From: Candidatus Methanoliparum thermophilum
Lineage (GTDB): Archaea > Halobacteriota > Methanoliparia > Methanoliparales > Methanoliparaceae
Direction of reading: 5' to 3'
Length of the DNA: 64,000 bases
NCBI GenBank assembly: GCA_004212075.1
Contig: RXIF01000006.1
Span: forward strand, 172,358 to 236,357
The notes under the pieces are model-generated. The model ran no database searches, had not been told where the DNA came from, and worked only from the letters and a program-made list of their open reading frames with translations. Below, piece after piece: positions 1 to 64,000 of the stretch. How positions within the stretch are numbered: the stretch's first letter is position 1; each line of letters starts with the position of its first letter. Position numbers and translations under genes: made by a program.

Positions 1-142
1 TTCTGTAAATCATTTCTCGAGGATTGTAGTCTGGATTAATAGATGCAGCAGGGCATACTGCGGTACATGCGCCACACTGCATACAATATGAAAACTCTAA
101 ACGCGGATCCGATTTTAAATTATTCATTGTTGCTTGTACCAT
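1..142 (-). CDS. hdrC: HdrC-like 4Fe-4S subunit, N-terminal fragment running off the window
   Basis: The frame starts with ATG at 140-142 and is still open at base 1, so only about 47 residues are visible. They contain a ferredoxin cluster motif, CMQCGACTAVCP, at residues 20-31 after a short basic leader, followed by an Asn-Pro-Arg stretch. This is the N-terminal layout of heterodisulfide reductase subunit C and related succinate-dehydrogenase-type iron-sulfur subunits, which pass electrons between HdrA and the HdrB active site in the cytoplasm. The assignment to HdrC rather than another CxxCxxC protein is inference from this short piece. A TATA-like box lies about 25-30 bases upstream, so this is probably the first gene of a leftward operon. 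Confidence 0.6.
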   Translation of the reverse strand, partial: MVQATMNNLKSDPRLEFSYCMQCGACTAVCPAASINPDYNPREMIYR

Positions 143-163
143 AATAAATTAATTAAGCACCCT

Positions 164-176
164 TTCATATATATAG
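164..176 (-). promoter_or_regulatory. TATA-like promoter element for the hdrC-like gene
   Basis: On the minus strand the sequence CTATATATATG lies about 25-30 bases before the ATG at 142, the normal position of an archaeal TATA box with a short leader. The rest of 143-345 is AT-rich and shows no gene. Confidence 0.45.
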
Positions 177-345
177 TTTCCTATTACAACACTATTTTAT
201 CCTTATTTTATAATTGTATGAATATTATTAACCTACAAAGGATAATAATTTATACAATTTCTTTAAAACAGTAGGGTAAACCTACACTGTACAGTCCAGC
301 CTTGTGCTGTTGCAAATCGAAGATTCGAAAAGAACCGAAAGGTTT

Positions 346-1617
346 TCAAAGTATGCCGAAATGCATCAAGATTACTGGGATGATAATACATGCCATGGCG
401 TTTGTCTTCTTGACGTTCATCGATTGGATGATTAATCCGATGGATATAGATAATATAAATAACAAAATTCCGTTTATTCCCGTAAAAAGGAAGATCATAC
501 CGCTTAAAAAGATTATAATGAAGTAGTTGAGCAAATTATAATTGATTTTTGTAAAAATGCTTGAAATAGAAGGGGATAAATAATATAAAAAGATAAAAGA
601 GAGGATAGACACAATCACAGAAGATATCAATAGTAACAAGAATTGGTCAAAAGAGATTAATCCTATCATATAATTCAAAGAGTTTATAGTACCACTCCTT
701 GCTATTCCTAAGAGATAAAAGAAGAGGAGACAGTAGATCGCATTGGCAGTATTGACGCTTGATAAAGAGATTATATAATCTTTATCTCCACCTTTTGTGA
801 AGAGACTTGCAATGACTGTTGCAATACCAGAACTCATCCCAGGAAGCCAAGAGACTAAAGATCCCGATATGGTGCCTATGAACGAGTCTTTAAGTATCAT
901 ACTCGGTTTGTGAGAGATCTCTCTAAAGGTTTGTTCAGGTATTTTTGGCTTTTTTTTAAGGCTAACTATGATAAGAGGAGTCCCAAATAACCCTGTCAGT
1001 AAAGGAAACAAAAAAGATGATGGTATGGGGATCAAAGGGATAAAAATATTCTGATATTTATATGCAAAAGTACCTAATAATCCAGAAAGGAGTATTGAGA
1101 TCAATGCAAAGATCTTTTTTTTGTTTTTAGAGAAAGAAAACATACCTGATCCTGGTAACAGATCTTCTCGTTCAGTAAAGATCATAAATAGCAGTATCAA
1201 AACGAGTAAAAAAGGGGTTATCTCATCGACAGTTCTATATAACATTAAAAACAAGAGAGCGAAGATAGGCATAAGCAAAAACGATAAATGTATGGCTAAA
1301 GCGCTCCCAACCGCTGATAGTCTTATTACTTCGATGCTCCTCCCCTCTAAGAGTAATTTGTGTGAAGGAAGAACGGCTATGGCTGTCTCTTCGTCTGGTG
1401 CTCCTATAAAAACAGATGGGATTATATTAATGAAAGTGTTTGTTATGTAGCTGGAGAATAGAATTATTGCCGTGTAAAAAGTAGGTATTGGAAAAAGAGG
1501 GGAAAGACTTGAGAGAACCAGTGCGATACTATTTACGTGGATTCCTGGAAGCAATCCGGTAAATATTCCAAGTAGAAAACCTATCAAAATAGATATTAAT
1601 AATAGGATGATATCCAC
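346..1617 (-). CDS. DUF112/TctA-family polytopic membrane protein
   Basis: A 423-residue, very hydrophobic protein with about ten or more predicted membrane segments. The N-terminus carries the motif GLLPGIHVN (about residues 24-32), with a related GSLVSWLPGMSSG about 250 residues later. This duplicated Gly-Leu-Pro-Gly pattern is typical of the TctA/DUF112 membrane family. Bacterial TctA is the large permease of tripartite tricarboxylate transporters. Archaeal members usually stand alone, without TctB or TctC, as here, so the substrate is unknown. The length is somewhat short of bacterial TctA (about 500). It is transcribed divergently from endA with a very short shared upstream region. Confidence 0.75.
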   Translation of the reverse strand: MDIILLLISILIGFLLGIFTGLLPGIHVNSIALVLSSLSPLFPIPTFYTAIILFSSYITNTFINIIPSVFIGAPDEETAIAVLPSHKLLLEGRSIEVIRLSAVGSALAIHLSFLLMPIFALLFLMLYRTVDEITPFLLVLILLFMIFTEREDLLPGSGMFSFSKNKKKIFALISILLSGLLGTFAYKYQNIFIPLIPIPSSFLFPLLTGLFGTPLIIVSLKKKPKIPEQTFREISHKPSMILKDSFIGTISGSLVSWLPGMSSGIATVIASLFTKGGDKDYIISLSSVNTANAIYCLLFFYLLGIARSGTINSLNYMIGLISFDQFLLLLISSVIVSILSFIFLYYLSPSISSIFTKINYNLLNYFIIIFLSGMIFLFTGINGILLFILSISIGLIIQSMNVKKTNAMACIIIPVILMHFGIL

Positions 1618-1664
1618 ATTTTATGCCTGATCTCTTTTTATTTATAATAATATTTATACAATAT

Positions 1665-2708
1665 ATGGTTGCAGTAATAGATAATAATGGAAAGATAACA
1701 GTGAAAGATAGTGGGAAAACCATCCTATCATCCCCAGTAGAGGTATTGTTCTTGATGGAGAAAGAGAGATTAGAAGTTTTTTCGGCAGACGGTAATAGTC
1801 TATCTAAGAAAAATTTTTTAACTATTGCGTCTAAATTCGATAAAAAATTCGAGATAAAGTTTATCGTTTATAAAGACCTAAGAGAGCGGGGATATAGGAT
1901 AAAAACAGGAGTGATGGGACTTAGGTTATACCCAAGAGGAAAAAAGCCTGGAGAGAGTGAGTCTACTCATTACATAATCACTATATCGGAAAGGGACGTG
2001 TTATCGGTAAAATATATAAAAGAGCAAGTAAATTTAGCCAGAAATTTAAGAAAAAAACTAATAATAGGCGTGGTTGATGAAGATGGGGAGGTGACGTACT
2101 ACAATATCAAAGAGATAGAGTTTGATACAAAACCATCAAAAAAAAATAGACCGAAAAAACCGTATCATGCTGATTTTTTAGAAGAGAATGTTTTTATATG
2201 GGATAAAGATGCGGTAGATGATCTCTTCTTGGAAGAATATTATGGGAAGCAATTTTTAGGTGATAGTCTACAATTGTCATTGACCGAGGCAGCGTATCTA
2301 TCTGAACAAGGGATAATAGATCTGTACAAAGATAACGTTAAATTAACTCTTGATGATTTTATAGATTTATGCACAAGAAAGGTCGAGAATTTTTATAATA
2401 TATTCTTAGTATACAGAGATCTTAAAGAGAAAGGGTTGACTCTTAAAACGGGCTACAAATTTGGTATCGATTTTAGAGTATATGATAATAAAGATCTATC
2501 TTGGGCCACAGATCGAGTATCCACAACCAAGATTGAACATTCAAAATATCTTTTACAGGTCTTTCATATTTCATATGCATTTAAGATACCTGATATGGCA
2601 AGATCGGTTAGAATGGCTAATAGCGTAAGAAAGAGGATGATATTTGCTGGTGTTGATACAGCGACAGGAAATATATCTTATATCAATATAAGCTGGACAA
2701 AACTTTGA
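1665..2708 (+). CDS. endA: tRNA-splicing endonuclease EndA, long two-repeat (alpha2) type
   Basis: EndA cleaves introns from pre-tRNAs at bulge-helix-bulge structures. The product of about 347 residues is twice the length of the small homotetrameric enzyme and contains two copies of the family unit; each has a YKDL(R/K)E(R/K)G motif followed by a K-T-G. Only the second copy keeps the catalytic triad: Tyr in FRVYDNK (about residue 264), His in IEHSKYL (about 285) and Lys in VRKRMIF (about 319). This is the homodimeric alpha2 form known from Archaeoglobus, Methanosarcina and haloarchaea. An ATG also exists at 1623. I chose 1665 because the bases between are AT-rich and look like a TATA box, and 1623 lies only six bases from the divergent gene. 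Confidence 0.88.
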   Translation: MVAVIDNNGKITVKDSGKTILSSPVEVLFLMEKERLEVFSADGNSLSKKNFLTIASKFDKKFEIKFIVYKDLRERGYRIKTGVMGLRLYPRGKKPGESESTHYIITISERDVLSVKYIKEQVNLARNLRKKLIIGVVDEDGEVTYYNIKEIEFDTKPSKKNRPKKPYHADFLEENVFIWDKDAVDDLFLEEYYGKQFLGDSLQLSLTEAAYLSEQGIIDLYKDNVKLTLDDFIDLCTRKVENFYNIFLVYRDLKEKGLTLKTGYKFGIDFRVYDNKDLSWATDRVSTTKIEHSKYLLQVFHISYAFKIPDMARSVRMANSVRKRMIFAGVDTATGNISYINISWTKL

Positions 2709-2719
2709 CGCAATGATTA

Positions 2720-3391
2720 TCACATCAATACTCTTCCAGTCTGCATATACCATAGGTAGAGGTCCAACTCACCAAGACTTAGTCTTACGATATCAGATAT
2801 ATCTTCTAATATAGATTCTAAACCTAAATAACTTTTTCGTGTAAGACTTTTTGGAATCGATTCTATGATATTATAACTATTCAATACTCGTAAGATATGC
2901 CTATCGAGGATAGCAAGATTCATATAACCGACATTTCTTAAAAAATGGCTTGATTCTTTATATCCGATACCTTTAATATTTGATACTAGCCATTCCCTTG
3001 CCTCTTTTTTGTCTTCATACCCAATTAACAGATCTTTGATTTTTTTATACCGCCTAGCCTCAACTATATATTCTGCCCGTTTGTTATAAAATCTATGCCC
3101 TTCCTCCTTTAAAATCCTTTTTAAATCGTTTAAAGAGAGATTTAAGAATCCATCAGCCCCAATCTTGTTCTTTATTTTGATACCAAGCGATGCAGAAGAG
3201 TTTGCAGTCAAAATACAAAAACATAATTCTGAAAACCAACATTCGTTATCTTTTTTCTGGTTCTTTTTAAATAGATCTACCCTTGAATTGACTAAACTTA
3301 CAACTTTGTTATCTCTCTTTAATCTATATATATTATCGATCAATCCGTTTTTATTCAGTTTTATAGCCAAATTCTGCCTCCACTGCTTCAC
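2720..3391 (-). CDS. ogg: 8-oxoguanine DNA glycosylase/AP lyase, Ogg2 type
   Basis: A 223-residue HhH-GPD family base-excision repair enzyme that removes 8-oxoguanine and nicks the abasic site. The helix-hairpin-helix region reads IKGIGYKESSHFLRNVGY, containing the Lys that acts as nucleophile, followed by the LDRHILR motif containing the catalytic Asp. The C-terminus ends in a short QTGRVLM tail, as archaeal Ogg proteins do. The length matches the Ogg2 family (about 210). The annotated start overlaps the end of the DUF166 gene upstream by 41 bases; an internal start would reduce this. The two genes probably form one transcript. Confidence 0.85.
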   Translation of the reverse strand: MKQWRQNLAIKLNKNGLIDNIYRLKRDNKVVSLVNSRVDLFKKNQKKDNECWFSELCFCILTANSSASLGIKIKNKIGADGFLNLSLNDLKRILKEEGHRFYNKRAEYIVEARRYKKIKDLLIGYEDKKEAREWLVSNIKGIGYKESSHFLRNVGYMNLAILDRHILRVLNSYNIIESIPKSLTRKSYLGLESILEDISDIVRLSLGELDLYLWYMQTGRVLM

Positions 3392-4115
3392 GTATTATAT
3401 ACCCTGCCTTATGCAAGATCGTATCACCGAGTTCTATATCTCTATCCATACTTGCAGTGCATGGATAAGAATGATGCGCTTCGGATATTATTCCCCTGAT
3501 CTCATCTTTATTGAGTCTTACACCCTCTAATTTTCTAGCTACAAACCAAGTAGAGCCACAAGGAGCACTTTGATCTACAGATACTCTTACAATAATATCC
3601 TTCATAGTCTTTATTTTAACTATCGGCATTCCTATCTTGAATTCATCGATAAATTCTTTTATTACCCCTTTACTTGATGTCAAACTGCAAAAAGGTTTTG
3701 GAAAAGATGTCTCGATATTTAATCCCTTACAGATAGTCTCAATTTGTTTTTTAAGGCCTAATGAAATATCATGAGGATCTTCTATAGGAAAAATTAGCCC
3801 TTTTATTCCAATGTCTTTAAGTTTATATGGCAATTCTAACAGGATATCTTGATGTATTCCATGTATTATAGCAATATCTGCTGATGGAATATCTTTTGGA
3901 ATATGTTCTTCAGGATTTTCTATAAATAAAGGAAACGATTCTATACTTTTAAATCGTATTACAGATGTAATATTTTTAGAATAATCATATTTGCCATATC
4001 TACAGTCTATACAAGAGATACAAGATGTACAAAAATCTTTATAATTAAGGAGATTACCAACTATTCTTTCTCCAAAATTACTTCCGTATATAATTAATAA
4101 ATTCAAAAGGCTCAT
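3351..4115 (-). CDS. DUF166 family protein
   Basis: A 254-residue archaeal protein of the DUF166 family, sometimes labelled a putative thymidylate synthase in methanogen genomes without firm biochemical proof. Visible features are an N-terminal Cys cluster (CTSCISCIDC, about residues 29-38), an IGMP-x-VK segment, and a conserved C-terminal part with CGSTWFVARKL and YPCTASM. These Cys residues suggest a metal or redox site; that is inference. It overlaps ogg downstream and is divergent from the lipid prenyltransferase gene, with AT-rich promoter sequence in the 58-base gap. Confidence 0.75.
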   Translation of the reverse strand: MSLLNLLIIYGSNFGERIVGNLLNYKDFCTSCISCIDCRYGKYDYSKNITSVIRFKSIESFPLFIENPEEHIPKDIPSADIAIIHGIHQDILLELPYKLKDIGIKGLIFPIEDPHDISLGLKKQIETICKGLNIETSFPKPFCSLTSSKGVIKEFIDEFKIGMPIVKIKTMKDIIVRVSVDQSAPCGSTWFVARKLEGVRLNKDEIRGIISEAHHSYPCTASMDRDIELGDTILHKAGYIIREAVEAEFGYKTE

Positions 4116-4173
4116 TTATTAAATATCTAATCATTTATAATACTAATTGATAATATTTTTGAGAGAGAGTTAT

Positions 4174-5055
4174 ATGTTTGAACGATCGATACATTTATTA
4201 AAAGGATTCTGGAGACTGACCAGATTAGAACATGGCATAATCTTGATAATTGCCGTATTTATCGGAGCAATCATTACGTCCAAGAATCTTGTCCCGTTAG
4301 ATACATTTATTTATGCATCTTTATCTGTATTATGTATTGAGGTAGGGACATTTGCTTTAAACGATTATTTCGATCTAGATGTAGACATTAAGAACAAAAG
4401 GATAGATCGACCGCTTGTTAGTGGTGACTTAAAACCACGTACCGCTTTTTATTTATCCTGTTTCTCAATTCCGTTAGGAGTGTTTTTTTCTATCTTTTTA
4501 AATTGGATTTGTTTTCTTATAGCAATGGTAAATGCTATAATCTCTGTTTTTTATGATTTTAAGTTTAAAAAGTTTAAATTTGTTGGAAATTTTTATATCG
4601 CATTTACAATGGCAATCCCTTTTATATTTGGTAGTGCAATGATAACTACTGAGATACCTGCCATAATTTATTTTATATCGTTAATCGCATTTCTTTCCGG
4701 TATTGGAAGGGAAATAATGAAAGATGTGATGGATATAGAAGGAGATATATTACGAGATACCCGATCTTTTCCTATGATAATCGGTAAAAAAAGATCCATA
4801 AAATTGTCCGTTCTGTTCTATCTGGCTGCAGTAATACTCAGCTTGGTACCATTTATAGTGAATATAGATGAAGTTTTTTTCAATAATCTTGGATACCTGA
4901 TTATAGTTGCGATATCCGACACTTTATTTATCTACATCTCTCTAAGAATGCTTTTTAAACCAGATTTCAAAAATCTGGAATTTGAGCGGAGATATTCGCT
5001 TGTTGCTATGTCTATCGGACTTTTAGCCTTCTTAGTAGGGCCATTTCTTGGATAA
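4174..5055 (+). CDS. UbiA-family prenyltransferase, probable digeranylgeranylglyceryl phosphate synthase
   Basis: An integral-membrane prenyltransferase of about 293 residues. In archaea this enzyme adds the second geranylgeranyl chain to geranylgeranylglyceryl phosphate, a committed step of ether-lipid synthesis. The first Asp-rich motif is NDYFDLDVDIKN (about residues 76-87) and the second is DVMDIEGD (about 190-197), both needed to bind the Mg-diphosphate. About eight or nine hydrophobic helices follow the UbiA pattern. An ATG at 4147 exists, but ATG 4174 follows a GAGAGAGAG stretch and a TATA-like TTTATAATA near 4135. Other UbiA members (for menaquinone or heme) cannot be excluded, but the short length and archaeal context favour DGGGP synthase. 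Confidence 0.8.
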   Translation: MFERSIHLLKGFWRLTRLEHGIILIIAVFIGAIITSKNLVPLDTFIYASLSVLCIEVGTFALNDYFDLDVDIKNKRIDRPLVSGDLKPRTAFYLSCFSIPLGVFFSIFLNWICFLIAMVNAIISVFYDFKFKKFKFVGNFYIAFTMAIPFIFGSAMITTEIPAIIYFISLIAFLSGIGREIMKDVMDIEGDILRDTRSFPMIIGKKRSIKLSVLFYLAAVILSLVPFIVNIDEVFFNNLGYLIIVAISDTLFIYISLRMLFKPDFKNLEFERRYSLVAMSIGLLAFLVGPFLG

Positions 5056-5160
5056 ATTTTTTAATTAATCTAAAATAAAAAAAGAGAATTAACCATAATA
5101 GGATTATAATACATAAAATAAAACAAATATATGGAAAATTGATGATCGAACGACCTTTGT

Positions 5161-5252
5161 TTTTTTATAAAGGCACTATCGATTTTTCTAGTGATTTTCA
5201 ACTTTTTCACATTTTTCAATAGCCATTTTTTGCATGTTAGAAGATTTTAAAA
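5161..5252. repeat. Left arm of a long inverted repeat bounding a 20.8-kb island
   Basis: These 92 bases recur in inverted orientation at 25915-26009. Reading by eye they are identical except for the length of one T/A run (6 versus 9). The arm contains TTTATAAAGGCACTATCGA at its outer end and GCATGTTAGAAGATTTTAAA at its inner end. It lies in the gene-free gap after the prenyltransferase gene (5056-5331); nothing else is seen in that gap. Everything between the two arms is accessory or broken, and everything outside is core metabolism. Confidence 0.9.
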
Positions 5253-5331
5253 GAGAATGTGCTTCAATAACATTTAGAGCTAGGTTTTTTCAGGTTGTTT
5301 GAGCATTTTAGATTTGTATTTCATCTCCCGT

Positions 5332-5885
5332 TCAGAGCATTGTCACCAGAAGATCAAATACATATCCTGCTATAATCGCGATGCAAAAAATCGTGATAAC
5401 ATATGCAGCCAGAAACTTCTTTTTAAACATCGCGGAAAGGAGAGACACTTCCGGGACGCTCGCCCCAGCACCGCCTATAACGAGAGCCATTACGGCACCG
5501 GTGCTTAAACCCTTCTCTATCAGCGCAAAACCGATTGGAATGAGCGTCTCTGCCCGTATATACATCGGAACACCGATAACAGCAGCAATTGGAACGACAA
5601 ATGGATTATCCGCACCAGCAAACCCGGCAAGAAATCCTTCTGGAACGAATCCATAGATGAAGGCACCGATCCCGGCACCGATGAGAAGGTATGGAATCAG
5701 TTGTTTGAAGAGCGACCATGCGAATCCTGCTCCAAGCTTTTCTTTATCCGCTCTGCGGGAAGATACTCCTGAATCATCCCGACGATAAATGTTATAACGA
5801 TGAACAGAATCGTCAATTCTGCTGCTATCTGAATAAAGAACCAGCCAGCAGTGGTTAAATTCTCTACAAACGTCGTATTACTCAC
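5332..5885 (-). pseudogene. ArsP/DUF318-type permease, internally deleted and frameshifted
   Basis: The N-terminal piece (5885 down to about 5750) encodes the first helices of a DUF318 permease up to EYLPAERIKKSL. The C-terminal piece, in another frame down to 5332, encodes KLGAGFAW through GFVPEGFLAGF and the GGAGAS(V/I)PEV segment to the last helix. A normal member has about 300-330 residues; here the middle section of roughly 100-120 residues, which usually carries the Cys-rich membrane motif, is missing and the halves are out of frame. The gene overlaps the ArsR gene upstream by eight bases, so an intact ancestor was probably an ArsR-controlled arsenic- or metal-related efflux operon. Confidence 0.7.
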
Positions 5886-6114
5886 CCACCAACAACTTCA
5901 CCTGGTTTATTATCTCGATTACCGCCCCCTCAGATAACCGATAATACGACCACTTTCCATCCTTCCGCTCCTTTACCAACCCGGCATCCTTTAAAATGGA
6001 GAGGTGATGAGATATAGAAGATTGGGGCCTGTTCAATGCGATCATTATCTCGCAAACGCAGTGCTCCCCCTCTCTCAAAAACTTCAGGATCGCAAGGCGA
6101 CACGGGTCCCCCAT
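5878..6114 (-). CDS. ArsR-family winged-helix repressor
   Basis: A short (78-residue) ArsR/SmtB regulator. It shows GDPCRLAILKFL, then EHCVCEI with the two cysteines that bind As(III) or metal in the ArsR type (about residues 18-21), then the recognition helix QSSISHHLSILKDAGLV and the wing KWSYYRL. Members usually have a few more N-terminal residues; the frame is open only four to nine codons upstream before a stop, with no good ATG, GTG or TTG there. A GGAGG sits about 18 bases before this ATG, so a rare start codon slightly upstream is possible. The downstream permease is broken, leaving the repressor without its usual target. Confidence 0.85.
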   Translation of the reverse strand: MGDPCRLAILKFLREGEHCVCEIMIALNRPQSSISHHLSILKDAGLVKERKDGKWSYYRLSEGAVIEIINQVKLLVGE

Positions 6115-6181
6115 CGTCTTTAAAATATTGACCTCCGCATGCTAAAAATTATAAGAAGAATCGCAGACTTTCAATTTTCCG

Positions 6182-6565
6182 ATGGTGCTGGGGATACTCT
6201 TCCCGGATGAGACAAAGATCGTATTTTCCACGAACGGGAAACCGAGACAGATGCTCTTAAATGACAGAAGAGTGGCAACACTCAGACCAAAGGATGGATT
6301 TTTAACGCTTGGCATATTAGGGGCGGAATCATTGAGGAAAAATTTTCCTTACCCGAGATTCAGGGTGTGCGTGATGAGTGATGTCTCGGAATTCATCGCG
6401 GAAGGTAGAAATGTCTTTGCCAAACACGTCATAGAAGTGGATGAGAGGATACAGGCGGGAAACGAGGTGATCGTTGTTAATAAGGATGATGAGCTCTTGG
6501 GAACTGGGAGATCCATATTGAGTGGAAATGAGATGCTCTTATTTGAGAGGGGGTATAGCAGTTAA
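6182..6565 (+). CDS. PUA-domain protein related to the C-terminal part of archaeosine tRNA-guanine transglycosylases
   Basis: A 127-residue protein. The C-terminal half (about residues 68-125) is a PUA RNA-binding domain with FIAEGRNVFAKHVIEVD, then a VVNKDDELLGTGRS strand and an SGNEMLLFERG end. The preceding 60 residues, including LTLGILGAESLRK and YPRFRV, resemble the domain placed before PUA in archaeal TGT-like proteins. No catalytic TGT barrel is present. Stand-alone versions exist in euryarchaea and are thought to act in tRNA modification or RNA binding; the exact role here is unknown. Confidence 0.75.
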   Translation: MVLGILFPDETKIVFSTNGKPRQMLLNDRRVATLRPKDGFLTLGILGAESLRKNFPYPRFRVCVMSDVSEFIAEGRNVFAKHVIEVDERIQAGNEVIVVNKDDELLGTGRSILSGNEMLLFERGYSS

Positions 6566-6713
6566 GATCAGGCATGGGAACGAAGCTTCAGAGGATTGAT
6601 TTTACATCTTACATATCCCTATTCTACAGATCAAAATAATTTAGAAAACAAAATATCTGAATATTCCTCAGAGCGTCCTTCTCCTCAATCTGTATCATAA
6701 AAAGAGAAAAAGA

Positions 6714-7193
6714 TTAGGCGGGAACCACGTACGTATCCGCTATCTTGTCGTGCCATCCCTGGTTGTCCTTATCAATCACGATCCAAAGGTAGCCTATACC
6801 TATCACCAAAGCCGAAATCATCATTCCCACATATCTTAAAAGTCCTCGTGTATATCCTATTGGATAGGTGCCGTCCGTTCTTGTGAGTTTTATCTTCATC
6901 GCCATCATGCCCAACGTCTGTCCCCTGCCGAATAAATATGTGAAATATGCTGCGGATATTATGACATTCATCACACTGGTCAGACTTAAGACGAATCCGA
7001 CTATCCCCAGTATTATCGCGTCTATTAGGTATGATACAAATCTCTTACCGACGCCCGCCTTCTCAATGATTCCTTCTTCGAAAATATCTGTTATTATCTT
7101 AACTCTAACCCCACATTTTGGGCATATCTCAGCGTTTTTATCTATTTCCGCACCGCAGTTCGAGCAAAATTTGTTTCTTCTTTCTTCCACCAT
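6714..7193 (-). CDS. Zinc-ribbon plus RDD-family membrane protein
   Basis: A 159-residue protein with an N-terminal zinc ribbon, FCSNCGAEIDKNAEICPKCG (about residues 8-27), followed by an RDD domain. The RDD part begins GVGKRFVSYLIDAIILG, has three hydrophobic segments, and contains the conserved GQTLGMMAMKIKLTRTDG block. RDD proteins are membrane proteins of poorly known function; some bacterial ones are ion antiporters. The start is fixed by ATG 7191-7193, followed by a basic acidic leader. No operon partner is evident. Confidence 0.8.
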   Translation of the reverse strand: MVEERRNKFCSNCGAEIDKNAEICPKCGVRVKIITDIFEEGIIEKAGVGKRFVSYLIDAIILGIVGFVLSLTSVMNVIISAAYFTYLFGRGQTLGMMAMKIKLTRTDGTYPIGYTRGLLRYVGMMISALVIGIGYLWIVIDKDNQGWHDKIADTYVVPA

Positions 7194-7363
7194 TTTTATC
7201 TTTCCCTTTTTATTTTCTCGACGACCATATCACAGTTTAATATCACAGTTTATCTTCTTTATTCTCTATCACTCTTTTTCTTTTAAATTTTATTTTATAT
7301 AGTCTTTCTCTTCCCCTATAGGAAATTATTTTAAATGATATATAAAAGTTTTGACGTTTCTTT

Positions 7364-7770
7364 GCTCTGTTGAATAATTCTGTTTAATCTATCTTCCTTT
7401 ATTCAATTTGGATCAAAGTATTTGAGACCTTCACACCTGAAGAATCCAACTATCACATCTGCCCTCTTTCATCGTACTCGAGCTATTTTTGTTTCTGAAC
7501 ATGTATAATCGGTTATCTTCATTTTCGGGCTGATTTTCTTTTCCTCTATCGGCTGAAGATCACATAGATGATCATTAAGTATGGTGGAGGAAACTCAAAG
7601 GGCCTTCCCTTCTTTTCTCTATTCATTACTTCCAGTTCTCTATTCCAATAAAAAGTTTAGATCTAAGCTAAGTAAAATTCTCCTCTTCTTACTAACTTCT
7701 CGTTATACTCTTTCCAATCCCTGATCCTTTGAATTACAATGGAAGTTTTAATACTTATTCAACACAGCAG
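7364..7770 (-). mobile_element. MITE-like IS derivative, copy A
   Basis: About 407 bases bounded by inverted ends: GCTCTGTTGAATAA on the left and TTATTCAACACAGCAG on the right. The inside matches copies at 11284-11764 and 13949-14425. The minus strand still carries fragments of a DDE transposase N-terminus (see copy C), but there is no intact transposase. The region 7194-7804 holds nothing else recognisable. Confidence 0.75.
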
Positions 7771-7804
7771 AGTGGATAATATATTTATATTGGATGAGTT
7801 ATAA

Positions 7805-8317
7805 TTGAGATGTACGAATAAAAAATTTGTATTGCTAATTATTGGCATTTTGGTTGTAGCAGGATCTTGCTATGCCTATTACAGTGCCTATTACAGGGGC
7901 GACTCCAAAAGTGAGGATCAAGTCATAAACTGGACTTCAAAAAGTGATGATCAACAATTTCTAGACTGGATGATAAGGACTGTAGAAAAATTGATGATAG
8001 ACGGTGAATTTATATTAAGTGCGCTTAAGGAACATGATCTTGATGGTATTGCGATGGCTGGTAAATGGCTGTATGATGATTGTGATAAGGCATTGAGCGA
8101 GATAGATCGCTATCATGTATCTCCAGCATTAGAGCCTTTAAAAAACGAATTTAAGTTATACTTACAAGACCTTAAGCAGGCCGGATATTACTATAACAGA
8201 TCAGCAAGAAATATCAATCCCGATGATATAAAAAAGGGTAATAATTATCTTGAATCTGCTTTGGGGCATTTTAAAAAAGTTAAGAGATATCTGGAAGAAT
8301 ATTACCAAACGAGATGA
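7805..8317 (+). CDS. Small exported or membrane-anchored protein of unknown function
   Basis: A 170-residue product with an N-terminal hydrophobic segment (KKFVLLIIGILVVAG) followed by a helical, charged domain containing EHDLDGIAMAGKWLYDDCDKALSEI-like periodicity. I do not recognise the family. The 5' end is duplicated at 11808. In that copy the start is ATG-AAT-AAA-AAA; here the equivalent codon is ACG, so translation would have to begin at TTG 7805 three codons earlier. That suggests either a weak start or a gene that has lost its initiator. It lies directly downstream of MITE copy A. Confidence 0.5.
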   Translation: MRCTNKKFVLLIIGILVVAGSCYAYYSAYYRGDSKSEDQVINWTSKSDDQQFLDWMIRTVEKLMIDGEFILSALKEHDLDGIAMAGKWLYDDCDKALSEIDRYHVSPALEPLKNEFKLYLQDLKQAGYYYNRSARNINPDDIKKGNNYLESALGHFKKVKRYLEEYYQTR

Positions 8318-8508
8318 ATGCTCAAATGTATGGTTAACACCGAGAGATACCCCGGATGGTAGGAGAACAATGATGGATTACTACGAGAAGAGAGAGATTC
8401 TAAAGGAAGATATTGAGAGGCTATTGGATTATTATTACGAGACGAGGAGGTGGAATGGAGAGGGGGATACCGAATGAGAAAAAATTGAGAGAACTTGGGC
8501 TAAAATGA
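8318..8508 (+). pseudogene. C-terminal remnant of an aldehyde:ferredoxin oxidoreductase-like gene
   Basis: The tail of an AOR-family tungsten enzyme is visible: LTPRDTPDGRRTM, then IERLLDYYYETRRWNGE, and after a one-base frameshift near 8460 the typical ending GIPNEKKLRELGLK before TGA at 8506-8508. AOR proteins are about 600 residues and nearly all end this way; only about 60 residues remain. The remnant starts directly after the exported-protein gene, so the upstream gene may have been joined to it by deletion. Confidence 0.6.
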
Positions 8509-8619
8509 ATGATCGATCTAATCCAAATCTTTTGGTGCGATTAGTGGCTCGGTGGGGTTCTCAGTAAATCTTCTATCTCCTTGTAAGGCACTGTTATTTT
8601 TATTGTTGTCTCATTAAAA

Positions 8620-10011
8620 TCAAAGGGGAGGCTTCCCCGGATTCATTATGGCATTTGGGTCGATCAATTCCTTTATCTTCCGCCACATCTCCCCATATCT
8701 CCCGAGCTTTGAGGTATCGACCACGGACGGAAATGGTCTAAACCAGCCGTAGATTCCTATATCTACCAGAGATCTCTTTATCTCTTCATGAATTTCTCTG
8801 ATCTCTTTAACCTGTTCTGTATCGCTCGCATCCCAGAATATACAGGGATCGTTGTATGTGAGTTGCCCATGGAAAGGAGCCACGGGAACAGATTCGTAGT
8901 GAAACGCATCGAATCCATGCCTCTTGCTTATCTCACGTGTTACCTCGTAATACCTTGTAACCGACTTCATCACACCGTAAAATGAGCAGCCATACATATT
9001 TCCTCCCTTCCATCCCTTAACGGAGGTTCTCTCCCATATCTGATCCTTTATCATCGTATCCCTATCTAACATGGGCACCTCTGGGAGAAAGAACCCATTA
9101 TATCTCTCCGTTATCTTCTCAACCGCTTCTTTATCCCTCTCCACCTGTCCCCTATCCCCCTCCAAGTATAACCACATCATATAGATGTCTTCCTCCATAA
9201 AATCCGTGAGTATCTTCATTGCCGCACCGGTAAACATCATCGGCCAGCAGGAGGCAACAAGATTTCTCCTTGTCATCTCTATGGAGGGCTCGACCATCGA
9301 TGCATAATCCGGATATAAGGCGATCAGAGGCTCGATAACTTCAGGCATCTCATAAAGTCTGATCACACCCTTTGTTACGACTCCTAATGTTCCTGGGTTC
9401 GCTTGGAAAAGCTTGCATAAGTCTGGTCCATTAACGATATTACAGTATGGCAGAGATTGGTTGAAAGCCGCCGAGCCCGTTTGGAGGATCGCTCCATCTG
9501 GGAGTACGACCTCTATGTTGATCAGATGATCTATTCCATATCGAGTCGCAGTGCCATAGATACCTCTCAACATATAATTTGCCAAAACTGATGCCGTCGA
9601 TGGTGCATACGGTGTTATGACCCTAAACCCTTTTTTTCTTGCCTCCTTGACCAACTGTCCAAAACTAACTCCCGGTTCGATGGTGGCAGTCATCATCTCC
9701 TCGTTTATCTCGAGGATACGATTCATCCGCCTCAAATCTAATAAAATGCCCCCTTTTGAGGCTATACAGAGACCTTTCCTATTGATCCCCGAGGCAAGCG
9801 GCACGACCGGAACCTTATGTCTATTTGCCAATTTTAGAATCTCTTGAACCTCCTCCCTCGTAGAAGGCATGACTACGATATCCGGCCGATGAGGGGGAAC
9901 GAGCGCAAATTGATCATCCCGCTCAAACGGGATGAGATCGCCCACGTCCGAAGAAACATTCTCTTCTCCGAGAATTTGCACCAATTCTCTCTCTATTTTT
10001 TTCGCCCTCAC
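8620..10011 (-). CDS. FAD-linked oxidase, GlcD/D-lactate dehydrogenase-like
   Basis: A 463-residue flavoprotein of the PCMH FAD-binding type. The FAD domain (about residues 38-220) shows PDIVVMPSTREEV, VPVVPLASGINRKG, GGILLDLRRMN and IEPGVSFGQLV. The C-terminal substrate domain ends with the family signature IDPNAIMNPGK. The C-terminal part resembles the 4-cresol dehydrogenase/vanillyl-alcohol-oxidase side of the family, so the substrate could be a hydroxy acid or an aromatic alcohol; this is not resolved. Its ATG overlaps the stop of the upstream iron-sulfur gene by four bases (ATGA), implying translational coupling and a two-subunit complex. Confidence 0.82.
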   Translation of the reverse strand: MRAKKIERELVQILGEENVSSDVGDLIPFERDDQFALVPPHRPDIVVMPSTREEVQEILKLANRHKVPVVPLASGINRKGLCIASKGGILLDLRRMNRILEINEEMMTATIEPGVSFGQLVKEARKKGFRVITPYAPSTASVLANYMLRGIYGTATRYGIDHLINIEVVLPDGAILQTGSAAFNQSLPYCNIVNGPDLCKLFQANPGTLGVVTKGVIRLYEMPEVIEPLIALYPDYASMVEPSIEMTRRNLVASCWPMMFTGAAMKILTDFMEEDIYMMWLYLEGDRGQVERDKEAVEKITERYNGFFLPEVPMLDRDTMIKDQIWERTSVKGWKGGNMYGCSFYGVMKSVTRYYEVTREISKRHGFDAFHYESVPVAPFHGQLTYNDPCIFWDASDTEQVKEIREIHEEIKRSLVDIGIYGWFRPFPSVVDTSKLGRYGEMWRKIKELIDPNAIMNPGKPPL

Positions 10012-11243
10012 TTTAAAGCCTCCGAAAGGATTTCACTTAAATCATAGACCTTGAAAGGCTTACCAGATTCCTCAACCGCATCCGTGAGATTTCGTACGCA
10101 GAACGGGCAGGAGGTAACTATCGTATCGACACCAACGCTCTCCGCCTCCTTTACCCTTTCACCGGCAGTCCATAGCGAGAAATCTGGAAATGCAGATTTA
10201 ACTCCTCCACCTGACCCACAACACCATGCGTTCTCTCTGTTTCTTGGCATCTCGACGATATCCACCCCTATTTCTTCAAGAACCTTTCTCGGTTCTTCAT
10301 ATACAGGTTCTCCATATACCCCCATGTGCCTTCCGATGTGGCACGGATCGTGATACGTTGCGGTCATATCGATCTTATCATCGAACTTCACCTTCCCTTC
10401 ATCGATCAACGATGTGAAGAACTGAGAACTGTGAACGACATCGAATGCCAACCTTCTCAATCCCAATAGCTTCGGATAATCGCTTTTGAGCACGCGATAA
10501 CATCCTGCGCAAGAAGTTATGACCGTCTTTGCACCCGTCTTCTTTATCGCCTCGACGTTGTGTCTTGCCGTCTCCTTTGCCTTCTCCCGCTGTCCTGTTC
10601 TCAACAATGGGGATCCACAGCACCATTCATCTTCTTCCAAGACTCTAAACGGTATATCTGCCGCATCTAATGACCTAACGGTCGACTTAGCGATCTGTTG
10701 TTCTCTATAAGAGGAGGTGCATCCCGCAAAATAGACCACCCCTTCGTCTTTTGCCAGTCCCTCTTCCAACCACTCAAATCTCGCTTCGTGTGGCTCGTAA
10801 TATGGATTGTGATTCTCTTCGATGCTCTTCGCAAATCCTATATGCTTTGGTAGTGCGTGGCCCCGTTCCACCAAATTTTCTTTTAAATCCTCAAAAATTT
10901 CCGTGTGATTTGCCTTAAACCCGGTTAACTCCCGACATTGCTCGAAACAAGCCCCACATCCAGTACAACTGAATATTATTTGAGCTATACGTGGTGTAAC
11001 ATCATTTATTTCTCTCTCGACGAGCGCCCTGGCGATCTCCACCTTTCCCGCCGCCGAAAACGATTCAAATCCATAATAGGCGAAGGTTGGACAGATCGGC
11101 AACCACCTATCCAAGCTATGCCAGTCGGCCACGGTGCACAAGTGGCAGTGGAAACAATGATAAAACTCCCCCAAATAGTCGCTCAGCATCATCTCTCTCA
11201 CCCTTTTTTTCTCGTCATTTTTCATGATTTTTACTTCCTTCAT
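10008..11243 (-). CDS. GlcF/HdrD-like iron-sulfur protein with two CCG domains
   Basis: A 411-residue protein. The N-terminal third has ferredoxin-type clusters, CFHCHLC followed by a distant CP, and CTGCGACFEQC (about residues 93-103). The rest has two CCG domains: the first with EWCCGSPLLRTG and CAGCYRVLKSDYP, the second with HDPCHIGRHMGVYGEP, AWCCGSGGG and CPFC. CCG domains hold the non-cubane [4Fe-4S] clusters of HdrB/HdrD. Together with the coupled flavoprotein downstream it should oxidise an organic substrate and pass electrons to a thiol/disulfide or membrane carrier. The first cluster has an unusually long gap before its last Cys. It lies inside the island but shows no sign of decay. 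Confidence 0.82.
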   Translation of the reverse strand: MKEVKIMKNDEKKRVREMMLSDYLGEFYHCFHCHLCTVADWHSLDRWLPICPTFAYYGFESFSAAGKVEIARALVEREINDVTPRIAQIIFSCTGCGACFEQCRELTGFKANHTEIFEDLKENLVERGHALPKHIGFAKSIEENHNPYYEPHEARFEWLEEGLAKDEGVVYFAGCTSSYREQQIAKSTVRSLDAADIPFRVLEEDEWCCGSPLLRTGQREKAKETARHNVEAIKKTGAKTVITSCAGCYRVLKSDYPKLLGLRRLAFDVVHSSQFFTSLIDEGKVKFDDKIDMTATYHDPCHIGRHMGVYGEPVYEEPRKVLEEIGVDIVEMPRNRENAWCCGSGGGVKSAFPDFSLWTAGERVKEAESVGVDTIVTSCPFCVRNLTDAVEESGKPFKVYDLSEILSEALK

Positions 11244-11283
11244 ATGGATGAACTTGGATATATAAAAGTTTTGACGTTTCTTT

Positions 11284-11764
11284 GCTCTGTTGAATAATTC
11301 TGTTTAATCTATCTTCCTTTATTCGATTTGGATCAAAGTATTTGAGACCTTCACACCTGAAGAATCCAACTATCACATCTGCTCTCTTTCATCGTACTCG
11401 ATAGTGGGATCTCTATTTTTGTTCCCCCTCTGATTGTTCCCCCTCTGAATATGTTTGTATAATCGGTTATCTTCACTTCTGGAACGAGCTGAGAAAGTTT
11501 TCTTAAAAATCCCTTATGGGTTGAAGATCACATGGATGATCATTAAGAATTGTATGAACTGTAGAGGAAACTCAAAGGGCCTTCCCTTCTTTTCTCTATT
11601 CATTACTTCCAGTTCTCTATCCCAAGATCTTAAAAGTTTAGATCTAAGTAAAATTCTCCCCTTCTTACTAATCGTTATACTCTTTCCAATCCCTGTCATA
11701 CCTATATCTCATCCCTGATCCTTTGAACTACAATGGAATTTTTAATACTTATTCAACACAGCAG
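11284..11764 (-). mobile_element. MITE-like IS derivative, copy B
   Basis: About 481 bases with the same terminal inverted repeats as copy A. The minus strand encodes the transposase N-terminal segment KKGRILLRSKLLRSWDRELE (about 11600-11660) before degenerating. The sequence immediately outside the left end (TATATAAAAGTTTTGACG) and more than 80 bases outside the right end also match the flanks of copy A. The two elements were therefore copied as part of a larger segment, not by independent transposition. Confidence 0.75.
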
Positions 11765-11807
11765 AGCGGATAATATATTTATATTGGATAAGTTATAATT
11801 AAAATAT

Positions 11808-11942
11808 ATGAATAAAAAATTTGTATTGCTAATTATTGGCATTTTGGTTGTAGCGATAGTCGGTGCGACCGGGAGTTATTTATTCAAAGAAACTACAAAC
11901 GTAGCACAACCCAGTAGTGGGCTGGAGATAGAAAATTGGTGA
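11808..11942 (+). CDS. Short membrane-anchor ORF, truncated paralogue of the 7805 gene
   Basis: ATG-AAT-AAA-AAA starts a 44-residue product whose first 16 residues (MNKKFVLLIIGILVVA) match the hydrophobic leader of the gene at 7805. After that the two diverge completely, and the reading frame stops with TGA at 11940-11942. The DNA identity extends through the upstream MITE, so this is a duplicated promoter plus signal segment now joined to unrelated sequence. Whether it is expressed is unknown. Confidence 0.4.
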   Translation: MNKKFVLLIIGILVVAIVGATGSYLFKETTNVAQPSSGLEIENW

Positions 11943-12235
11943 TGGAATATGATATGATCGTCAAGGTGAATACAGTATATATCCCCGGAATAAATGATGA
12001 ACACATAATAGAGATCACTAAACGCATAAAAGAGCTCGGTATCTATATGCAGAATCTAATACCACTCATCCCGCAGTACAAATTTGAAGAAATAGAACCA
12101 CCAACACCTGAAGATGTGGAGAAGAAGCAGGAGGAATTAGGGGAAGTTTTGAAGCAGATGACGCATTGCAGACGGTGTAGGGCAGATGCTATTGGAAGAT
12201 TAGAGCATGATGTGCAGGATAAAATACAGTTATAG
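11942..12235 (+). pseudogene. nifB: C-terminal fragment of NifB (radical SAM FeMo-cofactor biosynthesis)
   Basis: About 97 residues match the end of the NifB radical-SAM core and its C-terminal tail: VKVNTVYIPGINDEHI, then LIPLIPQYKF, PPTPEDVEKKQEE and the conserved HCRRCRADAIGRL. NifB has about 280-300 residues in archaea; the CxxxCxxC cluster region and the barrel N-terminus are absent. The fragment begins exactly at the junction with the duplicated leader ORF (stop at 11942). It cannot be catalytic. No other nif gene is present in the window. Confidence 0.8.
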
Positions 12236-12382
12236 AGTATTGAGTTTACATTTGTAGCAAAGATTCTCCTAAAGCGCTTTTATTAATACAAATGTATAAA
12301 TAAACTGCTAAAATATGCATTATTGGATAAAAAATTTTATATTTAAAAAGATTATTATAAAAAAAGAACTTAGGGGTTACAC

Positions 12383-13717
12383 GTGCTATCACCTACGATC
12401 TGGAACGTGATATGGGATTTTTTGATTCTGAGCATACTTTTGCTGACTGCATCAATAATTAGATCCCGCGTCCCTATTGTTCAGAGAACATTGATGCCAA
12501 ACGCGCTCATCGCAGGCATGATCGGGCTCATATTCTCATGGCCAGGGATTATACATTTCAGCGCTTATCTGTCCGATTATGTCTTCCACCTTCTAAACAT
12601 AACCTTCGCGTCAATAGCGCTCTTTTCGCCTCTGCCTTCAAAAGATGATCTCAAAGGAGGGGTGCTGAGCACGATGATCTATATGAATTTTATTTTAGGA
12701 ATTCAGATTTTGGTCGGATCATTAGCCACGATTCTGTTCTTCAAACGATTGCATCCAACCTTCGGCATCCTGATGGGGATAGGATACGCGGCAGGTCCGG
12801 GTCAGGCGTACGCGATTGGAAGCTCTTTGGAGCAATATGGACTGACAAAGGGGGGAAATATAGGAATAATATTTGGAAGTATCGGCTTCTTATGGGCATA
12901 CTTCGCCGGAATGGCTTTGATACACTGGGGAATACGGAAAAGGAAGGCTACTTTTATATCATCTTTAGATGGTGTTCCAGATGATGTATGGACCGGGATT
13001 CTTAAAAGAAAGGAGATAGCAGGATATAAAACCACTGCGGATGAAGCGATAGATTCTCTCGCGATCCAACTCTCCTTCATCGGATTAATATATCTGATCA
13101 CGATCTTCCTGATCGGTAAGATCACAAGTCTATTTCCTTCTCTTGAAGTTCTCTGGGGTCTAACATTTGCTTTTACGGTCTTCATAGGAGCAATCGTCAG
13201 ATATTTATTAGAAGGAGTAAAGATGATGAACATCGTCGATTCGGGTCTTCAAAGAAGAATCGCTGGAACGAGCACGGACTACCTCATAGTTGCGGCATTG
13301 TGCTCGATACAGTTGCCCGTTGTAAGAGCGTATATCACGCCGATAATCATTATCGCATTGCTGGGCGGAATTGCAACGTTATTCTTCTCGATCTGGTTAG
13401 CACCAAGGATATGGGATCACACTTTCGAGAGGATGGTCATCTGTTTCGGGGTGCTCACGGGAACGATGTCCTCGGGCATAATGCTCGGAAGAATCGTAGA
13501 TCCATTGCACAGGAGCAGAGCAGTCGTGGATTATGCTTGTGGAATGATACCGGGTTTGTTATTCTTCTGGGTACCACTCTTTATAGTTGTTTATATGCTA
13601 ATATTGAAAGAAAGCATTCTTATCTACTTGATCATCGTAGCTATATTCACGTTTGCCTCGTTCTTAATGTGGAGGATCTTTGGGATATGGACAGGTAAAA
13701 ATTGGAACGATTTATGA
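12383..13717 (+). CDS. GltS-like sodium/carboxylate symporter
   Basis: A 444-residue polytopic membrane protein. The pattern of two inverted halves with re-entrant glycine-rich segments is seen in GIGYAAGPGQAYAIG (about residues 133-147) and in the GVLTGTMSSGIMLGRIVDP segment (about 357-375). Both resemble the sodium:glutamate symporter family (GltS), although the residues at these sites differ from Escherichia coli GltS, so the substrate is uncertain. The start is GTG at 12383, about nine bases after TTAGGGGTT, a weak ribosome-binding site. An AT-rich promoter zone lies at 12290-12360. The gene looks intact. Confidence 0.75.
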   Translation: MLSPTIWNVIWDFLILSILLLTASIIRSRVPIVQRTLMPNALIAGMIGLIFSWPGIIHFSAYLSDYVFHLLNITFASIALFSPLPSKDDLKGGVLSTMIYMNFILGIQILVGSLATILFFKRLHPTFGILMGIGYAAGPGQAYAIGSSLEQYGLTKGGNIGIIFGSIGFLWAYFAGMALIHWGIRKRKATFISSLDGVPDDVWTGILKRKEIAGYKTTADEAIDSLAIQLSFIGLIYLITIFLIGKITSLFPSLEVLWGLTFAFTVFIGAIVRYLLEGVKMMNIVDSGLQRRIAGTSTDYLIVAALCSIQLPVVRAYITPIIIIALLGGIATLFFSIWLAPRIWDHTFERMVICFGVLTGTMSSGIMLGRIVDPLHRSRAVVDYACGMIPGLLFFWVPLFIVVYMLILKESILIYLIIVAIFTFASFLMWRIFGIWTGKNWNDL

Positions 13718-13809
13718 TGATAAAACCAACAATAAAAAAGAAAAAATGAAGAGGATTACAAACACGGGGTCTATTTTATCCGTTAGTATTTATGTTTTAG
13801 TATTTACGT

Positions 13810-13823
13810 GCTCTGTTGAATAA
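13810..13823. repeat. Solo terminal repeat of the MITE/IS family
   Basis: GCTCTGTTGAATAA, identical to the left end of copies A and B, stands alone 126 bases before copy C. The sequence after it does not match the MITE interior. It may mark an older, mostly deleted element. Confidence 0.5.
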
Positions 13824-13948
13824 ATCGTAACTTTTTCATACTGACTAAATATATATTGAGAGTTTTGCAAAACCTCCTCAAATGACTATAAATATAAACA
13901 CATAAGCAATAATTGTATGATCCCAAGATCGACCATCCGCATTATATT

Positions 13949-14425
13949 GCTGTGTTGAATAATTCTGTTTGTTAATCTATCTTCCTTTATTCAATTTGGA
14001 TCAAAGTATTTGAGACCTTCACACCTGAAGAATCCAACGCAATTATCACATCTTCATTGCTCTCTTTCATCGTACTCGATAGTGGGATCTCTATTTTTGT
14101 TTCTGAATATGTTTGTATAATCGGTTATCTTCACTTCTGGAACGAGCTGAGAAAGTTTTCTTAAAAATCCCTTGTCGGTAGGGAAGTCTGAAGATCACAT
14201 GGATGATCATTAAGTATGATGGAGGAAACTCAAAGGGCCTTCCCTTCTTTTCTCTATTCATTACTTCCAGTTCTCTATCCCAAGATCTTAAAAGTTTAGA
14301 TCTAAGTAAAATTCTCCCCTTCTTACTAATCGTTATACTCTTTCCAATTCTCATCTTTATATCCCATCCCTGATCTCTTGAACTAGATCGCAATGGAAGT
14401 TTTTAATACTTATTCAACACAGCAG
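13949..14425 (-). mobile_element. MITE-like IS derivative, copy C, with transposase remnant
   Basis: About 477 bases with ends GCTGTGTTGAATAA and TTATTCAACACAGCAG. On the minus strand, starting near 14360, it encodes KSITISKKGRILLRSKLL, SWDRELEVMNREKKGRPFEF, then IHVIFRLPYRQ, and after frameshifts the first DDE motif region (VIIALDSSGVKVSN near 14050). This is the N-terminal half of an IS5/IS1182-like DDE transposase of the type common in Methanosarcina. The rest, including the remaining catalytic residues, is deleted up to the left end. It is thus an internal-deletion derivative that could only be moved in trans. Confidence 0.78.
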
Positions 14426-14839
14426 AATAATCTCTACGGTAAGCATTATACCGTAAAAGAGATGATCTTAAAAACACAGAAAAGCTTAAGAAGAGTCATG
14501 AATTGTAATAAGCATTGATCTCATTTATTATAGCTAAGCTTTTTTCGCTTTATCTTTGCTCTGCAAAGATCTACAGAACGCAGTAAGCAACAATCCTCAA
14601 CGATAGAATAGATCAACAGATGCTCTTCTAGCCCCTTCCGTCCATCAACGTTTCCTCATCGATCGGTTGTTTCTATTCCTACATTTTTCAACAGCTTTAG
14701 ATATATATACTAGAGCTAAACCTTAACCCCAGACACAGGTTAATGTGCAATAATTATTATTTAAACTCTGGAGATTTGTCGGCTAGGAAAAAAGGAATAG
14801 TAAATTATAAATAGGAAAAATGGCGCACAGGAAAACTAT
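14426..14839. other. Intergenic stretch without a recognisable gene
   Basis: Only small signals are visible. A 7-base stem with 7-base loop, TACGGTA-n7-TACCGTA, lies at about 14437-14457. A TATA-like AAATTATAAATAGG near 14800 probably serves the exported-protein gene at 14840. No coding similarity seen. Confidence 0.5.
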
Positions 14840-15883
14840 ATGTTTCCAGAGAATAATAGGAAAATTTTGATAAAGAGTATAATCGCAACTATTATAGCCG
14901 TTTTGCTAATATCTTCTTCAGCTTTTGCAGATAGAGGAATGATAGCCGCCTATCCAGACATTTCGGTATATGAACCGGGACAAAAAGCTATTTTGGCGTG
15001 GAATGGAGAAAGGGAGGCGATGATACTCTCAACAGATGTAAGGGCCAGTGGAGATACGAAAGTTTTAGAGATCATACCTTTTTATTCAGAACCAGAGATT
15101 GAGAAGGGATCTTTTGAATCGTTTAGTGCTTTAGAATGGATATTTATGAAAAATGCACCGATGTTCAGGGGACTCGAATCGAGTGGGCTTGGAATTGAGA
15201 TTGTAGCTCATAAACGCATCGGCCCGCATGATCTTACCACGATATTTGTCAACTTTTCCGAGACACCAGCTATAGAGTCTCAACATGCTAGGGAGGAAAG
15301 ATATGCCAAGGAATTCAAAGAATTTGTTACTCCATATCTGGAAGGAATTGGAATGAGCTCCATAACATTTCCTGATGAGCTCGGCGCGATACTGGATCAC
15401 TATTCTACCGGTGGCTACCGTTACACCGGCAGTACTAACAGGGGTTTTTATTGCGTTCTCGATGTTATAGACATTGGTGATAAAGAAAAAAGTGTAACTC
15501 CACTGGTCTATACATTTGAAACAGATATGCTTTACTACCCTCTCGAGATATCCAGGCTTGCAAATGGTGAGACAAATATTCAGCTCTATTTGATTATGGA
15601 AGGTATTCCGGATTTATTTCATGTGTTAGAGTTCTATTATAAGGAGGATCCCATCGACCAATTTGAACTCGGGTATTATTCTTCTCCTTTTATGGATAAA
15701 ACACCCATGATAATACAAGTTGATGAGGATGACTTGAAGGAGATAGATGCACGAATTGCTGATCTATTCTCTCAATCTCAAGAACAAGTATATATCACAG
15801 CAATCAAATTTACTGGGGATATAAAAGAACTCCATGGAGATATTGGGATAAATAGAGTACTTAGACCTTTTACGATACAATGA
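14840..15883 (+). CDS. Exported DUF2330-like protein
   Basis: A 347-residue protein with a clear signal peptide: basic start (NNRKILIKS), hydrophobic core IIATIIAVLLISSSA and cleavage near AFA-DRG (about residue 30). The mature N-terminus, DRGMIAAYPDISVYEPGQKA followed by ILAWNGEREAMILSTD and a KVLEIIPFYSEPEIEKGSFE-like segment, matches the DUF2330 type of secreted archaeal and bacterial proteins. Function unknown. It looks intact and has its own promoter region, in contrast to the broken genes downstream. Confidence 0.7.
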   Translation: MFPENNRKILIKSIIATIIAVLLISSSAFADRGMIAAYPDISVYEPGQKAILAWNGEREAMILSTDVRASGDTKVLEIIPFYSEPEIEKGSFESFSALEWIFMKNAPMFRGLESSGLGIEIVAHKRIGPHDLTTIFVNFSETPAIESQHAREERYAKEFKEFVTPYLEGIGMSSITFPDELGAILDHYSTGGYRYTGSTNRGFYCVLDVIDIGDKEKSVTPLVYTFETDMLYYPLEISRLANGETNIQLYLIMEGIPDLFHVLEFYYKEDPIDQFELGYYSSPFMDKTPMIIQVDEDDLKEIDARIADLFSQSQEQVYITAIKFTGDIKELHGDIGINRVLRPFTIQ

Positions 15884-15949
15884 GGGCGAAACAGGCGATA
15901 TCCTCCCCCCACTAAAGAGGTTGTCTGATAATCCTCCTTACTATCTAGT

Positions 15950-16511
15950 TTTCTATATAAATAACAGGGGTTTTGCGTTTATGCTTGCGGGGCTGGCACT
16001 GATCTTTAAAGGATTGGTGCAATCTTTCAGCTGGTTCAATGGTTCCTTCTCGGTTGCGTTGTAGCATCTGCCAGCAATAGCTCTCTGGTTTTCAAGCAAT
16101 ACGTTAAAGTGGCGAAAAAAAGAGGAATTCAGGGGTATATCAGAGAGTTGTTCCTTCCAATAGGGGGCGACTATCCACATGGATGGTTCATGTTTAAGTG
16201 GAGTTCTTAAAATTGCATTTGCTTTTGGAGTGCTCGGGATTCCTTTTACACCACGTAATATGGGAATGGCAATATTTATTGCAGTATTGAGTGGAGTAGC
16301 TCTTTCAGGAATCCCTATGGGGATATGTCGGTGAGATGTTAATTATATCAGTATACGGCTTCCCACTGAGGTGCTGCCCCTTATGATAATGATAGCGACA
16401 TTGGTTGATCCACCGGCTAAAATGATAAATGCTACCGGAGATACGAATGCAGCAATCATAGCTGCAAGAATACTCGAAGGAAAAGACTGGTATGCTAAAT
16501 CTATAGAGTGA
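15950..16511 (+). pseudogene. Broken dicarboxylate/glutamate sodium symporter (SDF/DAACS family)
   Basis: Pieces of an SDF symporter are readable in order across several frames. First comes a SSLVFKQYVKVAKKRG segment near 16080. The signature LPIGATIHMDG near 16155-16185 can be restored by removing one G from the run at 16165. Next is a hydrophobic stretch GVLGIPFTPRNMGMA, and the last helices with IATLVDPPAKMINATGDTNA (about 16405-16465), where the family has DRxRTxxNVxGD. At least three frameshifts or stops interrupt it, and the N-terminal half is missing. It is clearly non-functional. Confidence 0.7.
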
Positions 16512-16696
16512 CATCTTTTTGATTTAGATCTTCCAATCTTTGAAAAATTCATAAACCATTGGGATCTAAAAAAGCTTTCATGCAATATCTTTACTATCTT
16601 TTCACAACCTGCTGTCTAAATCCAGGGCGTGGTTTAAGCTCTATTGAAAAGGTTAAAGAAAATTTAAGTAACGGAGAGAATATAAAAAATGCGGGT

Positions 16697-16955
16697 ATGA
16701 ACTTTCTTATCTTTCTGATGTCCTTATCTAGCTGCGCCCTCTGCGGCTGGGTTCAGGTTCGGGCTTGTTGCCTACCCTCTGCCTCATGGCTCCTACAAGC
16801 CTGTAGAAGAAGACTTTGATAGAATGGCTGAGAGTGGTATCACATGGATCTCCGCAGACTTTGCATGGATGGATATTGAAAGAGAAAGGAGTGTTTATAA
16901 TTTCTCTTACTTCGATTTCGTGGTTGAAAATGCTGAGAAAAAGGTGTACGGGTAA
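16697..16955 (+). pseudogene. N-terminal remnant of a glycosidase-like lipoprotein
   Basis: ATG at 16697 begins a hydrophobic leader. After a frameshift near 16730 the frame continues as FRFGLVAYPLPHG, EEDFDRMAESGITWISADFA, WMDIERERSVYNFSYFDFVV and VENAEKK, ending at TAA 16953-16955. The pattern (two residues per turn leading into W-x-D-I-E) is the first beta-strand and helix of TIM-barrel glycoside hydrolases of the GH42/GH5-like type. Only about 80 residues remain. The assignment to a particular GH family is uncertain. Confidence 0.5.
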
Positions 16956-17009
16956 AAAAAAACATAGATCTAAAGTTAACTTTAAATATGCGAGAAAATA
17001 TAACAATTT

Positions 17010-17349
17010 ATGAATAGAGTGATATTGTTCATAGCAGCCCTGCTGATAGTGGGCTGTGTGGAAACGCTTGAAGGGCCGGAGGAAGAGAGCATAAAAGCTG
17101 CTGTTAATGCGATGAACGCTGAAGCGCTTGCAGAAAACACAAAGGCTTTGTCTGGTGACGAAATGAGTAGCAAAGCACGGCAGTAGAAGAGAGGAAATGG
17201 CTACGGATTATATAGCGGAAAGATTCGAATCCTTCGGGCTTTTGCCAGCCAGCAATGGAAGTTATTTTCAAGATGTGCCTGTGGTGGGCATGAAACCTGA
17301 ACCGGGCGATCTGGTAATGCGCGGAAGATCAGATCTCACACTGAAATAG
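17010..17349 (+). pseudogene. N-terminal remnant of an M28-family aminopeptidase lipoprotein
   Basis: ATG 17010 starts a lipoprotein leader ending in the lipobox IVGC, followed by AVNAMNAEALAENTKALSGD. A one-base frameshift near 17180 leads into GSRREEMATDYIAERFESFG, LLPASNGSYFQDVPVVGMKP and a stop at 17347-17349. This order (SGDEM, G-S-R-G/E-E, YIAE-x-F-x-x-x-G) is the conserved start of M28 metallopeptidases. The zinc-binding catalytic part is absent. Confidence 0.65.
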
Positions 17350-17387
17350 AGAGAAGTTATGTATGGAATAGACCATAAGCAAGAGAC

Positions 17388-18105
17388 TTGATAGATTCTC
17401 TCTACCGCGAATACTCATCGGGTCTTATCCTTCTGTGGAAACCTAAGGAGCTACCCAAACTACGAGGCACAGCTCTTGACGAGAATAGCAAAAAAGTGCC
17501 TGATTTCTTAATTCTAGATTTGAGGCAACTATCCACGGAAGGTTCACAGGTAGCCAAGAAACAAAGATTGATCAGGATTTGATATCCATAGTATTTACTA
17601 ATTCGATTAACAGCATGGTTGCTAATTTAAGAAAGTATGTTCCCAGTTTTGACATAACACCTGAGATGATAGAAGGAAAGTACCGGTGGCATTCATTTCT
17701 ATCTCTAATATTTGCTATTTCACGAAAGAAGAATGCCAAAGACTGGTTTACAGGAACCATTATAAGTTCTACTAATGTAGGCCCTGAACATCAACTTGAA
17801 CTATACCATATCTTTCCAAAAGCAATATTGAAAACAAGCGGGGATTTCAAAACACATGAAACGGATGATATTGCAAATATCGCATTCCTTTCACAAAAGG
17901 CAAACAGAACAATTTTGAAATCCAAACCCGATGACTATTAAGCAATATCGAAGCAGATCGCTTGAAAGCTCAGCTTGTTCCATTAAATACAGAGTTATGG
18001 AAAGTAGATAAGTTTAAAGATTTTATCGTAGAACGAAGAAAACTCATCAAAGAGGCTATAAATGAGTATATGAGAGAAATCGGAAAGGAATATTTCAATA
18101 CATAA
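17388..18105 (+). pseudogene. Truncated, frameshifted DUF262/DUF1524 (GmrSD-like) nuclease gene; remains of the first cassette
   Basis: The first piece has LIDSLYREYSSG-like sequence and LLWKPKELPKLRGTALDENS, then a damaged DGQQR region (about 17510-17530), all from a DUF262 domain lacking its first part. The second frame from 17579 has HSFLSLIFAISRKKNAKDWF and the HNH-like EHQLELYHIFPKAIL of DUF1524. After another frameshift at 17940 the helical tail SNIEADRLKAQLVPL runs to TAA 18103-18105. Intact relatives are modification-dependent nucleases of about 550-700 residues. It ends 22 bases before attC-like site 1, so it is the last cassette body before that site. Its left end is lost: no attC-like site is found before it. 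Confidence 0.65.
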
Positions 18106-18126
18106 CCAATTCGCCTTCGTCCGACA

Positions 18127-18217
18127 GCGTATAACACAGCATAAAAAGTTTGTGCCTTACGGCACTCACCCAAATTTTTACTTCGCAAAAACTTCTTTTA
18201 TGCTTGGAACGTTAGGC
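18127..18217 (+). repeat. attC-like site 1
   Basis: R'' is GCGTATAAC (18127-18135) and R' is GTTAGGC (18211-18217), an exact match to GTTRRRY. The L arms are CAGCATAAAA and TTTTATGCTTG, complementary with one extra base, the usual extrahelical base of attC. The centre has a GTGCC-n4-GGCAC hairpin and the block CCCAAATTTTT...CGCAAAAACTTC shared with sites 3 and 4. R'' and R' are not complementary to each other, as expected at a junction of two different cassettes. Confidence 0.8.
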
Positions 18218-18261
18218 GAAACGGTGACTTTAAGTAAGACAAAAACATTTGAGGATATAAG

Positions 18262-19239
18262 ATGAAAACGATACACAAAATAATAATCGGTGATTCCCGA
18301 AGAATGAAAGAGGTACCAGATGAATCAGTACATCTTATCATTACATCCCCACCTTATTGGCAATTGAAAGACTATGGAAATGAGAATCAAATAGGTTTTA
18401 ATGATACTTATGAGGAGTATATAAACAACCTTAATTTAGTGTGGAGTGAATGTCATAGGGTTTTACATAAGGGCTGTCGTTTATGTATTAATGTTGGCGA
18501 CCAGTTTGCTCGTTCTGTATATTATGGAAGGTATAAGGTTATTCCGATAAGAACAGAGATAATCAAATTCTGTGAAAGTGCAGGATTCGATTACATGGGT
18601 GCTATTATCTGGCAGAAAGTCACTACATGTCATACAACTGGGGGGGCAACTGTGATGGGCTCTTTTCCTTATCCAAGAAACGGGATTCTTAAATTAGACT
18701 ATGAATTTATTCTGATTTTCAAAAAATATGGAGATTCTCCAAAAGTGAGCAAAGAAATCAAAGAGCAATCAAAACTAACACAAGAGGAATGGAATCAATA
18801 CTTTACTGGACACTGGAATTTCCCAGGTGAAAAACAGGATAAACACCTTGCAATGTTTCCTGAAGAATTACCCAAGCGACTTATTAAAATGTTCAGTTTT
18901 GTTGGAGATACTGTGCTTGACCCATTTCTTGGAAGTGGAACTACCTCTTTGGCGGCTAAGAACCTGAGTAGAAACTCAGTGGGATATGAAATAAACGAGG
19001 ATTTTTTACCTATCATAAAGAAAAAACTTGGACTAAAACAAAGTACTATTTTTCAAAATGTTGAATTTGAGATAATCAAGCAAGAAAATGTGAAAATAGA
19101 CTTTAAAGAAGAGATTAAAAGACAGCCTTATATCTTCAAAGATCCTATAGGATTTGATAAAAAGATTAATCCTAAGAAATTAAGATTTGGCTCTAAAATA
19201 GACAATTCTCATCTGAAAGGGAAACATATTATACTGTGA
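18262..19239 (+). CDS. Site-specific DNA methyltransferase (beta class, probable N4-cytosine), M.MjaI-like
   Basis: A 325-residue modification enzyme. Catalytic motif IV TSPPYW (about residues 29-34) comes before AdoMet-binding motif I DPFLGSGTTSLAA (about 218-230), the beta-class order. SPPY points to N4-cytosine methylation. ATG 18262 follows TTGAGGATATAAG, a good ribosome-binding site. The stop overlaps the next gene's GTG by four bases. It is followed by an SNase-like gene and an MjaI-like nuclease, so it should protect the host at the nuclease's site; MjaI-type enzymes recognise CTAG, and the same here is inference. Confidence 0.88.
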   Translation: MKTIHKIIIGDSRRMKEVPDESVHLIITSPPYWQLKDYGNENQIGFNDTYEEYINNLNLVWSECHRVLHKGCRLCINVGDQFARSVYYGRYKVIPIRTEIIKFCESAGFDYMGAIIWQKVTTCHTTGGATVMGSFPYPRNGILKLDYEFILIFKKYGDSPKVSKEIKEQSKLTQEEWNQYFTGHWNFPGEKQDKHLAMFPEELPKRLIKMFSFVGDTVLDPFLGSGTTSLAAKNLSRNSVGYEINEDFLPIIKKKLGLKQSTIFQNVEFEIIKQENVKIDFKEEIKRQPYIFKDPIGFDKKINPKKLRFGSKIDNSHLKGKHIIL

Positions 19240-19550
19240 AGGAAATAATCTCATCAGAAATTTTGATTTTAAATAATGGATTAAAAATCAGGTTATTGGG
19301 TGTAAAAGAAAGACCAGAAAAGAATGGAGAGGCTATTCAATTTTTAAGAGAAAAAGCCTGTGGACAAAAGGTATTCATAAAGTTCGATACTACGAAGTAC
19401 GATGAGAAAAATAACTTGCTTTGCTATCTCTATCTGTGGAACAAGATTTTTCTAAATGCCCATTTGATTAAAAATGGTTTGGTTGATGTGGATGTTGCAA
19501 AAGATTATAAATACAAATCTAAATTCTTAACTTATATGGGGACAAAATAA
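19236..19550 (+). CDS. Staphylococcal-nuclease-like (SNase/TNase) domain protein
   Basis: A 104-residue product from GTG 19236, overlapping the methyltransferase stop. It has the SNase-like OB-fold pattern: LNNGLKIRLLGVKE, REKACGQKVFIKFDTTKYDE, LLCYLYLWNKIFLNAHLIKN and GLVDVD with a final YKYKSKF. The usual catalytic Arg/Glu/Arg set is hard to place, so it may be a binding rather than a cleaving module. A stand-alone SNase-like gene between a methyltransferase and its restriction enzyme is unusual. Its stop shares one base with the next ATG, so the three genes form one tight operon within one cassette. Confidence 0.65.
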   Translation: MKEIISSEILILNNGLKIRLLGVKERPEKNGEAIQFLREKACGQKVFIKFDTTKYDEKNNLLCYLYLWNKIFLNAHLIKNGLVDVDVAKDYKYKSKFLTYMGTK

Positions 19551-20182
19551 TGGCAAAAGAATGGATATTAAATCAAGCGAATATGAGATGGGGACTGACG
19601 AAGAAAAACAAAGTTGGTCCGGTTTCGGAATTGATAAGAAAGTGTTCCCCTAAATCTTTGAAGGATTGGGAGAGGTATTATTATAACAATGTATATCCCA
19701 AACAGCATTTGGAAGAACTTGGAAGAAGGCTATACATAAAGATAACCGAAGTATGTCAAGCAGAAATTGAAAGCATAACAGAGGAAGATTGTATTGATTT
19801 TATCACCAATTTGGTAATTGGTAGAACCTACGATGGCTATCAGTCTGAAATACAAACCATTTATGGGCAATTACAAGAGGCGTTAGGTGTTAAAGTGGAA
19901 CCTGCCCCGGATGAATGGGATAGGGGATACAATGTTGATTTCTTCATCAAGGTGAGGGAGAAATATATTGGGCTTCAAATTAAACCAGCAGGGTACGCTT
20001 ACATTACCCAAATCATCAACGAACTAAAATTTCAGAAAAAGACACATGAGAAATTTACTGCCAAATATGGAGGTAAGGTGTTCTATGTTATTTCAGTAAA
20101 GGAAGGTAAGAAGAAAATCATTTACAATCCAGAGGTCATCGAAGAAATCAGAAAAGAAATTAAGAGGCTGGAGAAGGAATGA
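19550..20182 (+). CDS. MjaI-family type II restriction endonuclease
   Basis: A 210-residue protein beginning AKEWILNQANMRWGLTKKNK and VGPVSELIRKCSPKSLKDWE, which matches the RE_MjaI family as I know it. A PD-(D/E)xK-like core is visible: GYQSEIQTIYGQLQ (Glu), VDFFIKV (Asp) and LQIKPAG (Q-x-K), about residues 97-150. Its ATG overlaps the previous stop by one base. In cassette context this is a portable restriction-modification unit. The predicted target CTAG rests on the family name enzyme, not on this sequence. Confidence 0.75.
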   Translation: MAKEWILNQANMRWGLTKKNKVGPVSELIRKCSPKSLKDWERYYYNNVYPKQHLEELGRRLYIKITEVCQAEIESITEEDCIDFITNLVIGRTYDGYQSEIQTIYGQLQEALGVKVEPAPDEWDRGYNVDFFIKVREKYIGLQIKPAGYAYITQIINELKFQKKTHEKFTAKYGGKVFYVISVKEGKKKIIYNPEVIEEIRKEIKRLEKE

Positions 20183-20193
20183 CGCCACCGCAT

Positions 20194-20338
20194 CGCCTAA
20201 CACAGCATATATGCTTCGGGCTAACTAACGCCCTTGCCCTTCGGATCGCCTAACAGCATATACGGCTCGCTCCCGTTGGTCGCTCACCCAAATTCCGCCT
20301 TTGGCGGAACTTCGCATACACCGATGACGTTATACGCC
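20194..20338 (+). repeat. attC-like site 2, with an extra upstream half-site
   Basis: A first R''-type box CGCCTAAC (20194-20201) is followed by ACAGCATATATGC and GC-rich sequence. A second CGCCTAAC (20247-20254) then starts the full site, which ends in R' GTTATACGCC (20329-20338). The centre has CCCAAATTCCGCC-n4-GGCGGAACTTC, a stem with the same outer words as the other sites. The first box, with its upstream bases GCCACCGCAT, is the one complementary to the start of the methyltransferase cassette. The outer half is therefore the genuine end of that cassette, and the inner full site belongs to another, lost cassette. Confidence 0.72.
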
Positions 20339-20363
20339 ATTGGCTTAAAGAAGGAAAATAAAA

Positions 20364-21493
20364 ATGGTTGAGAAAAGAAAACTGTCTGTCTTTGAGAAGT
20401 ACCTGACACTCTGGGTTTTACTTTGCATTGGTGCAGGCATCTTTTTAAGGAAGATAGCACCTGAGGTTGCAGTCAAATTAGACTCCCTTTCAATAATGTA
20501 TCGATCCCCATTGCTATCTGTCTATTTTTATGATGTATCTAATCATGGTGAAGATAGATTTTGCAGAAGTAGTAAAACGACAAAAACGCCTAAGCCTGTG
20601 GCTTTAACATTGTTTATCAACTGGGCGATTAAGCCGTTTATTATGTATCTGATTACTTCATTCTTTTTGGGACACCTCTTTAATGGATTCTTGCCTGGGA
20701 CCGAGATTATCAAGACAGGGTAAGAAGTTGAGTTATGGAGAAGTTACATCTCAGGCGCTATTCTTTTGGGGTTGCTCCCTGCACGGCAATGGTGTTGATG
20801 TGGAGTTATCTGGCAAAAGGTAATGATAGGCTTACTTTAGTCATGTGTGCCATAAACTCTCTGACAATGCTTGTACTTTATGCACCTCTCGGAGGATTTT
20901 TACTTGGTGTAAATGCAATGCCTATACCTTGGCAAACAATCTTGCTTTCAGTAATGATTTATGTGGCTTTGTCATTGGTTGTAGGATACTTTTCACGGAT
21001 GTGGATTATCAAATCCAAATGATTAGAATGGTTTAATACAAGGTTTTTGCATCGGCTCACACCGATTAGCATAGTAGCGCTCCTTGCCACGTTAATCCTC
21101 TTGTTCTCTTTCAAAGGGAAAATTATAATGAACTATCCGCTAACAATACTATGGATTGCCATCCCGCTTTTTATCCAAACTATATTCATTTTTAGTCTGG
21201 GATACTTTGTTTTAGCGAGATTCCTAAGATTCTCCTATCATGACGCTGCCCCGTCTGCAATGATTGGTGCATCAAATCATTTTGAGATTGCAATTGCAAC
21301 AGCAACTATGCTTTTTGGATTGTCTTCGGGTGCAGCGTTAGCAACAGTAGTCGGTGTTTTGATTGAAGTTCCAGTAATGCTTATGCTTGTTTCGATTTGT
21401 AAAAGGTACTGTTATTTATTTGAAGAGTGCCATTTAGATTTACTACAATGCAAGGCTCGTTATAGAGTTGCTGAAACAGAGGGGATACGATGA
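20364..21493 (+). pseudogene. ACR3-family arsenite efflux permease, decayed cassette gene
   Basis: All parts of ACR3 are readable. There is a start MVEKRKLSVFEKYLTLWVLL and LPGTEIIKTG. After a TAA (20721-20723) and a frameshift comes [18 protein letters not shown], the family signature with its essential Cys. This continues to WIIKSK, an in-frame TGA (about 21020), then [19 protein letters not shown] and the [18 protein letters not shown] signature. A further frameshift lies near 20510-20560. The intact protein would be about 370 residues. The start has a good AAGGA ribosome site. At least four lesions make it non-functional unless the sequence is faulty. Confidence 0.85.
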
Positions 21494-21522
21494 GAGAATA
21501 TTGTTTAAAAAATGAACCAACG

Positions 21523-21606
21523 GCGTATAACACGGTGTTTGTAGGAAACTACGCTTCCTCAAATTTTGCTTTGCAAAACTTCACAAACACCGAGCCCGTT
21601 ATATAC
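21523..21606 (+). repeat. attC-like site 3
   Basis: R'' GCGTATAAC (21523-21531), arms CGGTGTTTGT and ACAAACACCG (perfectly complementary over ten bases), a centre with CAAATTTTGCTTTGCAAAACTTC, and R' GTTATATAC (21598-21606). The bases before R'', CCAACG, extend the complementarity to the start of the ACR3 cassette (CCAACGGCGTATAAC against GTTATACGCCATTGG, 14 of 15). Confidence 0.8.
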
Positions 21607-21637
21607 AATTGGTCGCTTGAAAAAGGAGAGTTAGAAT

Positions 21638-23341
21638 ATGAACGAAGAAGAAAAACTTGAATTTGAAGATCAAGAAGAAGAGCAACCGATTGAAATCCTA
21701 CCTAAAGAACGACGGGTCTATTCAGATAAACCTGATAGGAGTATTTTTGAATTATATCGCCAATATCAAAAGGGGAATTTAGAGCTACGGCCAGAGTTTC
21801 AAAGGCTTCAGGTTTGGGATAATCGAAAATCGAGTCGCTTAATAGAGTCAGTTTTATTAGAGGTTCCTATACCTGTTATTTATTTAAGCGAAGAATCGGA
21901 CAACAAGTATTCAGTCTTAGACGGACAGCAAAGACTTAATGCTTTTATTAAATTCCTTGAAAATAATCTCAAATTAAGCGGTTTGAGAATTTTAGCGGAA
22001 CTGAATGGGAAAAGATTTCAGGATATTCCAAAGAATCTTCAGGATAAATTTGAAAATGCTACCATTCGTATTATTGAAATTAGAAAAGAATCACAATCTG
22101 ACATAAAATTTGAGATTTTTGAACGATTAAATACAGGAGCAGTCCAACTCAATGCACAAGAATTGCGAAATTGTATCTATCGAGGAAAATATAACGAGTT
22201 GCTGAAAGAGTTATCTGAAGATAAGGATTTCCAATTTTTGTTGGGACTTAAAAAACCTCATCATCGTATGCAAGATAGAGAATTAATATTGCGCTTCTTT
22301 GCCTTTTACCATAATACATATCTCAAATATACCCCTCCAATGAAACGCTTTCTGAACAAGGAAATGGAGAAATATAGAAATTTAAGCAATGCTGAAGAAA
22401 AGGAACTTAGAAGTGTTTTCAAAAAGAGTGTTAGATTGTCAAAAACAGTTTTTGGAAATAAGGCTTTTCATCGATTTGCACTCGGTTCTAATAAAGACCC
22501 AAATGGATACTATGATAAGAAAATAAACAAAAGCCTTTTTGATATTATGCTGTTTGGTTTTACAATGTATGATGAAAATCAAATTATTCCAAACAGCGAT
22601 GCTATTAGAGAAGAATTATTATGGATGATGACACACGAAGAAGACTTTGTAAATGCAATTTCTGGTAGTGGAACTGACAGCAAGGAGAAAACTATAACGC
22701 GCTTTGACAAATGGCTTTCTGCTCTTAAAGAAATCGTGGGAATTCCCATGACCGAACCAAGAACATTCTCCCATCAATACAAAAAGCAACTATGGGAATC
22801 TAATTCCACTTGTGCGATATGTGGACAAAGGATTCAAATTGTTGATGATGCGGAGGTTGACCATGTAGAGCAATATTGGCGAGGGGGAAAGACGATACCC
22901 GCAAATGCACGATTAACACATCGTTATTGTAATAGAAGTAGACCACGAGATGATATACAACTTGACACCGAGAAAAAGGTTACTACTTCTACTTTTCACA
23001 CATCTCAAAGGAAATCAAAGGCTAAATATCCCAGAGTAATATCTAGGGGAGAAAGAACCCCTCGTCAAGCATTTCGTATTCCTATATTGGAGGTACTTAT
23101 AGAACTTGGCGGTAAAGGTAAAGTACATGAAGTATTAGAGAAGGTTGAGAATAAAATGAAACATATTCTTAATGATGTTGATTATGAAAAACTACCCTCT
23201 GGAGGTATGATAAGGTGGCGGAATACTGCTCAATGGGAGAGACTCGTAATGGTGCAGGATGAATTATTACGTTCAGATTCTCCCAGGGGAATATGGGAAA
23301 TTACAGAAAAAGGTAGAGAATTCTTGAAGGACAACAAATGA
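21638..23341 (+). CDS. DUF262-HNH nuclease with C-terminal Mrr_N-like winged helix
   Basis: A 567-residue three-domain protein. The N-terminal DUF262 domain (about residues 35-230) has the ParB-like motif VLDGQQRLNAF and FERLNTGAVQLNAQELRN. The middle has a Cys-type HNH nuclease: CAICG (about 393-397), then VDHVEQYWRGGKT, NARLTHRYCNRSR. The C-terminal 90 residues (FRIPILEVLIELGGKGKVHE ... IWEITEKGREFL) look like the Mrr_N winged helix. DUF262-DUF1524 proteins (GmrSD, SspE, BrxU) act on modified DNA or in phosphorothioate and BREX defence; here a true HNH replaces DUF1524. AAAGGAG precedes the ATG. The gene fills its own cassette. Confidence 0.82.
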   Translation: MNEEEKLEFEDQEEEQPIEILPKERRVYSDKPDRSIFELYRQYQKGNLELRPEFQRLQVWDNRKSSRLIESVLLEVPIPVIYLSEESDNKYSVLDGQQRLNAFIKFLENNLKLSGLRILAELNGKRFQDIPKNLQDKFENATIRIIEIRKESQSDIKFEIFERLNTGAVQLNAQELRNCIYRGKYNELLKELSEDKDFQFLLGLKKPHHRMQDRELILRFFAFYHNTYLKYTPPMKRFLNKEMEKYRNLSNAEEKELRSVFKKSVRLSKTVFGNKAFHRFALGSNKDPNGYYDKKINKSLFDIMLFGFTMYDENQIIPNSDAIREELLWMMTHEEDFVNAISGSGTDSKEKTITRFDKWLSALKEIVGIPMTEPRTFSHQYKKQLWESNSTCAICGQRIQIVDDAEVDHVEQYWRGGKTIPANARLTHRYCNRSRPRDDIQLDTEKKVTTSTFHTSQRKSKAKYPRVISRGERTPRQAFRIPILEVLIELGGKGKVHEVLEKVENKMKHILNDVDYEKLPSGGMIRWRNTAQWERLVMVQDELLRSDSPRGIWEITEKGREFLKDNK

Positions 23342-23358
23342 TAAAAAGCGACCTCCCA

Positions 23359-23445
23359 GCGTATAACACAGCATAAAAGGTTCGTGCCCAATAGCACCCA
23401 AATTTTTATTTCGCAAAACTTCTTTTATCTGCAAAACATTAGGCG
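23359..23445 (+). repeat. attC-like site 4
   Basis: R'' GCGTATAAC (23359-23367), arms CAGCATAAAAG and CTTCTTTTATCTGC (complementary with one extra base), the shared centre CCCAAATTTTTATTTCGCAAAACTTC, and R' ATTAGGC (23438-23444), one base from GTTRRRY. The bases AAGCGACC, six before R'', pair with GGTCGCTT near the start of the DUF262-HNH cassette. Confidence 0.78.
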
Positions 23446-23511
23446 AAATGAGATCGAATTTGACCTCCATAATATCGCAAATTTAAATAAAAGTAGGATA
23501 TATTCGGATAA

Positions 23512-25110
23512 GTGAAAGAGCAAGATGAAGGGTATGATATAATGAAAAATGGAGACGAAAGACATTCAAGCGTAAATTGGAGGAAAGTTTTAGATAATTA
23601 TCGCAGCAATTATAATTATGCAGAAACATGGGAAATAACAGTTTTAGAACTTCTTGCTAATGCTGTTGATGCAAAAGCCACAGATATCAAATTTAGATTT
23701 TATAGAGATGAAAATAATGTAACAATTATCTGTATGGATAATGGAAAAGGGATGAATTACTCTCAGTTCATAGAATATCATAACTTGGGCTCTTTATCAA
23801 AAGATAAAACGACTGGCACTATTGGATTTGCTGGAATTGGGGCTAAACTTTGTATCGATCTTTGCGATAAAATATATTCAGAAACTAGCAATGGGAAAGA
23901 GGTATATTCATCTGAATGGTGGTATAAAAAGACCGATATAGAACCTCATTACAGATTAGTATCGCCTCAAGAATTGCTACCATGGCCAACAGGAACCTAT
24001 ATAAAAATTATTAATTTAATCGCCCCATCACTCAACGCTGATTCGATAACGAAATTAATAATAGAGAATTATCAATATTCCATTGAACCGTACGGCCCTT
24101 TGTCAATTTTCATCAATGATAACAAAATTTTAAGCCATAGACCAACAGACACTCCCCATTCTTTCCAAAAAACGGTACGTAAAAATAAAAAACTTAAGAC
24201 GACTCTTCACATGAATGGAGAATTTTTCTTTGTGGACGATGAATATATTAAAAATACAGAAAAGATTGAAGGGGAATATAGTTCAGGTATTAATATTGTT
24301 GTTTGCGGAAAAACTATTGTAAGAGGAGAATTTTTCAACATTTTGCCTCAAATAAAACCTGGCCACCATGCCTATATAACAGGATATATCAGATGTGATG
24401 AGCTCATTGAGATTACTAAGACATCTAAAGATGATTTTAATAGAAGGACATCTATATGGTGGCATTTTATTACTAATGCCTCACAAATATTTGAAAGCTG
24501 GTTAAAAGAAATAGATAAATGGTACGAGCCACCAAGAAGAGAAGAAGAGTATTTACAAACTGTTATGAACGAAATTGAAAAAAATTTAAATACCATCATA
24601 AACAATTATCCCGAACTTATTAAGAATCTTCCTTTTCTGTCAAAAATTAAAAAACCAACTCCGATACCGGATATTGGTGGTAACCAAAAGGGGAGTGAGA
24701 TAGATGGTGGCCAATTAACAACAGGAACATTTGGTGGGGATTCCATTGGATCGGAGGAGGAAATACCAACACTTGGGCCTGATGAAGATACAAAAGGTGT
24801 AATTGTTGATGATAAAGGAGATAAAAAAGTTAAAACCCCTCAGAAAAGAGTGAAAGGACTGAAAATAATCCTATTAGGAGATGAAAATCGCAAGGAAGAA
24901 ATTTGGTTCGATCCATCAGCGGGTGCTTTTATTATAAATACTTCACACCCAGCATATATAATTGCAAAGAGAAATGTTGAAGCTTTAGATATATATGTAA
25001 CATACATATATTTAAATTACCTACTTGAATTGCAAGGTGGAATTAATGATGACGAAAAGAAGACATACCTATGGAATATATATAGCGATTATTTAGGTCA
25101 ATTGAGGTGA
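23512..25110 (+). CDS. GHKL (Hsp90-like) ATPase, MORC/MutL-type, candidate defence protein
   Basis: A 532-residue protein whose first 220 residues form a GHKL ATPase. It shows the N box ITVLELLANAVDAKATD, the G1 box MDNGKGM and the G2 lid GTIGFAGIGAKL, as in MORC, Hsp90 and MutL. The middle resembles the transducer region. From about residue 375 comes a Gly/Asp-rich linker (PIPDIGGNQKGSEIDGG, then LGPDEDTKG), and then a C-terminal alpha/beta domain I do not recognise. Start GTG 23512 is the longest option; ATG 23542 (residue 11) is an alternative. Eight bases after its stop begins a helical partner. GHKL ATPases paired with small proteins occur in phage-defence loci; this role is inference. 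Confidence 0.72.
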   Translation: MKEQDEGYDIMKNGDERHSSVNWRKVLDNYRSNYNYAETWEITVLELLANAVDAKATDIKFRFYRDENNVTIICMDNGKGMNYSQFIEYHNLGSLSKDKTTGTIGFAGIGAKLCIDLCDKIYSETSNGKEVYSSEWWYKKTDIEPHYRLVSPQELLPWPTGTYIKIINLIAPSLNADSITKLIIENYQYSIEPYGPLSIFINDNKILSHRPTDTPHSFQKTVRKNKKLKTTLHMNGEFFFVDDEYIKNTEKIEGEYSSGINIVVCGKTIVRGEFFNILPQIKPGHHAYITGYIRCDELIEITKTSKDDFNRRTSIWWHFITNASQIFESWLKEIDKWYEPPRREEEYLQTVMNEIEKNLNTIINNYPELIKNLPFLSKIKKPTPIPDIGGNQKGSEIDGGQLTTGTFGGDSIGSEEEIPTLGPDEDTKGVIVDDKGDKKVKTPQKRVKGLKIILLGDENRKEEIWFDPSAGAFIINTSHPAYIIAKRNVEALDIYVTYIYLNYLLELQGGINDDEKKTYLWNIYSDYLGQLR

Positions 25111-25117
25111 ATATAAA

Positions 25118-25675
25118 ATGATTTTTGCAAAAGAAGACATCAATACGCCCATTCCCGCAATGATAAAGAAGATTAAAAAAACAAATGGATATACGACTGA
25201 AATTGTTTTTTCCCTTCAAGATGTTATGAATAACAAACAGCTTTTAATTATTAAAGAAGAGGTAATAAATGAATTTAACAAACTATTAAGAAAAATAAAA
25301 AACATCGTAGGCACAAACATCCCATCAAAAATACCGAGAAAAAAGATATGGGAAATAGGGCATACAATTCTTGAAGAAAGGAAAAAAATTGGTAAAAAAT
25401 ATGGGGTGGATATCACTAATATTATTCAAGCAGTTGCTGAGGAAATAGGTCTTTCTAAGAGTTCTATCCAGTATATGGTTCAATTCAGTGCTATGCTTCC
25501 CAAAAATAAAGTAAGGGAGGAAATTAGTTGGGGAAAATATCAAGAGGCTATACAACTTATAAATAAAACAGATTTTAATCAATGTATTACTCTCATAGAG
25601 AAGGGCGAATTAAAAACCACTAAGGAGATAAGAAATTATGTGAGACAAAAAAATAATGAGAGGAGGACTAAATGA
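25118..25675 (+). CDS. Helical DNA-binding-like partner of the GHKL ATPase
   Basis: A 185-residue, Lys-rich protein. The region IWEIGHTILEERKKIGKKYG then SKSSIQYMVQFSAML (about residues 88-135) resembles the helical N-terminal domain of DUF1016-type nucleases (W-x-I-G-x-x-I, then S-x-x-x-L-x-x-M-x-x-F), but the PD-(D/E)xK half is not seen. The end (TTKEIRNYVRQKNNE) is helical. GAGGTGA precedes ATG 25118 by six bases. It shares a cassette with the ATPase, so the two were mobilised together and probably work together. No firm family assignment. Confidence 0.5.
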   Translation: MIFAKEDINTPIPAMIKKIKKTNGYTTEIVFSLQDVMNNKQLLIIKEEVINEFNKLLRKIKNIVGTNIPSKIPRKKIWEIGHTILEERKKIGKKYGVDITNIIQAVAEEIGLSKSSIQYMVQFSAMLPKNKVREEISWGKYQEAIQLINKTDFNQCITLIEKGELKTTKEIRNYVRQKNNERRTK

Positions 25676-25705
25676 ATACTCACTTCAGTATAATTGGTGC
25701 CCTTT

Positions 25706-25862
25706 CACCTAATAGGCAGTCAAATCCGACTCTCTGCTCTTTTCGGTCGGTACGGTGCTATCGCACTCACTTAACAGAGTATATCTGTATCTGGTTCGGG
25801 CTACGCCCTCCCCCAAATTCCTCGCCTCGCTCGGAACTTCAGATATACTCAAAACGTTATTC
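25706..25862 (+). repeat. attC-like site 5, with an extra upstream half-site; end of the array
   Basis: A first R''-type box CACCTAAT (25706-25713), preceded by CCTTT, is complementary to the start of the GHKL cassette (ATTAGGCGAAATG). About 55 bases later a full site starts: R'' CACTTAAC (25768-25775), arms GAGTATATCTG and CAGATATACTC (perfect over eleven bases), centre CCCCAAATTCCTCG...CGGAACTTC, R' GTTATTC (25856-25862). No gene follows: 52 bases separate it from the right inverted-repeat arm. Confidence 0.75.
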
Positions 25863-25914
25863 ACCATTATCTGAAACATAACGATGAGGAATATAAAAAA
25901 TTGTGTAAAATATG

Positions 25915-26009
25915 TTTTAAAATCTTCTAACATGCAAAAAAAAATGGCTATTGAAAAATGTGAAAAAGTTGAAAATCACTAGAAAAATCGATAGTGCCTT
26001 TATAAAAAA
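25915..26009. repeat. Right arm of the long inverted repeat
   Basis: Reverse complement of 5161-5252, differing by eye only in one A-run (9 against 6). Its outer end (CCTTTATAAA) is continuous with the TATA-like sequence TTTATAAAATAG that lies upstream of the por operon. Confidence 0.9.
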
Positions 26010-26075
26010 GTTTATAAAATAGTTATTGAAAGATAGATAATCTCTGTTTTATAAACAAAACAAAAGGAGATCGTT
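26010..26075 (+). promoter_or_regulatory. Promoter and ribosome-binding site of the por operon
   Basis: GTTTATAAAATAG at 26009-26021 and TTTTATAAAC near 26047 are TATA-like. AAAGGAGATC at about 26062-26071 is a strong Shine-Dalgarno sequence about seven bases before ATG 26079. Confidence 0.55.
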
Positions 26076-26078
26076 TCA

Positions 26079-26612
26079 ATGAAAGAAATAAGATTTCATG
26101 GACGGGGAGGACAGGGTGCTGTAACCGCGGCAGAACTTTTAGCTGTTGCAGCATTTTACGATGGATATTTTAGTCAAGCATTTCCTGCTTTCGGTGTTGA
26201 AAGGCGTGGTGCTCCAGTATTAGCCTTTACAAGGATATCAGATAAGAAGATAAGGTTAAGGAGCCATATTTATAATCCTGATTATGTAATTGTACAGGAT
26301 TCTTCATTAATAAGCTCGGTAAATATAGCGGAAGGGTTAAAATATGGAGGAGTTATCGTTATAAACAGTACAAAAGATCTTAGAGAGTTAGGCAATGTAA
26401 GAACTATCGATGCCACCAAGATCTCTTTGGATACGATAGGCAGACCTATAACAAACACAACGATGCTTGGTGCATTTGCAGGCGCAGTAGATCTCATTAG
26501 CATAAACTCCATAAAAAGAGCTGTTGGAGAAAGATTTGTAGGAGAGCTTAGAGAGAAGAACATCCAAGCAGTGGAGATAGCATACAATCAAATGAAGGAG
26601 TTGAATAGATGA
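26079..26612 (+). CDS. porG: Pyruvate:ferredoxin oxidoreductase, gamma subunit
   Basis: A 177-residue gamma subunit of a four-part 2-oxoacid:ferredoxin oxidoreductase, which converts pyruvate and CoA to acetyl-CoA, CO2 and reduced ferredoxin, reversibly. The family motif GRGGQGAVTAAELLA is at residues 9-23, followed by FPAFGVERRGAPV. Order gamma-delta-alpha-beta with four-base or shorter gaps is the usual archaeal por operon. Substrate preference (pyruvate rather than branched-chain oxoacids) is inferred from subunit lengths and order. Confidence 0.88.
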   Translation: MKEIRFHGRGGQGAVTAAELLAVAAFYDGYFSQAFPAFGVERRGAPVLAFTRISDKKIRLRSHIYNPDYVIVQDSSLISSVNIAEGLKYGGVIVINSTKDLRELGNVRTIDATKISLDTIGRPITNTTMLGAFAGAVDLISINSIKRAVGERFVGELREKNIQAVEIAYNQMKELNR

Positions 26613-26899
26613 ACAAGGCAAAGAGAAATGATATAAGATTGATTCCAGGAGGAATAACAAGACCAAAAACGACCATTACAAACAAGACCGGTTTCTGGAG
26701 AACTTTTATTCCAATCTTTAACGAAGAAAGATGTAACAAATGTGGAATATGCGATATATTCTGTCCAGAAAACTGTATTATCATAAATGAAGAAGGATAT
26801 AGGCATCCAAACTACGATTTCTGCAAAGGATGCGGAATCTGCGCAGAAGAATGTCCAAAAGATGCTATAAAAATGATACTTGAATCAAAGGAGGGATAA
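26609..26899 (+). CDS. porD: Pyruvate:ferredoxin oxidoreductase, delta subunit (2x[4Fe-4S] ferredoxin)
   Basis: A 96-residue ferredoxin-type subunit with two cluster motifs, CNKCGICDIFCPENC (about residues 43-57) and CKGCGICAEECP (about 72-83). The N-terminal PGGITRPKTTITNKTGFWR is typical of the delta chain of Por. Its ATG overlaps the porG stop by four bases (ATGA). It passes electrons from the thiamine-diphosphate site to free ferredoxin. Confidence 0.9.
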   Translation: MNKAKRNDIRLIPGGITRPKTTITNKTGFWRTFIPIFNEERCNKCGICDIFCPENCIIINEEGYRHPNYDFCKGCGICAEECPKDAIKMILESKEG

Positions 26900-26901
26900 A
26901 G

Positions 26902-28074
26902 ATGAATGATAATATAAAGATTTTGGAAGGTTCTATGGCGATTGCATCTACCGTAAAAACCTGTAAACCAAATATTGTCTCTGCTTATCCTATTACACCC
27001 CAGACACATATTGTAGAAAATATAGCAAAGATGGTAGCTGATGGGGAGATAAAAGCAGATTATATAAGAGCTGATTCAGAATTTTCTGCTTTATCCACGC
27101 TGATAGGGGCTAGTGCTACTGGAGCTAGAACTTATTCCTCTACTACATCACAAGGTCTTGCATTGATGTTCGAAGCTCTATTTAATGCATCAGGTATGAG
27201 ACTGCCTATCGTAATGACAGTAGTGAATAGAGCTCTCTCTGCTCCATTAAACATATGGAACGATCAACAAGATTCAATATCTGTAAGGGACGCAGGATGG
27301 ATACAGCTTTATGCAGAGGATAATCAAGAGGCATGCGATCTCTTACCGATAGCATACAAGGTTGCAGAAGATAAAGAGATTCTTCTACCTACTATGTGTT
27401 GTATGGATGGTTTCATCCTAACACATACCTTCGAGCCTGTAATAATCCCTGAAGAATCCTTAGTAGATGAGTTTCTCCCTCCTTTTCGACCGGATTTTAT
27501 ATTAGATCCTGCAAACCCATTAACTTTTGGTGCCTATGCTGGACCGGAGATTTATACGGAATTTAGATACCAACAGCACAATGCAATGATAAAAGCCGAA
27601 GAAAAGATAGAAAAGGCAATGAATGAGTTTGGAGAGGTCTTTGGGAGAGAGTATGGTCTGATCGATGAATATAGATTGGATGATGCGGATATCGTTATCA
27701 TATCGATGGGGTCTCTGTTAGGCACCATTAAAGACGCAGTGGATGAGATGAGAGAGGATGGGATAAAGGTAGGTATCTTAAAGATAACCAGTTATAGACC
27801 ATTCCCTAAAGAGAAGATCTATAATAAGATTAAAGGGATAGAGAAAGGAATAGTCTTTGAGAAAGATGTAAGTATTGGCACGGGTGCAGGACTTTTGAAC
27901 GATTTAAAAGCTGCTTTATATGGTAAAAAACAAACACCATTTTTATATGGTTTTGTTTTAGGATTAGGTGGTAGGGATGTGGGGATGAATGATATAAAAG
28001 ATGCTGTAAAAAAAGTAAAAACTCTTGAATTAGAAGATTTTGGATTTATAAATCTTAGGAAGGAAGTATTATGA
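26902..28074 (+). CDS. porA: Pyruvate:ferredoxin oxidoreductase, alpha subunit
   Basis: A 390-residue alpha chain. The early motif [15 protein letters not shown] (about residues 30-44) is characteristic. The segment [20 protein letters not shown] that follows also fits, as does [20 protein letters not shown] for the cofactor-contacting part. The C-terminal third has [19 protein letters not shown]. The length matches archaeal PorA. It starts two bases after porD and overlaps porB by four bases. Confidence 0.92.
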
Positions 28075-28940
28075 GTTCGCAATTGTTTGCACCAGGACAT
28101 ACTGCCTGTTCAGGTTGTGGTATGCCTATAGCTATTAAGCTGATACTGGAAGGTAGCGGAAAAGATATCATTGTTGTATCGCCTACTGGTTGTTTAGAGG
28201 TTACAACGACCCGTTATCCTACATCAGCATGGGGTGTCCCATGGATACATTCTCTATTTGAGAATGCTGCAGCAGTAGCATCAGGGATTGAGAGAGCACT
28301 AAAAGTTCTTAATCGGGATGCAAACGTTATAGTTATAGCAGGAGATGGTGCCACTGTAGATATAGGAATTGGCGCTTTGAGTGGAATGTTTGAACGAGGA
28401 GATAATGTAACATATATATGCTACGATAATGAGGCTTACATGAACACAGGGGTTCAAAGATGCAGTTCTACTCCATATGGTGCATCAACAACCACGTCTC
28501 CTGTAGGTAAACTCTCATTTGGAGAGGATCGTCCAAAAAAGGATCTACCTGCGATTGCCGTGGCACATGGTGTGCCTTATGTTGCAACAGCCTCTATTGG
28601 ATATCCTAAAGATGTAATAAGAAAAATAAAAAGGGCAAAAGAGATTGTTGGACCAAAATATATCCACATTTTGACACCTTGTCCAACAGGATGGAGATTT
28701 GATGAAAATAAAACAATAGAGATTGCAAAATTGGCTGTTGAAACTGGATTGTTTCCTATATATGAGATAGAGGGTGGAACACTCATAAAAGTAAAAAAGA
28801 TAAAGAATAGGAAGCCAGTAGAGGAGTATTTAAGATTGCAGGGAAGATATAGACATATTTTAAAAGGATTTAAAGATCAATTAGAGATAATTCAAGAGAT
28901 TGCAGATAAAAATGCCGAAAAATTTGGCTTAGATGGATAA
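28071..28940 (+). CDS. porB: Pyruvate:ferredoxin oxidoreductase, beta subunit (thiamine-diphosphate binding)
   Basis: A 289-residue beta chain. CSGCGMP (about residues 13-19) and later Cys residues ligate a [4Fe-4S] cluster. The thiamine-diphosphate motif runs from [12 protein letters not shown] (about 98-109) to [11 protein letters not shown]. The protein completes the porGDAB set; its start overlaps the porA stop as ATGA. The next gene, purO, starts two bases after it. Confidence 0.92.
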
Positions 28941-28942
28941 TT

Positions 28943-29548
28943 ATGTACATAGGTCGAGCGGTAATAGCGGGATATACGAATGAAAAAAAGGTTTTTTTAG
29001 GATATATTCTTGCATCTATGTCTTTTCCAAAGAGGAGAGCAAGGATAGACGAAGAATCTATCAAGATAGAGCCTTTAAAAACTGCCGATTATAATAATCC
29101 ATATATAACTTACAACTGTATGAAAAAAGTAGAGAAAGATAAGGCTGTAGTATCTAACGGCATACATACAGACGTAATTGCAAACAAGTTAGATTCTGGA
29201 TATTCTGGAAGAGATGCGATCGCTATATCTTTATTTGCTATGGATTATGAGAAAGATGAATATAATACTCCAAGGATTGCAGCGTGTTTTGATAATAGAT
29301 CACTATATATCGGTATTATAGAAAAAGAAAAAATTATAATCGATAAAGTCAGAAATGACAGATGTATGCTTATTTCTACATACAATAAAACTGTTCCAGA
29401 GGAAATATCTATAAAAAGATCGACCGCTAAAGATATAGCAAAAGAGTTGTGCATGCTAGATTACGAACATATTATCTGTTCGGCCGTTGTATGTAGAAGA
29501 GAAGAGAATGATTTTGAGTTTGCAACAGAAGAAAAAAATAGGTTGTGA
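28943..29548 (+). CDS. purO: IMP cyclohydrolase, archaeal PurO type
   Basis: A 201-residue enzyme closing the ring of FAICAR to form IMP, the last step of purine synthesis in many archaea that lack bacterial-type PurH. It has the family pattern MYIGRAVIAGY, SMSFPKRRARID, PYITYNCMKKVE and VVSNGIHTDVI. The length fits (about 200). It is placed directly behind porB with a two-base gap, so it is probably co-transcribed, though the functions are unrelated. Confidence 0.85.
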   Translation: MYIGRAVIAGYTNEKKVFLGYILASMSFPKRRARIDEESIKIEPLKTADYNNPYITYNCMKKVEKDKAVVSNGIHTDVIANKLDSGYSGRDAIAISLFAMDYEKDEYNTPRIAACFDNRSLYIGIIEKEKIIIDKVRNDRCMLISTYNKTVPEEISIKRSTAKDIAKELCMLDYEHIICSAVVCRREENDFEFATEEKNRL

Positions 29549-29599
29549 TGAGCAATAAATAAAAAGTATAAATATTAGAAATAACATTAAGATAATAAA

Positions 29600-30493
29600 A
29601 TGAGATTAAACAATGTTGAGATAGAAGAAACATTTGCAGAAGTTTTTTCTATGAAATGTGCACGAGTCTTGATAACAGCGCTCAATGAAAGATGGGCAAA
29701 AGTTGCTGCAACGGAAGCAACGGGTTTTGGAACGTCTATAATAGGTTGTCCATCTGAGGCAGGGATAGAAAAATATTTAACACCGGAAGAAACACCCGAT
29801 GGAAGGTTTGGAGCATATATACAGATTTATCATGGAAAAACGGAAAAATTGGAGGATCAGATCTTGGAAAGGATTGGACAGTGTGTCCTAACTTCTCCTA
29901 CAACTGCTGTATTCAACGGTCTGCCAAACGCAGAAAAACAGTCAAATATAGGGTTTAAACTAAAGTTTTTCGGGGACGGATTCGATGAAAAGAGAGAAAT
30001 AAACGGTAGAACGGTTTATTCCATCCCTATAATGGAGGGTGATTTTATTATAGAAGAGAAGATAGGGATCGTAGATGGTATTGCTGGAGGAAACTTTTTT
30101 ATAATGGCAGAGAACCAGATGTCAGCATTAAACGCGGCAGAGGTTGCTGTAGATGCTATCTTTAACATAGAAGGTTGTATTACACCGTTCCCAGGAGGGA
30201 TCGTAGCAAGCGGTTCAAAAGTTGGATCTAACAAGTACAAGTTTCTAAAAGCTTCTACAAATGAGAAGTTCTGCCCGACGTTGAAAGATAAGATAAAAGA
30301 CAGCCAAATCCCAGAAGGAGTAAACGGCATTTATGAGGTCATTGCCAATGGTATGAGCTTAGATCTGGTCAAAGAAGCGATGCGAAAAGGTATAACTGCT
30401 GCAACAAAGGTTCCTGGTGTTGTAAAGATAACTTCAGGAAACTACGGAGGAAAATTGGGAAAATATACGATAGATCTTAAAGATCTTTTTTGA
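29600..30493 (+). CDS. ftr: Formylmethanofuran:tetrahydromethanopterin formyltransferase
   Basis: A 297-residue Ftr, which moves the formyl group between methanofuran and tetrahydromethanopterin in the cytoplasm, one of the core C1 steps of methanogenesis, reverse methanogenesis and the Archaeoglobus pathway. Typical segments are EETFAEVFSMKCARVLITAL, GFGTSIIGCPSEAGIE, QIYHGKTEKLEDQ, CVLTSPTTAVFNGL and TPFPGGIVASGSKVGS. The length is exactly in the family range. A TATA-like AAAAAGTATAAATATTAG at about 29560-29577 suggests its own promoter. Its presence defines the metabolic type of the host. Confidence 0.95.
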   Translation: MRLNNVEIEETFAEVFSMKCARVLITALNERWAKVAATEATGFGTSIIGCPSEAGIEKYLTPEETPDGRFGAYIQIYHGKTEKLEDQILERIGQCVLTSPTTAVFNGLPNAEKQSNIGFKLKFFGDGFDEKREINGRTVYSIPIMEGDFIIEEKIGIVDGIAGGNFFIMAENQMSALNAAEVAVDAIFNIEGCITPFPGGIVASGSKVGSNKYKFLKASTNEKFCPTLKDKIKDSQIPEGVNGIYEVIANGMSLDLVKEAMRKGITAATKVPGVVKITSGNYGGKLGKYTIDLKDLF

Positions 30494-30561
30494 TCTTCCT
30501 ATTTTATTACATTTTTTAATTTTTTAATAAAAACATAAATTTAAAAATTAATATTTATAGT

Positions 30562-31101
30562 TTAATACCGTTCCCAGTGGATTATCTCGTTTAATTCTCT
30601 TCGTTTTGGTGCCTTCGGAACTCTTGCAGGTCTGCCAATTGGTACTATCACCACAACCTCAACATTATCTGGTATATTTAAAACCTTTGCAACATACTCG
30701 GCATCGAAAAATCCAAGTATAACGGTACCTAGACCAAGTGCATGTGCCTGTAAACAGATATTTTGGGTAGCGAGCGCGGTATCGAACATCAACCAGTCTC
30801 CCTTCGTCGTTACGTATTCACCACCCTTGACACCAGAGACTTTCTTCTTGCCGCAGACAACAATGATGGCTGGTGCTTTCTCTACGCTTTTTTTTCCAGG
30901 ATTAGTCGGACCAAATGCATCTAAAAGTCTTTTTTTCATCTCGTCATCCTTTATTATTACGAAGTCCCAACACTGGGTATTTGCCCAAGATGGGGCCCAT
31001 CGTGCCGCGTCTATCACCGTCTCTATCTCTTCATCACTGACATCTTCGTCCGTAAAATCTCTAACACTTCGCCTCTCCTTAATTATATCTAAAACCTTCA
31101 T
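30562..31101 (-). CDS. Nitroreductase-family FMN oxidoreductase
   Basis: A 179-residue protein of the FMN-dependent nitroreductase fold. The N-terminal KERRSVRDFTDEDVSDEEIE and ARWAPSWANTQCWDFVI carry the FMN phosphate contacts. The C-terminal ALGLGTVILGFFDAEYV and VVVIVPIGRPA are typical. Such enzymes are dimers reducing flavins, quinones or nitro compounds with NAD(P)H; the natural substrate in anaerobic archaea is unknown. It converges with ftr and marks the end of the core block before the second accessory region. Confidence 0.85.
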   Translation of the reverse strand: MKVLDIIKERRSVRDFTDEDVSDEEIETVIDAARWAPSWANTQCWDFVIIKDDEMKKRLLDAFGPTNPGKKSVEKAPAIIVVCGKKKVSGVKGGEYVTTKGDWLMFDTALATQNICLQAHALGLGTVILGFFDAEYVAKVLNIPDNVEVVVIVPIGRPARVPKAPKRRELNEIIHWERY

Positions 31102-31633
31102 TCATCAACCCCTCTGTAAATTATTTTAATGTTATTTAAACATTGTTTATTGTTATATATATTAATTATTTGATTATAGTTAGGAGTTAGGTTATGAGGA
31201 AAGAGTGGAAGAAGATTTCTTTCCACAGTCTCTCAGATAGACGTCTCTGATCTTCCTTTGTTAGCTGATATCCATGTGCATTATTTTTTTTGTATCGCCC
31301 TCTGTTTTTATGCATTTAAGTGCTGTTTTTTTGAAACAATAGTTGTATTTGTTACCACATAGATAGATCATAACTGCAGTTCAGTGGAGGTGCGATAAAA
31401 AACTGTTTTTAAATATGTGGATATATCGATTTTAAAAGGCGTTAATTTTGTCAGTGCGATAGAACTTTTTGATTTTTTTGTAAAGTGTCATACAACAAAA
31501 AAGGTAGTTACCTGTAGTTACTTACTTAGGAGAGTCACCTAAGGAGGGGTAGTATAGGTGAGCTAACCTCTGTTAGGCAACTTACCTTTAAATATCCGTT
31601 CGATCCACGTATATAAAAAGAGGATGATATTAG
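31102..31633. other. Non-coding stretch with hairpin block a and a promoter
   Basis: No gene seen in 31102-31535. At 31536-31590 there is CACCTAAGGAGGGG followed by AACCTCTGTTAGGCAACTT; CCTAA...TTAGG and flanking bases can form a stem of about ten pairs. Related blocks occur at 33085 and 38741. TATA-like ACGTATATAAAAAG (about 31607-31620) and GAGGATGAT precede the ATG at 31634. Confidence 0.5.
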
Positions 31634-31804
31634 ATGAGAATAATTGAACAAATATCAGATTTTCTAAATCCATTAAAGGGGATCTTTTCTTTACTGATCA
31701 TCAGTTTTATCTTGCTGACCATTTTCACCTCTGTTGTCGCTGATGCCACTATCGTTGATGGGGGCATTGCTACCCTCACTATGGGCATCCGTTGGTCCGG
31801 TTGA
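31634..31804 (+). pseudogene. Truncated copy of the heptad-repeat membrane-protein gene
   Basis: ATG 31634 begins MRIIEQISDFLNPLKGIFSL and LIISFILLTIFTSVVAD, closely matching the minus-strand gene at 34950-35576 but lacking its nine-residue DDFRKELLE segment. Only two remaining repeat units (GGIATLTMGI) precede a frame change and the TGA at 31802-31804. About 400 bases of the repeat region are missing, so this is a deletion product or collapsed copy. The 20 bases before the ATG also match. Its promoter now lies upstream of the methyltransferase gene. Confidence 0.7.
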
Positions 31805-31855
31805 GTGCATTGGTACCCTCTTGGGGTGCTTACAGATTCTTTGACATTATCCTTG

Positions 31856-33043
31856 ATGGTGTTTAAAACAAACACTATATATTGTGGAGATTGTAAGAAG
31901 GTGCTTGCTCAGTTTCCAGATGAGTCAGTTGATTTGATCTACGTTGACCCACCTTTCTTCTCAAATAAGCAATATGAGGTTTTATGGGGTGATGGATACG
32001 AGAAAAGGGCTTTTGAGGATAGATGGAAAGGCGGGATAGAGAATTATATCGCTTGGATGGAAGATAAGATAAAAGAATGCCATAGAGTTCTAAAGGATAT
32101 AGGTTCCATGTATCTACATTGCGATTATCACGCTAATGCTCATTTAAGAATTTTGATGGATGGAGTATTTGGAGAGAACAATTTTAGGAATGAGATAATA
32201 TGGTGTTATGGTGGTGGAGGAATTCCTAAAAAAGATTTTCCAAGAAAGCACGATACTATCTTCCGTTATGTTAAAGATGTTAGAAAATTTAAGAAAAATG
32301 GGGTATTTAACAAAATATACCGTCCTTATGGAGAATGGACTAAAAAGCATGAGCCAAGACGTAACTTAACTGCTGGAGGTGGAAAGTTAAATATGGAGAG
32401 AGGAATACCGATTAACGATTGGTGGTCGGATTTGAAGTCCTTGACAAGTTATCAAAAGGAATGGTTAGGCTATCCTACTCAAAAACCAGAGAGTTTGCTT
32501 GAAAGAATTATAAACGTTTCATCAAATCCAACAAATATCATCTTAGATCCGATGTGCGGCGGTGGAACTACCATAGCCGTAGCACACAAACTTGGAAGGC
32601 AATGGATTGGTATTGATGTATCACCAACTGCATGTAAGCTCATGGTAAATCGAATGAGAAAATTAGGAGTACAAATATCAGAAAAAGACATAATTGGACT
32701 TCCAAAGACATTAGAAGAATTAAAAGCAATGCAACCTTTTGAATTTCAGAATTGGGTATGTGAAAAGTTATTGGCGAGGGCATCGGTTAGAAGCACTAGG
32801 GACATGGGCATTGATGGTTGGCTCATAGACGGCAGACCTTTACAGGTCAAGCAATCCGAAAAAGTGGGTAGGAATGTAATTGACAATTTTGAGACTGCGC
32901 TTAGAAGGGCGAAAAAGGAGAGGGGTATCATTGTTGCTTTTAGCTTCAGTAAAGGTGCTTATGAAGAGGTGGCAAGATCAAAGTCACATGATGGCTTAGC
33001 TATTGAACTAAAAACAGTCAAAGAAATATTAAAAGAGGAATGA
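31856..33043 (+). CDS. DNA methyltransferase fused to a PD-(D/E)xK nuclease-like domain
   Basis: A protein of about 395 residues. The methyltransferase part is beta class: motif IV VDPPFFSNKQY (about residues 32-42) comes first and motif I DPMCGGGTTIAVAH (about 230-243) later, with YPTQKPESLLERII between. The C-terminal 110 residues hold a nuclease-like core, TRDMGIDGWLIDGRPLQVKQ (Asp ... Q-V-K) and RRAKKERGIIVAFSFSKGAY, as in Mrr-type restriction domains. So modification and cleavage, or modification and target reading, may be joined in one chain. GTG 31805 is upstream in frame; ATG 31856 was chosen because homologous starts read M-x-x-N-T-I-Y-C-G-D. Confidence 0.82.
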   Translation: MVFKTNTIYCGDCKKVLAQFPDESVDLIYVDPPFFSNKQYEVLWGDGYEKRAFEDRWKGGIENYIAWMEDKIKECHRVLKDIGSMYLHCDYHANAHLRILMDGVFGENNFRNEIIWCYGGGGIPKKDFPRKHDTIFRYVKDVRKFKKNGVFNKIYRPYGEWTKKHEPRRNLTAGGGKLNMERGIPINDWWSDLKSLTSYQKEWLGYPTQKPESLLERIINVSSNPTNIILDPMCGGGTTIAVAHKLGRQWIGIDVSPTACKLMVNRMRKLGVQISEKDIIGLPKTLEELKAMQPFEFQNWVCEKLLARASVRSTRDMGIDGWLIDGRPLQVKQSEKVGRNVIDNFETALRRAKKERGIIVAFSFSKGAYEEVARSKSHDGLAIELKTVKEILKEE

Positions 33044-33084
33044 TTTTACATGCTTGATAATCATGTGTTGTGTGTAGATGCATC

Positions 33085-33220
33085 CACCTAAATAGGGGGT
33101 AGGTGTGAGATGACTCACTTGTGCGTTGGATATCAACTAACTACCTTTCCTCTGCGATAGATAAAGAGAAGTAAAACAAAAAAACATTTACAAAAAATTA
33201 AATAAGCCAGTGTCATACTA
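33085..33220 (+). repeat. Promoter-like repeat block b
   Basis: The stretch from CACCTAAATAGGGGGTAGG to AAAAATTAAATAAGCC matches 38741-38890 over most of its length (for example GTTGGATATCAACTAACTAC against GTTGAATACCAACTAACTAC, then AAAGAGAAGTAAAA). A 27-residue frame with ATG 33230 and its counterpart at 38903 follow both. CACCTA and TAGGTG can pair. Probably a duplicated promoter/leader region. Confidence 0.55.
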
Positions 33221-33291
33221 TTTACAAGTATGATAGCCTCTACCCAAGAATGGACATCTGTTTTTGAATCATTAAGTTTATACCAGACCTA

Positions 33292-33684
33292 TTGCATAAC
33301 TCTTTATTGGAGGTAGGAGGTGTTTGGGTAGAGGCTGGTTCCTGTTCTTATCCTGCCTCCAACATTCCGAAACATAGGCATATTAACTATCAAGCTGCAT
33401 ATATTATAGCCTCTCATCCCTACATCCCATTTAAAGAGATTTTTAAAAACGAGGGCGTCTCTTTCATCAGTGATGCTTATTCTCTCGTGAAAAACTTCGA
33501 AAACAACCCACCTGACCCTAATATCTATAACCAACCAAATAATCCACAATCAGACCTATACCATATCCTTGAACCTTTTGAATATTGCGGAATCTTCTAC
33601 AAGGAATTATTCGATCACCCACCCGACATAATTACTGACGAATGGCTGTGGGAACATCGTTACTATAGGTATCGCATAGCTTGA
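33292..33684 (+). CDS. Hypothetical 130-residue protein
   Basis: The open frame begins at TTG 33292 with no clear ribosome-binding site. It is rich in Pro, Tyr, Ile and Asn and contains YIIASHPYIPFKEIFKNEG and NNPPDPNIYNQPNNPQSDLY. No family recognised. A partly similar, more degraded frame (Cys/Pro/Asn-rich start, Phe/Tyr-rich end) lies at about 38995-39285 behind the paired repeat block, supporting an old duplication. Whether it is expressed is unclear. Confidence 0.35.
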   Translation: MHNSLLEVGGVWVEAGSCSYPASNIPKHRHINYQAAYIIASHPYIPFKEIFKNEGVSFISDAYSLVKNFENNPPDPNIYNQPNNPQSDLYHILEPFEYCGIFYKELFDHPPDIITDEWLWEHRYYRYRIA

Positions 33685-33768
33685 AGGATAATCATCCCTA
33701 TTGCATTCTCTCGTCTTTTTTCATCGATGTATTTATATATGCCTATATGGAATAAAATTATTCTGATA

Positions 33769-33969
33769 ATGATTAGAGAAAATTTAAAGATTATAGTTGA
33801 TGGGTTGATAATAGGCATAATAATTAGCTTGGCAATTCTTGGATCTTATTTTTCACCATCTGTGATAGATTCGAAAGATTTTCGTCTCATAAAAGCAATT
33901 ATTTGTATTTGTCTTATTATTTTGGGTTGTTGGCGTATTCTGTGCCATCATCTAATTCAAAGTAGGTAG
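33769..33969 (+). CDS. Small two-helix membrane protein, paralogue 1
   Basis: A 66-residue product: MIRENLKIIVDGLIIGIIIS then a PSVIDSKDFRLIKAI stretch and a second hydrophobic segment CICLIILGCWRI. The protein at 38398 has the same length and order (MIREN, VD-W/G-LIIGIII, PPSVID, ICICL). Two independent copies with conserved protein sequence suggest a real gene. Function unknown. Confidence 0.55.
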   Translation: MIRENLKIIVDGLIIGIIISLAILGSYFSPSVIDSKDFRLIKAIICICLIILGCWRILCHHLIQSR

Positions 33970-33999
33970 CTATCTGCCTTGTTGTATGTGTATCATGTG

Positions 34000-34165
34000 G
34001 CTGGATGAAAGAGATGAATAATACATAGTATGAGAAAATATAAATACGAATCCGACTGTCCATCTGAAGTTCGCCCTCATATCATCTTCTATCCGTCCAA
34101 GTCTGCCGTCTATCTGCGTAAATTTACCATTTGTCCCTTTCTCATATCACCCACCTCTGTTCCAA
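34000..34165 (-). pseudogene. Possible remnant of a short coiled-coil plus membrane-anchor gene
   Basis: On the minus strand one frame reads GKFTQIDGRLGRIEDDMRAN followed by FRWTVGFVFIFS, the coil-then-helix pattern of XhlA-like small membrane proteins. No start codon is found in that frame: a TGA precedes it, and an ATG with GTGGGTG upstream lies in the neighbouring frame. A one-base change would join them. Low confidence. Confidence 0.3.
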
Positions 34166-34267
34166 AATGATTTAGCCTCTCGTATTCGTGGTCTTCTCCT
34201 CGTCTATTATTTTATCTCCCGAAGAATCCGATATTTTTGCCAATCAGCTATGGTCTTTTTCTGCTTT

Positions 34268-34534
34268 TTATTTGCCACACGTCAGAGGCGCAGGCCATAC
34301 AATTTCAATCCCCTGTCCATCTATTATAGGAATTATCTCAGGCGGAAAAGCGATCAGGCGGGCGATTATACATGGAATACTCAAAACCATCATCAGTATT
34401 AGTTCACACGGGATAAGTAAACATCCCATAATTCCCCCGATGCAAAGAGCCGTCGGAACCAAGCATGGGCTTATTAAAATTAACCAAATTGATCCCAGCA
34501 CCACCCCCAATGTCGTTCCGGTTATACATACCAT
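34268..34534 (-). CDS. Small polytopic membrane protein
   Basis: An 88-residue hydrophobic protein with three likely membrane segments (TTLGVVLGSIWLILIS, ALCIGGIMGCLLIPCELILM, VLSIPCIIARLIAF). GGAGGATGA stands eight bases before ATG 34532-34534, a strong ribosome-binding site, which is why I accept it over the longer opposite-strand frame. Family not recognised. Confidence 0.55.
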   Translation of the reverse strand: MVCITGTTLGVVLGSIWLILISPCLVPTALCIGGIMGCLLIPCELILMMVLSIPCIIARLIAFPPEIIPIIDGQGIEIVWPAPLTCGK

Positions 34535-34841
34535 AATTTCATCCTCCTCTCTTTACACTCTTATCTTTGATAATATGATAACCTATCTCTTTTCTAATAT
34601 TAAACTATTCTCAAAGATATTCCAGTCCACCTTTGAGATGATGACAATTAACGATATCCTACCTTTCTGATTTTAAAACAAGATACCAACCAATTGGTTT
34701 AATCAATACAACTTTAGTAAATCCACCACTTAGACTTATTACAAAACATGGTTATTGTATCATCATGATAAATTCCTTCCTTTTTTAGGGTGGTAGGTGG
34801 GGTAGTGGTTGTGACTTAATCATTTTTTGCTTCATCTTTTT

Positions 34842-34897
34842 TGATAATTCTGATTTTGATTTACTTGTTCTATGCATGCAAGTACCGATATGCCTTG
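34842..34897. repeat. Left direct repeat flanking a 3.4-kb unit
   Basis: GATAATTCTGATTTTGATTT plus ACTTGTT, then ATGCATGCA and CCGATATGCCTTG, recur in the same order and orientation at 38248-38313, with a nine-base length difference between the two words. Both are preceded by a CTTAATCATTTTT stretch. The gap 34535-34949 holds nothing else recognisable. Confidence 0.7.
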
Positions 34898-34949
34898 ATT
34901 CTTATCATGTTTCTGTATTATCATCAGAATAATTTCAAAGAATCTATAA

Positions 34950-35576
34950 TCACCACAAGATGCTAGAGATGCACTCAACCGAACCAACAATGCCCATACA
35001 GAGGGTAGCGATGCACCCAGCGAGGGTACTGATGCCAGATAGGAGGGTAAAGATGCCAAAAATGGGGGTACCGAAGATGCACAGTGCAATGGGGGTAAGG
35101 AACGTAAAAAGGGTAATAATGCACCAAAGGGGGATACTGAGGCATCCAGCGAGGGTAACAAGAGCCGCAACAGGGGCACCGATGCAACAAGCAGGAAGAG
35201 AGACGATGCCCATAAAGGGGGTACCGAAGATGCACATAAAGGGGATAAGGATGCACAGAAGGAGGGTAGCGATGCACGCAAGAGGGGTAATAAAGATGCC
35301 CAAAATGGGGGCAAGGATGCACGTAAGGAGGGTAGCGATGCACGCAAGAGGGGTACCAATACCCATAAGGAGGGTAAGGATGCCCGAAGCGAGGGTAATG
35401 ATGCACACATCAACGGCATTGCCCTCATCAACGGCAGTACCATCAACAACAGGAGTGAAAATGGCCAGCAAGATAAAACTGATGATCAGTAAAGAAACAA
35501 TCCCCTTTAATGGATTTAGATATTCCAAGAGCTCTTTCCTAAAGTCATCTTCCGATATTTGTTCAATTATTCTCAT
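34950..35576 (-). CDS. Heptad-repeat membrane protein of unknown function
   Basis: A 208-residue product. An amphipathic start (MRIIEQISEDDFRKELLEYL) and one membrane helix (IVSLLIISFILLAIF) are followed by about 20 hydrophobic repeats of seven, sometimes eight, residues. The pattern is x-C/G-I-x-T/P-P/L-L, for example TPLACIATLLTCILAPILGI. The DNA is a 21-base tandem array, see the separate entry. GAGGATGATATTAG precedes the ATG. A truncated copy lies at 31634 on the other strand. It appears to be the last gene of a leftward group with the coiled-coil protein and the PsbP-like protein. No known family recognised. Confidence 0.6.
   Translation of the reverse strand: MRIIEQISEDDFRKELLEYLNPLKGIVSLLIISFILLAIFTPVVDGTAVDEGNAVDVCIITLASGILTLLMGIGTPLACIATLLTCILAPILGIFITPLACIATLLLCILIPFMCIFGTPFMGIVSLPACCIGAPVAALVTLAGCLSIPLWCIITLFTFLTPIALCIFGTPIFGIFTLLSGISTLAGCIATLCMGIVGSVECISSILW
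34990..35430. repeat. 21-base tandem repeat array, degenerate
   Basis: The plus strand reads as repeated GATGCAC-n5-GAGGGTA-n2 units, mostly 21 bases with a few of 24. Because the unit is a multiple of three without stops, all three minus-strand frames and one plus-strand frame are open across about 430 bases. Units differ by point changes, so it is an old array. It lacks the identical repeats and unique spacers of CRISPR. Confidence 0.8.
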
Positions 35577-35618
35577 CTAATATCATCCTCTTTCTTTTCG
35601 ATTTCATTAAATAATCTA

Positions 35619-35807
35619 TCATCTACTCTTTTTGATTCTGTCTTTGATTTTTTCTATCTCTTCGTTTACTTTTTTAAGCTCGTATTCCAAATCTGCTTTG
35701 TATCTCTCCAATTCATGGAGTTGATCTTCTTCTGAAGGATATTCAAACCCGAAGTAGAATCCGGGAAAACAAAAGCTAAATCCACCATAGAATCCACGTC
35801 TAAACAT
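35619..35807 (-). CDS. Small Gly/Phe-rich coiled-coil protein, DUF5320-like
   Basis: A 62-residue protein: FRRGFYGGFSFCFPGFYFGF, then a charged coiled coil (EEDQLHELERYKADLEYELK, KVNEEIEKIKDRI). This arrangement, an aromatic/Gly head and a coil tail, is that of small DUF5320-type proteins common in methanogens. GGAGATGATG precedes the ATG. The function is unknown. Confidence 0.6.
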   Translation of the reverse strand: MFRRGFYGGFSFCFPGFYFGFEYPSEEDQLHELERYKADLEYELKKVNEEIEKIKDRIKKSR

Positions 35808-35884
35808 TTTTCATCATCTCCATTAAACCATTTCTTGATGATCTATAATTTCTTTTCTATTATCATAATTGAAAGAAAAGACGA

Positions 35885-36310
35885 TCATTCTATCAAAAAG
35901 CTCTTTATCATCTCTTTGAAGTATGTATCGTTCGCCTCCTCGAATGCCTCCCTATTTGCTATAAGAGTTATCACATACATTCTTCCATTTTTCACTGTTA
36001 TGATCTGTTTTTGCGTGATACCACCAATACTGAAGTTTTTAGTAATTATCTTCTCCGTCAGATTATCCGGGCCTTCCGTCTCGATTATTGAAATGCTCAC
36101 CACAATATTCTCCGTTTTTGGCCCCGAGAATGTAACGGCTACGTACATATCTCCACTGATTTCATTCTTATTCCAATCATCCGGGTATTTCATCGAGAAA
36201 TTGTATTTTTCGTTCTTATACGTCTTCCACTTCACCGATTGAGCCGTTGCTACAGACGAAGCGAATAGAAGTACTCCAATAAGAAAAATGCTCAATATCT
36301 TTTTGTTCAT
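35885..36310 (-). CDS. Exported PsbP-like protein
   Basis: A 141-residue protein with a signal peptide (NKKILSIFLIGVLLFASSVA, cleavage near ATAQS). The mature part opens WKTYKNEKYNFSMKYPDDWN, the start of the PsbP/MOG1-like fold found in many small archaeal and bacterial exported proteins. The segment VVSISIIETEGPDNL and the terminal FEEANDTYFKEMIKSF also fit. Function unknown. The gene heads a leftward group of three small genes. Confidence 0.7.
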   Translation of the reverse strand: MNKKILSIFLIGVLLFASSVATAQSVKWKTYKNEKYNFSMKYPDDWNKNEISGDMYVAVTFSGPKTENIVVSISIIETEGPDNLTEKIITKNFSIGGITQKQIITVKNGRMYVITLIANREAFEEANDTYFKEMIKSFLIE

Positions 36311-36411
36311 ACAGCATCCTCACTTTGGTATCTTTGATCTGTCGATCTTATAAATGTTTCTATTTATTTATTGGTACACTGTTTACTGATCCAGACGCAT
36401 GGATTGTTTAG

Positions 36412-38097
36412 TCAATCTTTCAGGTCTTTTACACATGAGCTGCAGATGAGAAATGTCTTTTCGCCGTGCCGCCACTCATGATCTAACCATTTTCTTTCTC
36501 CACAAAGCTCACAAAAACCTTCCTCAACCTGAGATAAATTTTTAATGGTCTCTATGTCTGTCTCTTCCTCCTCAATGCTTCGTTCACGTGCAAGCTCAAC
36601 AACTCGCTCTATATGTAAGTAATATTTCTTACCGTGTGATGTATCTTTGGCTTTTTTGATCAAACCCAAGTTCCGCAAGGCATCAAAGATATTCTGCCAC
36701 CACTTAACGTTAAGTGCTTCAGTTAAGTCTTTCAAATAAATAGCGTTGCCTTTTGATTTGATTTCATCTCTGTGTGTTAGCAAATAACCTAAAACACGAT
36801 TTTCTATCTCAAAGCTCTTCCTTTCTACCCCCAAAGTAGCCTCTTCTGCATACTTAATCATATTTTCATATCGTTCAGGATATGTGACTTTGCAAATCGA
36901 TAGAATGGGTGCCCATAACAAAAAATACCGGCCATATAACCGCTCTGTTGGTTCAATATTGTGATAAGCCTCATATATTTCCTTCCAATTCATTAACGCA
37001 TAGTTTAAGAGTGTTTCTTGGATGTTATCCAGCTCAGTGTCGGTTTCCAGGATTTTCCGTGCTAGTGCATATTTTCTGTCATAACTCTTATACATAATAA
37101 TCGTGATTGATTTTTCTTCCAATTCTAACGGTTCCCGTGATGCGAGAGCTTTGGGGCAGTAAGTATTGAAAAAACAATCTTATCATGATTGTCAGGATCA
37201 CAACGATGTACACATCCACCTTGCTCGTGCCCTGTTTCTAACAAAGCCTGCAAGATCGGTCCGTAAACTTGATGCTTTAGTAATCGGTGTGCTTCGTCAA
37301 TAAGCATTGTTGGCTTTGCATTATGGATCATTCTGAAAAGTGGAGCTTCATTCGGGAGAGAAAGTTTTTGTGTCGGATTCCAGCATATTCGGGATAAGAA
37401 TGTCAGTTGTCCGCTTTTGTTTGTGCCTTTTTCACCTTCAAAAATAAGGAATGGATAAACAGAAAACATAGGGAAGAGATAAGTTCCGATAGCCCAACAA
37501 GAGATAAGATAACTTTCGATATTATTATTCATCTTAAAATACAATATATGTTTACTAGCAGGTAGTAAGTCTATATCTCTTCTATCGAATTTGCACCGAA
37601 TTTTATTCGTTTTCAGAAGAGTGAGATATAGTTTGAGTATTTGCACACGTTGGCTGGATACCAAGTATAACGGCACTCCTTCAATCCGTCTAAAAAACTG
37701 TGCAAAAACTCCATTTATCTGGTCCTGCTGTGCAAACCTTTCTACTATTATCTCACTCAAGGGAGAATCCCCAAAATCCTGTGCAAATCTCTCTAAAGCT
37801 GTGCAAAAAATAGGTTTGTATAGGGTATATGGGGGTATTTTTTAATGGAACTGTAAAAAATATACCTAAGCTTGGGTCAAAATTTATAGGTCCGTAATAT
37901 TTTATTATCTTTTCATCCTCAATTGATGCCTCTACATCAGCCAACAAGTCAAAATCGCTCTTATTCTCTCCATTCGATGTTTTCTTCTTTCCCTTTCTCC
38001 TAAGTGTTAACTCATCTGTGATAAACCAAAATTTTGGGTCGTGGGAAAAATAGTATTTGTACAGCTTTGACTTGTAGTGATAATCAAGCCTATACAA
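36412..38097 (-). pseudogene. DUF3631/DUF927-like replication ATPase in three frames
   Basis: Three consecutive minus-strand frames (38097-37753, 37760-37125, 37150-36412) read as one protein of about 555 residues. It contains an ATPase core: FEGEKGTNKS as a Walker-A-like loop, then APLFRMIHNAKPTMLIDEAH as sensor plus Walker B, then HEQGGCVHRCDPDN. Across the second break comes FFNTYCPKALASREPLELEE, and at the end CELCGERKWLDHEW with later Cys residues as a zinc finger. The middle matches DUF3631, an ATPase of plasmid and phage replication or primase systems. Both breaks fall at T6 runs (about 37165 and about 37807), so decay, programmed slippage or sequencing error are all possible. Confidence 0.6.
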
Positions 38098-38247
38098 GAG
38101 TTGAATTCTACTTAAGGTCTTGTTTTCAAAAAATATCTAAGGCTTCCTTCAAGTGTCTCTTGTGTGGATGTAGTGTGTGTCTGTCTTCATCTTCTTCAAG
38201 TGTCTCTTTTATTATAGTGGTGTGGTTGTGGCTGTGGCTTAATCATT

Positions 38248-38313
38248 TTTGATAATTCTGATTTTGATTTACTTGTTACTATCAATCCATGCATGCAGGC
38301 GCCGATATGCCTT
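38248..38313. repeat. Right direct repeat flanking the 3.4-kb unit
   Basis: Same words in the same order as at 34842-34897 (see there). Between the two copies lie the heptad-repeat gene, the coiled-coil gene, the PsbP-like gene and the broken replication ATPase. Confidence 0.7.
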
Positions 38314-38397
38314 GTTAAGTGTGTGTTATGTGTGTGCTGTGTGGCTGTTGGCTCTGTTGATAAATCTTAATAATTCAAATTGTTGATTATTCCAATA

Positions 38398-38598
38398 ATG
38401 ATTAGAGAAAATTTAGACATTATAGTTGACTGGTTGATAATAGGTATAATAATTGGTTGGGTAATTCTCGGGGTGTATCATCTGTGTATTCCACCATCTG
38501 TAATAGATTTCGAAGATATTCGTTTCTTGATAAAACATATTTGTATTTGTTTGTTTTGTATTGTTGGCGTATTCTGTGCCATTGGTATACCTAATTAA
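38398..38598 (+). CDS. Small two-helix membrane protein, paralogue 2
   Basis: A 66-residue product, MIRENLDIIVDWLIIGIIIG, then PPSVIDFEDIRFLIKH and ICICLFCIVGVFCAIG. It is a clear paralogue of the 33769 gene. An ATG 18 bases upstream (38380) is possible but the shared start favours 38398. Function unknown. Confidence 0.55.
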   Translation: MIRENLDIIVDWLIIGIIIGWVILGVYHLCIPPSVIDFEDIRFLIKHICICLFCIVGVFCAIGIPN

Positions 38599-39214
38599 GG
38601 ATAGTATTTTATCTTTGTTATGTGTGGCTTGTGTGTGCTATATGGAAGAAAATAGTAATAAATTCATCTTCTGATAATTTGCAGTTCTTCTATCATAATA
38701 TCAAGGATAGTTTTGTAGTGTGCGGGTGCTTGGTGTTAATCACCTAAAGAGGGGGTACCCAAGGGGTATCTTAGGCAACTTTCCTATACGTTGAATACCA
38801 ACTAACTACCTTTTTCTGCTATATATTGTATTACAAAGAGAAGTAAAAAAAAAAGAATATTGACAAAAAATATAAATGCTGGTGTAGACAAACTAATATA
38901 AAATGCCCGTGCTAATGATAGATCCTGTTTTAGAAAGCATAAACTTATATTACATAATTGCCATTCTTTTTATTGGAGGGAGGCGGCACTAAAAAAATAG
39001 CTGTGGCATTCTTCCACCTCTCTCTAAAATTCAAAACCACAGTAACGTTCCATATCCTAACTCTTCTAACACCTGCGATAACCACCAGTCAGGACTGACT
39101 AATTGGGTTGGGATACAAAACGGCTTTTATGATGATATTACTATTACATTTCCTCGTCATCGTAATGAGTTTTTTAAACTTGCTTTCAATATAGCATATG
39201 ATCCTGTGATCTCA
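38599..39214 (+). other. Repeat block c and a degraded reading frame
   Basis: 38741-38890 is block c (CACCTAAAGAGGGGGTACCC ... CTTAGGCAACTT, then the promoter-like stretch shared with block b); TACCC-AA-GGGGTA can form a hairpin. A 29-residue frame starts at ATG 38903. From about 38995 an open stretch, NSCGILPPLSKIQNHSNVPY and so on, resembles the Pro/Asn-rich protein at 33292 but has no start codon. Confidence 0.45.
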
Positions 39215-39653
39215 CTAAAAGGTATTCGATATTCTGATTCTGAGACTATTATCTTCAAATATTTTATAGTTTTCAACAAATAGCTCCATTGATTTGCAGT
39301 AATCATTAAATGGGGGATGAATTTCAATAACCTTAGGAGGGTCATTAGTATTAACTAATGCTTTTATAAAATCGCTAAACTCTTTACTCCATTCTTCATT
39401 AAACCAAAGCTGAGGAACACCATTTTTTTTGTGAGTTTACAATGGTTTGAAATTTTCCTATAAGATTAGAATTCATATTTCGTTTTCTAAATGAATATTC
39501 TGTATGTAGTGAATATGACATAGTAGGTCGAATAACTATAATATCAAAATTTCCCGCAATTTCCTGTATTTTGGGGATTATATTGTTGGGATATTGCGTT
39601 CTCCCATACTTTACTGGTATTAAATAGTTGCTATTCATTTTATTTTTGTTCAA
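39215..39653 (-). pseudogene. Unrecognised gene split by a frameshift at an A8 run
   Basis: Minus-strand frame 39653-39400 reads MNSNYLIPVKYGRTQYPNNI and FDIIVIRPTMSYSLHTEYSF. After a frame change at the run of eight A/T near 39423-39430 it continues NGVPQLWFNEEWSKEFSDFI, then KVIEIHPPFNDYCKSMELFV and stops at 39215. Joined, it would be about 140 residues. The likely start (39638) overlaps the last bases of the dehydrogenase gene, so it is a downstream operon partner. I do not recognise the family; the IEIHPPF strand is barrel-like. Confidence 0.45.
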
Positions 39654-40776
39654 TATTTTTCATCATTCTCACTATCGCATCACCAACCTCTTTTGTCGTA
39701 GAGTCTCCACCAAGATCGCGGGTTAATGCAACTCTTTGAGACAAATTCTCTTCAATTGCATCTAAAATAGTTTTTGCCGCTTTTTTTTCTCCTAATGTCT
39801 CTAAAATCATCGATCCTGCCCAAATTGTTGCGATCGGGTTTGATACATTTTTTCCTTTGTACTTGGGAGCAGATCCATGTATCGGTTCGAACATGCTCGT
39901 CCCGCTCGGATTTATGTTTCCTCCCGGTGCTAATCCCATTCCTCCTTGTATCATTGCGCCAAGGTCGGTTATGATGTCGCCAAACATATTTGGTGTCACT
40001 ATAACATCAAACCATTCTGGATTCTTTACAAACCACATCGTTATCGCATCGACAAAATAGAACGATGTCTCTACATCTGGATAACCTTTCGATACTTCGC
40101 CGAAGACGTCTCGCCAGAATCCATATATATCCGATAAGACGTTTGCTTTATCTACGCTTGATAAATTTTTCCTACGTTCCATCGATCTTTCAAACGCGTA
40201 CTCAATGACCCTGCGTGCCCCCTCTTTACTTATAACTCCGATCTGATATGCGATCTCATCCGCATCGTGTTCGATATCTAGCCCAAATTTTATACTGTAA
40301 AGATCTCTTGCCAGCTCTAGTTCCTGTTTTGATTTTCCTCTCTCTACTCGTCCGCCTATTCCCACATAAAAATCTTCTGTATTCTCTCTTATTACAAGAA
40401 AATTGATATCTTCTGGTTTTTTATTTTTTATGGGAGTTTCAACACCTTTTAATAATTTTATTGGTCGTAAATTGATATATTGATCAAAATAAAACCTAAT
40501 CTTTAGAAGAATTCCTTTTTCCAATATGCCTGGTTTTACTTTAGGATCTCCTACTGCACCAAGATAAATCGCTTTGTATCTTGATAGCTCTTTTAACTCT
40601 TCTTCTTCGATCAATTTTCCTGTTTTAATATATCTCTCTGCTCCTATATCAAAATCTATCCATGAGATATCAAACTGGAATAATTCTGCAGCAGCCTCCA
40701 TAACTTTTTTACCTTCTGTTATTACTTCTGGACCGATGCCATCACCAGGAATCACTGGTATTTTATATGAACTCAT
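39640..40776 (-). CDS. leuB: Isopropylmalate/isocitrate-type decarboxylating dehydrogenase
   Basis: A 378-residue member of the beta-decarboxylating dehydrogenase family. NAD-binding start [13 protein letters not shown], active-site segments [25 protein letters not shown] and [20 protein letters not shown], and the metal site [12 protein letters not shown] with [12 protein letters not shown] and [13 protein letters not shown] are present. In archaea this family includes 3-isopropylmalate dehydrogenase (leucine), homoisocitrate dehydrogenase (AksF, coenzyme B) and isocitrate dehydrogenase. [12 protein letters not shown] lies between LeuB- and tartrate/isocitrate-type motifs, so leuB is a working label. 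Confidence 0.75.
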
Positions 40777-40842
40777 AATTTTCCCTCTCTATATTGATTA
40801 TTGATAAAACTATGTTTATAATTACAGCAATTAATACAAAAT

Positions 40843-40880
40843 ATTTTAATATGATGATAAAAATTTTAATATGATGATAA
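40843..40880. repeat. Short tandem duplication in a divergent promoter region
   Basis: ATTTTAATATGATGATAA occurs twice, 20 bases apart, in the 193-base gap between the dehydrogenase gene and the DUF22 gene. It could be a pair of operator half-sites or chance slippage. Confidence 0.4.
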
Positions 40881-40969
40881 AAATAATAATTTATTGAATA
40901 TCTAAAATGTATATTAACTAATTTTGAACATTATTTAGAATAGCTAAAAAAACAAAGGAGTGAGACAAA

Positions 40970-41413
40970 TTGGCAAAAATCGATTTGGTTGTTTGGAAGG
41001 ATAAAATTGGTGAAGAGTTAGATAAAATATCCGTAGACATCTATCCATACGGATATAGCGTAGGACCGAAAGGACAATGGGAGATGCTTATTGCAGCAGA
41101 AAATAAGATAGTAAAAGCAAATGAATTGACTTATATTAAGGTAAGGGAGATCACGATACCTGAAAGAGCAATAGTATTACCATGTTTTTTTTCTAGACAT
41201 GCGCTAGGAACCGTAGAGAAAGCAGTAGGTGTTGGTGTGCCTAAAAAAGCAGAAGAGAAAAGATATATTGATACGGTTATATTCCATCCTATTTTTAATG
41301 GAGAGATCCATACAGGAGAACTCTTGGATGTTATAAATATATTTTATGCAACATTCGAACGTAAACTTAATGCAGACGTACTTGATCGCTGGCTAAAGAG
41401 TAAGACAGGTTAA
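40970..41413 (+). CDS. DUF22 family protein
   Basis: A 147-residue archaeal protein of unknown function. The conserved centre is IYPYGYSVGPKGQWEMLIAA followed by KANELTYIKVREITIPERAI, then LPCFFSRHALGTVEKAVGVG. The end has GEIHTGELLDVINIFYATF. AAAGGAGTGAG lies about six bases before TTG 40970, which decides this non-ATG start. It is followed after eight bases by pus10, so it is probably one transcript. Confidence 0.75.
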   Translation: MAKIDLVVWKDKIGEELDKISVDIYPYGYSVGPKGQWEMLIAAENKIVKANELTYIKVREITIPERAIVLPCFFSRHALGTVEKAVGVGVPKKAEEKRYIDTVIFHPIFNGEIHTGELLDVINIFYATFERKLNADVLDRWLKSKTG

Positions 41414-41421
41414 AAATAAAT

Positions 41422-42657
41422 ATGGATAAGGATGAGCATATATACCAAGATGAGATAATAAAGATATCTGAAAAGGTAATAAATGATGGATACGTCTGTA
41501 ACAGATGTTTAGGCAGGCAGTTTGTCAACTTATGGGGCAATATAGGTAACGAAGAGCGAGGAAGAAGAATAAAGAATATTCTGCGGGATTATTACAAGAT
41601 AGATCATATATCAAATGTTTGTTGGATCTGTGGCGGTTTCTTAGACGATCTAGACGAATGGGTAAGAAGATGCATAGATATCTCAAAAGATTATGAATAT
41701 GATACATTTTTGGTTGGAACACATATATCAGGTCTATTGCATGAAACGGAAGAGTATCTATGGGAAAAGACGGGTGCAAGATATACAGAGAGCATAAAAG
41801 CGGAGATAAATAGGGAAATAGGGAAGAGAATAGAAAAAGTTACAGGAAAAAACGTAGATTTTGTAAAACCAGATATCCTTTTTTTGATAGATATTCCGCT
41901 GGATAAGGTGACAATAAAAGTAAAACCGGTTTATATCTACGGACGATACAAAAAATATGTACGAGATATACCACAGACAAAATGGCCGTGTAGAGCTTGT
42001 GGTGGTGTTGGCTGTTACGTCTGTAACTACACCGGAAAAAAATATTTAGAGAGTGTGGAGGAATTAATAGGTAAACATGCCCTTAAATCATTCTTGGGAG
42101 AATTTACAAAGTTTCATGGTGCGGGAAGAGAAGATATTGATGTCAGAATGCTGGGAAATGGGAGGCCATTCGTGCTGGAGATAATAAACCCAAAAAAAAG
42201 GTTTTTAGATTTAACACAGATAGAGAATGATATAAATAAATATGAGAAAGATAAGATCGAGGTTAGTAACATACGGTTTGCGGATAAAGAAGAGATCAGT
42301 TATCTAAAGTCGTTAAAGGTAGACAAGATTTATAAATGTGATGTTACATTTGATAGAATATTAGATAAAAAAGATATCATAAAGGCAATAGGGTCTATGA
42401 ACGGGGTAATTTTGAAGCAAAGGACACCAACAAGGGTATTGCATAGAAGGAAAGATCTTATTCGGGAGAGAAGAGTAAATTGGATAAAATTGGTTGATTA
42501 CACAGGGGATTCTGCAGTCTTAGAGATATCTTGCGAGGGCGGAACTTATGTAAAGGAGTTGATTACAGGAGATTATGGTAGAACAATACCGAATTTGTCG
42601 GATTTACTTGATGTAACCGCTACTGTTAAGACATTAGATGTTATCTCTTTTAAATAA
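41422..42657 (+). CDS. pus10: tRNA pseudouridine synthase Pus10
   Basis: A 411-residue Pus10, the archaeal enzyme that makes pseudouridine 54 (and often 55) in the T-loop of tRNAs. The N-terminal THUMP-containing part has a zinc site from CNRCLGRQF and CWICGG (about residues 26 to 75), with further CRACGGVGCYVC. The catalytic domain has the conserved REDIDVRMLGNGRPFVLEI with the active Asp, and ends with LEISCEGGTYVKELITGDYG and GRTIPNLSDLL. The length fits the family. Confidence 0.92.
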   Translation: MDKDEHIYQDEIIKISEKVINDGYVCNRCLGRQFVNLWGNIGNEERGRRIKNILRDYYKIDHISNVCWICGGFLDDLDEWVRRCIDISKDYEYDTFLVGTHISGLLHETEEYLWEKTGARYTESIKAEINREIGKRIEKVTGKNVDFVKPDILFLIDIPLDKVTIKVKPVYIYGRYKKYVRDIPQTKWPCRACGGVGCYVCNYTGKKYLESVEELIGKHALKSFLGEFTKFHGAGREDIDVRMLGNGRPFVLEIINPKKRFLDLTQIENDINKYEKDKIEVSNIRFADKEEISYLKSLKVDKIYKCDVTFDRILDKKDIIKAIGSMNGVILKQRTPTRVLHRRKDLIRERRVNWIKLVDYTGDSAVLEISCEGGTYVKELITGDYGRTIPNLSDLLDVTATVKTLDVISFK

Positions 42658-42740
42658 ATTTACTCAAAAAACAAATTTTTATATGATATCTTCTTTTTAT
42701 CATTCTTAAATTAATAAAAAGATCAATAAGAGGTAGAAAA

Positions 42741-43028
42741 ATGCCAAAAACAAAAGGATTTAGAAAGAAGACCAGAAGTAAATTAAGAAGAAAGCTAAGA
42801 GAAAGAGGATTGTCTCCTCTAACTCGCGCTCTACAAGAGTTTGAGGAAGGTGATATCGTATATATAAAGATTGATTCTAGCGTCCATAAAGGAATGCCAT
42901 ATCCGAGATATCACGGTGCAAATGGAGTAATAAAGCAGAAAAGAGGAAGGGCATACCTTGTAGAGATAAAAGATGGAGGAAAGAAGAAGATACTGATATC
43001 TCGACCTCAACATCTGGTTAAAATATAG
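42741..43028 (+). CDS. rpl21e: Large-subunit ribosomal protein eL21
   Basis: A 95-residue basic protein: KTKGFRKKTRSKLRRKLRER at the start, then YIKIDSSVHKGMPYPRYHG and GVIKQKRGRAYLVEI, the hallmark of eL21. GAGGTAG precedes the ATG. A TATA-like TTTTTATATGATATC at about 42675-42690 begins the rpl21e-rpoF-DUF655-ksgA operon, an order conserved in many euryarchaea. Confidence 0.95.
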   Translation: MPKTKGFRKKTRSKLRRKLRERGLSPLTRALQEFEEGDIVYIKIDSSVHKGMPYPRYHGANGVIKQKRGRAYLVEIKDGGKKKILISRPQHLVKI

Positions 43029-43038
43029 GGGCGATCAA

Positions 43039-43386
43039 TTGGTTAAGGTAAAAAAGATAATTGAGGAAGAATTTATATCAAATGCAGATGCTAAAGAGCT
43101 ATTAGATAAGTTTTTAGATGTTAGCGAAGATAACAAGATGTTTTACGAGCAGAGACGGGCAGTATATCATATCACTAAGTTTAATAAATTGAGCGCGGAT
43201 GAAGCAAGAAGATTAATTGAGGAGTTGCTCTCTTTAGATAAAATAAATAAGACTATAGCGATTATTATTGCCAATATTCTTCCCTCTACAAGAGGAGAAC
43301 TGAGGTCTATATATGCGAAAGAGAGATACAATCTATCTGATAAAGAATTTGATGAGATATTAGATATTGTTGCAAGATACAGATAG
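43039..43386 (+). CDS. rpoF: RNA polymerase subunit F (Rpb4-like)
   Basis: A 115-residue Rpb4 homologue that pairs with subunit E on the polymerase stalk. It shows KKIIEEEFISNADAKELLDK and KFNKLSADEARRLIEELLSL, and the HRDC-like end ILPSTRGELRSIYAKERYNL. Start is TTG 43039, ten bases after the rpl21e stop, with no ATG nearby that keeps the conserved start. It is the usual neighbour of rpl21e and DUF655. Confidence 0.9.
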   Translation: MVKVKKIIEEEFISNADAKELLDKFLDVSEDNKMFYEQRRAVYHITKFNKLSADEARRLIEELLSLDKINKTIAIIIANILPSTRGELRSIYAKERYNLSDKEFDEILDIVARYR

Positions 43387-43414
43387 CCATACAACTGTTC
43401 AAAGGGAGATATAT

Positions 43415-44032
43415 ATGCAGGATTATGAAAAAGAGGATGCAAAAGATGAATATGTTCGTGTCTTAGATTATCTCCCTTATGGACATCCTAATGATAATAG
43501 ACCTGTTTATCAAAAAAGACCTATAATACAGGCTATTGGAGAAGAACACCTCTCTCTCTTAGAGGTCGTGCCAAAAAAAGGTAAAAAAGCAGATCCGTAT
43601 GATCGATTATATATAGGTCGGGGGATGAGAGATGTAGTGGATTACGTGAAGAGGCGTATATCTTACGAGGATCTGACCAATGCTGCGAAGATGGAGCTAT
43701 TAAATGTGATTGAAGAGATAGTAAAAGATAACGAAAAAAGATTTGTCGAATTTTTTAATAAATCAGGCTCTATAACTTCCCGATTTCATCATCTGGAGAT
43801 TATACCAGGAATTGGTAAAAAATTAATGTGGAAGATTATAGAAGAGAGAAACAAATCGCCTTTTACCAGTTTCAAGGATATAGAAGAGAGAGTAATTACG
43901 TTGTATCATCCTGAAAGATTAATAGCAAGACGGATTGAAGAAGAGATCAAAGAAGATAACATAAAATATAGAACGTTTGTAAGACCTTTTATAAAGCGTG
44001 CCGAATTTAAAAAAAATAGATATGATAGATAA
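43415..44032 (+). CDS. DUF655 family RNA-binding-like protein
   Basis: About 205 residues, conserved across archaea. The N-terminal half has EYVRVLDYLPYGHPNDNRPV and QAIGEEHLSLLEVVPKKG, OB-fold-like. The C-terminal half has helix-hairpin-helix motifs, HHLEIIPGIGKKLMWKIIEE and FTSFKDIEERV, pointing to nucleic acid binding. The frame is open further upstream to 43367, but ATG 43415 follows GGAGATATAT and avoids overlap with rpoF. It overlaps ksgA by 11 bases. The function is not established. Confidence 0.85.
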   Translation: MQDYEKEDAKDEYVRVLDYLPYGHPNDNRPVYQKRPIIQAIGEEHLSLLEVVPKKGKKADPYDRLYIGRGMRDVVDYVKRRISYEDLTNAAKMELLNVIEEIVKDNEKRFVEFFNKSGSITSRFHHLEIIPGIGKKLMWKIIEERNKSPFTSFKDIEERVITLYHPERLIARRIEEEIKEDNIKYRTFVRPFIKRAEFKKNRYDR

Positions 44033-44852
44033 AAGACGATACGTAAAGAACGGTCAATATTTTTTAGTTGATAATCGCATTTTAAATAGAATTATAGATT
44101 ATGCCGATCTAAAACAAACAGAAACGGTTATTGAGATTGGTGCAGGATCTGGAAACCTGACGGAGCTCTTAATAAAGAATAGCAAAAAGGTCTATGCGAT
44201 AGAAAAGGATAGATCCCTTTTTAAAATATTAGAAGATAGATGTTCATCCTTTCCTTCGGATAAATATGAACTGATCTGTGGTGATGCGTTATTACTTGAT
44301 TTTCCAAAGTTTGATAAGGTTGTATCTAATATACCATATTTCATATCATCGAAAATCTCATTTAAACTGCTGGAATATGATTTTCTATCTGGTATTTTAA
44401 TGTACCAATTGGAGTTTGCACGACGATTGGTGGGAAAGATTGGAAGTAAGGATTATGGACGATTAACGATAACATTTTCTTACAGGGCCGATACCGAATT
44501 TTTAGAAAAAGTTCCAAAAAGTGCATTTTATCCTCGCCCAAAAGTAGATTCCGCTCTTGTTAGGATTATTCCTAAAAAACGTAGTAAAGAGAAATATAAT
44601 GATTTAGAACAGTTTTTCTTCAAATTTTTAACAGCAGTCTTCACACAGAGAAGGAAAAAACTTAAAAATGCAATGATGAATTCCGCCCATATAGTCGGAG
44701 AGCAATATAAAAAAGAGATAGATACTATATTCTACTTATTAGATGAGAGATTTGGTGATCTTATGGAGTTGAGACCTTATGAGATCTCGTTTAATAGATT
44801 ATACGAACTTTCAACCGCCATTTATTCTATCTTGGGCTATGAAAAGAGTTAA
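44022..44852 (+). CDS. ksgA: 16S rRNA dimethyladenosine transferase KsgA/Dim1
   Basis: About 276 residues; dimethylates two adjacent adenines near the 3' end of 16S rRNA late in small-subunit assembly. AdoMet motif TVIEIGAGSGNLTELL, catalytic motif VSNIPYFISSK, and YQLEFARRLVGKIGSKDYGR followed by FYPRPKVDSALVRI are all typical. ATG 44022 lies inside the end of DUF655 and gives the conserved start (RRYVKNGQYFL). Last gene of the ribosomal-type operon. Confidence 0.93.
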   Translation: MIDKRRYVKNGQYFLVDNRILNRIIDYADLKQTETVIEIGAGSGNLTELLIKNSKKVYAIEKDRSLFKILEDRCSSFPSDKYELICGDALLLDFPKFDKVVSNIPYFISSKISFKLLEYDFLSGILMYQLEFARRLVGKIGSKDYGRLTITFSYRADTEFLEKVPKSAFYPRPKVDSALVRIIPKKRSKEKYNDLEQFFFKFLTAVFTQRRKKLKNAMMNSAHIVGEQYKKEIDTIFYLLDERFGDLMELRPYEISFNRLYELSTAIYSILGYEKS

Positions 44853-44968
44853 AAATAAAATTAAATATAAAGAAGTTAGAAAAACTTAATACTCAATAAA
44901 AATTGAGAGAAAAAAGATGCTGTAGATATAAATTGCAATAAACTTTGTAATGAAGGTTTTTCGATGCT

Positions 44969-45931
44969 TTATAAAAATCTTTCAATAAACTCTTTAGCAT
45001 GATACGATATTATAATATCCGCACCTGCTCTTTTTATCGATGATAAGATCTCTTCCATAACCCGGTCTTGGTCAAGAGAGGATAACTTTAGCATAGCATA
45101 CTCTCCACTAACGTTGTATGCTGCTAGTGGGAAATTGAACATCTTCTTTGCACGATATATTATATCTAGATAAGATAAAGCCGGTTTAACCATAACGATA
45201 TCTGCACCCTCTTTTATATCTAGATAAATCTCTCTCATCGCCTCATCTGAATTTTTGTAATCCATCTGATAGGTAGATCTATCTCCAAAACTCGGGCTTG
45301 AGTCGGCTGCATCTCTAAACGGGCTGTAAAAACCTGAGTTATACTTTGCAGAATATGCCATTATTGCAACATCGGTGTATCCTTCATCGTCCAGTCTTTT
45401 TCTTACAAATCGAACCGTTCCGTCCATCATACCTGATGGTGCAACGATATCTATACCGCTTTCTGCATAACTCTCTGCTATCTTTCCAATAACATCGAGC
45501 GTCTTATCGTTATCTATATAATTCTCCTCTGTCAAGATGCCACAATGTCCGTGCGATGTATATTCACAAAGACATACATCTCCAATAACTATAATATCCG
45601 TTATCTCTTTTTTGATTGCTTTGATAGCTCTTTGAACCACACCATTTTTATTATATGCCTCACTTCCAACCATATTCTTTTTAGATGGAATTCCAAAAAG
45701 TATTACCGATCTTATTCCAATCTCTCGTAAACTCGTGACCTCTTCTACTATCTCTTTGAGAGGGAATCTGTACTGGCCTGGTATAGAGGCAATCTCTTTT
45801 CTCTTTTTTATATTTTCATCTATAAATAAAGGATACACAAAATCGTCTTTTTTTAATTGTGTCTCTTGTATTATCTTAAATCGTCTCAACCGTCTCATCC
45901 TATATGCAGGAAACTCTGGAGAACAATACAT
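44969..45931 (-). CDS. hemB: Porphobilinogen synthase (delta-aminolevulinate dehydratase)
   Basis: About 320 residues; condenses two 5-aminolevulinate molecules to porphobilinogen for siroheme, F430, cobalamin and heme. The zinc-type cysteine cluster DVCLCEYTSHGHCG (about residues 114-127) and both Schiff-base lysines, in MAYSAKYNSGFYSPFRDA and DIVMVKPALSYLD, are intact. ATG 45931 is preferred to 45952 because it starts at the conserved FPAYRMRRLR region and does not overlap hemA, which ends at 45939. Confidence 0.94.
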   Translation of the reverse strand: MYCSPEFPAYRMRRLRRFKIIQETQLKKDDFVYPLFIDENIKKRKEIASIPGQYRFPLKEIVEEVTSLREIGIRSVILFGIPSKKNMVGSEAYNKNGVVQRAIKAIKKEITDIIVIGDVCLCEYTSHGHCGILTEENYIDNDKTLDVIGKIAESYAESGIDIVAPSGMMDGTVRFVRKRLDDEGYTDVAIMAYSAKYNSGFYSPFRDAADSSPSFGDRSTYQMDYKNSDEAMREIYLDIKEGADIVMVKPALSYLDIIYRAKKMFNFPLAAYNVSGEYAMLKLSSLDQDRVMEEILSSIKRAGADIIISYHAKEFIERFL

Positions 45932-45938
45932 CTTTATT

Positions 45939-47132
45939 TCAAACCTCTGCAAATACTTTTATTAAGTCTATATCCCCATCTTTTGATATCTGTCTCATTT
46001 TCTCTGTAAATTTTGCCAAAATTTTATTTTTTATAGCTCTTGTCATATCGTTCAATATCTTCTCTATATCCCCGTTAGAATTTATCATCTTTAATGCTGT
46101 ATTCATCTCTTTTATACGTATCTTTTCAGCATCAATGTATATCTTTTCTATTATATCGTTTATCTCTCTCTCTTTGAACTCTTCATACAATCTATCGATC
46201 TCTTCTTCTATGATCGTCTCTACTTTTTTAATCTCTTCTTCTCTCTTTTTTAAATTAGTTTTACAAACATTACGTAAGGAATCAATATTATAGAGTCTTA
46301 CATTTGGAAGAGATGCAATCCTCTCATCTACATTGCGTGGATTTGATATATCTATCAATAACAAAGGTTTTTTTCTTTTATTTATTATACTGGCAATCGT
46401 ATCATAATCTAAAATTATATGAGGCGCAGACGTGGCAGTGATTACGAGATCCGAATCGATGATATACTTCTCCTTTTTCTCAAATTTTACTGCAATCCCT
46501 TTAACTTCTTCTGCTAATAATTGTGCATGTTTAAAGGTCCTATTGGCTATAAAGATGATGTTGCTTCTCGATCCGATTAAAGATTTTGCTACCGATGTTG
46601 CAGTCTCACCTGCGCCTATTACCAGCATTTTCTTATTATCCAGATCTCCCAATATATTCTCAGCTAGTTTAACAGCAACGCTTCCGATAGAAACAGATCC
46701 TTTGTTAATTTTGCTCTCAGTTCTTGCTCTTTTACCTGCTTTGATAGCTCTTTCAAAGATCAATTTCAATCTTTCTGTTAGGTGGTTTTTCGCCATTGAA
46801 AGCAGATATGCATTCTTAACTTGTCCTAATATTTGGTTTTCTCCCAAAACAATGGAATCCAATCCGCAAGTAAGACGCATCAGATGTTCTATAACATCAT
46901 TTCCCTCCATTAGCTCATATTTATCTATATCTCTAAAGTCTGCATAATCTTTTAAAATAGAAGATGGGTCATCATGATCTAAATAAATCTCGAACCTATG
47001 GCATGTCTGTAATATTATAAAACCGTCCGCATTTGCAAAATCATCGAATGCTTTATCGATCTCCTTATAAAGCAATGGCTCGATATCTTTTATCTCTGCG
47101 ATCTTATGTGATACCGATAAAAGAGCAATCAT
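45939..47132 (-). CDS. hemA: Glutamyl-tRNA reductase
   Basis: A 397-residue HemA, the first enzyme of the C5 tetrapyrrole pathway, reducing glutamyl-tRNA to glutamate-1-semialdehyde. The catalytic Cys is in LQTCHRFEIYL, followed by LDSIVLGENQILGQVKNAY and the NADPH motif MLVIGAGETATSV. It is followed directly by hemB and preceded by the siroheme-type dehydrogenase gene, an order common in methanogens. hemL is not in the window. Confidence 0.94.
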   Translation of the reverse strand: MIALLSVSHKIAEIKDIEPLLYKEIDKAFDDFANADGFIILQTCHRFEIYLDHDDPSSILKDYADFRDIDKYELMEGNDVIEHLMRLTCGLDSIVLGENQILGQVKNAYLLSMAKNHLTERLKLIFERAIKAGKRARTESKINKGSVSIGSVAVKLAENILGDLDNKKMLVIGAGETATSVAKSLIGSRSNIIFIANRTFKHAQLLAEEVKGIAVKFEKKEKYIIDSDLVITATSAPHIILDYDTIASIINKRKKPLLLIDISNPRNVDERIASLPNVRLYNIDSLRNVCKTNLKKREEEIKKVETIIEEEIDRLYEEFKEREINDIIEKIYIDAEKIRIKEMNTALKMINSNGDIEKILNDMTRAIKNKILAKFTEKMRQISKDGDIDLIKVFAEV

Positions 47133-47139
47133 TATAAAG

Positions 47140-47757
47140 TCACTCCTCTATGTATTTAAACGCGATCTTTATCATATCGTCTTTATTCGACAGATTCCAT
47201 AAATCTTTATTCGCTAATATATTTGTCAATATTTTCTCTCTTTTATCCTGATCTTTCACATGATCTATTAAAATTTTACGAATATAAGATAAGGCCTCTA
47301 CCATCATGTTAAATCTCTCATCGAGCATCTCTCTTATTTTTAATTTTAAGTACCGAGAGAATGCCGGGCTAAGACCGAGCGTTGATATTGCAATCACGAT
47401 ATTATCTTTACGTACAATCGATGGTAAAAAAACATCTCCAGATTTATAATTAACTAATATACCCATTTTTATTGCTTTATTTGTTATATCTTCATTTATT
47501 TGTTCATTATCAGTCACAGGAACAACCATAAATGCTTTTTCAAGCAGATCCAAAAATCCCTGGGTAAGGTCTCTCTTTATAAATCTAATCTTACCTGTCT
47601 TTGCCAATTCTTCAAAATCTTTCAAAAAAGAATTACTGGCTACTACTATCTTAGTACATCCCTCTTCGATAAATTTTTTAGATTTTCTATAGCCGACTCT
47701 TCCCGCACCAAAGATTACAATTTGTTTATCTTCCAAATTTACAAACAAGGGCATCAT
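47140..47757 (-). CDS. Precorrin-2 dehydrogenase, Met8/CysG-N-terminal type
   Basis: A 205-residue protein that oxidises precorrin-2 to sirohydrochlorin with NAD and may insert iron to give siroheme. A Rossmann start VIFGAGRVGYRKSKKFIEEG and the segment VNYKSGDVFLPSIVRKDNIV with ISTLGLSPAFSRYLKLKIRE match CysG/Met8 proteins. No uroporphyrinogen methyltransferase is fused. Stop is seven bases before the hemA ATG, so it heads the cysG-like, hemA, hemB operon. Confidence 0.87.
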   Translation of the reverse strand: MMPLFVNLEDKQIVIFGAGRVGYRKSKKFIEEGCTKIVVASNSFLKDFEELAKTGKIRFIKRDLTQGFLDLLEKAFMVVPVTDNEQINEDITNKAIKMGILVNYKSGDVFLPSIVRKDNIVIAISTLGLSPAFSRYLKLKIREMLDERFNMMVEALSYIRKILIDHVKDQDKREKILTNILANKDLWNLSNKDDMIKIAFKYIEE

Positions 47758-47987
47758 TTTAGCAATATATTTTGTTATTCTTATAAATAATAATCCTATT
47801 TAAAATTTTATAAGATAGTATATATATGCTCTATCGAACAATTTAATAGATCTACTTCATACTCCTTCACCACGACCATCCATTGGACTCTTAATACTTA
47901 AAACGCAATTTCTTATTTTTTCATAATTTTTATGCAAAGTTCTTAAATAGTTTTTTAAAGAGGGGTGCTTTAGTAACGTCAGCAAAA

Positions 47988-49379
47988 ATGAGGGTGGTAA
48001 AAATTAGAAGAGGAACATCTGCCATTTATGCACTCGTGTTGTTGAGCATGATACTGGCACTGGTACCATGTGCAATGGCAGGAGATCCAACAGGGGCAAG
48101 GACGCTTAAAGAGAATCCAGAAGCGCCAGTAAACTACATCTGGATTTTAGTCTGCGGGTTCTTGGTGATGTTCATGCAGGCGGGATTTGCAATGGTTGAA
48201 ACTGGATTTTGCAGGGCAAAGAATGCAACAAATCTGATGGCAAAGAACTTAATGGATCTTGTCATCGGCTCTCTCTGCTTCATGGCAGTAGGATTTGCTA
48301 TTATGATGGGTGCTGACATGGCTGGACTAATCGGGACGACTGGCTGGTTTCTCTATGGTGAATATGATGTGAGCAGGTATCTAACGTTCTTCTGGCAGCT
48401 TGTATTCTGTGCGACGGCAGCGTCGATTGTAAGTGGAGCAGTTGCAGAGCGATTAAAAATCCCTGCGTATCTCATTTGTAGCGCAGTCGTGAGTCTGCTT
48501 ATCTATCCTATCTTTGGTCACTGGGTCTGGGGAGGGGGATGGCTCTCCACATTACCATTTGGCATGGGGCATCTTGACTTCGCAGGCTCAGGTGTAGTGC
48601 ACACAGTAGGAGGGATGGTGGGTTTAGCTGGAACGATTGTCTTGGGTCCGAGGTTTGGTAAGTTTGTGAATGGTAAACCAAGAGCTATTCCAGGGCACAG
48701 TATCACTTTAGCTGCTTTAGGGGTGTTTATTCTCTGGTTTGGCTGGTTAGGTTTCAATTGTGGCAGCACTTTCTCCGCAGATCAGCTTAGGATTGCAGTG
48801 ATTGCAGTGAATACTACTTTATCAGCTGCTGCTGGAGCATTTGCTTCACTAATGGTAATATTCCTGAAGACACGTAAGTGGGATGTTGGCATAGCATTGA
48901 ACGGTGTCTTAGCAGGACTTGTAGCAATAACTGCTCCATGTGCATGGGTAGAGGCTTGGGCAGCAGTGGTAATAGGTCTTGTCGCAGGAGTATTGGTAGT
49001 AGCGAGCGTTTATTTCTTAGAGTCAAGGGGTGTGGACGACCCAGTAGGTGCGGTTTCTGTGCATGGGACAAACGGTCTATGGGGCTTAATAAGCGTTGGC
49101 TTATTTGCTGATGGCACCTATGGTTACTATACTACGGGGGGCGCTCATGCAATAGGACTTTTATATGGAGGTGGTGCGGGGCAATTGATTGCACAAGTCA
49201 TTGGTGCTTGTACTGTTGTTTTATGGGCGTTTGGCCTCGGTTATCTTCTCTTCAAGGCAATGGACGCCGCTTTTGGCATAAGAGTCTCGCCAGAGGAAGA
49301 ACTACAAGGATTAGACATCTCTGAGCACGGTACACCTGCATACCCAGATTTCTACATCAAGAATGGTGGAGGTGGGTAG
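47988..49379 (+). CDS. amt: Ammonium transporter Amt
   Basis: A 463-residue Amt/Mep/Rh protein with a signal-like first helix and eleven membrane helices. The twin histidines of the pore lie in GSGVVHTVGG and VSVHGTNGLWG. AMVETGFCRAKNATNLMAKN and DPVGAVSVHG are family signatures. It is followed after two bases by glnK, the PII protein that blocks Amt when nitrogen is sufficient. This nitrogen block looks somewhat richer in GC than its neighbours. Confidence 0.95.
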   Translation: MRVVKIRRGTSAIYALVLLSMILALVPCAMAGDPTGARTLKENPEAPVNYIWILVCGFLVMFMQAGFAMVETGFCRAKNATNLMAKNLMDLVIGSLCFMAVGFAIMMGADMAGLIGTTGWFLYGEYDVSRYLTFFWQLVFCATAASIVSGAVAERLKIPAYLICSAVVSLLIYPIFGHWVWGGGWLSTLPFGMGHLDFAGSGVVHTVGGMVGLAGTIVLGPRFGKFVNGKPRAIPGHSITLAALGVFILWFGWLGFNCGSTFSADQLRIAVIAVNTTLSAAAGAFASLMVIFLKTRKWDVGIALNGVLAGLVAITAPCAWVEAWAAVVIGLVAGVLVVASVYFLESRGVDDPVGAVSVHGTNGLWGLISVGLFADGTYGYYTTGGAHAIGLLYGGGAGQLIAQVIGACTVVLWAFGLGYLLFKAMDAAFGIRVSPEEELQGLDISEHGTPAYPDFYIKNGGGG

Positions 49380-49381
49380 AG

Positions 49382-49720
49382 ATGAAAAAAATAGAGGCTA
49401 TCGTTCGAGTAGAGAAGTTGGACGAAATAAGAGAAGCTTTGAAAGAAATAGGTTATCCAGGGATGACGATCACACGTGTTGAGGGGCATGGTCAGCAAAA
49501 GGGCTTAATAGAGCAGTTCCGTGGTAGGGAATTCAAGGTGGAGCTAATTCCAAAGATAAAGATAGAGGTAGTTGCAAGCGATGTAGATGCCGATAAGATC
49601 ATTAAAGCTATAACTGAGAGTGCATATACGGGCAATATCGGCGATGGTAAGATATTTGTGCTGCCAGTCGAAAAGGCAATACGAATTAGAACAGGGGAGA
49701 TGGGTGACGCAGCTTTGTGA
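49382..49720 (+). CDS. glnK: Nitrogen regulatory protein PII (GlnK)
   Basis: A 112-residue PII trimer subunit. It senses 2-oxoglutarate, ATP and ADP, and controls Amt and probably GlnA. The T-loop region reads QFRGREFKVELIPKIKIEVV; the B-loop is YTGNIGDGKIFVLPVEKAIRIRTGE. The Tyr that is uridylylated in enterobacteria is Phe here (REFKV), so control should be by ligand binding only. It is linked to amt as in most archaea and bacteria. Confidence 0.94.
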   Translation: MKKIEAIVRVEKLDEIREALKEIGYPGMTITRVEGHGQQKGLIEQFRGREFKVELIPKIKIEVVASDVDADKIIKAITESAYTGNIGDGKIFVLPVEKAIRIRTGEMGDAAL

Positions 49721-49852
49721 GCAGACCACGTACGAGCATGAATTGTATATAATCTTATCTTTTGAATATAAATTTATATAAAAAGCCATATTAGCTTAGC
49801 GATTTAAATCATGTAGGACAAATAGATAGTTGAAGTTAGGAGGGATAAAAAC

Positions 49853-51196
49853 ATGGAAAAAAAAGCAAATGCAAAAACGAGGGAAGAGGTATTAGAAGCG
49901 GTGGAAAAGAACGATGTGAAGTTCATCAGGCTCTGGTTCACCGATATCTTGGGACAGTTGAAGAGTTTTGCAATAACTCCAAGAGAGTTAGAAGGCGCCT
50001 TTGAAGAGGGCATGGGCTTTGATGGATCTTCAATAAAAGGATTTGCAAGGATAGACGAGAGTGATATGCTTGCGAAACCAGATCCTGCTACATTTCAGAT
50101 TCTGCCGTGGCGACCAAAGGAGAACACGGTTGCACGGATGTTCTGCGATATCTTAAAGCCTGATGGCAGTTCATACGAGGGCGACCCGCGATACATCTTG
50201 AAGAGGAATCTGGAGAAGTTGAAAAACGAGCATGGCTATACGTTTTATGTTGGTCCTGAGCTGGAGTATTTCTATTTGAAGAACAGTAAGAACCCTGAAG
50301 TGCTGGATGAAGGTGGCTACTTCGACCTGACAACACTGGATGCAGGAGGCGATTTGCGAAGGGATACGATTCTTACCTTAGAGGCAATGGGGATAGAGGT
50401 TGAGTATAGTCATCATGAGGTTGCACCTTCACAGCATGAGATAGACCTTCGTTATAGAGATGCACTTACGATGGCAGACCAGGTAATGACATATCGAATT
50501 GTGGTAAAGGAGATAGCACAGCACTATGGCTTTTATGCCACATTCATGCCAAAACCCATCTTCGGGGTGAATGGCTCGGGGATGCATACCCATCAGTCGT
50601 TATTCCTCGGCGATCGAAATGCATTCTTCGATCCAAATGACGAACATCATCTCTCCGAGGTGGGTAAGAGATATATCGCAGGATTGCTCAGACACGCACC
50701 CGAGATCACCGCGGTTACGAACCAATGGGTAAACTCGTATAAACGGCTCGTCCCGGGATACGAAGCACCTGTGTATATCACATGGGCTCGCAGGAATAGG
50801 TCAACGCTGGTAAGAGTGCCGATGTACAAGCCAGGGAAAGAGAAAGCGACAAGGGTAGAATTCCGCAGTCCGGACCCAGCATGCAATCCTTACCTGGCAT
50901 TCTCTGTGATGCTTGCTGCTGGAATGGCGGGGATAAAGGACAAGTATGAGTTGCCACCACCGACGGAAAAAGATGTTTATCACTTGAGTGAAGAAGAGAA
51001 AAAGAAAGAGGGAATAAAATCGCTACCCGGTAGCTTGATCGAAGCCCTTGCACTGACAGAAAAAAGCAGTTTAGTTAAGGAAGCTTTAGGAGAACACATA
51101 TTCTGGAATTTCATTATTTCTAAGAAGGTAGAATGGGATAGATACCGTGCGAACGTAACGGAATGGGAGTTAAAGGAGTATTTGTCGGTGTTATAA
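49853..51196 (+). CDS. glnA: Glutamine synthetase, type I
   Basis: A 447-residue GSI, assimilating ammonia into glutamine. FTDILGQLKSFAITPRELE and the FDGSSIKGF loop start the protein. GPELEYFYLK, HHEVAPSQHEIDLRY, GSGMHTHQSLF and RVEFRSPDPACNPYLAFS provide metal, glutamate and ATP sites. The short C-terminal part lacks the long insertion and adenylylation loop of the beta type, so it is GSI-alpha. GGAGGGATAAAAAC precedes ATG 49853. It sits between glnK and the glutamate synthase genes. Confidence 0.95.
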   Translation: MEKKANAKTREEVLEAVEKNDVKFIRLWFTDILGQLKSFAITPRELEGAFEEGMGFDGSSIKGFARIDESDMLAKPDPATFQILPWRPKENTVARMFCDILKPDGSSYEGDPRYILKRNLEKLKNEHGYTFYVGPELEYFYLKNSKNPEVLDEGGYFDLTTLDAGGDLRRDTILTLEAMGIEVEYSHHEVAPSQHEIDLRYRDALTMADQVMTYRIVVKEIAQHYGFYATFMPKPIFGVNGSGMHTHQSLFLGDRNAFFDPNDEHHLSEVGKRYIAGLLRHAPEITAVTNQWVNSYKRLVPGYEAPVYITWARRNRSTLVRVPMYKPGKEKATRVEFRSPDPACNPYLAFSVMLAAGMAGIKDKYELPPPTEKDVYHLSEEEKKKEGIKSLPGSLIEALALTEKSSLVKEALGEHIFWNFIISKKVEWDRYRANVTEWELKEYLSVL

Positions 51197-51198
51197 GG

Positions 51199-52284
51199 AT
51201 GGGAAGGAAGATTATTTGCTGCAAAGAAGAAGTTTGCATCGGGTGCAGACTTTGTGAAATTTGGTGCACAGTAGAGCATTCTAAATCGAAGGACATAATA
51301 AAAGCATTCCTTTATGAGAAAGAACGGGCAATCTCTAGGGTGCAAGTGGAAGAAAGAGGACCTGTTTCTTTTGCTTTACAATGTAAGCATTGCAATGAGC
51401 CCGATTGTGTTTATGCTTGCATTAGTGGTGCTCTTCACAAGGAAAATGGCATCATAAAGCTTGATGCTTCTAAATGTGTTGGTTGCTGGAGTTGTGTGAT
51501 GGCTTGCCCTTATGGTGCAATAATACGAGATGAAGTTCGTGGGAACTCTGCGGGTGGAATTGGCGCAGTAGAAGCGATTAGAGATGTTGATAAAAAAGGA
51601 AAAATTATTATGGTCTCTGATGAAGAATATCACGCCTATTCAAGGGCACTTATCCCATATTATCTCTCTGAAAAGACTTCATTCGCTGATATTTTTATAA
51701 AACCATCAGATTTTTACCAGAGCAAAGATATTGTACTGATTTTAGGGAAAAGGGTAATAGATGTAGATGTTGAAAAAAAAAGAGTGATAATTTTAGACGA
51801 CGAAGATGTAATAGGCTATGAGAAAATTCTGATAGCTACCGGCAGTAAACCCATCATTCCTAAATTTGTGGGAGTTGAAGATACCGAGTTTTTTGCTTTT
51901 ACTACTCTAAATGATGCTTTAATTATAAAAGACGAGATAGAAACAGGGAAATACAAGAAGGCTGTTGTTCTTGGTGGTGGTTTAATAGGCTTAATGGCAT
52001 CAGAGGCTTTGAAAAAGAAAGGTTTGGACGTAACAGTTGTAGATCTTGCGGATAGGGTGCTGGCACCTGTTTTAGATAAAATAGGGTCTTGCATTGTGGA
52101 GAACCATTTAGAGGAAAATAACATTCATATAATAACAAAGCACACAATAGACAAGGTTTTAGGTGAAGGTAGCGTTATTTTGGACGGTGGCACTGAGCTT
52201 CCCTGCGAGATGCTTATTTTGGCTATAGGCGTTAAACCGAGATTAGAGCTTGTTCAGGGGAAGGTAAAAGTAAACCGAGGATAG
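51199..52284 (+). CDS. Fe-S/FAD-NAD(P)-dependent oxidoreductase, N-terminal part of a split gene
   Basis: About 361 residues. First a ferredoxin region with clusters CIGCRLCEIWC, CKHCNEPDCVYAC and CVGCWSCVMACPYGA; then a pyridine-nucleotide/FAD oxidoreductase domain with ILIATGSKPIIP and the NAD(P) motif VVLGGGLIGLMASEALKKKG. It ends prematurely at TAG 52282-52284; the rest of the domain follows in another frame. It begins two bases after glnA and should feed electrons to the split glutamate synthase downstream, in place of the bacterial GltD. A longer start within glnA was rejected. Confidence 0.82.
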   Translation: MGRKIICCKEEVCIGCRLCEIWCTVEHSKSKDIIKAFLYEKERAISRVQVEERGPVSFALQCKHCNEPDCVYACISGALHKENGIIKLDASKCVGCWSCVMACPYGAIIRDEVRGNSAGGIGAVEAIRDVDKKGKIIMVSDEEYHAYSRALIPYYLSEKTSFADIFIKPSDFYQSKDIVLILGKRVIDVDVEKKRVIILDDEDVIGYEKILIATGSKPIIPKFVGVEDTEFFAFTTLNDALIIKDEIETGKYKKAVVLGGGLIGLMASEALKKKGLDVTVVDLADRVLAPVLDKIGSCIVENHLEENNIHIITKHTIDKVLGEGSVILDGGTELPCEMLILAIGVKPRLELVQGKVKVNRG

Positions 52285-52298
52285 TTGTAGATAGATGA

Positions 52299-52751
52299 AT
52301 GAGGACTTCTGTAAAGGACGTTTATGCGTGTGGCGACTGTGCAGAGGTTTATGATTTCGTACATGATGATTTCAGGCTCACACCTTTATGGCCCACTGCT
52401 TATGTTGGAGGAAGAATTGCAGGCTTCAATATGTGTGGCGTTGTGAAGGAGTATAAATGGGGAACAAACATGAGTTCAATGCATTTCTTCGGGCTTCCGG
52501 TCATAACAGCCGGGATTAGTGCTAATGATGAAGGGGATTACGAGATTTTGAAAGTGGTTGACGAGAAGAAGAAGATTTACAAGAAGATAGTACTCAGGGA
52601 TAATCGTATGATTGGCATGATTTTCATGAATAAAATAGACAGAGCGGGGATATTCTTGGGCTTGATGAGGAATGGAACGGATGTATCTTCGTTTAAAGAG
52701 GAGCTACTCAGCGACGATTTCGGGCTTATTAATCTTCCTGAGCGGAAGTGA
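52299..52751 (+). CDS. C-terminal part of the split Fe-S/FAD oxidoreductase
   Basis: 150 residues beginning MRTSVKDVYACGDCAEVYDF, the second FAD motif of the pyridine-nucleotide-disulfide family, then LTPLWPTAYVGGRIAGFNMC and a C-terminal NirB-like domain. In an unbroken gene the preceding codons would read G-I-V-V-D-R, as they do in this frame (52281-52295), but a TGA (52296-52298) stands just before the ATG. So one frameshift plus one in-frame stop separate the halves. Either the sequence has errors, the gene is dying, or two polypeptides are made. Confidence 0.72.
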   Translation: MRTSVKDVYACGDCAEVYDFVHDDFRLTPLWPTAYVGGRIAGFNMCGVVKEYKWGTNMSSMHFFGLPVITAGISANDEGDYEILKVVDEKKKIYKKIVLRDNRMIGMIFMNKIDRAGIFLGLMRNGTDVSSFKEELLSDDFGLINLPERK

Positions 52752-52761
52752 GTGTTGAAAT

Positions 52762-53853
52762 ATGACTAGGATAAAGAGAGAAATTTATGAGAAAGAAATA
52801 AGTGCTTGTTCTCTGTTCGGCGCGATGAACAGAAATAAAGAAAGATTTACAGGTGAAGGTGTTATAAGCGCGATAGCAAACATGCATGTGCGAGGAAACG
52901 GTCTTGGTGGTGGATTCGCAATATACGGGCTTTATCCGAAGTATAAAGACTGTTATGCATTTCATATTATGTTTGAAAGGAGGAATAAAGATGCAAAGAA
53001 GGAGACTGATGCATTCCTAAGCATGAACTTTGATCTGGTCTATGATGAGGAGATACCTCATGGCGATGCTAAAGTTGTGAATCCACCGTTGGTATGGAGG
53101 TATTTTGTGATACCTAAAAAGAGAAGAGAGGAGGAGAATTTTTCTGACGATGATTATGTTGTGCAGAAAGTAATGCACATAAATACGAAAATAGAGGATG
53201 CTTATGTCTTCTCATCAGGTAAAGACATGGGTGTTTTTAAGGGCGTAGGCTATCCTGAGGATGTTGCGGAGTATTTCTTTCTTGATAAGTATAAGGGTTA
53301 TATATGGACTGCTCATGGAAGATTCCCTACGAATACGCAAGGCTGGTGGGGAGGTGCACATCCTTTTTCTATACTCGACTGGACGGTTGTTCACAATGGT
53401 GAGATCTCCTCCTACGGAACAAATCGGCGCTACTTGGAGATGCATGGATATTATTGCACGCTGCATACAGACGCAGAGGTAATGACATATGCAGTGGATC
53501 TATTGATGAGGAGGCAGCATCTTCCAATGAGCCTGGTGGCTAGAATTTTTGCACCACCTTTTTGGGAATTGATCGATCGCATGGATGAGAATGAGAGGAA
53601 ATTATTAACCGAATTAAGGATGGTCTATGCTCCTATGCTCATAAACGGACCTTTTGCTGTGATAATTGCTCATCATGATGAGATGATAGGTTTAACAGAC
53701 AGAATACGATTGAGACCGCTTATTGCTGGCGTTAGAGGAGAAATGTTTTATCTGTCTTTAGAGGAGGCGGCGATAAGGCTATTGTCACAAAAATTAGACA
53801 AAGTATGGACACCAAATGGTGGAGAGCCTGTTATAGTGAGGATAAACAGATGA
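52762..53853 (+). CDS. Split glutamate synthase: class II glutamine amidotransferase subunit
   Basis: 363 residues. The Ntn-type amidotransferase domain releases ammonia from glutamine. Cys of ACSLFGAMNRNKE (about residue 16) would be the nucleophile after removal of the short propeptide; AHGRFPTNTQGWWGGAHPFS and VVHNGEISSYGTNRRYLEMH, then LHTDAEVMTYAVDLL are the other active-site blocks. This corresponds to the N-terminal domain of bacterial GltB and to GlxB-type proteins. It overlaps the next gene by four bases. Confidence 0.88.
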   Translation: MTRIKREIYEKEISACSLFGAMNRNKERFTGEGVISAIANMHVRGNGLGGGFAIYGLYPKYKDCYAFHIMFERRNKDAKKETDAFLSMNFDLVYDEEIPHGDAKVVNPPLVWRYFVIPKKRREEENFSDDDYVVQKVMHINTKIEDAYVFSSGKDMGVFKGVGYPEDVAEYFFLDKYKGYIWTAHGRFPTNTQGWWGGAHPFSILDWTVVHNGEISSYGTNRRYLEMHGYYCTLHTDAEVMTYAVDLLMRRQHLPMSLVARIFAPPFWELIDRMDENERKLLTELRMVYAPMLINGPFAVIIAHHDEMIGLTDRIRLRPLIAGVRGEMFYLSLEEAAIRLLSQKLDKVWTPNGGEPVIVRINR

Positions 53854-55349
53854 AGTCATACCTTTTGCCTGAATTCATCATTGAAAGGAATGAGGAAAGA
53901 TGCATTCGGTGTAGAGTTTGTGAAAGACAATGCGCTTTCGGTGTACATTACTATGATGAAGAGCTTGACAAGATGTTTTCAGATGAAGAGAAATGTGTAA
54001 GCTGTCAAAGATGCGTTGTTTTCTGTCCCACGAATGCTCTTGTCGTCCGCCCCAATCCCTCTCAATATAAGCTAAATTATAGCTGGAATAGAGAGAAGAT
54101 AAGTGACTTGATAAAGCAAGCAGAAACAGGCGGCGTTATACTCACTGGGAGCGGTAACGATAAGCCTTATCGCATCTACTTCGATCATCTAGTATTGAAT
54201 GCCTCACAGGTTACGAATCCTTCTATTGACCCATTAAGGGAACCTATGGAGCTAAGGACATTTTTAGGCTGTAAACCTGATGCTTTGGCTTTAAAGATAA
54301 ATTCAGAGACGGAATTTATACCAAATGTAATGATAGAGACGCCAATTATTTTCTCAGCGCTTTCTTATGGTGCGATAAGCTATCAAGCATTTAATTCGCT
54401 GGCAATTGCTGCATCTAAGTATGGAACGCTTTTTAATACTGGAGAAGGAGGTCTACCAAAGGAGCTGCGTAAAAAATATGGGAGGAATGCAATTGTGCAG
54501 TGTGCATCTGGGAGATTTGGTGTTGACCCCGAATATTTAAACTGTGCAGCTGTAGTTGAGATAAAAATAGGGCAAGGGGCTAAGCCTGGCATAGGAGGGC
54601 ACCTTCCCGGCGAGAAAGTTTCTTATTCTATTGCTGCAACAAGGATGATCCCAGAAGGCACGGATGCTATTTCGCCAGCACCACAGCATGATATTTATTC
54701 GATAGAAGACCTTTCAACACTTATCTATACGCTTAAAGAGGCAACGAACTACGAGAAGCCTATCAGTGTGAAGATTGCTGCGGTTCACAATTCTGCAGCA
54801 ATAGCCTCTGGAATGGTTCGTGCAGGCGCGGATATAATAGCTTTGGATGGCTTAAGAGGTGGTACAGGCGCAGCTCCGAAGATAATAAGGGATAATGTTG
54901 GCATACCAATAGAGCTTGCCATTGCATCTGTTGACAAGAGGCTTCGAGAAGAAGGGATAAGAAATAGATGCTCTATCTTAGCTGCTGGAGGTATAAGATG
55001 CAGTGCAGATGTGGTCAAGGCAATTGCTCTTGGTGCAGATGCCGTTTATATTGGGACTGCTGCTCTTGTTGCTATGGGCTGCACACTCTGCCAGAAGTGC
55101 TATACTGGAAAATGCAATTGGGGAATATGTACGCAAGACCCATACCTTGCGAAGCGAATAAATCCTGAAATTGCATCCCGTCGCCTTCTCAATTTGTTGA
55201 GGGCTTGGAGCTTGGAGATAAAGGAGATGATTGGTGGCATGGGAATAAATGCAATTGAAAGCTTAAGAGGTAACAGAGACCATTTAAGAGGAGTTGGACT
55301 ACATGAGTGGGAGCTTGATGTTTTGGGTGTAAAAGGTGCGGGGGAGTAA
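53850..55349 (+). CDS. Split glutamate synthase: FMN and ferredoxin-type central subunit
   Basis: About 499 residues. An N-terminal double-cluster ferredoxin (CIRCRVCERQCAFGV, CVSCQRCVVFCP) is joined to the FMN-binding glutamate synthase barrel: SALSYGAISYQAFNSLAIAA, NTGEGG, GQGAKPGIGGHLPGEKVS, SPAPQHDIYSIEDL, ALDGLRGGTGAAP and GADAVYIGTAALVAMGC. The terminal Cys-rich CTLCQKCYTGKCNWGICTQD binds the 3Fe-4S cluster. Start ATG 53850 overlaps the upstream stop (ATGA). It makes glutamate from 2-oxoglutarate and ammonia, with reduced ferredoxin or the neighbouring oxidoreductase as donor. Confidence 0.9.
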   Translation: MKSYLLPEFIIERNEERCIRCRVCERQCAFGVHYYDEELDKMFSDEEKCVSCQRCVVFCPTNALVVRPNPSQYKLNYSWNREKISDLIKQAETGGVILTGSGNDKPYRIYFDHLVLNASQVTNPSIDPLREPMELRTFLGCKPDALALKINSETEFIPNVMIETPIIFSALSYGAISYQAFNSLAIAASKYGTLFNTGEGGLPKELRKKYGRNAIVQCASGRFGVDPEYLNCAAVVEIKIGQGAKPGIGGHLPGEKVSYSIAATRMIPEGTDAISPAPQHDIYSIEDLSTLIYTLKEATNYEKPISVKIAAVHNSAAIASGMVRAGADIIALDGLRGGTGAAPKIIRDNVGIPIELAIASVDKRLREEGIRNRCSILAAGGIRCSADVVKAIALGADAVYIGTAALVAMGCTLCQKCYTGKCNWGICTQDPYLAKRINPEIASRRLLNLLRAWSLEIKEMIGGMGINAIESLRGNRDHLRGVGLHEWELDVLGVKGAGE

Positions 55350-55353
55350 CGAA

Positions 55354-56094
55354 ATGGAAATAGACGCATCTAAACTGACGCAAAAGGAACTGAATGATGC
55401 CATAATGGATTGTATGCATAGTGGAGTGAAGAAAATTATACTGCGAAATGTTTATGGTCAGAGGTATATAGGGACTAGGCTTTATTCTCCAAATAATAAG
55501 GTAGAAATAGAGATCTTTGGCACTCCTGGAAACAATTTAGGAGCTTTCCTCGATGGACATCGAATAATAGTGCATGGTAATGCGCAGGACGGCGTTGGTA
55601 ACACTATGGACGATGGAGTAATAATAGTTGATGGAAGAGCTGGCGACGTGGTTGCGATGTCAATGCGTGGTGGAAAGATTTTCATTCGTGATAGCGTGGG
55701 ATACAGGGCAGCACTGCACATGAAGGAGTATTTGAGCAAGAGACCTGTTCTTGTTATAGGTGGTACAGTGCAGGACTTTTTCGGGGAATACATGGCTGGA
55801 GGCATTGTTATTCTTCTCAGGCTAAATCTTGGGAATACATTACACGAAGCAAACTTCATTGGCACCGGGATGCACGGTGGTGTGATTTATATAAGGGGAG
55901 AGGTAGAGAGGCATCATTTGGGGAAGGAAGTAGGAGTATCAAAGTTAGATGAGAAAGACGAAGATATTTTAAAGAGGTATGTAGGTGAATTTGCCCATTA
56001 TTTTGGCATGGATAAAAAAGATATTATAAAGGAGGATTTCACGAAGCTGTTGCCGGTTTTGAAGAGACCTTACGGAAGAATCTATACGTATTGA
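55354..56094 (+). CDS. Split glutamate synthase: GXGXG (GltB C-terminal) subunit
   Basis: About 246 residues forming the right-handed beta-helix domain found at the C-terminus of bacterial GltB and in formylmethanofuran dehydrogenase subunit C. Repeats of the G-x-x-x-G-x-G type are visible: FGTPGNNLGAFLDGHRIIVH, GNAQDGVGNTMDDGVIIVDG and MHGGVIYIRGEVERHHLGKE. ATG 55354 begins four bases after the previous stop. With the two upstream genes it completes a three-subunit glutamate synthase. Confidence 0.85.
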   Translation: MEIDASKLTQKELNDAIMDCMHSGVKKIILRNVYGQRYIGTRLYSPNNKVEIEIFGTPGNNLGAFLDGHRIIVHGNAQDGVGNTMDDGVIIVDGRAGDVVAMSMRGGKIFIRDSVGYRAALHMKEYLSKRPVLVIGGTVQDFFGEYMAGGIVILLRLNLGNTLHEANFIGTGMHGGVIYIRGEVERHHLGKEVGVSKLDEKDEDILKRYVGEFAHYFGMDKKDIIKEDFTKLLPVLKRPYGRIYTY

Positions 56095-56166
56095 CACTAC
56101 CAAAATATCTTAAAAAGATATATATACAACATATGGTTACAAAAGTCATAAAATTTGGTGACTCGA

Positions 56167-57750
56167 ATGATTGAAAACTATATAAACAGAAAATCTACAA
56201 ACGATACAAGAACTAGATTAAAGGACGTATCTTCTTTTAGTGGAATGTGCCCATTATGTACGGAAGATTGTAATGTTTTATGCGAGATCGGGAAATCCTC
56301 TTTTAGAGGGAGAGAAGTGTTATATCCTAGCCCAGAATATTTTGGTAAAAGTACTTCTGCATCAAATAAAAACTACCCTGTCGATTGGAGCGATATTCAG
56401 ATAATGACTGATATATCAGGAGCAAAAGGTATAGAGGAAGATATAGAAAGGATAATATTTCCAAATGTAGATATAACCACAAAATTTGGCGGTGTTCCGT
56501 TAAATATTCCTATGATTATTGCCGGAATGGGATCAACAGCTGTTGCTCAAAGAAATTGGGATGGTCTTGCAAACGGTGCTGCAATAAGCGGGACTATCCT
56601 AACTATCGGTGAGAACGTATGTGGAATGGATCCAAAAACGAGGTTTGCAAATGGAAAAGTAGAGTATTCTGAGGATTTAACATATCGTGTAGAGACATTT
56701 AGAAGGTTATGGGATGGAAAGACGGGAGATGTTGTTGTTCAGACTAATGTAGAGGATGAAAGGTTCGGAGTCGATGATTATGCACTCTCCAAACTTGAGG
56801 TCAATATCATAGAGAAGAAATGGGGGCAGGGAGCCAAGGCTATAGGTGGAGAGGTGAGAATAAACGATCTTGATAAGGCAAAGATGCTTAAAAAGAGAGG
56901 GTATATAATAATACCAGATCCTGAAGATGTTAATATTCAAAAATTGTTTAAAAATGGTGTTTTTAGGAGTTTTGAGCGCCATAGCAGGGTAGGATTACCA
57001 AAACTGAACGATTTTGTAGAGAATGTAGAAAAAGTTAGAGAAAAAGGTGCAAAGAAGGTTTTTATGAAAACTGGTGGTTATAGGCCGTCAATCGTTGCTT
57101 TTACATTAAGATGTGCATCAGATGCAAAGATAGATGCTATAACCTTCGATGGTGCTGGTGGTGGGACAGGTATGAGTCCGATACCGATGATGCAAGAATG
57201 TTCTACGCCTACCGTATGGTTGGAGGCACAAGTTCTTGAATGTCTCAATATATTGAGAAGACACGGCAGGCATATACCGGATGTTGCAATGGCAGGGGGG
57301 TTTACAGATGAGACACAGATCTTTAAGTCTATAGCAATGAGCAATTTTTCAGATAGACCTTACATAAAGACGGTTGCGATGGCACGAGCTCCTTTAACGG
57401 CGGTTATGAGGACAAAACACTTCGTCGAGATGGCTAAGAAAGAAAAGCTATCGAAAAGTTTTATAGAAAGTTATGGAGACAGTCCTGAAAAATTTTTGAT
57501 CTGCAACGATGAGATCAACCATAGATATGGTGATAAAGTGCCATACGAAGCGATCGGTCTATATACATATCTCATGGATAAGATAGGAGTAGGACTTAGA
57601 CAACTCATGGCAGGGTCCAGAAAATTCAGATTGAATGAACTGGACAGGAACGATATAGCATCTCTAACAGATAAAGCATCGAAGGTTACAAATATACCAC
57701 TTTTAGAAGACCTTGATAAAGATAAAATGGAGAACATACTCCTTGATTAG
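56167..57750 (+). CDS. FMN-binding glutamate synthase-like protein, second copy
   Basis: About 527 residues. N-terminal Cys motif GMCPLCTEDCNVLCEIG is unlike the ferredoxin of the gene at 53850. The barrel has MIIAGMGSTAVAQRNWDGLA, GQGAKAIGGEVRI, ITFDGAGGGTGMSPIPM and VAMAGGFTDETQIFKSIAMS. This archaeal subfamily is related to the GltB synthase domain but its reaction is not established. TTG/GTG codons lie upstream in frame; ATG 56167 and a TATA-like ATATATATAC near 56119 suggest separate transcription from the glt genes. Confidence 0.78.
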   Translation: MIENYINRKSTNDTRTRLKDVSSFSGMCPLCTEDCNVLCEIGKSSFRGREVLYPSPEYFGKSTSASNKNYPVDWSDIQIMTDISGAKGIEEDIERIIFPNVDITTKFGGVPLNIPMIIAGMGSTAVAQRNWDGLANGAAISGTILTIGENVCGMDPKTRFANGKVEYSEDLTYRVETFRRLWDGKTGDVVVQTNVEDERFGVDDYALSKLEVNIIEKKWGQGAKAIGGEVRINDLDKAKMLKKRGYIIIPDPEDVNIQKLFKNGVFRSFERHSRVGLPKLNDFVENVEKVREKGAKKVFMKTGGYRPSIVAFTLRCASDAKIDAITFDGAGGGTGMSPIPMMQECSTPTVWLEAQVLECLNILRRHGRHIPDVAMAGGFTDETQIFKSIAMSNFSDRPYIKTVAMARAPLTAVMRTKHFVEMAKKEKLSKSFIESYGDSPEKFLICNDEINHRYGDKVPYEAIGLYTYLMDKIGVGLRQLMAGSRKFRLNELDRNDIASLTDKASKVTNIPLLEDLDKDKMENILLD

Positions 57751-57851
57751 AAGATAAATACCAATACCTTCTTTACTTTTATTTGCCAGTTTCATCAAAA
57801 ACTATATATAGAAATTGATACTAAAAATGTTAGATATAGTAAGAATCTAAT

Positions 57852-57923
57852 GCGCTGGTAGTGTAGTGGTTATCACTGGAGCTTGCCAAGCTCCAAACCC
57901 GGGTTCAATTCCCGGTCAGCGCA
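57852..57923 (+). tRNA. tRNA-Gly (anticodon GCC)
   Basis: A 72-base cloverleaf: acceptor GCGCTGG with TCAGCGC, anticodon stem GGAGC/GCTCC with loop TTGCCAA (GCC at 57885-57887), T arm CCGGG-TTCAATT-CCCGG, discriminator A. CCA is not encoded. Two TATA-like AACTATATATAG and TTAGATATAG sequences lie 20-60 bases upstream. Confidence 0.95.
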
Positions 57924-58018
57924 TTCTTGTCTTTATTAATTATTTTTATGTTTTTATCATTTAAAGTGTTAACATGGTGATAGATATAATAAATCTTTTA
58001 TTATTAAAAAAAGAGTAA

Positions 58019-58564
58019 ATGCCAGAAGTTAGAATGAATCCAAATAGAATAACCATTGCAGTAGATGATCAAACGATAGATATCTTAAAATATATGATCC
58101 AAGAGACGAATGCATCTCAAAGCGAACTTATACGGAGAGCCATCCGATTTTATCATGAATACAGTAATTTATTAAAAGATAAAGAGAAGATTGAGAACCA
58201 GATAGAGATGATGTCAAGTAACGAGCATATAATACTTGACGTGGACCATTGGATCTTGTTTCTCAAATTTATAGAAGATCATCCTAATAAAGAGGAGTTT
58301 TGGAATAAACATGAGAAGATAGCATTATCTCATGCAGAACAGCTGTCTTATAAAATAAAAACAGCAAAAGATCTTCTTAAAAGATTGGAATCATGCGGAT
58401 TTTTTAAATTAGTAGAAAATTCTAACAAGGAATTTACATTAGTTCTATTCTCCGAATTATCAAAAAAATTTATTAAAACGTTTATAGAAATATTTTTAAG
58501 TTATATTGGGTTAAAGATAGAGATAAAAGAGGATATTGAAAAGTTAAGAGTTAAGATAAAGTAG
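58019..58564 (+). CDS. Ribbon-helix-helix (CopG-type) transcription regulator
   Basis: A 181-residue protein. Residues 10-45, RITIAVDDQTIDILKYMIQE followed by ASQSELIRRAIRFYHEY, form a ribbon-helix-helix DNA-binding domain. The C-terminal 120 residues are helical, with FVKL-type strands, and may sense a ligand or drive oligomer formation. Such long RHH proteins are common euryarchaeal regulators with unknown effectors. Start ATG 58019 follows a run of A and no clear ribosome-binding site. Followed by pelota after 48 bases, with a promoter between. Confidence 0.75.
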   Translation: MPEVRMNPNRITIAVDDQTIDILKYMIQETNASQSELIRRAIRFYHEYSNLLKDKEKIENQIEMMSSNEHIILDVDHWILFLKFIEDHPNKEEFWNKHEKIALSHAEQLSYKIKTAKDLLKRLESCGFFKLVENSNKEFTLVLFSELSKKFIKTFIEIFLSYIGLKIEIKEDIEKLRVKIK

Positions 58565-58612
58565 GCATAGATGATTCTTAAAATTATATAAACGATCTTA
58601 CGAGACGGATCA

Positions 58613-59662
58613 ATGAAGATAGAAAAAAAGGTGTTAAAGAATAATAATGGCGAGATAAAACTTGTACCTCAGAATTTGGATGATATATGGCATCTAAAAC
58701 ATATAATAGATAGAAATGATCTGGTATCTTCTTATACATGGAGGGATATAAGCAATTCGACGGATAAGATAAGACCTGATAAACAAGAGAAAAAGAAAAT
58801 CTGGTTGGGAATAGAGGTAGAAGAGACAGAATTTCATAAATTTTCAAATAGATTAAGGGTAACCGGAAAAATACGTGTAGGAACAGATTTAGCCCAGTAT
58901 CATACACTAAATATAGAGCCAGGAATCGAGGTAAGTATCTTTAAAGATGAATGGAAGAAGGATCAACTGGAACGAATAGATGATGCGGTGAGAGCATCCA
59001 ACCAACCAAAAGTTATAATAATTACTATTGAAGAAGGAGAAGCTTCTGTTGGAATTCTTCGACAGTATGGAATAGACGAGTCTTTTAATATCTCGTTATC
59101 ATCTGGAAAATCTGGCGGAGAAAGTAAAAGAGCAGAATTTTTTACAGATTTATTAAAACAGATCATAAACCTTTTTAATGATTGGACAAAGATAGTTATA
59201 GCAGGACCAGGTTTTACAAAGAACGATCTTTATCAGTTTATAAAAGAAAGATATCCACAGTTTGTAGATTCGATTACATTGGAAAATACATCATCTATAG
59301 GAATTTCAGGATTTCAAGAAGTTTTGAGACGTGGTGCTATCGAGAAGATAATTAATGAAAACAGGTTGTCCAAAGAGACAAGGTATATAGATATCTTGTT
59401 GAAAGAGATAGCAACGGATGGATTGGCCACGTATGGTATGAACGATGTTAAAAAAGCCAACGAGTTTGGAGCGATCGATACCTTGCTGATCTTAGATGAA
59501 TTTTTGAGAGAAGAAAGAGGATCAAATGATATAGATTCTTTTTTAAAAGAGGTGGAGGAGAAAGGAGGCAAGTTAATCATATTCAGTTCTGATTTTGAAC
59601 CAGGAAAAAAATTGGCAGGTTTAGGCGGAATTGCAGCAATTTTGAGGTATAAAATTACCTAA
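58613..59662 (+). CDS. pelA: mRNA surveillance protein Pelota
   Basis: A 349-residue eRF1 paralogue that rescues stalled ribosomes with aEF1A and ABCE1. The Sm-like N-terminal domain carries IKLVPQNLDDIWHLKHIIDR and a GIEVEETEFHKFSNRLRVTG core. The central domain has no GGQ, as expected, but has KVIIITIEEGEASVGILRQYG and KIVIAGPGFTKNDLY. The C-terminal domain has ALDTLLILDE-like FGAIDTLLILDEFLRE and GGIAAILRYKI. A TATA-like ATTATATAAAC lies near 58582. It converges with the CoA-ligase gene, overlapping by four bases. Confidence 0.94.
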   Translation: MKIEKKVLKNNNGEIKLVPQNLDDIWHLKHIIDRNDLVSSYTWRDISNSTDKIRPDKQEKKKIWLGIEVEETEFHKFSNRLRVTGKIRVGTDLAQYHTLNIEPGIEVSIFKDEWKKDQLERIDDAVRASNQPKVIIITIEEGEASVGILRQYGIDESFNISLSSGKSGGESKRAEFFTDLLKQIINLFNDWTKIVIAGPGFTKNDLYQFIKERYPQFVDSITLENTSSIGISGFQEVLRRGAIEKIINENRLSKETRYIDILLKEIATDGLATYGMNDVKKANEFGAIDTLLILDEFLREERGSNDIDSFLKEVEEKGGKLIIFSSDFEPGKKLAGLGGIAAILRYKIT

Positions 59663-61128
59663 TATTTATCGTTTAGACGGTCCAGATACTCTTTATATCC
59701 CACCATACTAGATAAGATATGTGCAGCATCCATCGGAGAACTATAAAATGGTATGCCATTCTCTTCAAGGTACTTAACGCTTTTAGACTCCAAGCTTCTG
59801 GATATATCAATAGCAACCAATGGTTTATTGTACTCTTTCAATCTGACAAAATTTTTAACAAGCTCTGTCTCTGTATCCTTCATAAAATCGACAAGCCCCT
59901 CTGCATAATATCTTGTCTCCTCATTCCTTTCAAGAACTGATCTGAATAATGATGTAAACAACGGAATCATACATATAACCGCATCTATATTATCATCGGT
60001 GAGTACAAGTTTATTCACTTCTATAAAGAGATCCCAGCTACCATAAATACCTGCAGCAGTCATATCGACAGGATTCTGTCTACTCCAGAATGGAGGTAAC
60101 AACTCGTTAAGCAAATCTATCGTTTTTTTAGAAAGATTAGGTATTTTTAACCCCTCTTTTGCGCATGAATCCGCCGCTAAAACTCCAATACCTCCCCATG
60201 CGCTAACTATACCTATATTTCTGCCTTTTGGTAATGGTAACATATAGAATCCTTTTGCCAGGTTAATTAAATCGTTCATGTCTATGGCAGATATTATTCC
60301 TGTCTGTTTTGATAAAGCGGCATAAATTGATGAGGAGCCAGCTATAGATCCTGTATGGGACCTTGCAGCCTTCGCGCCCTCTTCTGTAATACCTCCTTTT
60401 ATTACTATAAACGGTTTCTTCTCACATGCCTTTTTTGCTATCTTTAAAAATCTCTTACCGTCTCTAAGCCCTTCTATAAATGCCAATATTATCCTTGTAT
60501 CCTTATCTTCTGTAAGATACTCGATCAAATCTTCTGTATGTATATCTGCCTCGTTTCCACTGCTTACAAATTTGCTAAATCCCATCCCTTCAACAGATCC
60601 AGTAGCCATTGTAAGCGATCCTATCGTTCCACTTTGAGAGACTATCGATACATTTCCCTCTTTAGGAACTAGCATGTTCATTAATGCATGTAAATGAACT
60701 TTAGAGTTCGAAATACCCATACAATTCGGTCCTATTATCCGCATTCCACCATGTCTTGCGATCTTTACGATCTCTTCCTCCCTTTTTCTTCCCTCTTCTC
60801 CTGATTCTGAAAAACCTGCAGATATTATAACTCCAAACTTTACTCCCTTCTCGATACATTCCTCTATAACATTTTTAACACCAAGGGCAGGAATGCATAT
60901 TATCGCTAAATCTACTCTATATGGAACATCCTTGATCGTCTTGTAAGATCTTAAGCCGAATATCTCTTCCTCTTTATTATTTACAGGATAGAGACGATCG
61001 GTGTTGAACCCACCGATAAGAGTACTGAGCATCATCATCCCGCCTACTTTCCCAGGATTGTTTGACGCACCGATTATTGCCACCCCTTCGGGATTAAAAA
61101 GAGGATCGAAGATATTATGTTTAGACAT
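59659..61128 (-). CDS. ADP-forming acyl-CoA synthetase alpha-like (CoA-binding) protein
   Basis: About 489 residues. The CoA-binding Rossmann domain opens [20 protein letters not shown]; the ligase part has [18 protein letters not shown] and the phosphohistidine segment [16 protein letters not shown], with [18 protein letters not shown]. It corresponds to the alpha subunit of acetate:CoA ligase (ADP-forming), which makes ATP from acyl-CoA in archaea. No ATP-grasp beta part is fused or adjacent, so its partner must be elsewhere. An upstream ATG at 61155 lies inside asd; I prefer 61128, which overlaps asd by eight bases. Confidence 0.8.
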
Positions 61129-62158
61129 ATCCTTCTCTGACCAATAACTCTCCATTTAAGATCGAAGCTCCTGCAGCACCTCTTATTGTATTATGAGATA
61201 GAGCTATGTACTTTATTCCGTCAAAATCGTTTCGTACTCTTCCCACAGATACCGTCATACCTCTTCCTATATTTCTATCCAACCTTGCTTGAGGTCTATC
61301 TTCCCTATCATGTAAGAAAATTACTTTTTTAGGTTCTGACGGTAAATCTTTTAATTGTGGATCAAACGTTAAAAAAGCCTTTTTTACATCTTCAGCATCT
61401 ATCTTTTGATCTGTTTTAACCCAAATGGATTCGGTATGCCCATCTATAACACATACTCTATGACAACTTGCACTAACCTTTATCGTAGCAGGTTTTATTC
61501 CGTCATTATCTATGGTACCAAGCAATTTGAGCGTTTCAGTCTCCATTTTTTCCTCCTCGTTCTTTATATATGGTATTACGTTATCCAATATGTCCATCGA
61601 AGATACTCCATCGAACCCCGCACCAGATACCGCTTGCATCGTTGCTACCCTTACTTCTTTCATACAAAACTTCATTAACGGCTTAAGAGTAACGACCAAT
61701 CCGATAACAGAACAGTTCGGGTTTGTTATTATAAACCCTTCCCATCCTCTTTTTTCTTTTTGTAAATCTATCAAGTATAGATGCTCTTTGTTTACTTCTG
61801 GGATAATCAATGGGATATCCTTCTCCATCCTATTAGCACTGGCATTACTGGATACGGCAATACCTTCTTTTGCAAAATTAGTCTCTATCTCTCCAGCTAC
61901 ATCTGCGGGTAATGCCGAAAATACGAGATCTGCATCGATCTTCTTAGGATCCATTGGCAAGATCTCGTACTCTCCAATCTCTTCAGGTAACTGTGTATCC
62001 AATCTCCATTTTTTTGTATCTTTATACTTTTTACCAACGTTACGTTCCGATGCTGCCAGGCCGGTAATCTCAAACCACGGATGTTTGTCTAATAATTGGA
62101 TAAACCTCTGTCCAACAGCACCGGTTGCTCCCAATATAGCGACTTTCTTCTTATCCAT
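61121..62158 (-). CDS. asd: Aspartate-semialdehyde dehydrogenase
   Basis: A 345-residue enzyme reducing aspartyl phosphate, on the branch to lysine, threonine and methionine. NADP motif [18 protein letters not shown], catalytic Cys in [11 protein letters not shown] (about residue 152) and [13 protein letters not shown], with the active-site His segment [17 protein letters not shown]. Length and motifs match the archaeal/fungal type. Overlap with the downstream gene suggests one transcript. Confidence 0.93.
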
Positions 62159-62172
62159 AATTTTTATCCTGT

Positions 62173-63435
62173 TTAATTATTAGATATCATCGTAGAAATC
62201 TTTGCTGCTACGGCTGAACCTTGAGAGACGCTTAACGATATATCTTTCAATCCTTCCGCACATCCACAGATTAAAACTCCTTTTTTGTTAGTCTCTATCG
62301 GCGATAATCTGGAATTACCAGTAAAAAATCCATAATCATCTGTAGTTATGCCAAATATATCTGCCAGATTTTCTGCATCTTTTGATGGTAACGATGCTTC
62401 GGCTAATACTAACAAGTCTAAATTTAATTCGATACTTTTGTCGATAAACGTTTCAAAAAACTTAACTTTAATCTTATTATTGTTCTCCGTTACTATAGCA
62501 GGCTTTCCTCTCAAAAAATGAAGCCCCTTGGTTCTAGCATCAATATAAAGTTCTTCTGTGCCTTTAAAAGGGGTTCTTATATCCATATAAATTATATAAA
62601 CTTCTTTTTTTTGATCTTCGTCTTTCAACTCAAGAGCATTTTTTATTGTGAAAGAGCAACAATAATTGCTACAGTATCGATTATAGTTTATATTTCTGCT
62701 ACCAACGCATAGTATAAATCCAATTTTTTCCGCCTCAACACCATCCGAAGGTCTCAGTACCTTGCCTTCTGTCGGTCCATCCGGGTCGAGCATCCTAACC
62801 AATTGCATAGATGTTATGACATCTTTAATTTCTCCATACCCGTAAAGCCCGTTGGGCTTAAATAGATCGTACCCTGTAGCCAGAACTATCGTTTTTGCCT
62901 TAATATCCTCCTCCTCATCATTCATATCAAGATCGATAGCATCATCCCCGGCCACTTTGACACATTCGCCACATTTATTACAATGTTCTGCGTCTATGGC
63001 AAACAATCTTGGAACGGCATTAGGATATGGCATATATATCGCTTTTCTATTATCTAAACCTTCATTAAACTCGTTTGGTATCTCTACAGGACAGACTTCT
63101 ACACATTTATTAAAAAAATCGCCCATCTTTTTTACAAATCTTGCTTTGTGGATAACCTTAATGTTGTATTCTCCAAAATCACCGGTGCATTCTTTAATCT
63201 CTGAATTGGTCATTAATTCTATATTTTTATTGATCGATAACCTCTCCATCTCGTCTGTTAAAACCTTTCTAACATCTTCAAATTTTGGAAAAGTTTTTTT
63301 TATTTTTGATACTTTTCCACCAATAAAAGGGGTTTTTTCTATCAGTCCGACTTTATATCCCATATCTGCAAGATCTAACGCCGATCTTATCCCAGAAACC
63401 CCACCACCAACAATTACTGCATCAAACTCTCTCAA
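62173..63435 (-). CDS. Short HdrA-like flavoprotein
   Basis: 420 residues. FAD motif [20 protein letters not shown] and [16 protein letters not shown] match HdrA. A ferredoxin-like remnant [10 protein letters not shown] lacks the rest of its cluster ligands. Then [10 protein letters not shown] and the HdrA-type [20 protein letters not shown], ending [20 protein letters not shown]. HdrA is usually 650 residues or more with extra C-terminal ferredoxin domains; these are missing here but the upstream polyferredoxin gene, one base away, could replace them. It may take part in flavin-based electron bifurcation; this is inference. Confidence 0.75.
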
Positions 63436-63436
63436 A

Positions 63437-64000
63437 TCAGACCCCTCCTTCCATTTTATATTCTGTATCTTTTATATTTGACTTGACATTATCTTTTTTA
63501 TCATCTTGAAATATTGATTTTACAGAACTAATCGTCTTGTTGAGACCTCTTACATAAAGTTCTTTTGTATAAGATTCACCGTTAGTAAGTCTGTCTAGTG
63601 CCCTAATCCATGTTCCTGAATGGCCATCTTCTGCAAATATCTTATCTCTTTTAATAGTTATTGCATCCTCTGGGCAAGATTCTTTACATGCTCCACAAAG
63701 CATGCAATAAGACTGGTTTACTCTTAACGGAGACCCATATATAGCTTTACACGGGCAGACATCCATACAGACCCTACAATTTTCAGAACAGAGTTCATTT
63801 TTAATTGATACTGTACCTATGTATATACCTTCTTTAATTATTGCACCGTTTGGACAGACCCCTTGGCACCAACCACATGCTATACATTTTTCTTTATCGT
63901 AATAAAAAAATCTGCGATATCTATCTAATTTATTAACCTTGACGGATGGATACTCTTTAGCCAATTTCATGCATTCATCGTATCCTTTCTTTAATGCATC
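63437..64000 (-). CDS. Polyferredoxin-like subunit paired with the HdrA-like protein (start may lie outside the window)
   Basis: The frame has ATG at 63970 but stays open to the window edge (GYDECMKLAKE precedes), so the real start may be further upstream. From ATG, 177 residues with three cluster motifs: CIACGWCQGVCP, CRVCMDVCPCKA and CMLCGACKESCP (about residues 31-42, 66-77 and 89-100). The tail, with HSGTWIRALDRLTNG, is also seen in proteins linked to HdrA. Its stop is one base from the ATG of the HdrA-like gene, so the two form a unit. Confidence 0.7.
   Translation of the reverse strand, partial: DALKKGYDECMKLAKEYPSVKVNKLDRYRRFFYYDKEKCIACGWCQGVCPNGAIIKEGIYIGTVSIKNELCSENCRVCMDVCPCKAIYGSPLRVNQSYCMLCGACKESCPEDAITIKRDKIFAEDGHSGTWIRALDRLTNGESYTKELYVRGLNKTISSVKSIFQDDKKDNVKSNIKDTEYKMEGGV

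Follow-up and report, generated by a model that had tools for sequence, protein, structure and literature searches.

The window analysed here, a stretch of 64,000 nucleotides from the chromosome of Candidatus Methanoliparum thermophilum, contains four gene blocks delimited by five attC-like sites, and it raises the question of what kind of system such a row of genes belongs to in an archaeon. Archaeal cassette arrays without an integrase have already been reported, and an integrase-less array as such is therefore not new (PMC9668308, in part). The window probably holds an orphan cassette array of a class of integrons whose integrase would work without I2, the insertion specific to IntI; the sites, the synteny and the covariation were observed directly, and recombination and the folding strand are inferred. 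In other archaea and bacteria, the same type of site adjoins a recombinase that lacks the IntI helix, so integrons of this kind have probably been overlooked.

Sites and cassettes in the window

All five sites named in the first-pass annotation were found at their places on the plus strand (Table 1), and the R'' and R' letters listed there proved correct upon reading of the sequence. The core pattern CAAATTYY..RRAACTTC..RTTA occurs five times in the 64 kb but not once in 100 shuffled versions, and a covariance model (R1), trained on 25 sites that are all from other genomes, retrieved exactly sites A to E, all on the plus strand, at E-values of 3e-15 to 9e-10, with no other match up to E = 1. 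Thus, the five structured sites were confirmed by both approaches; the annotation had proposed a search with an attC covariance model, with at least four plus-strand hits as support, and our own model of the present site type gave all five. Site counts rest on the exact core pattern and this covariance model; other detectors missed or misplaced sites, e.g., B and D. An Rfam scan of the window reported tRNA only, RNAalifold on a MAFFT alignment of sites A to E gave eight pairs with the main stem absent, and a scan of the window that required pairing of R'' and R' inside one site listed none of the five. In the covariance model alignment, five of the ten pairs in the main stem of site B are gapped or non-standard. 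The extra R'' copy upstream of this site prolongs the inverted repeat of the cassette end.

Table 1. Sites, cassettes and right boundary of the array (positions in the window).
Feature	Position	Strand	Details
Site A	18127..18219	+	R'' GCGTATAAC, R' GTTAGGCGA; model R1, 75.2 bits, E 3e-15; core pattern, 0 expected
Cassette 1	18212..20329	+	Type II DNA methyltransferase 18262-19239; SNase-like tail ORF 19236-19550; MjaI-type restriction enzyme 19550-20182
Extra R'' copy	20194..20201	+	CGCCTAAC; 53 nt 5' of R'' of site B; sequence, word search, A-B pairing
Site B, partly decayed	20246..20337	+	R'' CGCCTAAC, R' GTTATACGC; model R1, 51.8 bits, E 9.3e-10
Cassette 2	20330..21598	+	ACR3-type arsenite efflux pump in three ORFs: 20364-20723, 20735-21022, 21047-21493
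Site C	21523..21606	+	R'' GCGTATAAC, R' GTTATATAC; model R1, 61.9 bits, E 4.1e-12
Cassette 3	21599..23438	+	GmrSD_N / HNH / Mrr_N nuclease 21638-23341 (Pfam)
Site D	23359..23446	+	R'' GCGTATAAC, R' ATTAGGCGA; model R1, 56.8 bits, E 6.4e-11
Cassette 4	23439..25856	+	HATPase_c_3 protein 23512-25110; DUF1016_N-like protein 25118-25675 (Pfam)
Site E, right end of array	25767..25864	+	R'' TCACTTAAC, R' GTTATTCAC; model R1, 64.2 bits, E 1.1e-12
Right boundary	25865..26005	.	DNA homology with congeneric genome G007 begins at 26005 and continues across the por-ftr block

Putative cassette bounds were set at the G|TT of each R'. Between the sites, all main ORFs run along the plus strand, in agreement with the claim that all blocks lie on one strand, and the cargo, which had been called typical of cassettes (restriction-modification, nucleases and a toxic-metal pump), was corroborated by Pfam, PADLOC and TIGR00832 matches. 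Cassette 1 matches N6_N4_Mtase, SNase and RE_MjaI in Pfam and MTase_II and REase_II in PADLOC. The ACR3 pump of cassette 2 is split, with positions 1-105, 112-201, and 212-327 of TIGR00832 falling in successive ORFs. The nuclease of cassette 3 is matched in PADLOC by NsnA (E 6.5e-96) and PD-T4-2_A (E 4.6e-55), whilst the matches of cassette 4 to DUF1016_N and to a sacsin-type ATPase domain are below the cut-off. These gene blocks are predicted to move as cassettes. Beyond the right boundary, identity between the window (26005-30502) and G007 is 80.9% (blastn).

The host genome, which belongs to the same family as Ca. Methanolliviera, is 86% complete in 12 contigs, and searches that included IntI-type recombinases found no integron integrase (IntI with the I2 insertion) in this assembly. 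Hence, the statement that there is no integrase holds as far as the genome is assembled. Its only tyrosine recombinase above the Pfam cut-off is a XerA-like protein of 178 amino acids on a different contig; the recombinase that adjoins such sites elsewhere is likewise missing from it. Seven more sites, one of them weak, are located outside the array, and no attI box was found in the window. Presumably, the array is moved in trans or arrived ready assembled. No papers on Methanoliparum or Methanolliviera were found among the open papers of PubMed Central.

The recombinase adjoining the sites in other genomes

The site type occurs in both archaea and bacteria, which makes cross-domain transfer plausible. 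A search for the site type gave at least 118 stretches, chance matches included, which were counted only when supported by a stem or the model; 19 stretches on viral contigs, of which 18 are one near-identical gene stretch and one is stemless, were excluded from the site counts. Among 392 genomes of the phylum, core sites are present in 12 of the 22 with the recombinase vs. 36 of the 370 without it (p 8e-7). Most of the relatives are metagenome bins; G387 is a single contig of 1.92 Mb.

After removal of duplicates (G026 = G434, G401 = G141), 39 recombinases scored at least 230 bits, and 19 of these have a site within 5 kb, as compared with 2 of 30 full-length lower scorers from the same genomes (Fisher p 1.6e-4); five of the 39 had been used to build the profile and were chosen as site neighbours, and 14/34 have a site within 5 kb when they are left out. 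The remaining 20 of the 39, some of which lie at contig ends, have no site within this distance. The nearest site is oriented away from the recombinase in all 19 loci, and, when all sites near these recombinases are considered, 35 point outward and four inward, the latter all in one locus (L265). For the two low scorers that have a site, it points inward; nine fragment hits were set apart from this control, three of which have sites, all outward. In a further set of 14 recombinases of the phylum, selected regardless of neighbouring sites, nine have no site next to them and five do, and all 13 sites concerned point outward. Thus, with both sets pooled, the nearest site is outward in 24 of the 24 loci that have one.

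The attI box, which was predicted from the R'' of the first cassette, adjoins the recombinase with 9/9 matches in 14 of 22 loci and with 8/9 in six; shuffled controls reached 9/9 in 1.17 loci on average and in seven at most. The prediction failed in L254 and L265 (6/9 each). All five further loci have the box at 9/9, which brings the two sets together to 19/27. The attI carries dif-like palindromes. Ca. Methanolliviera has all the parts in one row: an apparently defective gene for the recombinase, followed by the attI box, a cassette, and a site. Plain housekeeping Xer genes were rejected on the basis of the attI box matches and the outward orientation of the sites, and the association with arrays speaks against housekeeping at a single dif site as the sole role of these enzymes.

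The I2 insertion is present in 9/9 IntI proteins and absent from the array-side recombinases examined in an alignment, from which six recombinases were omitted because their reading frame is interrupted by a stop. Between KGxKDR and RHS, all five IntI measured have 103 residues, and the 36 measured among the 39 recombinases have 54-63. In a tree from which rows under 215 residues were excluded, 23 of 33 of these recombinases are on the IntI side and 10 are among other Xer-type proteins; support values of 83/51 and 91/90 bear on the nesting of IntI inside array-linked members. Judged by matches to its profile, the family is large: of 7997 protein clusters that were scored, 7723 reach E 1e-60 or better.

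Alternatively, the sites could be ordinary attC sites that are moved in trans by a true IntI, the neighbouring recombinases being unrelated Xer-type genes. In E. coli, class 1 IntI was able to recombine archaeal attC sites, and the majority of reported archaeal integrons are integrase-less arrays (PMC9668308, in part). Of 50 genomes that bear sites, 6 have an IntI above the cut-off. The classical consensus GTTRRRY is matched by R' boxes such as GTTAGGC; GTTATAC in the window deviates from it. However, none of nine true IntI loci, all in genomes that also hold the site type, carries such sites, whereas the attI box next to the other recombinase fits the first cassette and the nearest site points away from it at the frequencies given above (19/27 and 24/24), so this alternative is unlikely. 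Accordingly, the earlier view of the sites as attC of IntI-type integrons was not sustained: they adjoin a recombinase without the insertion and with an attI-like box, and the search that the annotation had suggested, for IntI proteins carrying that insertion, would therefore miss the likely partner.

Folding of the sites and pairing between them

The site type consists of a 10-bp variable stem (stem alpha) and a CCAAA-hairpin-CTTC element. As in attC, R'' and R' boxes go together with inner arms that are complementary to each other. Among 25 sites, two-sided changes are found in all ten pairs of stem alpha, with a covariation score of 0.672 vs. 0.176 after shuffling; the letters vary, the pairs are kept, and the distances to both R boxes are fixed. 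A pairing figure of 99% for the model sites is biased, since these sites were picked for perfect stems. For folding and wobbles, 139 of 160 unique sites were kept. Folding of whole sites is better for the bottom strand in 124 of them; wobbles in stem alpha number 54 on the top strand vs. 29 on the bottom strand, the site finder having permitted top wobbles only. Stem alpha and the side hairpin favour opposite strands, for which reason the wobble-based argument was given no weight. Canonical attC sites have extra unpaired bases in the L'' arm. The extrahelical base previously described in the L arms is indeed present as an unpaired base; on the plus strand it falls in L', the 3' arm, which is apparently a departure from the canonical position.

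Probably, a single strand of the site folds into stem alpha with a pair of side hairpins; at the junction of these elements, the conserved CCAAA and CTTC may replace the role of the extrahelical bases and of I2 in IntI. The recombinase would excise the cassette as a circle and insert it at attI, putatively a GTT box that directly follows the dif-like palindromes. Could a XerA-type enzyme, instead, recombine double-stranded DNA at dif-like cores, with the hairpins doing other work, such as transcription termination? All five array-side recombinases tested exceed the cut-off of the XerA family NF040815 (226.9 to 266.2 bits vs. 220), and the palindromes in attI would fit as well. Nevertheless, stem alpha retains its pairs at fixed R-box distances whilst its letters change, which neither a terminator nor a double-stranded core would need; terminators were rejected on this ground, and the double-stranded scheme as a whole is highly improbable.

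Each site tends to carry an R'' that is reverse-complementary to the R' of its predecessor, and the sites thus delimit cassettes. Over 49 consecutive pairs, among them three window pairs set manually and two incorrect ones in which an undetected site was passed over, 3.53/5 letters matched at R box positions 5-9 vs. 2.32 after shuffling, and 3.53/10 vs. 2.61 in the next 10 nt, and 0/5000 shuffles reached the observed value in either case. The reading of this archaeal chromosomal locus as an integron-type cassette array that has no integrase nearby was likewise supported. In the window, R' of site A is the reverse complement of the R'' copy at 20194 and R' of site B that of R'' of site C (9/9 in both), with 6/10 and 7/10 matches, respectively, in the next 10 nt; pairing is partial for C-D and D-E, and full pairing is retained by two of the four cassettes. 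Non-mobile or MITE-like repeats dispersed between genes, which the lone scattered sites in many genomes and the inverted repeats at site ends might call to mind, have next to no probability and were rejected, since in 35 pairs R'' fits the R' of the previous site (4.29/6) better than its own (2.97) and the orientation is fixed relative to the recombinase.

Implications and relation to known systems

According to earlier work, cassettes cannot be captured without the I2 helix, which is also described as having enabled integrases to recombine single-stranded sites (PMC7790495, in part). Standard integron detection demands the IntI-specific domain, and platforms without I2 would therefore be filed as integrase-less arrays (PMC9668308, in part). 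Among the open papers of PubMed Central, which do not cover preprints, none was found that reports an I2-less integron integrase next to an array of cassettes. Perhaps, and this broader proposal is tentative, integrons preceded IntI: integrases without I2 would have worked folded sites across archaea and bacteria, IntI would have branched off within them and gained I2 later, and many 'integrase-less' arrays of archaea and candidate phyla would be complete integrons that are invisible to current tools. With an integrase clade that lacks I2 and adjoins structured cassette arrays, the origin of integrons becomes accessible to direct tests in the laboratory.

The present system differs from IntI integrons in that the array-side recombinase lacks the IntI-specific insertion, attI has dif-like palindromes, and the sites have a 10-bp stem, a CCAAA-hairpin-CTTC junction, and, apparently, their extra base in the other arm. 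Shared with IntI integrons are same-strand cassettes, one structured site per cassette, the GTT core, the complementarity of R'' to the previous R', restriction-type cargo, an attI adjoining the integrase, and an array directed away from it (PMC9668308, in part). A subgroup of integron-like tyrosine recombinases is similarly close to IntI, but its insertion-less members are linked to no cassette array or site in the part of the paper concerned (PMC8138268). The chromosome-dimer recombinases XerA, XerC, and XerD (NF040815, TIGR02224, TIGR02225) resemble the array-side recombinases in the absence of the insertion, the XerA-level score and the dif-like palindromes near the gene, whereas the array-side recombinases adjoin cassette arrays and mostly (23/33) belong to the IntI side of the tree.

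Attachment-like sites and cassettes

The first-pass annotation had placed five integron-type sites in the window, all on the plus strand, and this observation is confirmed. A covariance model trained on 25 sites, all from other genomes, recovered exactly these five at the same positions (E 3e-15 to 9e-10), with no further match up to E = 1, and the site core matched five times in the window vs. never in 100 shuffles. Each site opens with R'' (ending in TAAC), 1 nt and the first arm of a ~10-bp main stem, alpha. Two variable hairpins follow, the first trailed by CCAAA and the second by CTTC, and the site closes with the remaining arm of alpha, ~5 nt and R' (starting with GTTA). In the 139 sites kept for stem analysis out of 160 unique ones, alpha is symmetric in 131 and Watson-Crick paired at 1308 of 1391 positions, with 87 distinct sequences. 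Two-sided changes occur at every alpha pair, and pairing is lost when the partner arm is slid (both in 25 sites picked for good stems). A geometry-only search of 2.16 Mb, from which the core was omitted, gave 92 matches vs. 12 on the reversed sequence and returned a variable inner hairpin bracketed by fixed CAAA and CTTC.

In an integron cassette, the R'' and R' at opposite ends derive from one circle and are expected to be complementary. Over 35 pairs, 4.29 of 6 positions agreed between R'' and the preceding R', vs. 2.97 between R'' and its own R' and 3.32 after shuffling (0 of 20,000 shuffles as high). A second detector (49 pairs) gave 3.53 of 5 against 2.32 shuffled, and the likeness extends ten bases past the box (3.53 vs. 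2.61 shuffled; 49 pairs). Among the window's sites, A to E, which bound cassettes 1-4, the A-B and B-C pairs match at 9/9; C-D and D-E match only in part.

Site B is preceded by a second R'' with a partial arm, as though an earlier event had deposited an incomplete site there. In cassette 2, the ACR3 arsenite pump is spread over three ORFs matching successive parts of a single model (1-105, 112-201 and 212-327); the gene is either broken or affected by errors in the sequence. In cassette 3, the GmrSD/HNH/Mrr protein is similar to the defence proteins NsnA and PD-T4-2_A. Farther on, a sacsin-type HATPase protein precedes a DUF1016-like protein with weak likeness to the PADLOC candidate PDC-S02; together they are perhaps an unnamed defence pair.

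Across the genome (1.26 Mb, 12 contigs, 86% complete), the model detects 12 sites with E no higher than 0.01: the window's five plus seven on contigs C1, C2, C3 and C4 (weakest E 0.0098). The same site type is found in a family member, Ca. Methanolliviera hydrocarbonicum (G017), on a contig of 12,307 bases (RXIL01000131.1); contig C37 of G017 carries five consecutive sites. DNA homology to a congeneric genome starts 140 bases to the right of site E, continuing across the por-ftr block; the homologous contig of that genome contains no sites.

Features of the array, the own genome and the family
Feature	Coordinates	Strand	Remark
Extra R'' with partial arm	window 20194-20253		5' of site B
ACR3 pump	window 20364-21493		cassette 2
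GmrSD/HNH/Mrr protein	window 21638-23341		cassette 3
HATPase and DUF1016-like proteins	window 23512-25675
Start of homology to congener G007	window 26005
Site pair	G000:C1:255149-257003	minus	1.7 kb apart; covariance model
Site pair	L222:9121-9213 and 10666-10748 (own genome C3)	divergent	flanks type I restriction-modification cluster
Third C3 site	C3:132582		after the L222 pair; covariance model
XerA-like recombinase	L001:1456-1989 (own genome)
Second array in family	G017:C37:4054-6785 (Ca. Methanolliviera)	plus

A recombinase beside the arrays

The sole tyrosine recombinase found in the 86% complete genome is a XerA-like protein of 178 aa. Its family model matched only from position 92 on; hence, the usual N-terminal domain is missing. 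The classical integron integrase, IntI, scores above the cut-off in six of 50 genomes bearing this site type.

Another tyrosine recombinase adjoins such arrays in other genomes. First met in five loci (L213, L215, L217, L220 and L221), it scores above the XerA-family cut-off and below the integron-integrase cut-off, the latter model matching in two pieces because the IntI-specific insertion (I2 helix) is absent, as seen in an alignment. The distance from KGxKDR to RHS is 103 residues in all five IntI measured; 36 of the 39 recombinases have 54-63, the other three being unmeasurable.

A profile from these five proteins was run on 80 site-bearing genomes, and the hit regions were scanned with the covariance model. 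A site lies within 5 kb of 19 of the 39 recombinases scoring at least 230 bits, which include the five behind the profile, vs. 2 of 30 full-length lower-scoring ones; for fragments, the count is 3/9. The nearest site is directed away from the recombinase in 19/19 loci, and all sites together comprise 35 outward and four inward, the latter in one locus. With the exact core pattern instead of the model, the counts were 15/39 vs. 3/39, with 19/19 sites outward. In a Dehalococcoidia locus, L265, a recombinase with an internal stop is followed by one outward site and a farther run of opposite-direction sites, reflecting either two head-to-head arrays or an inversion. A sample independent of neighboring sites, 392 genomes of the phylum, yielded 26 profile matches in 22 genomes. 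Fourteen were new; sites lie beside five of these, and 13/13 point outward. Core sites were present in 12 of the 22 genomes with the recombinase vs. 36 of 370 without (p 8e-7).

Were cassettes inserted by the recombinase, a box (attI) predictable from the first R'' should lie beside the recombinase gene. Of 22 loci, 14 carry the predicted box at 9/9 and six more at 8/9; with shuffled boxes, 9/9 was reached in 1.17 loci on average and at most 7. Five further loci all matched at 9/9. The matches include unusual boxes (GTTGTGCGA, GTTCAACGC and GTTAAACTC), and dif-like palindromes immediately precede the box in many loci. In Methanolliviera, the order is recombinase, attI (GTTATATGA), cassette, then a site whose R'' is TCATATAAC; part of the catalytic region is missing from the recombinase frame, which also has one unread base.

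Relation to known integrons

The nearest solved structures are IntI (2a3v) and XerA (5hxy), both by sequence and by predicted fold, of which only the ranking was used since the overall TM-score is low. In a midpoint-rooted tree, nine IntI form a single clade (100/100). The IntI side (fork 91/90) includes 23 of the 33 high-scoring recombinases, and two adjoin IntI itself (83/51); the remaining ten, four of them array-side, group with Xer-type proteins. The branching order is too weak to claim that IntI arose from inside this group of recombinases.

No paper linking integrases without I2 to cassette arrays was found among open PubMed Central papers. Cassette capture and recombination of single strands are described as requiring I2 (PMC7790495), and a tyrosine recombinase survey reports the insertion as incompletely conserved within its integron-like subgroup (PMC8138268). 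Archaeal integrons, mostly arrays without integrase, are reported for 75 MAGs in a survey based on IntegronFinder, for which the IntI-specific domain is mandatory; there, IntI1 recombined archaeal attC sites in E. coli (PMC9668308). The first-pass label of an integron array holds for the five sites and for a cassette array without local integrase, but is not supported for the IntI type; none of nine IntI loci examined contains such a site. The label is best refined: the array is probably an orphan that belongs to an integron-type system, common to archaea and bacteria, in which recombination would be performed by an integrase without I2.
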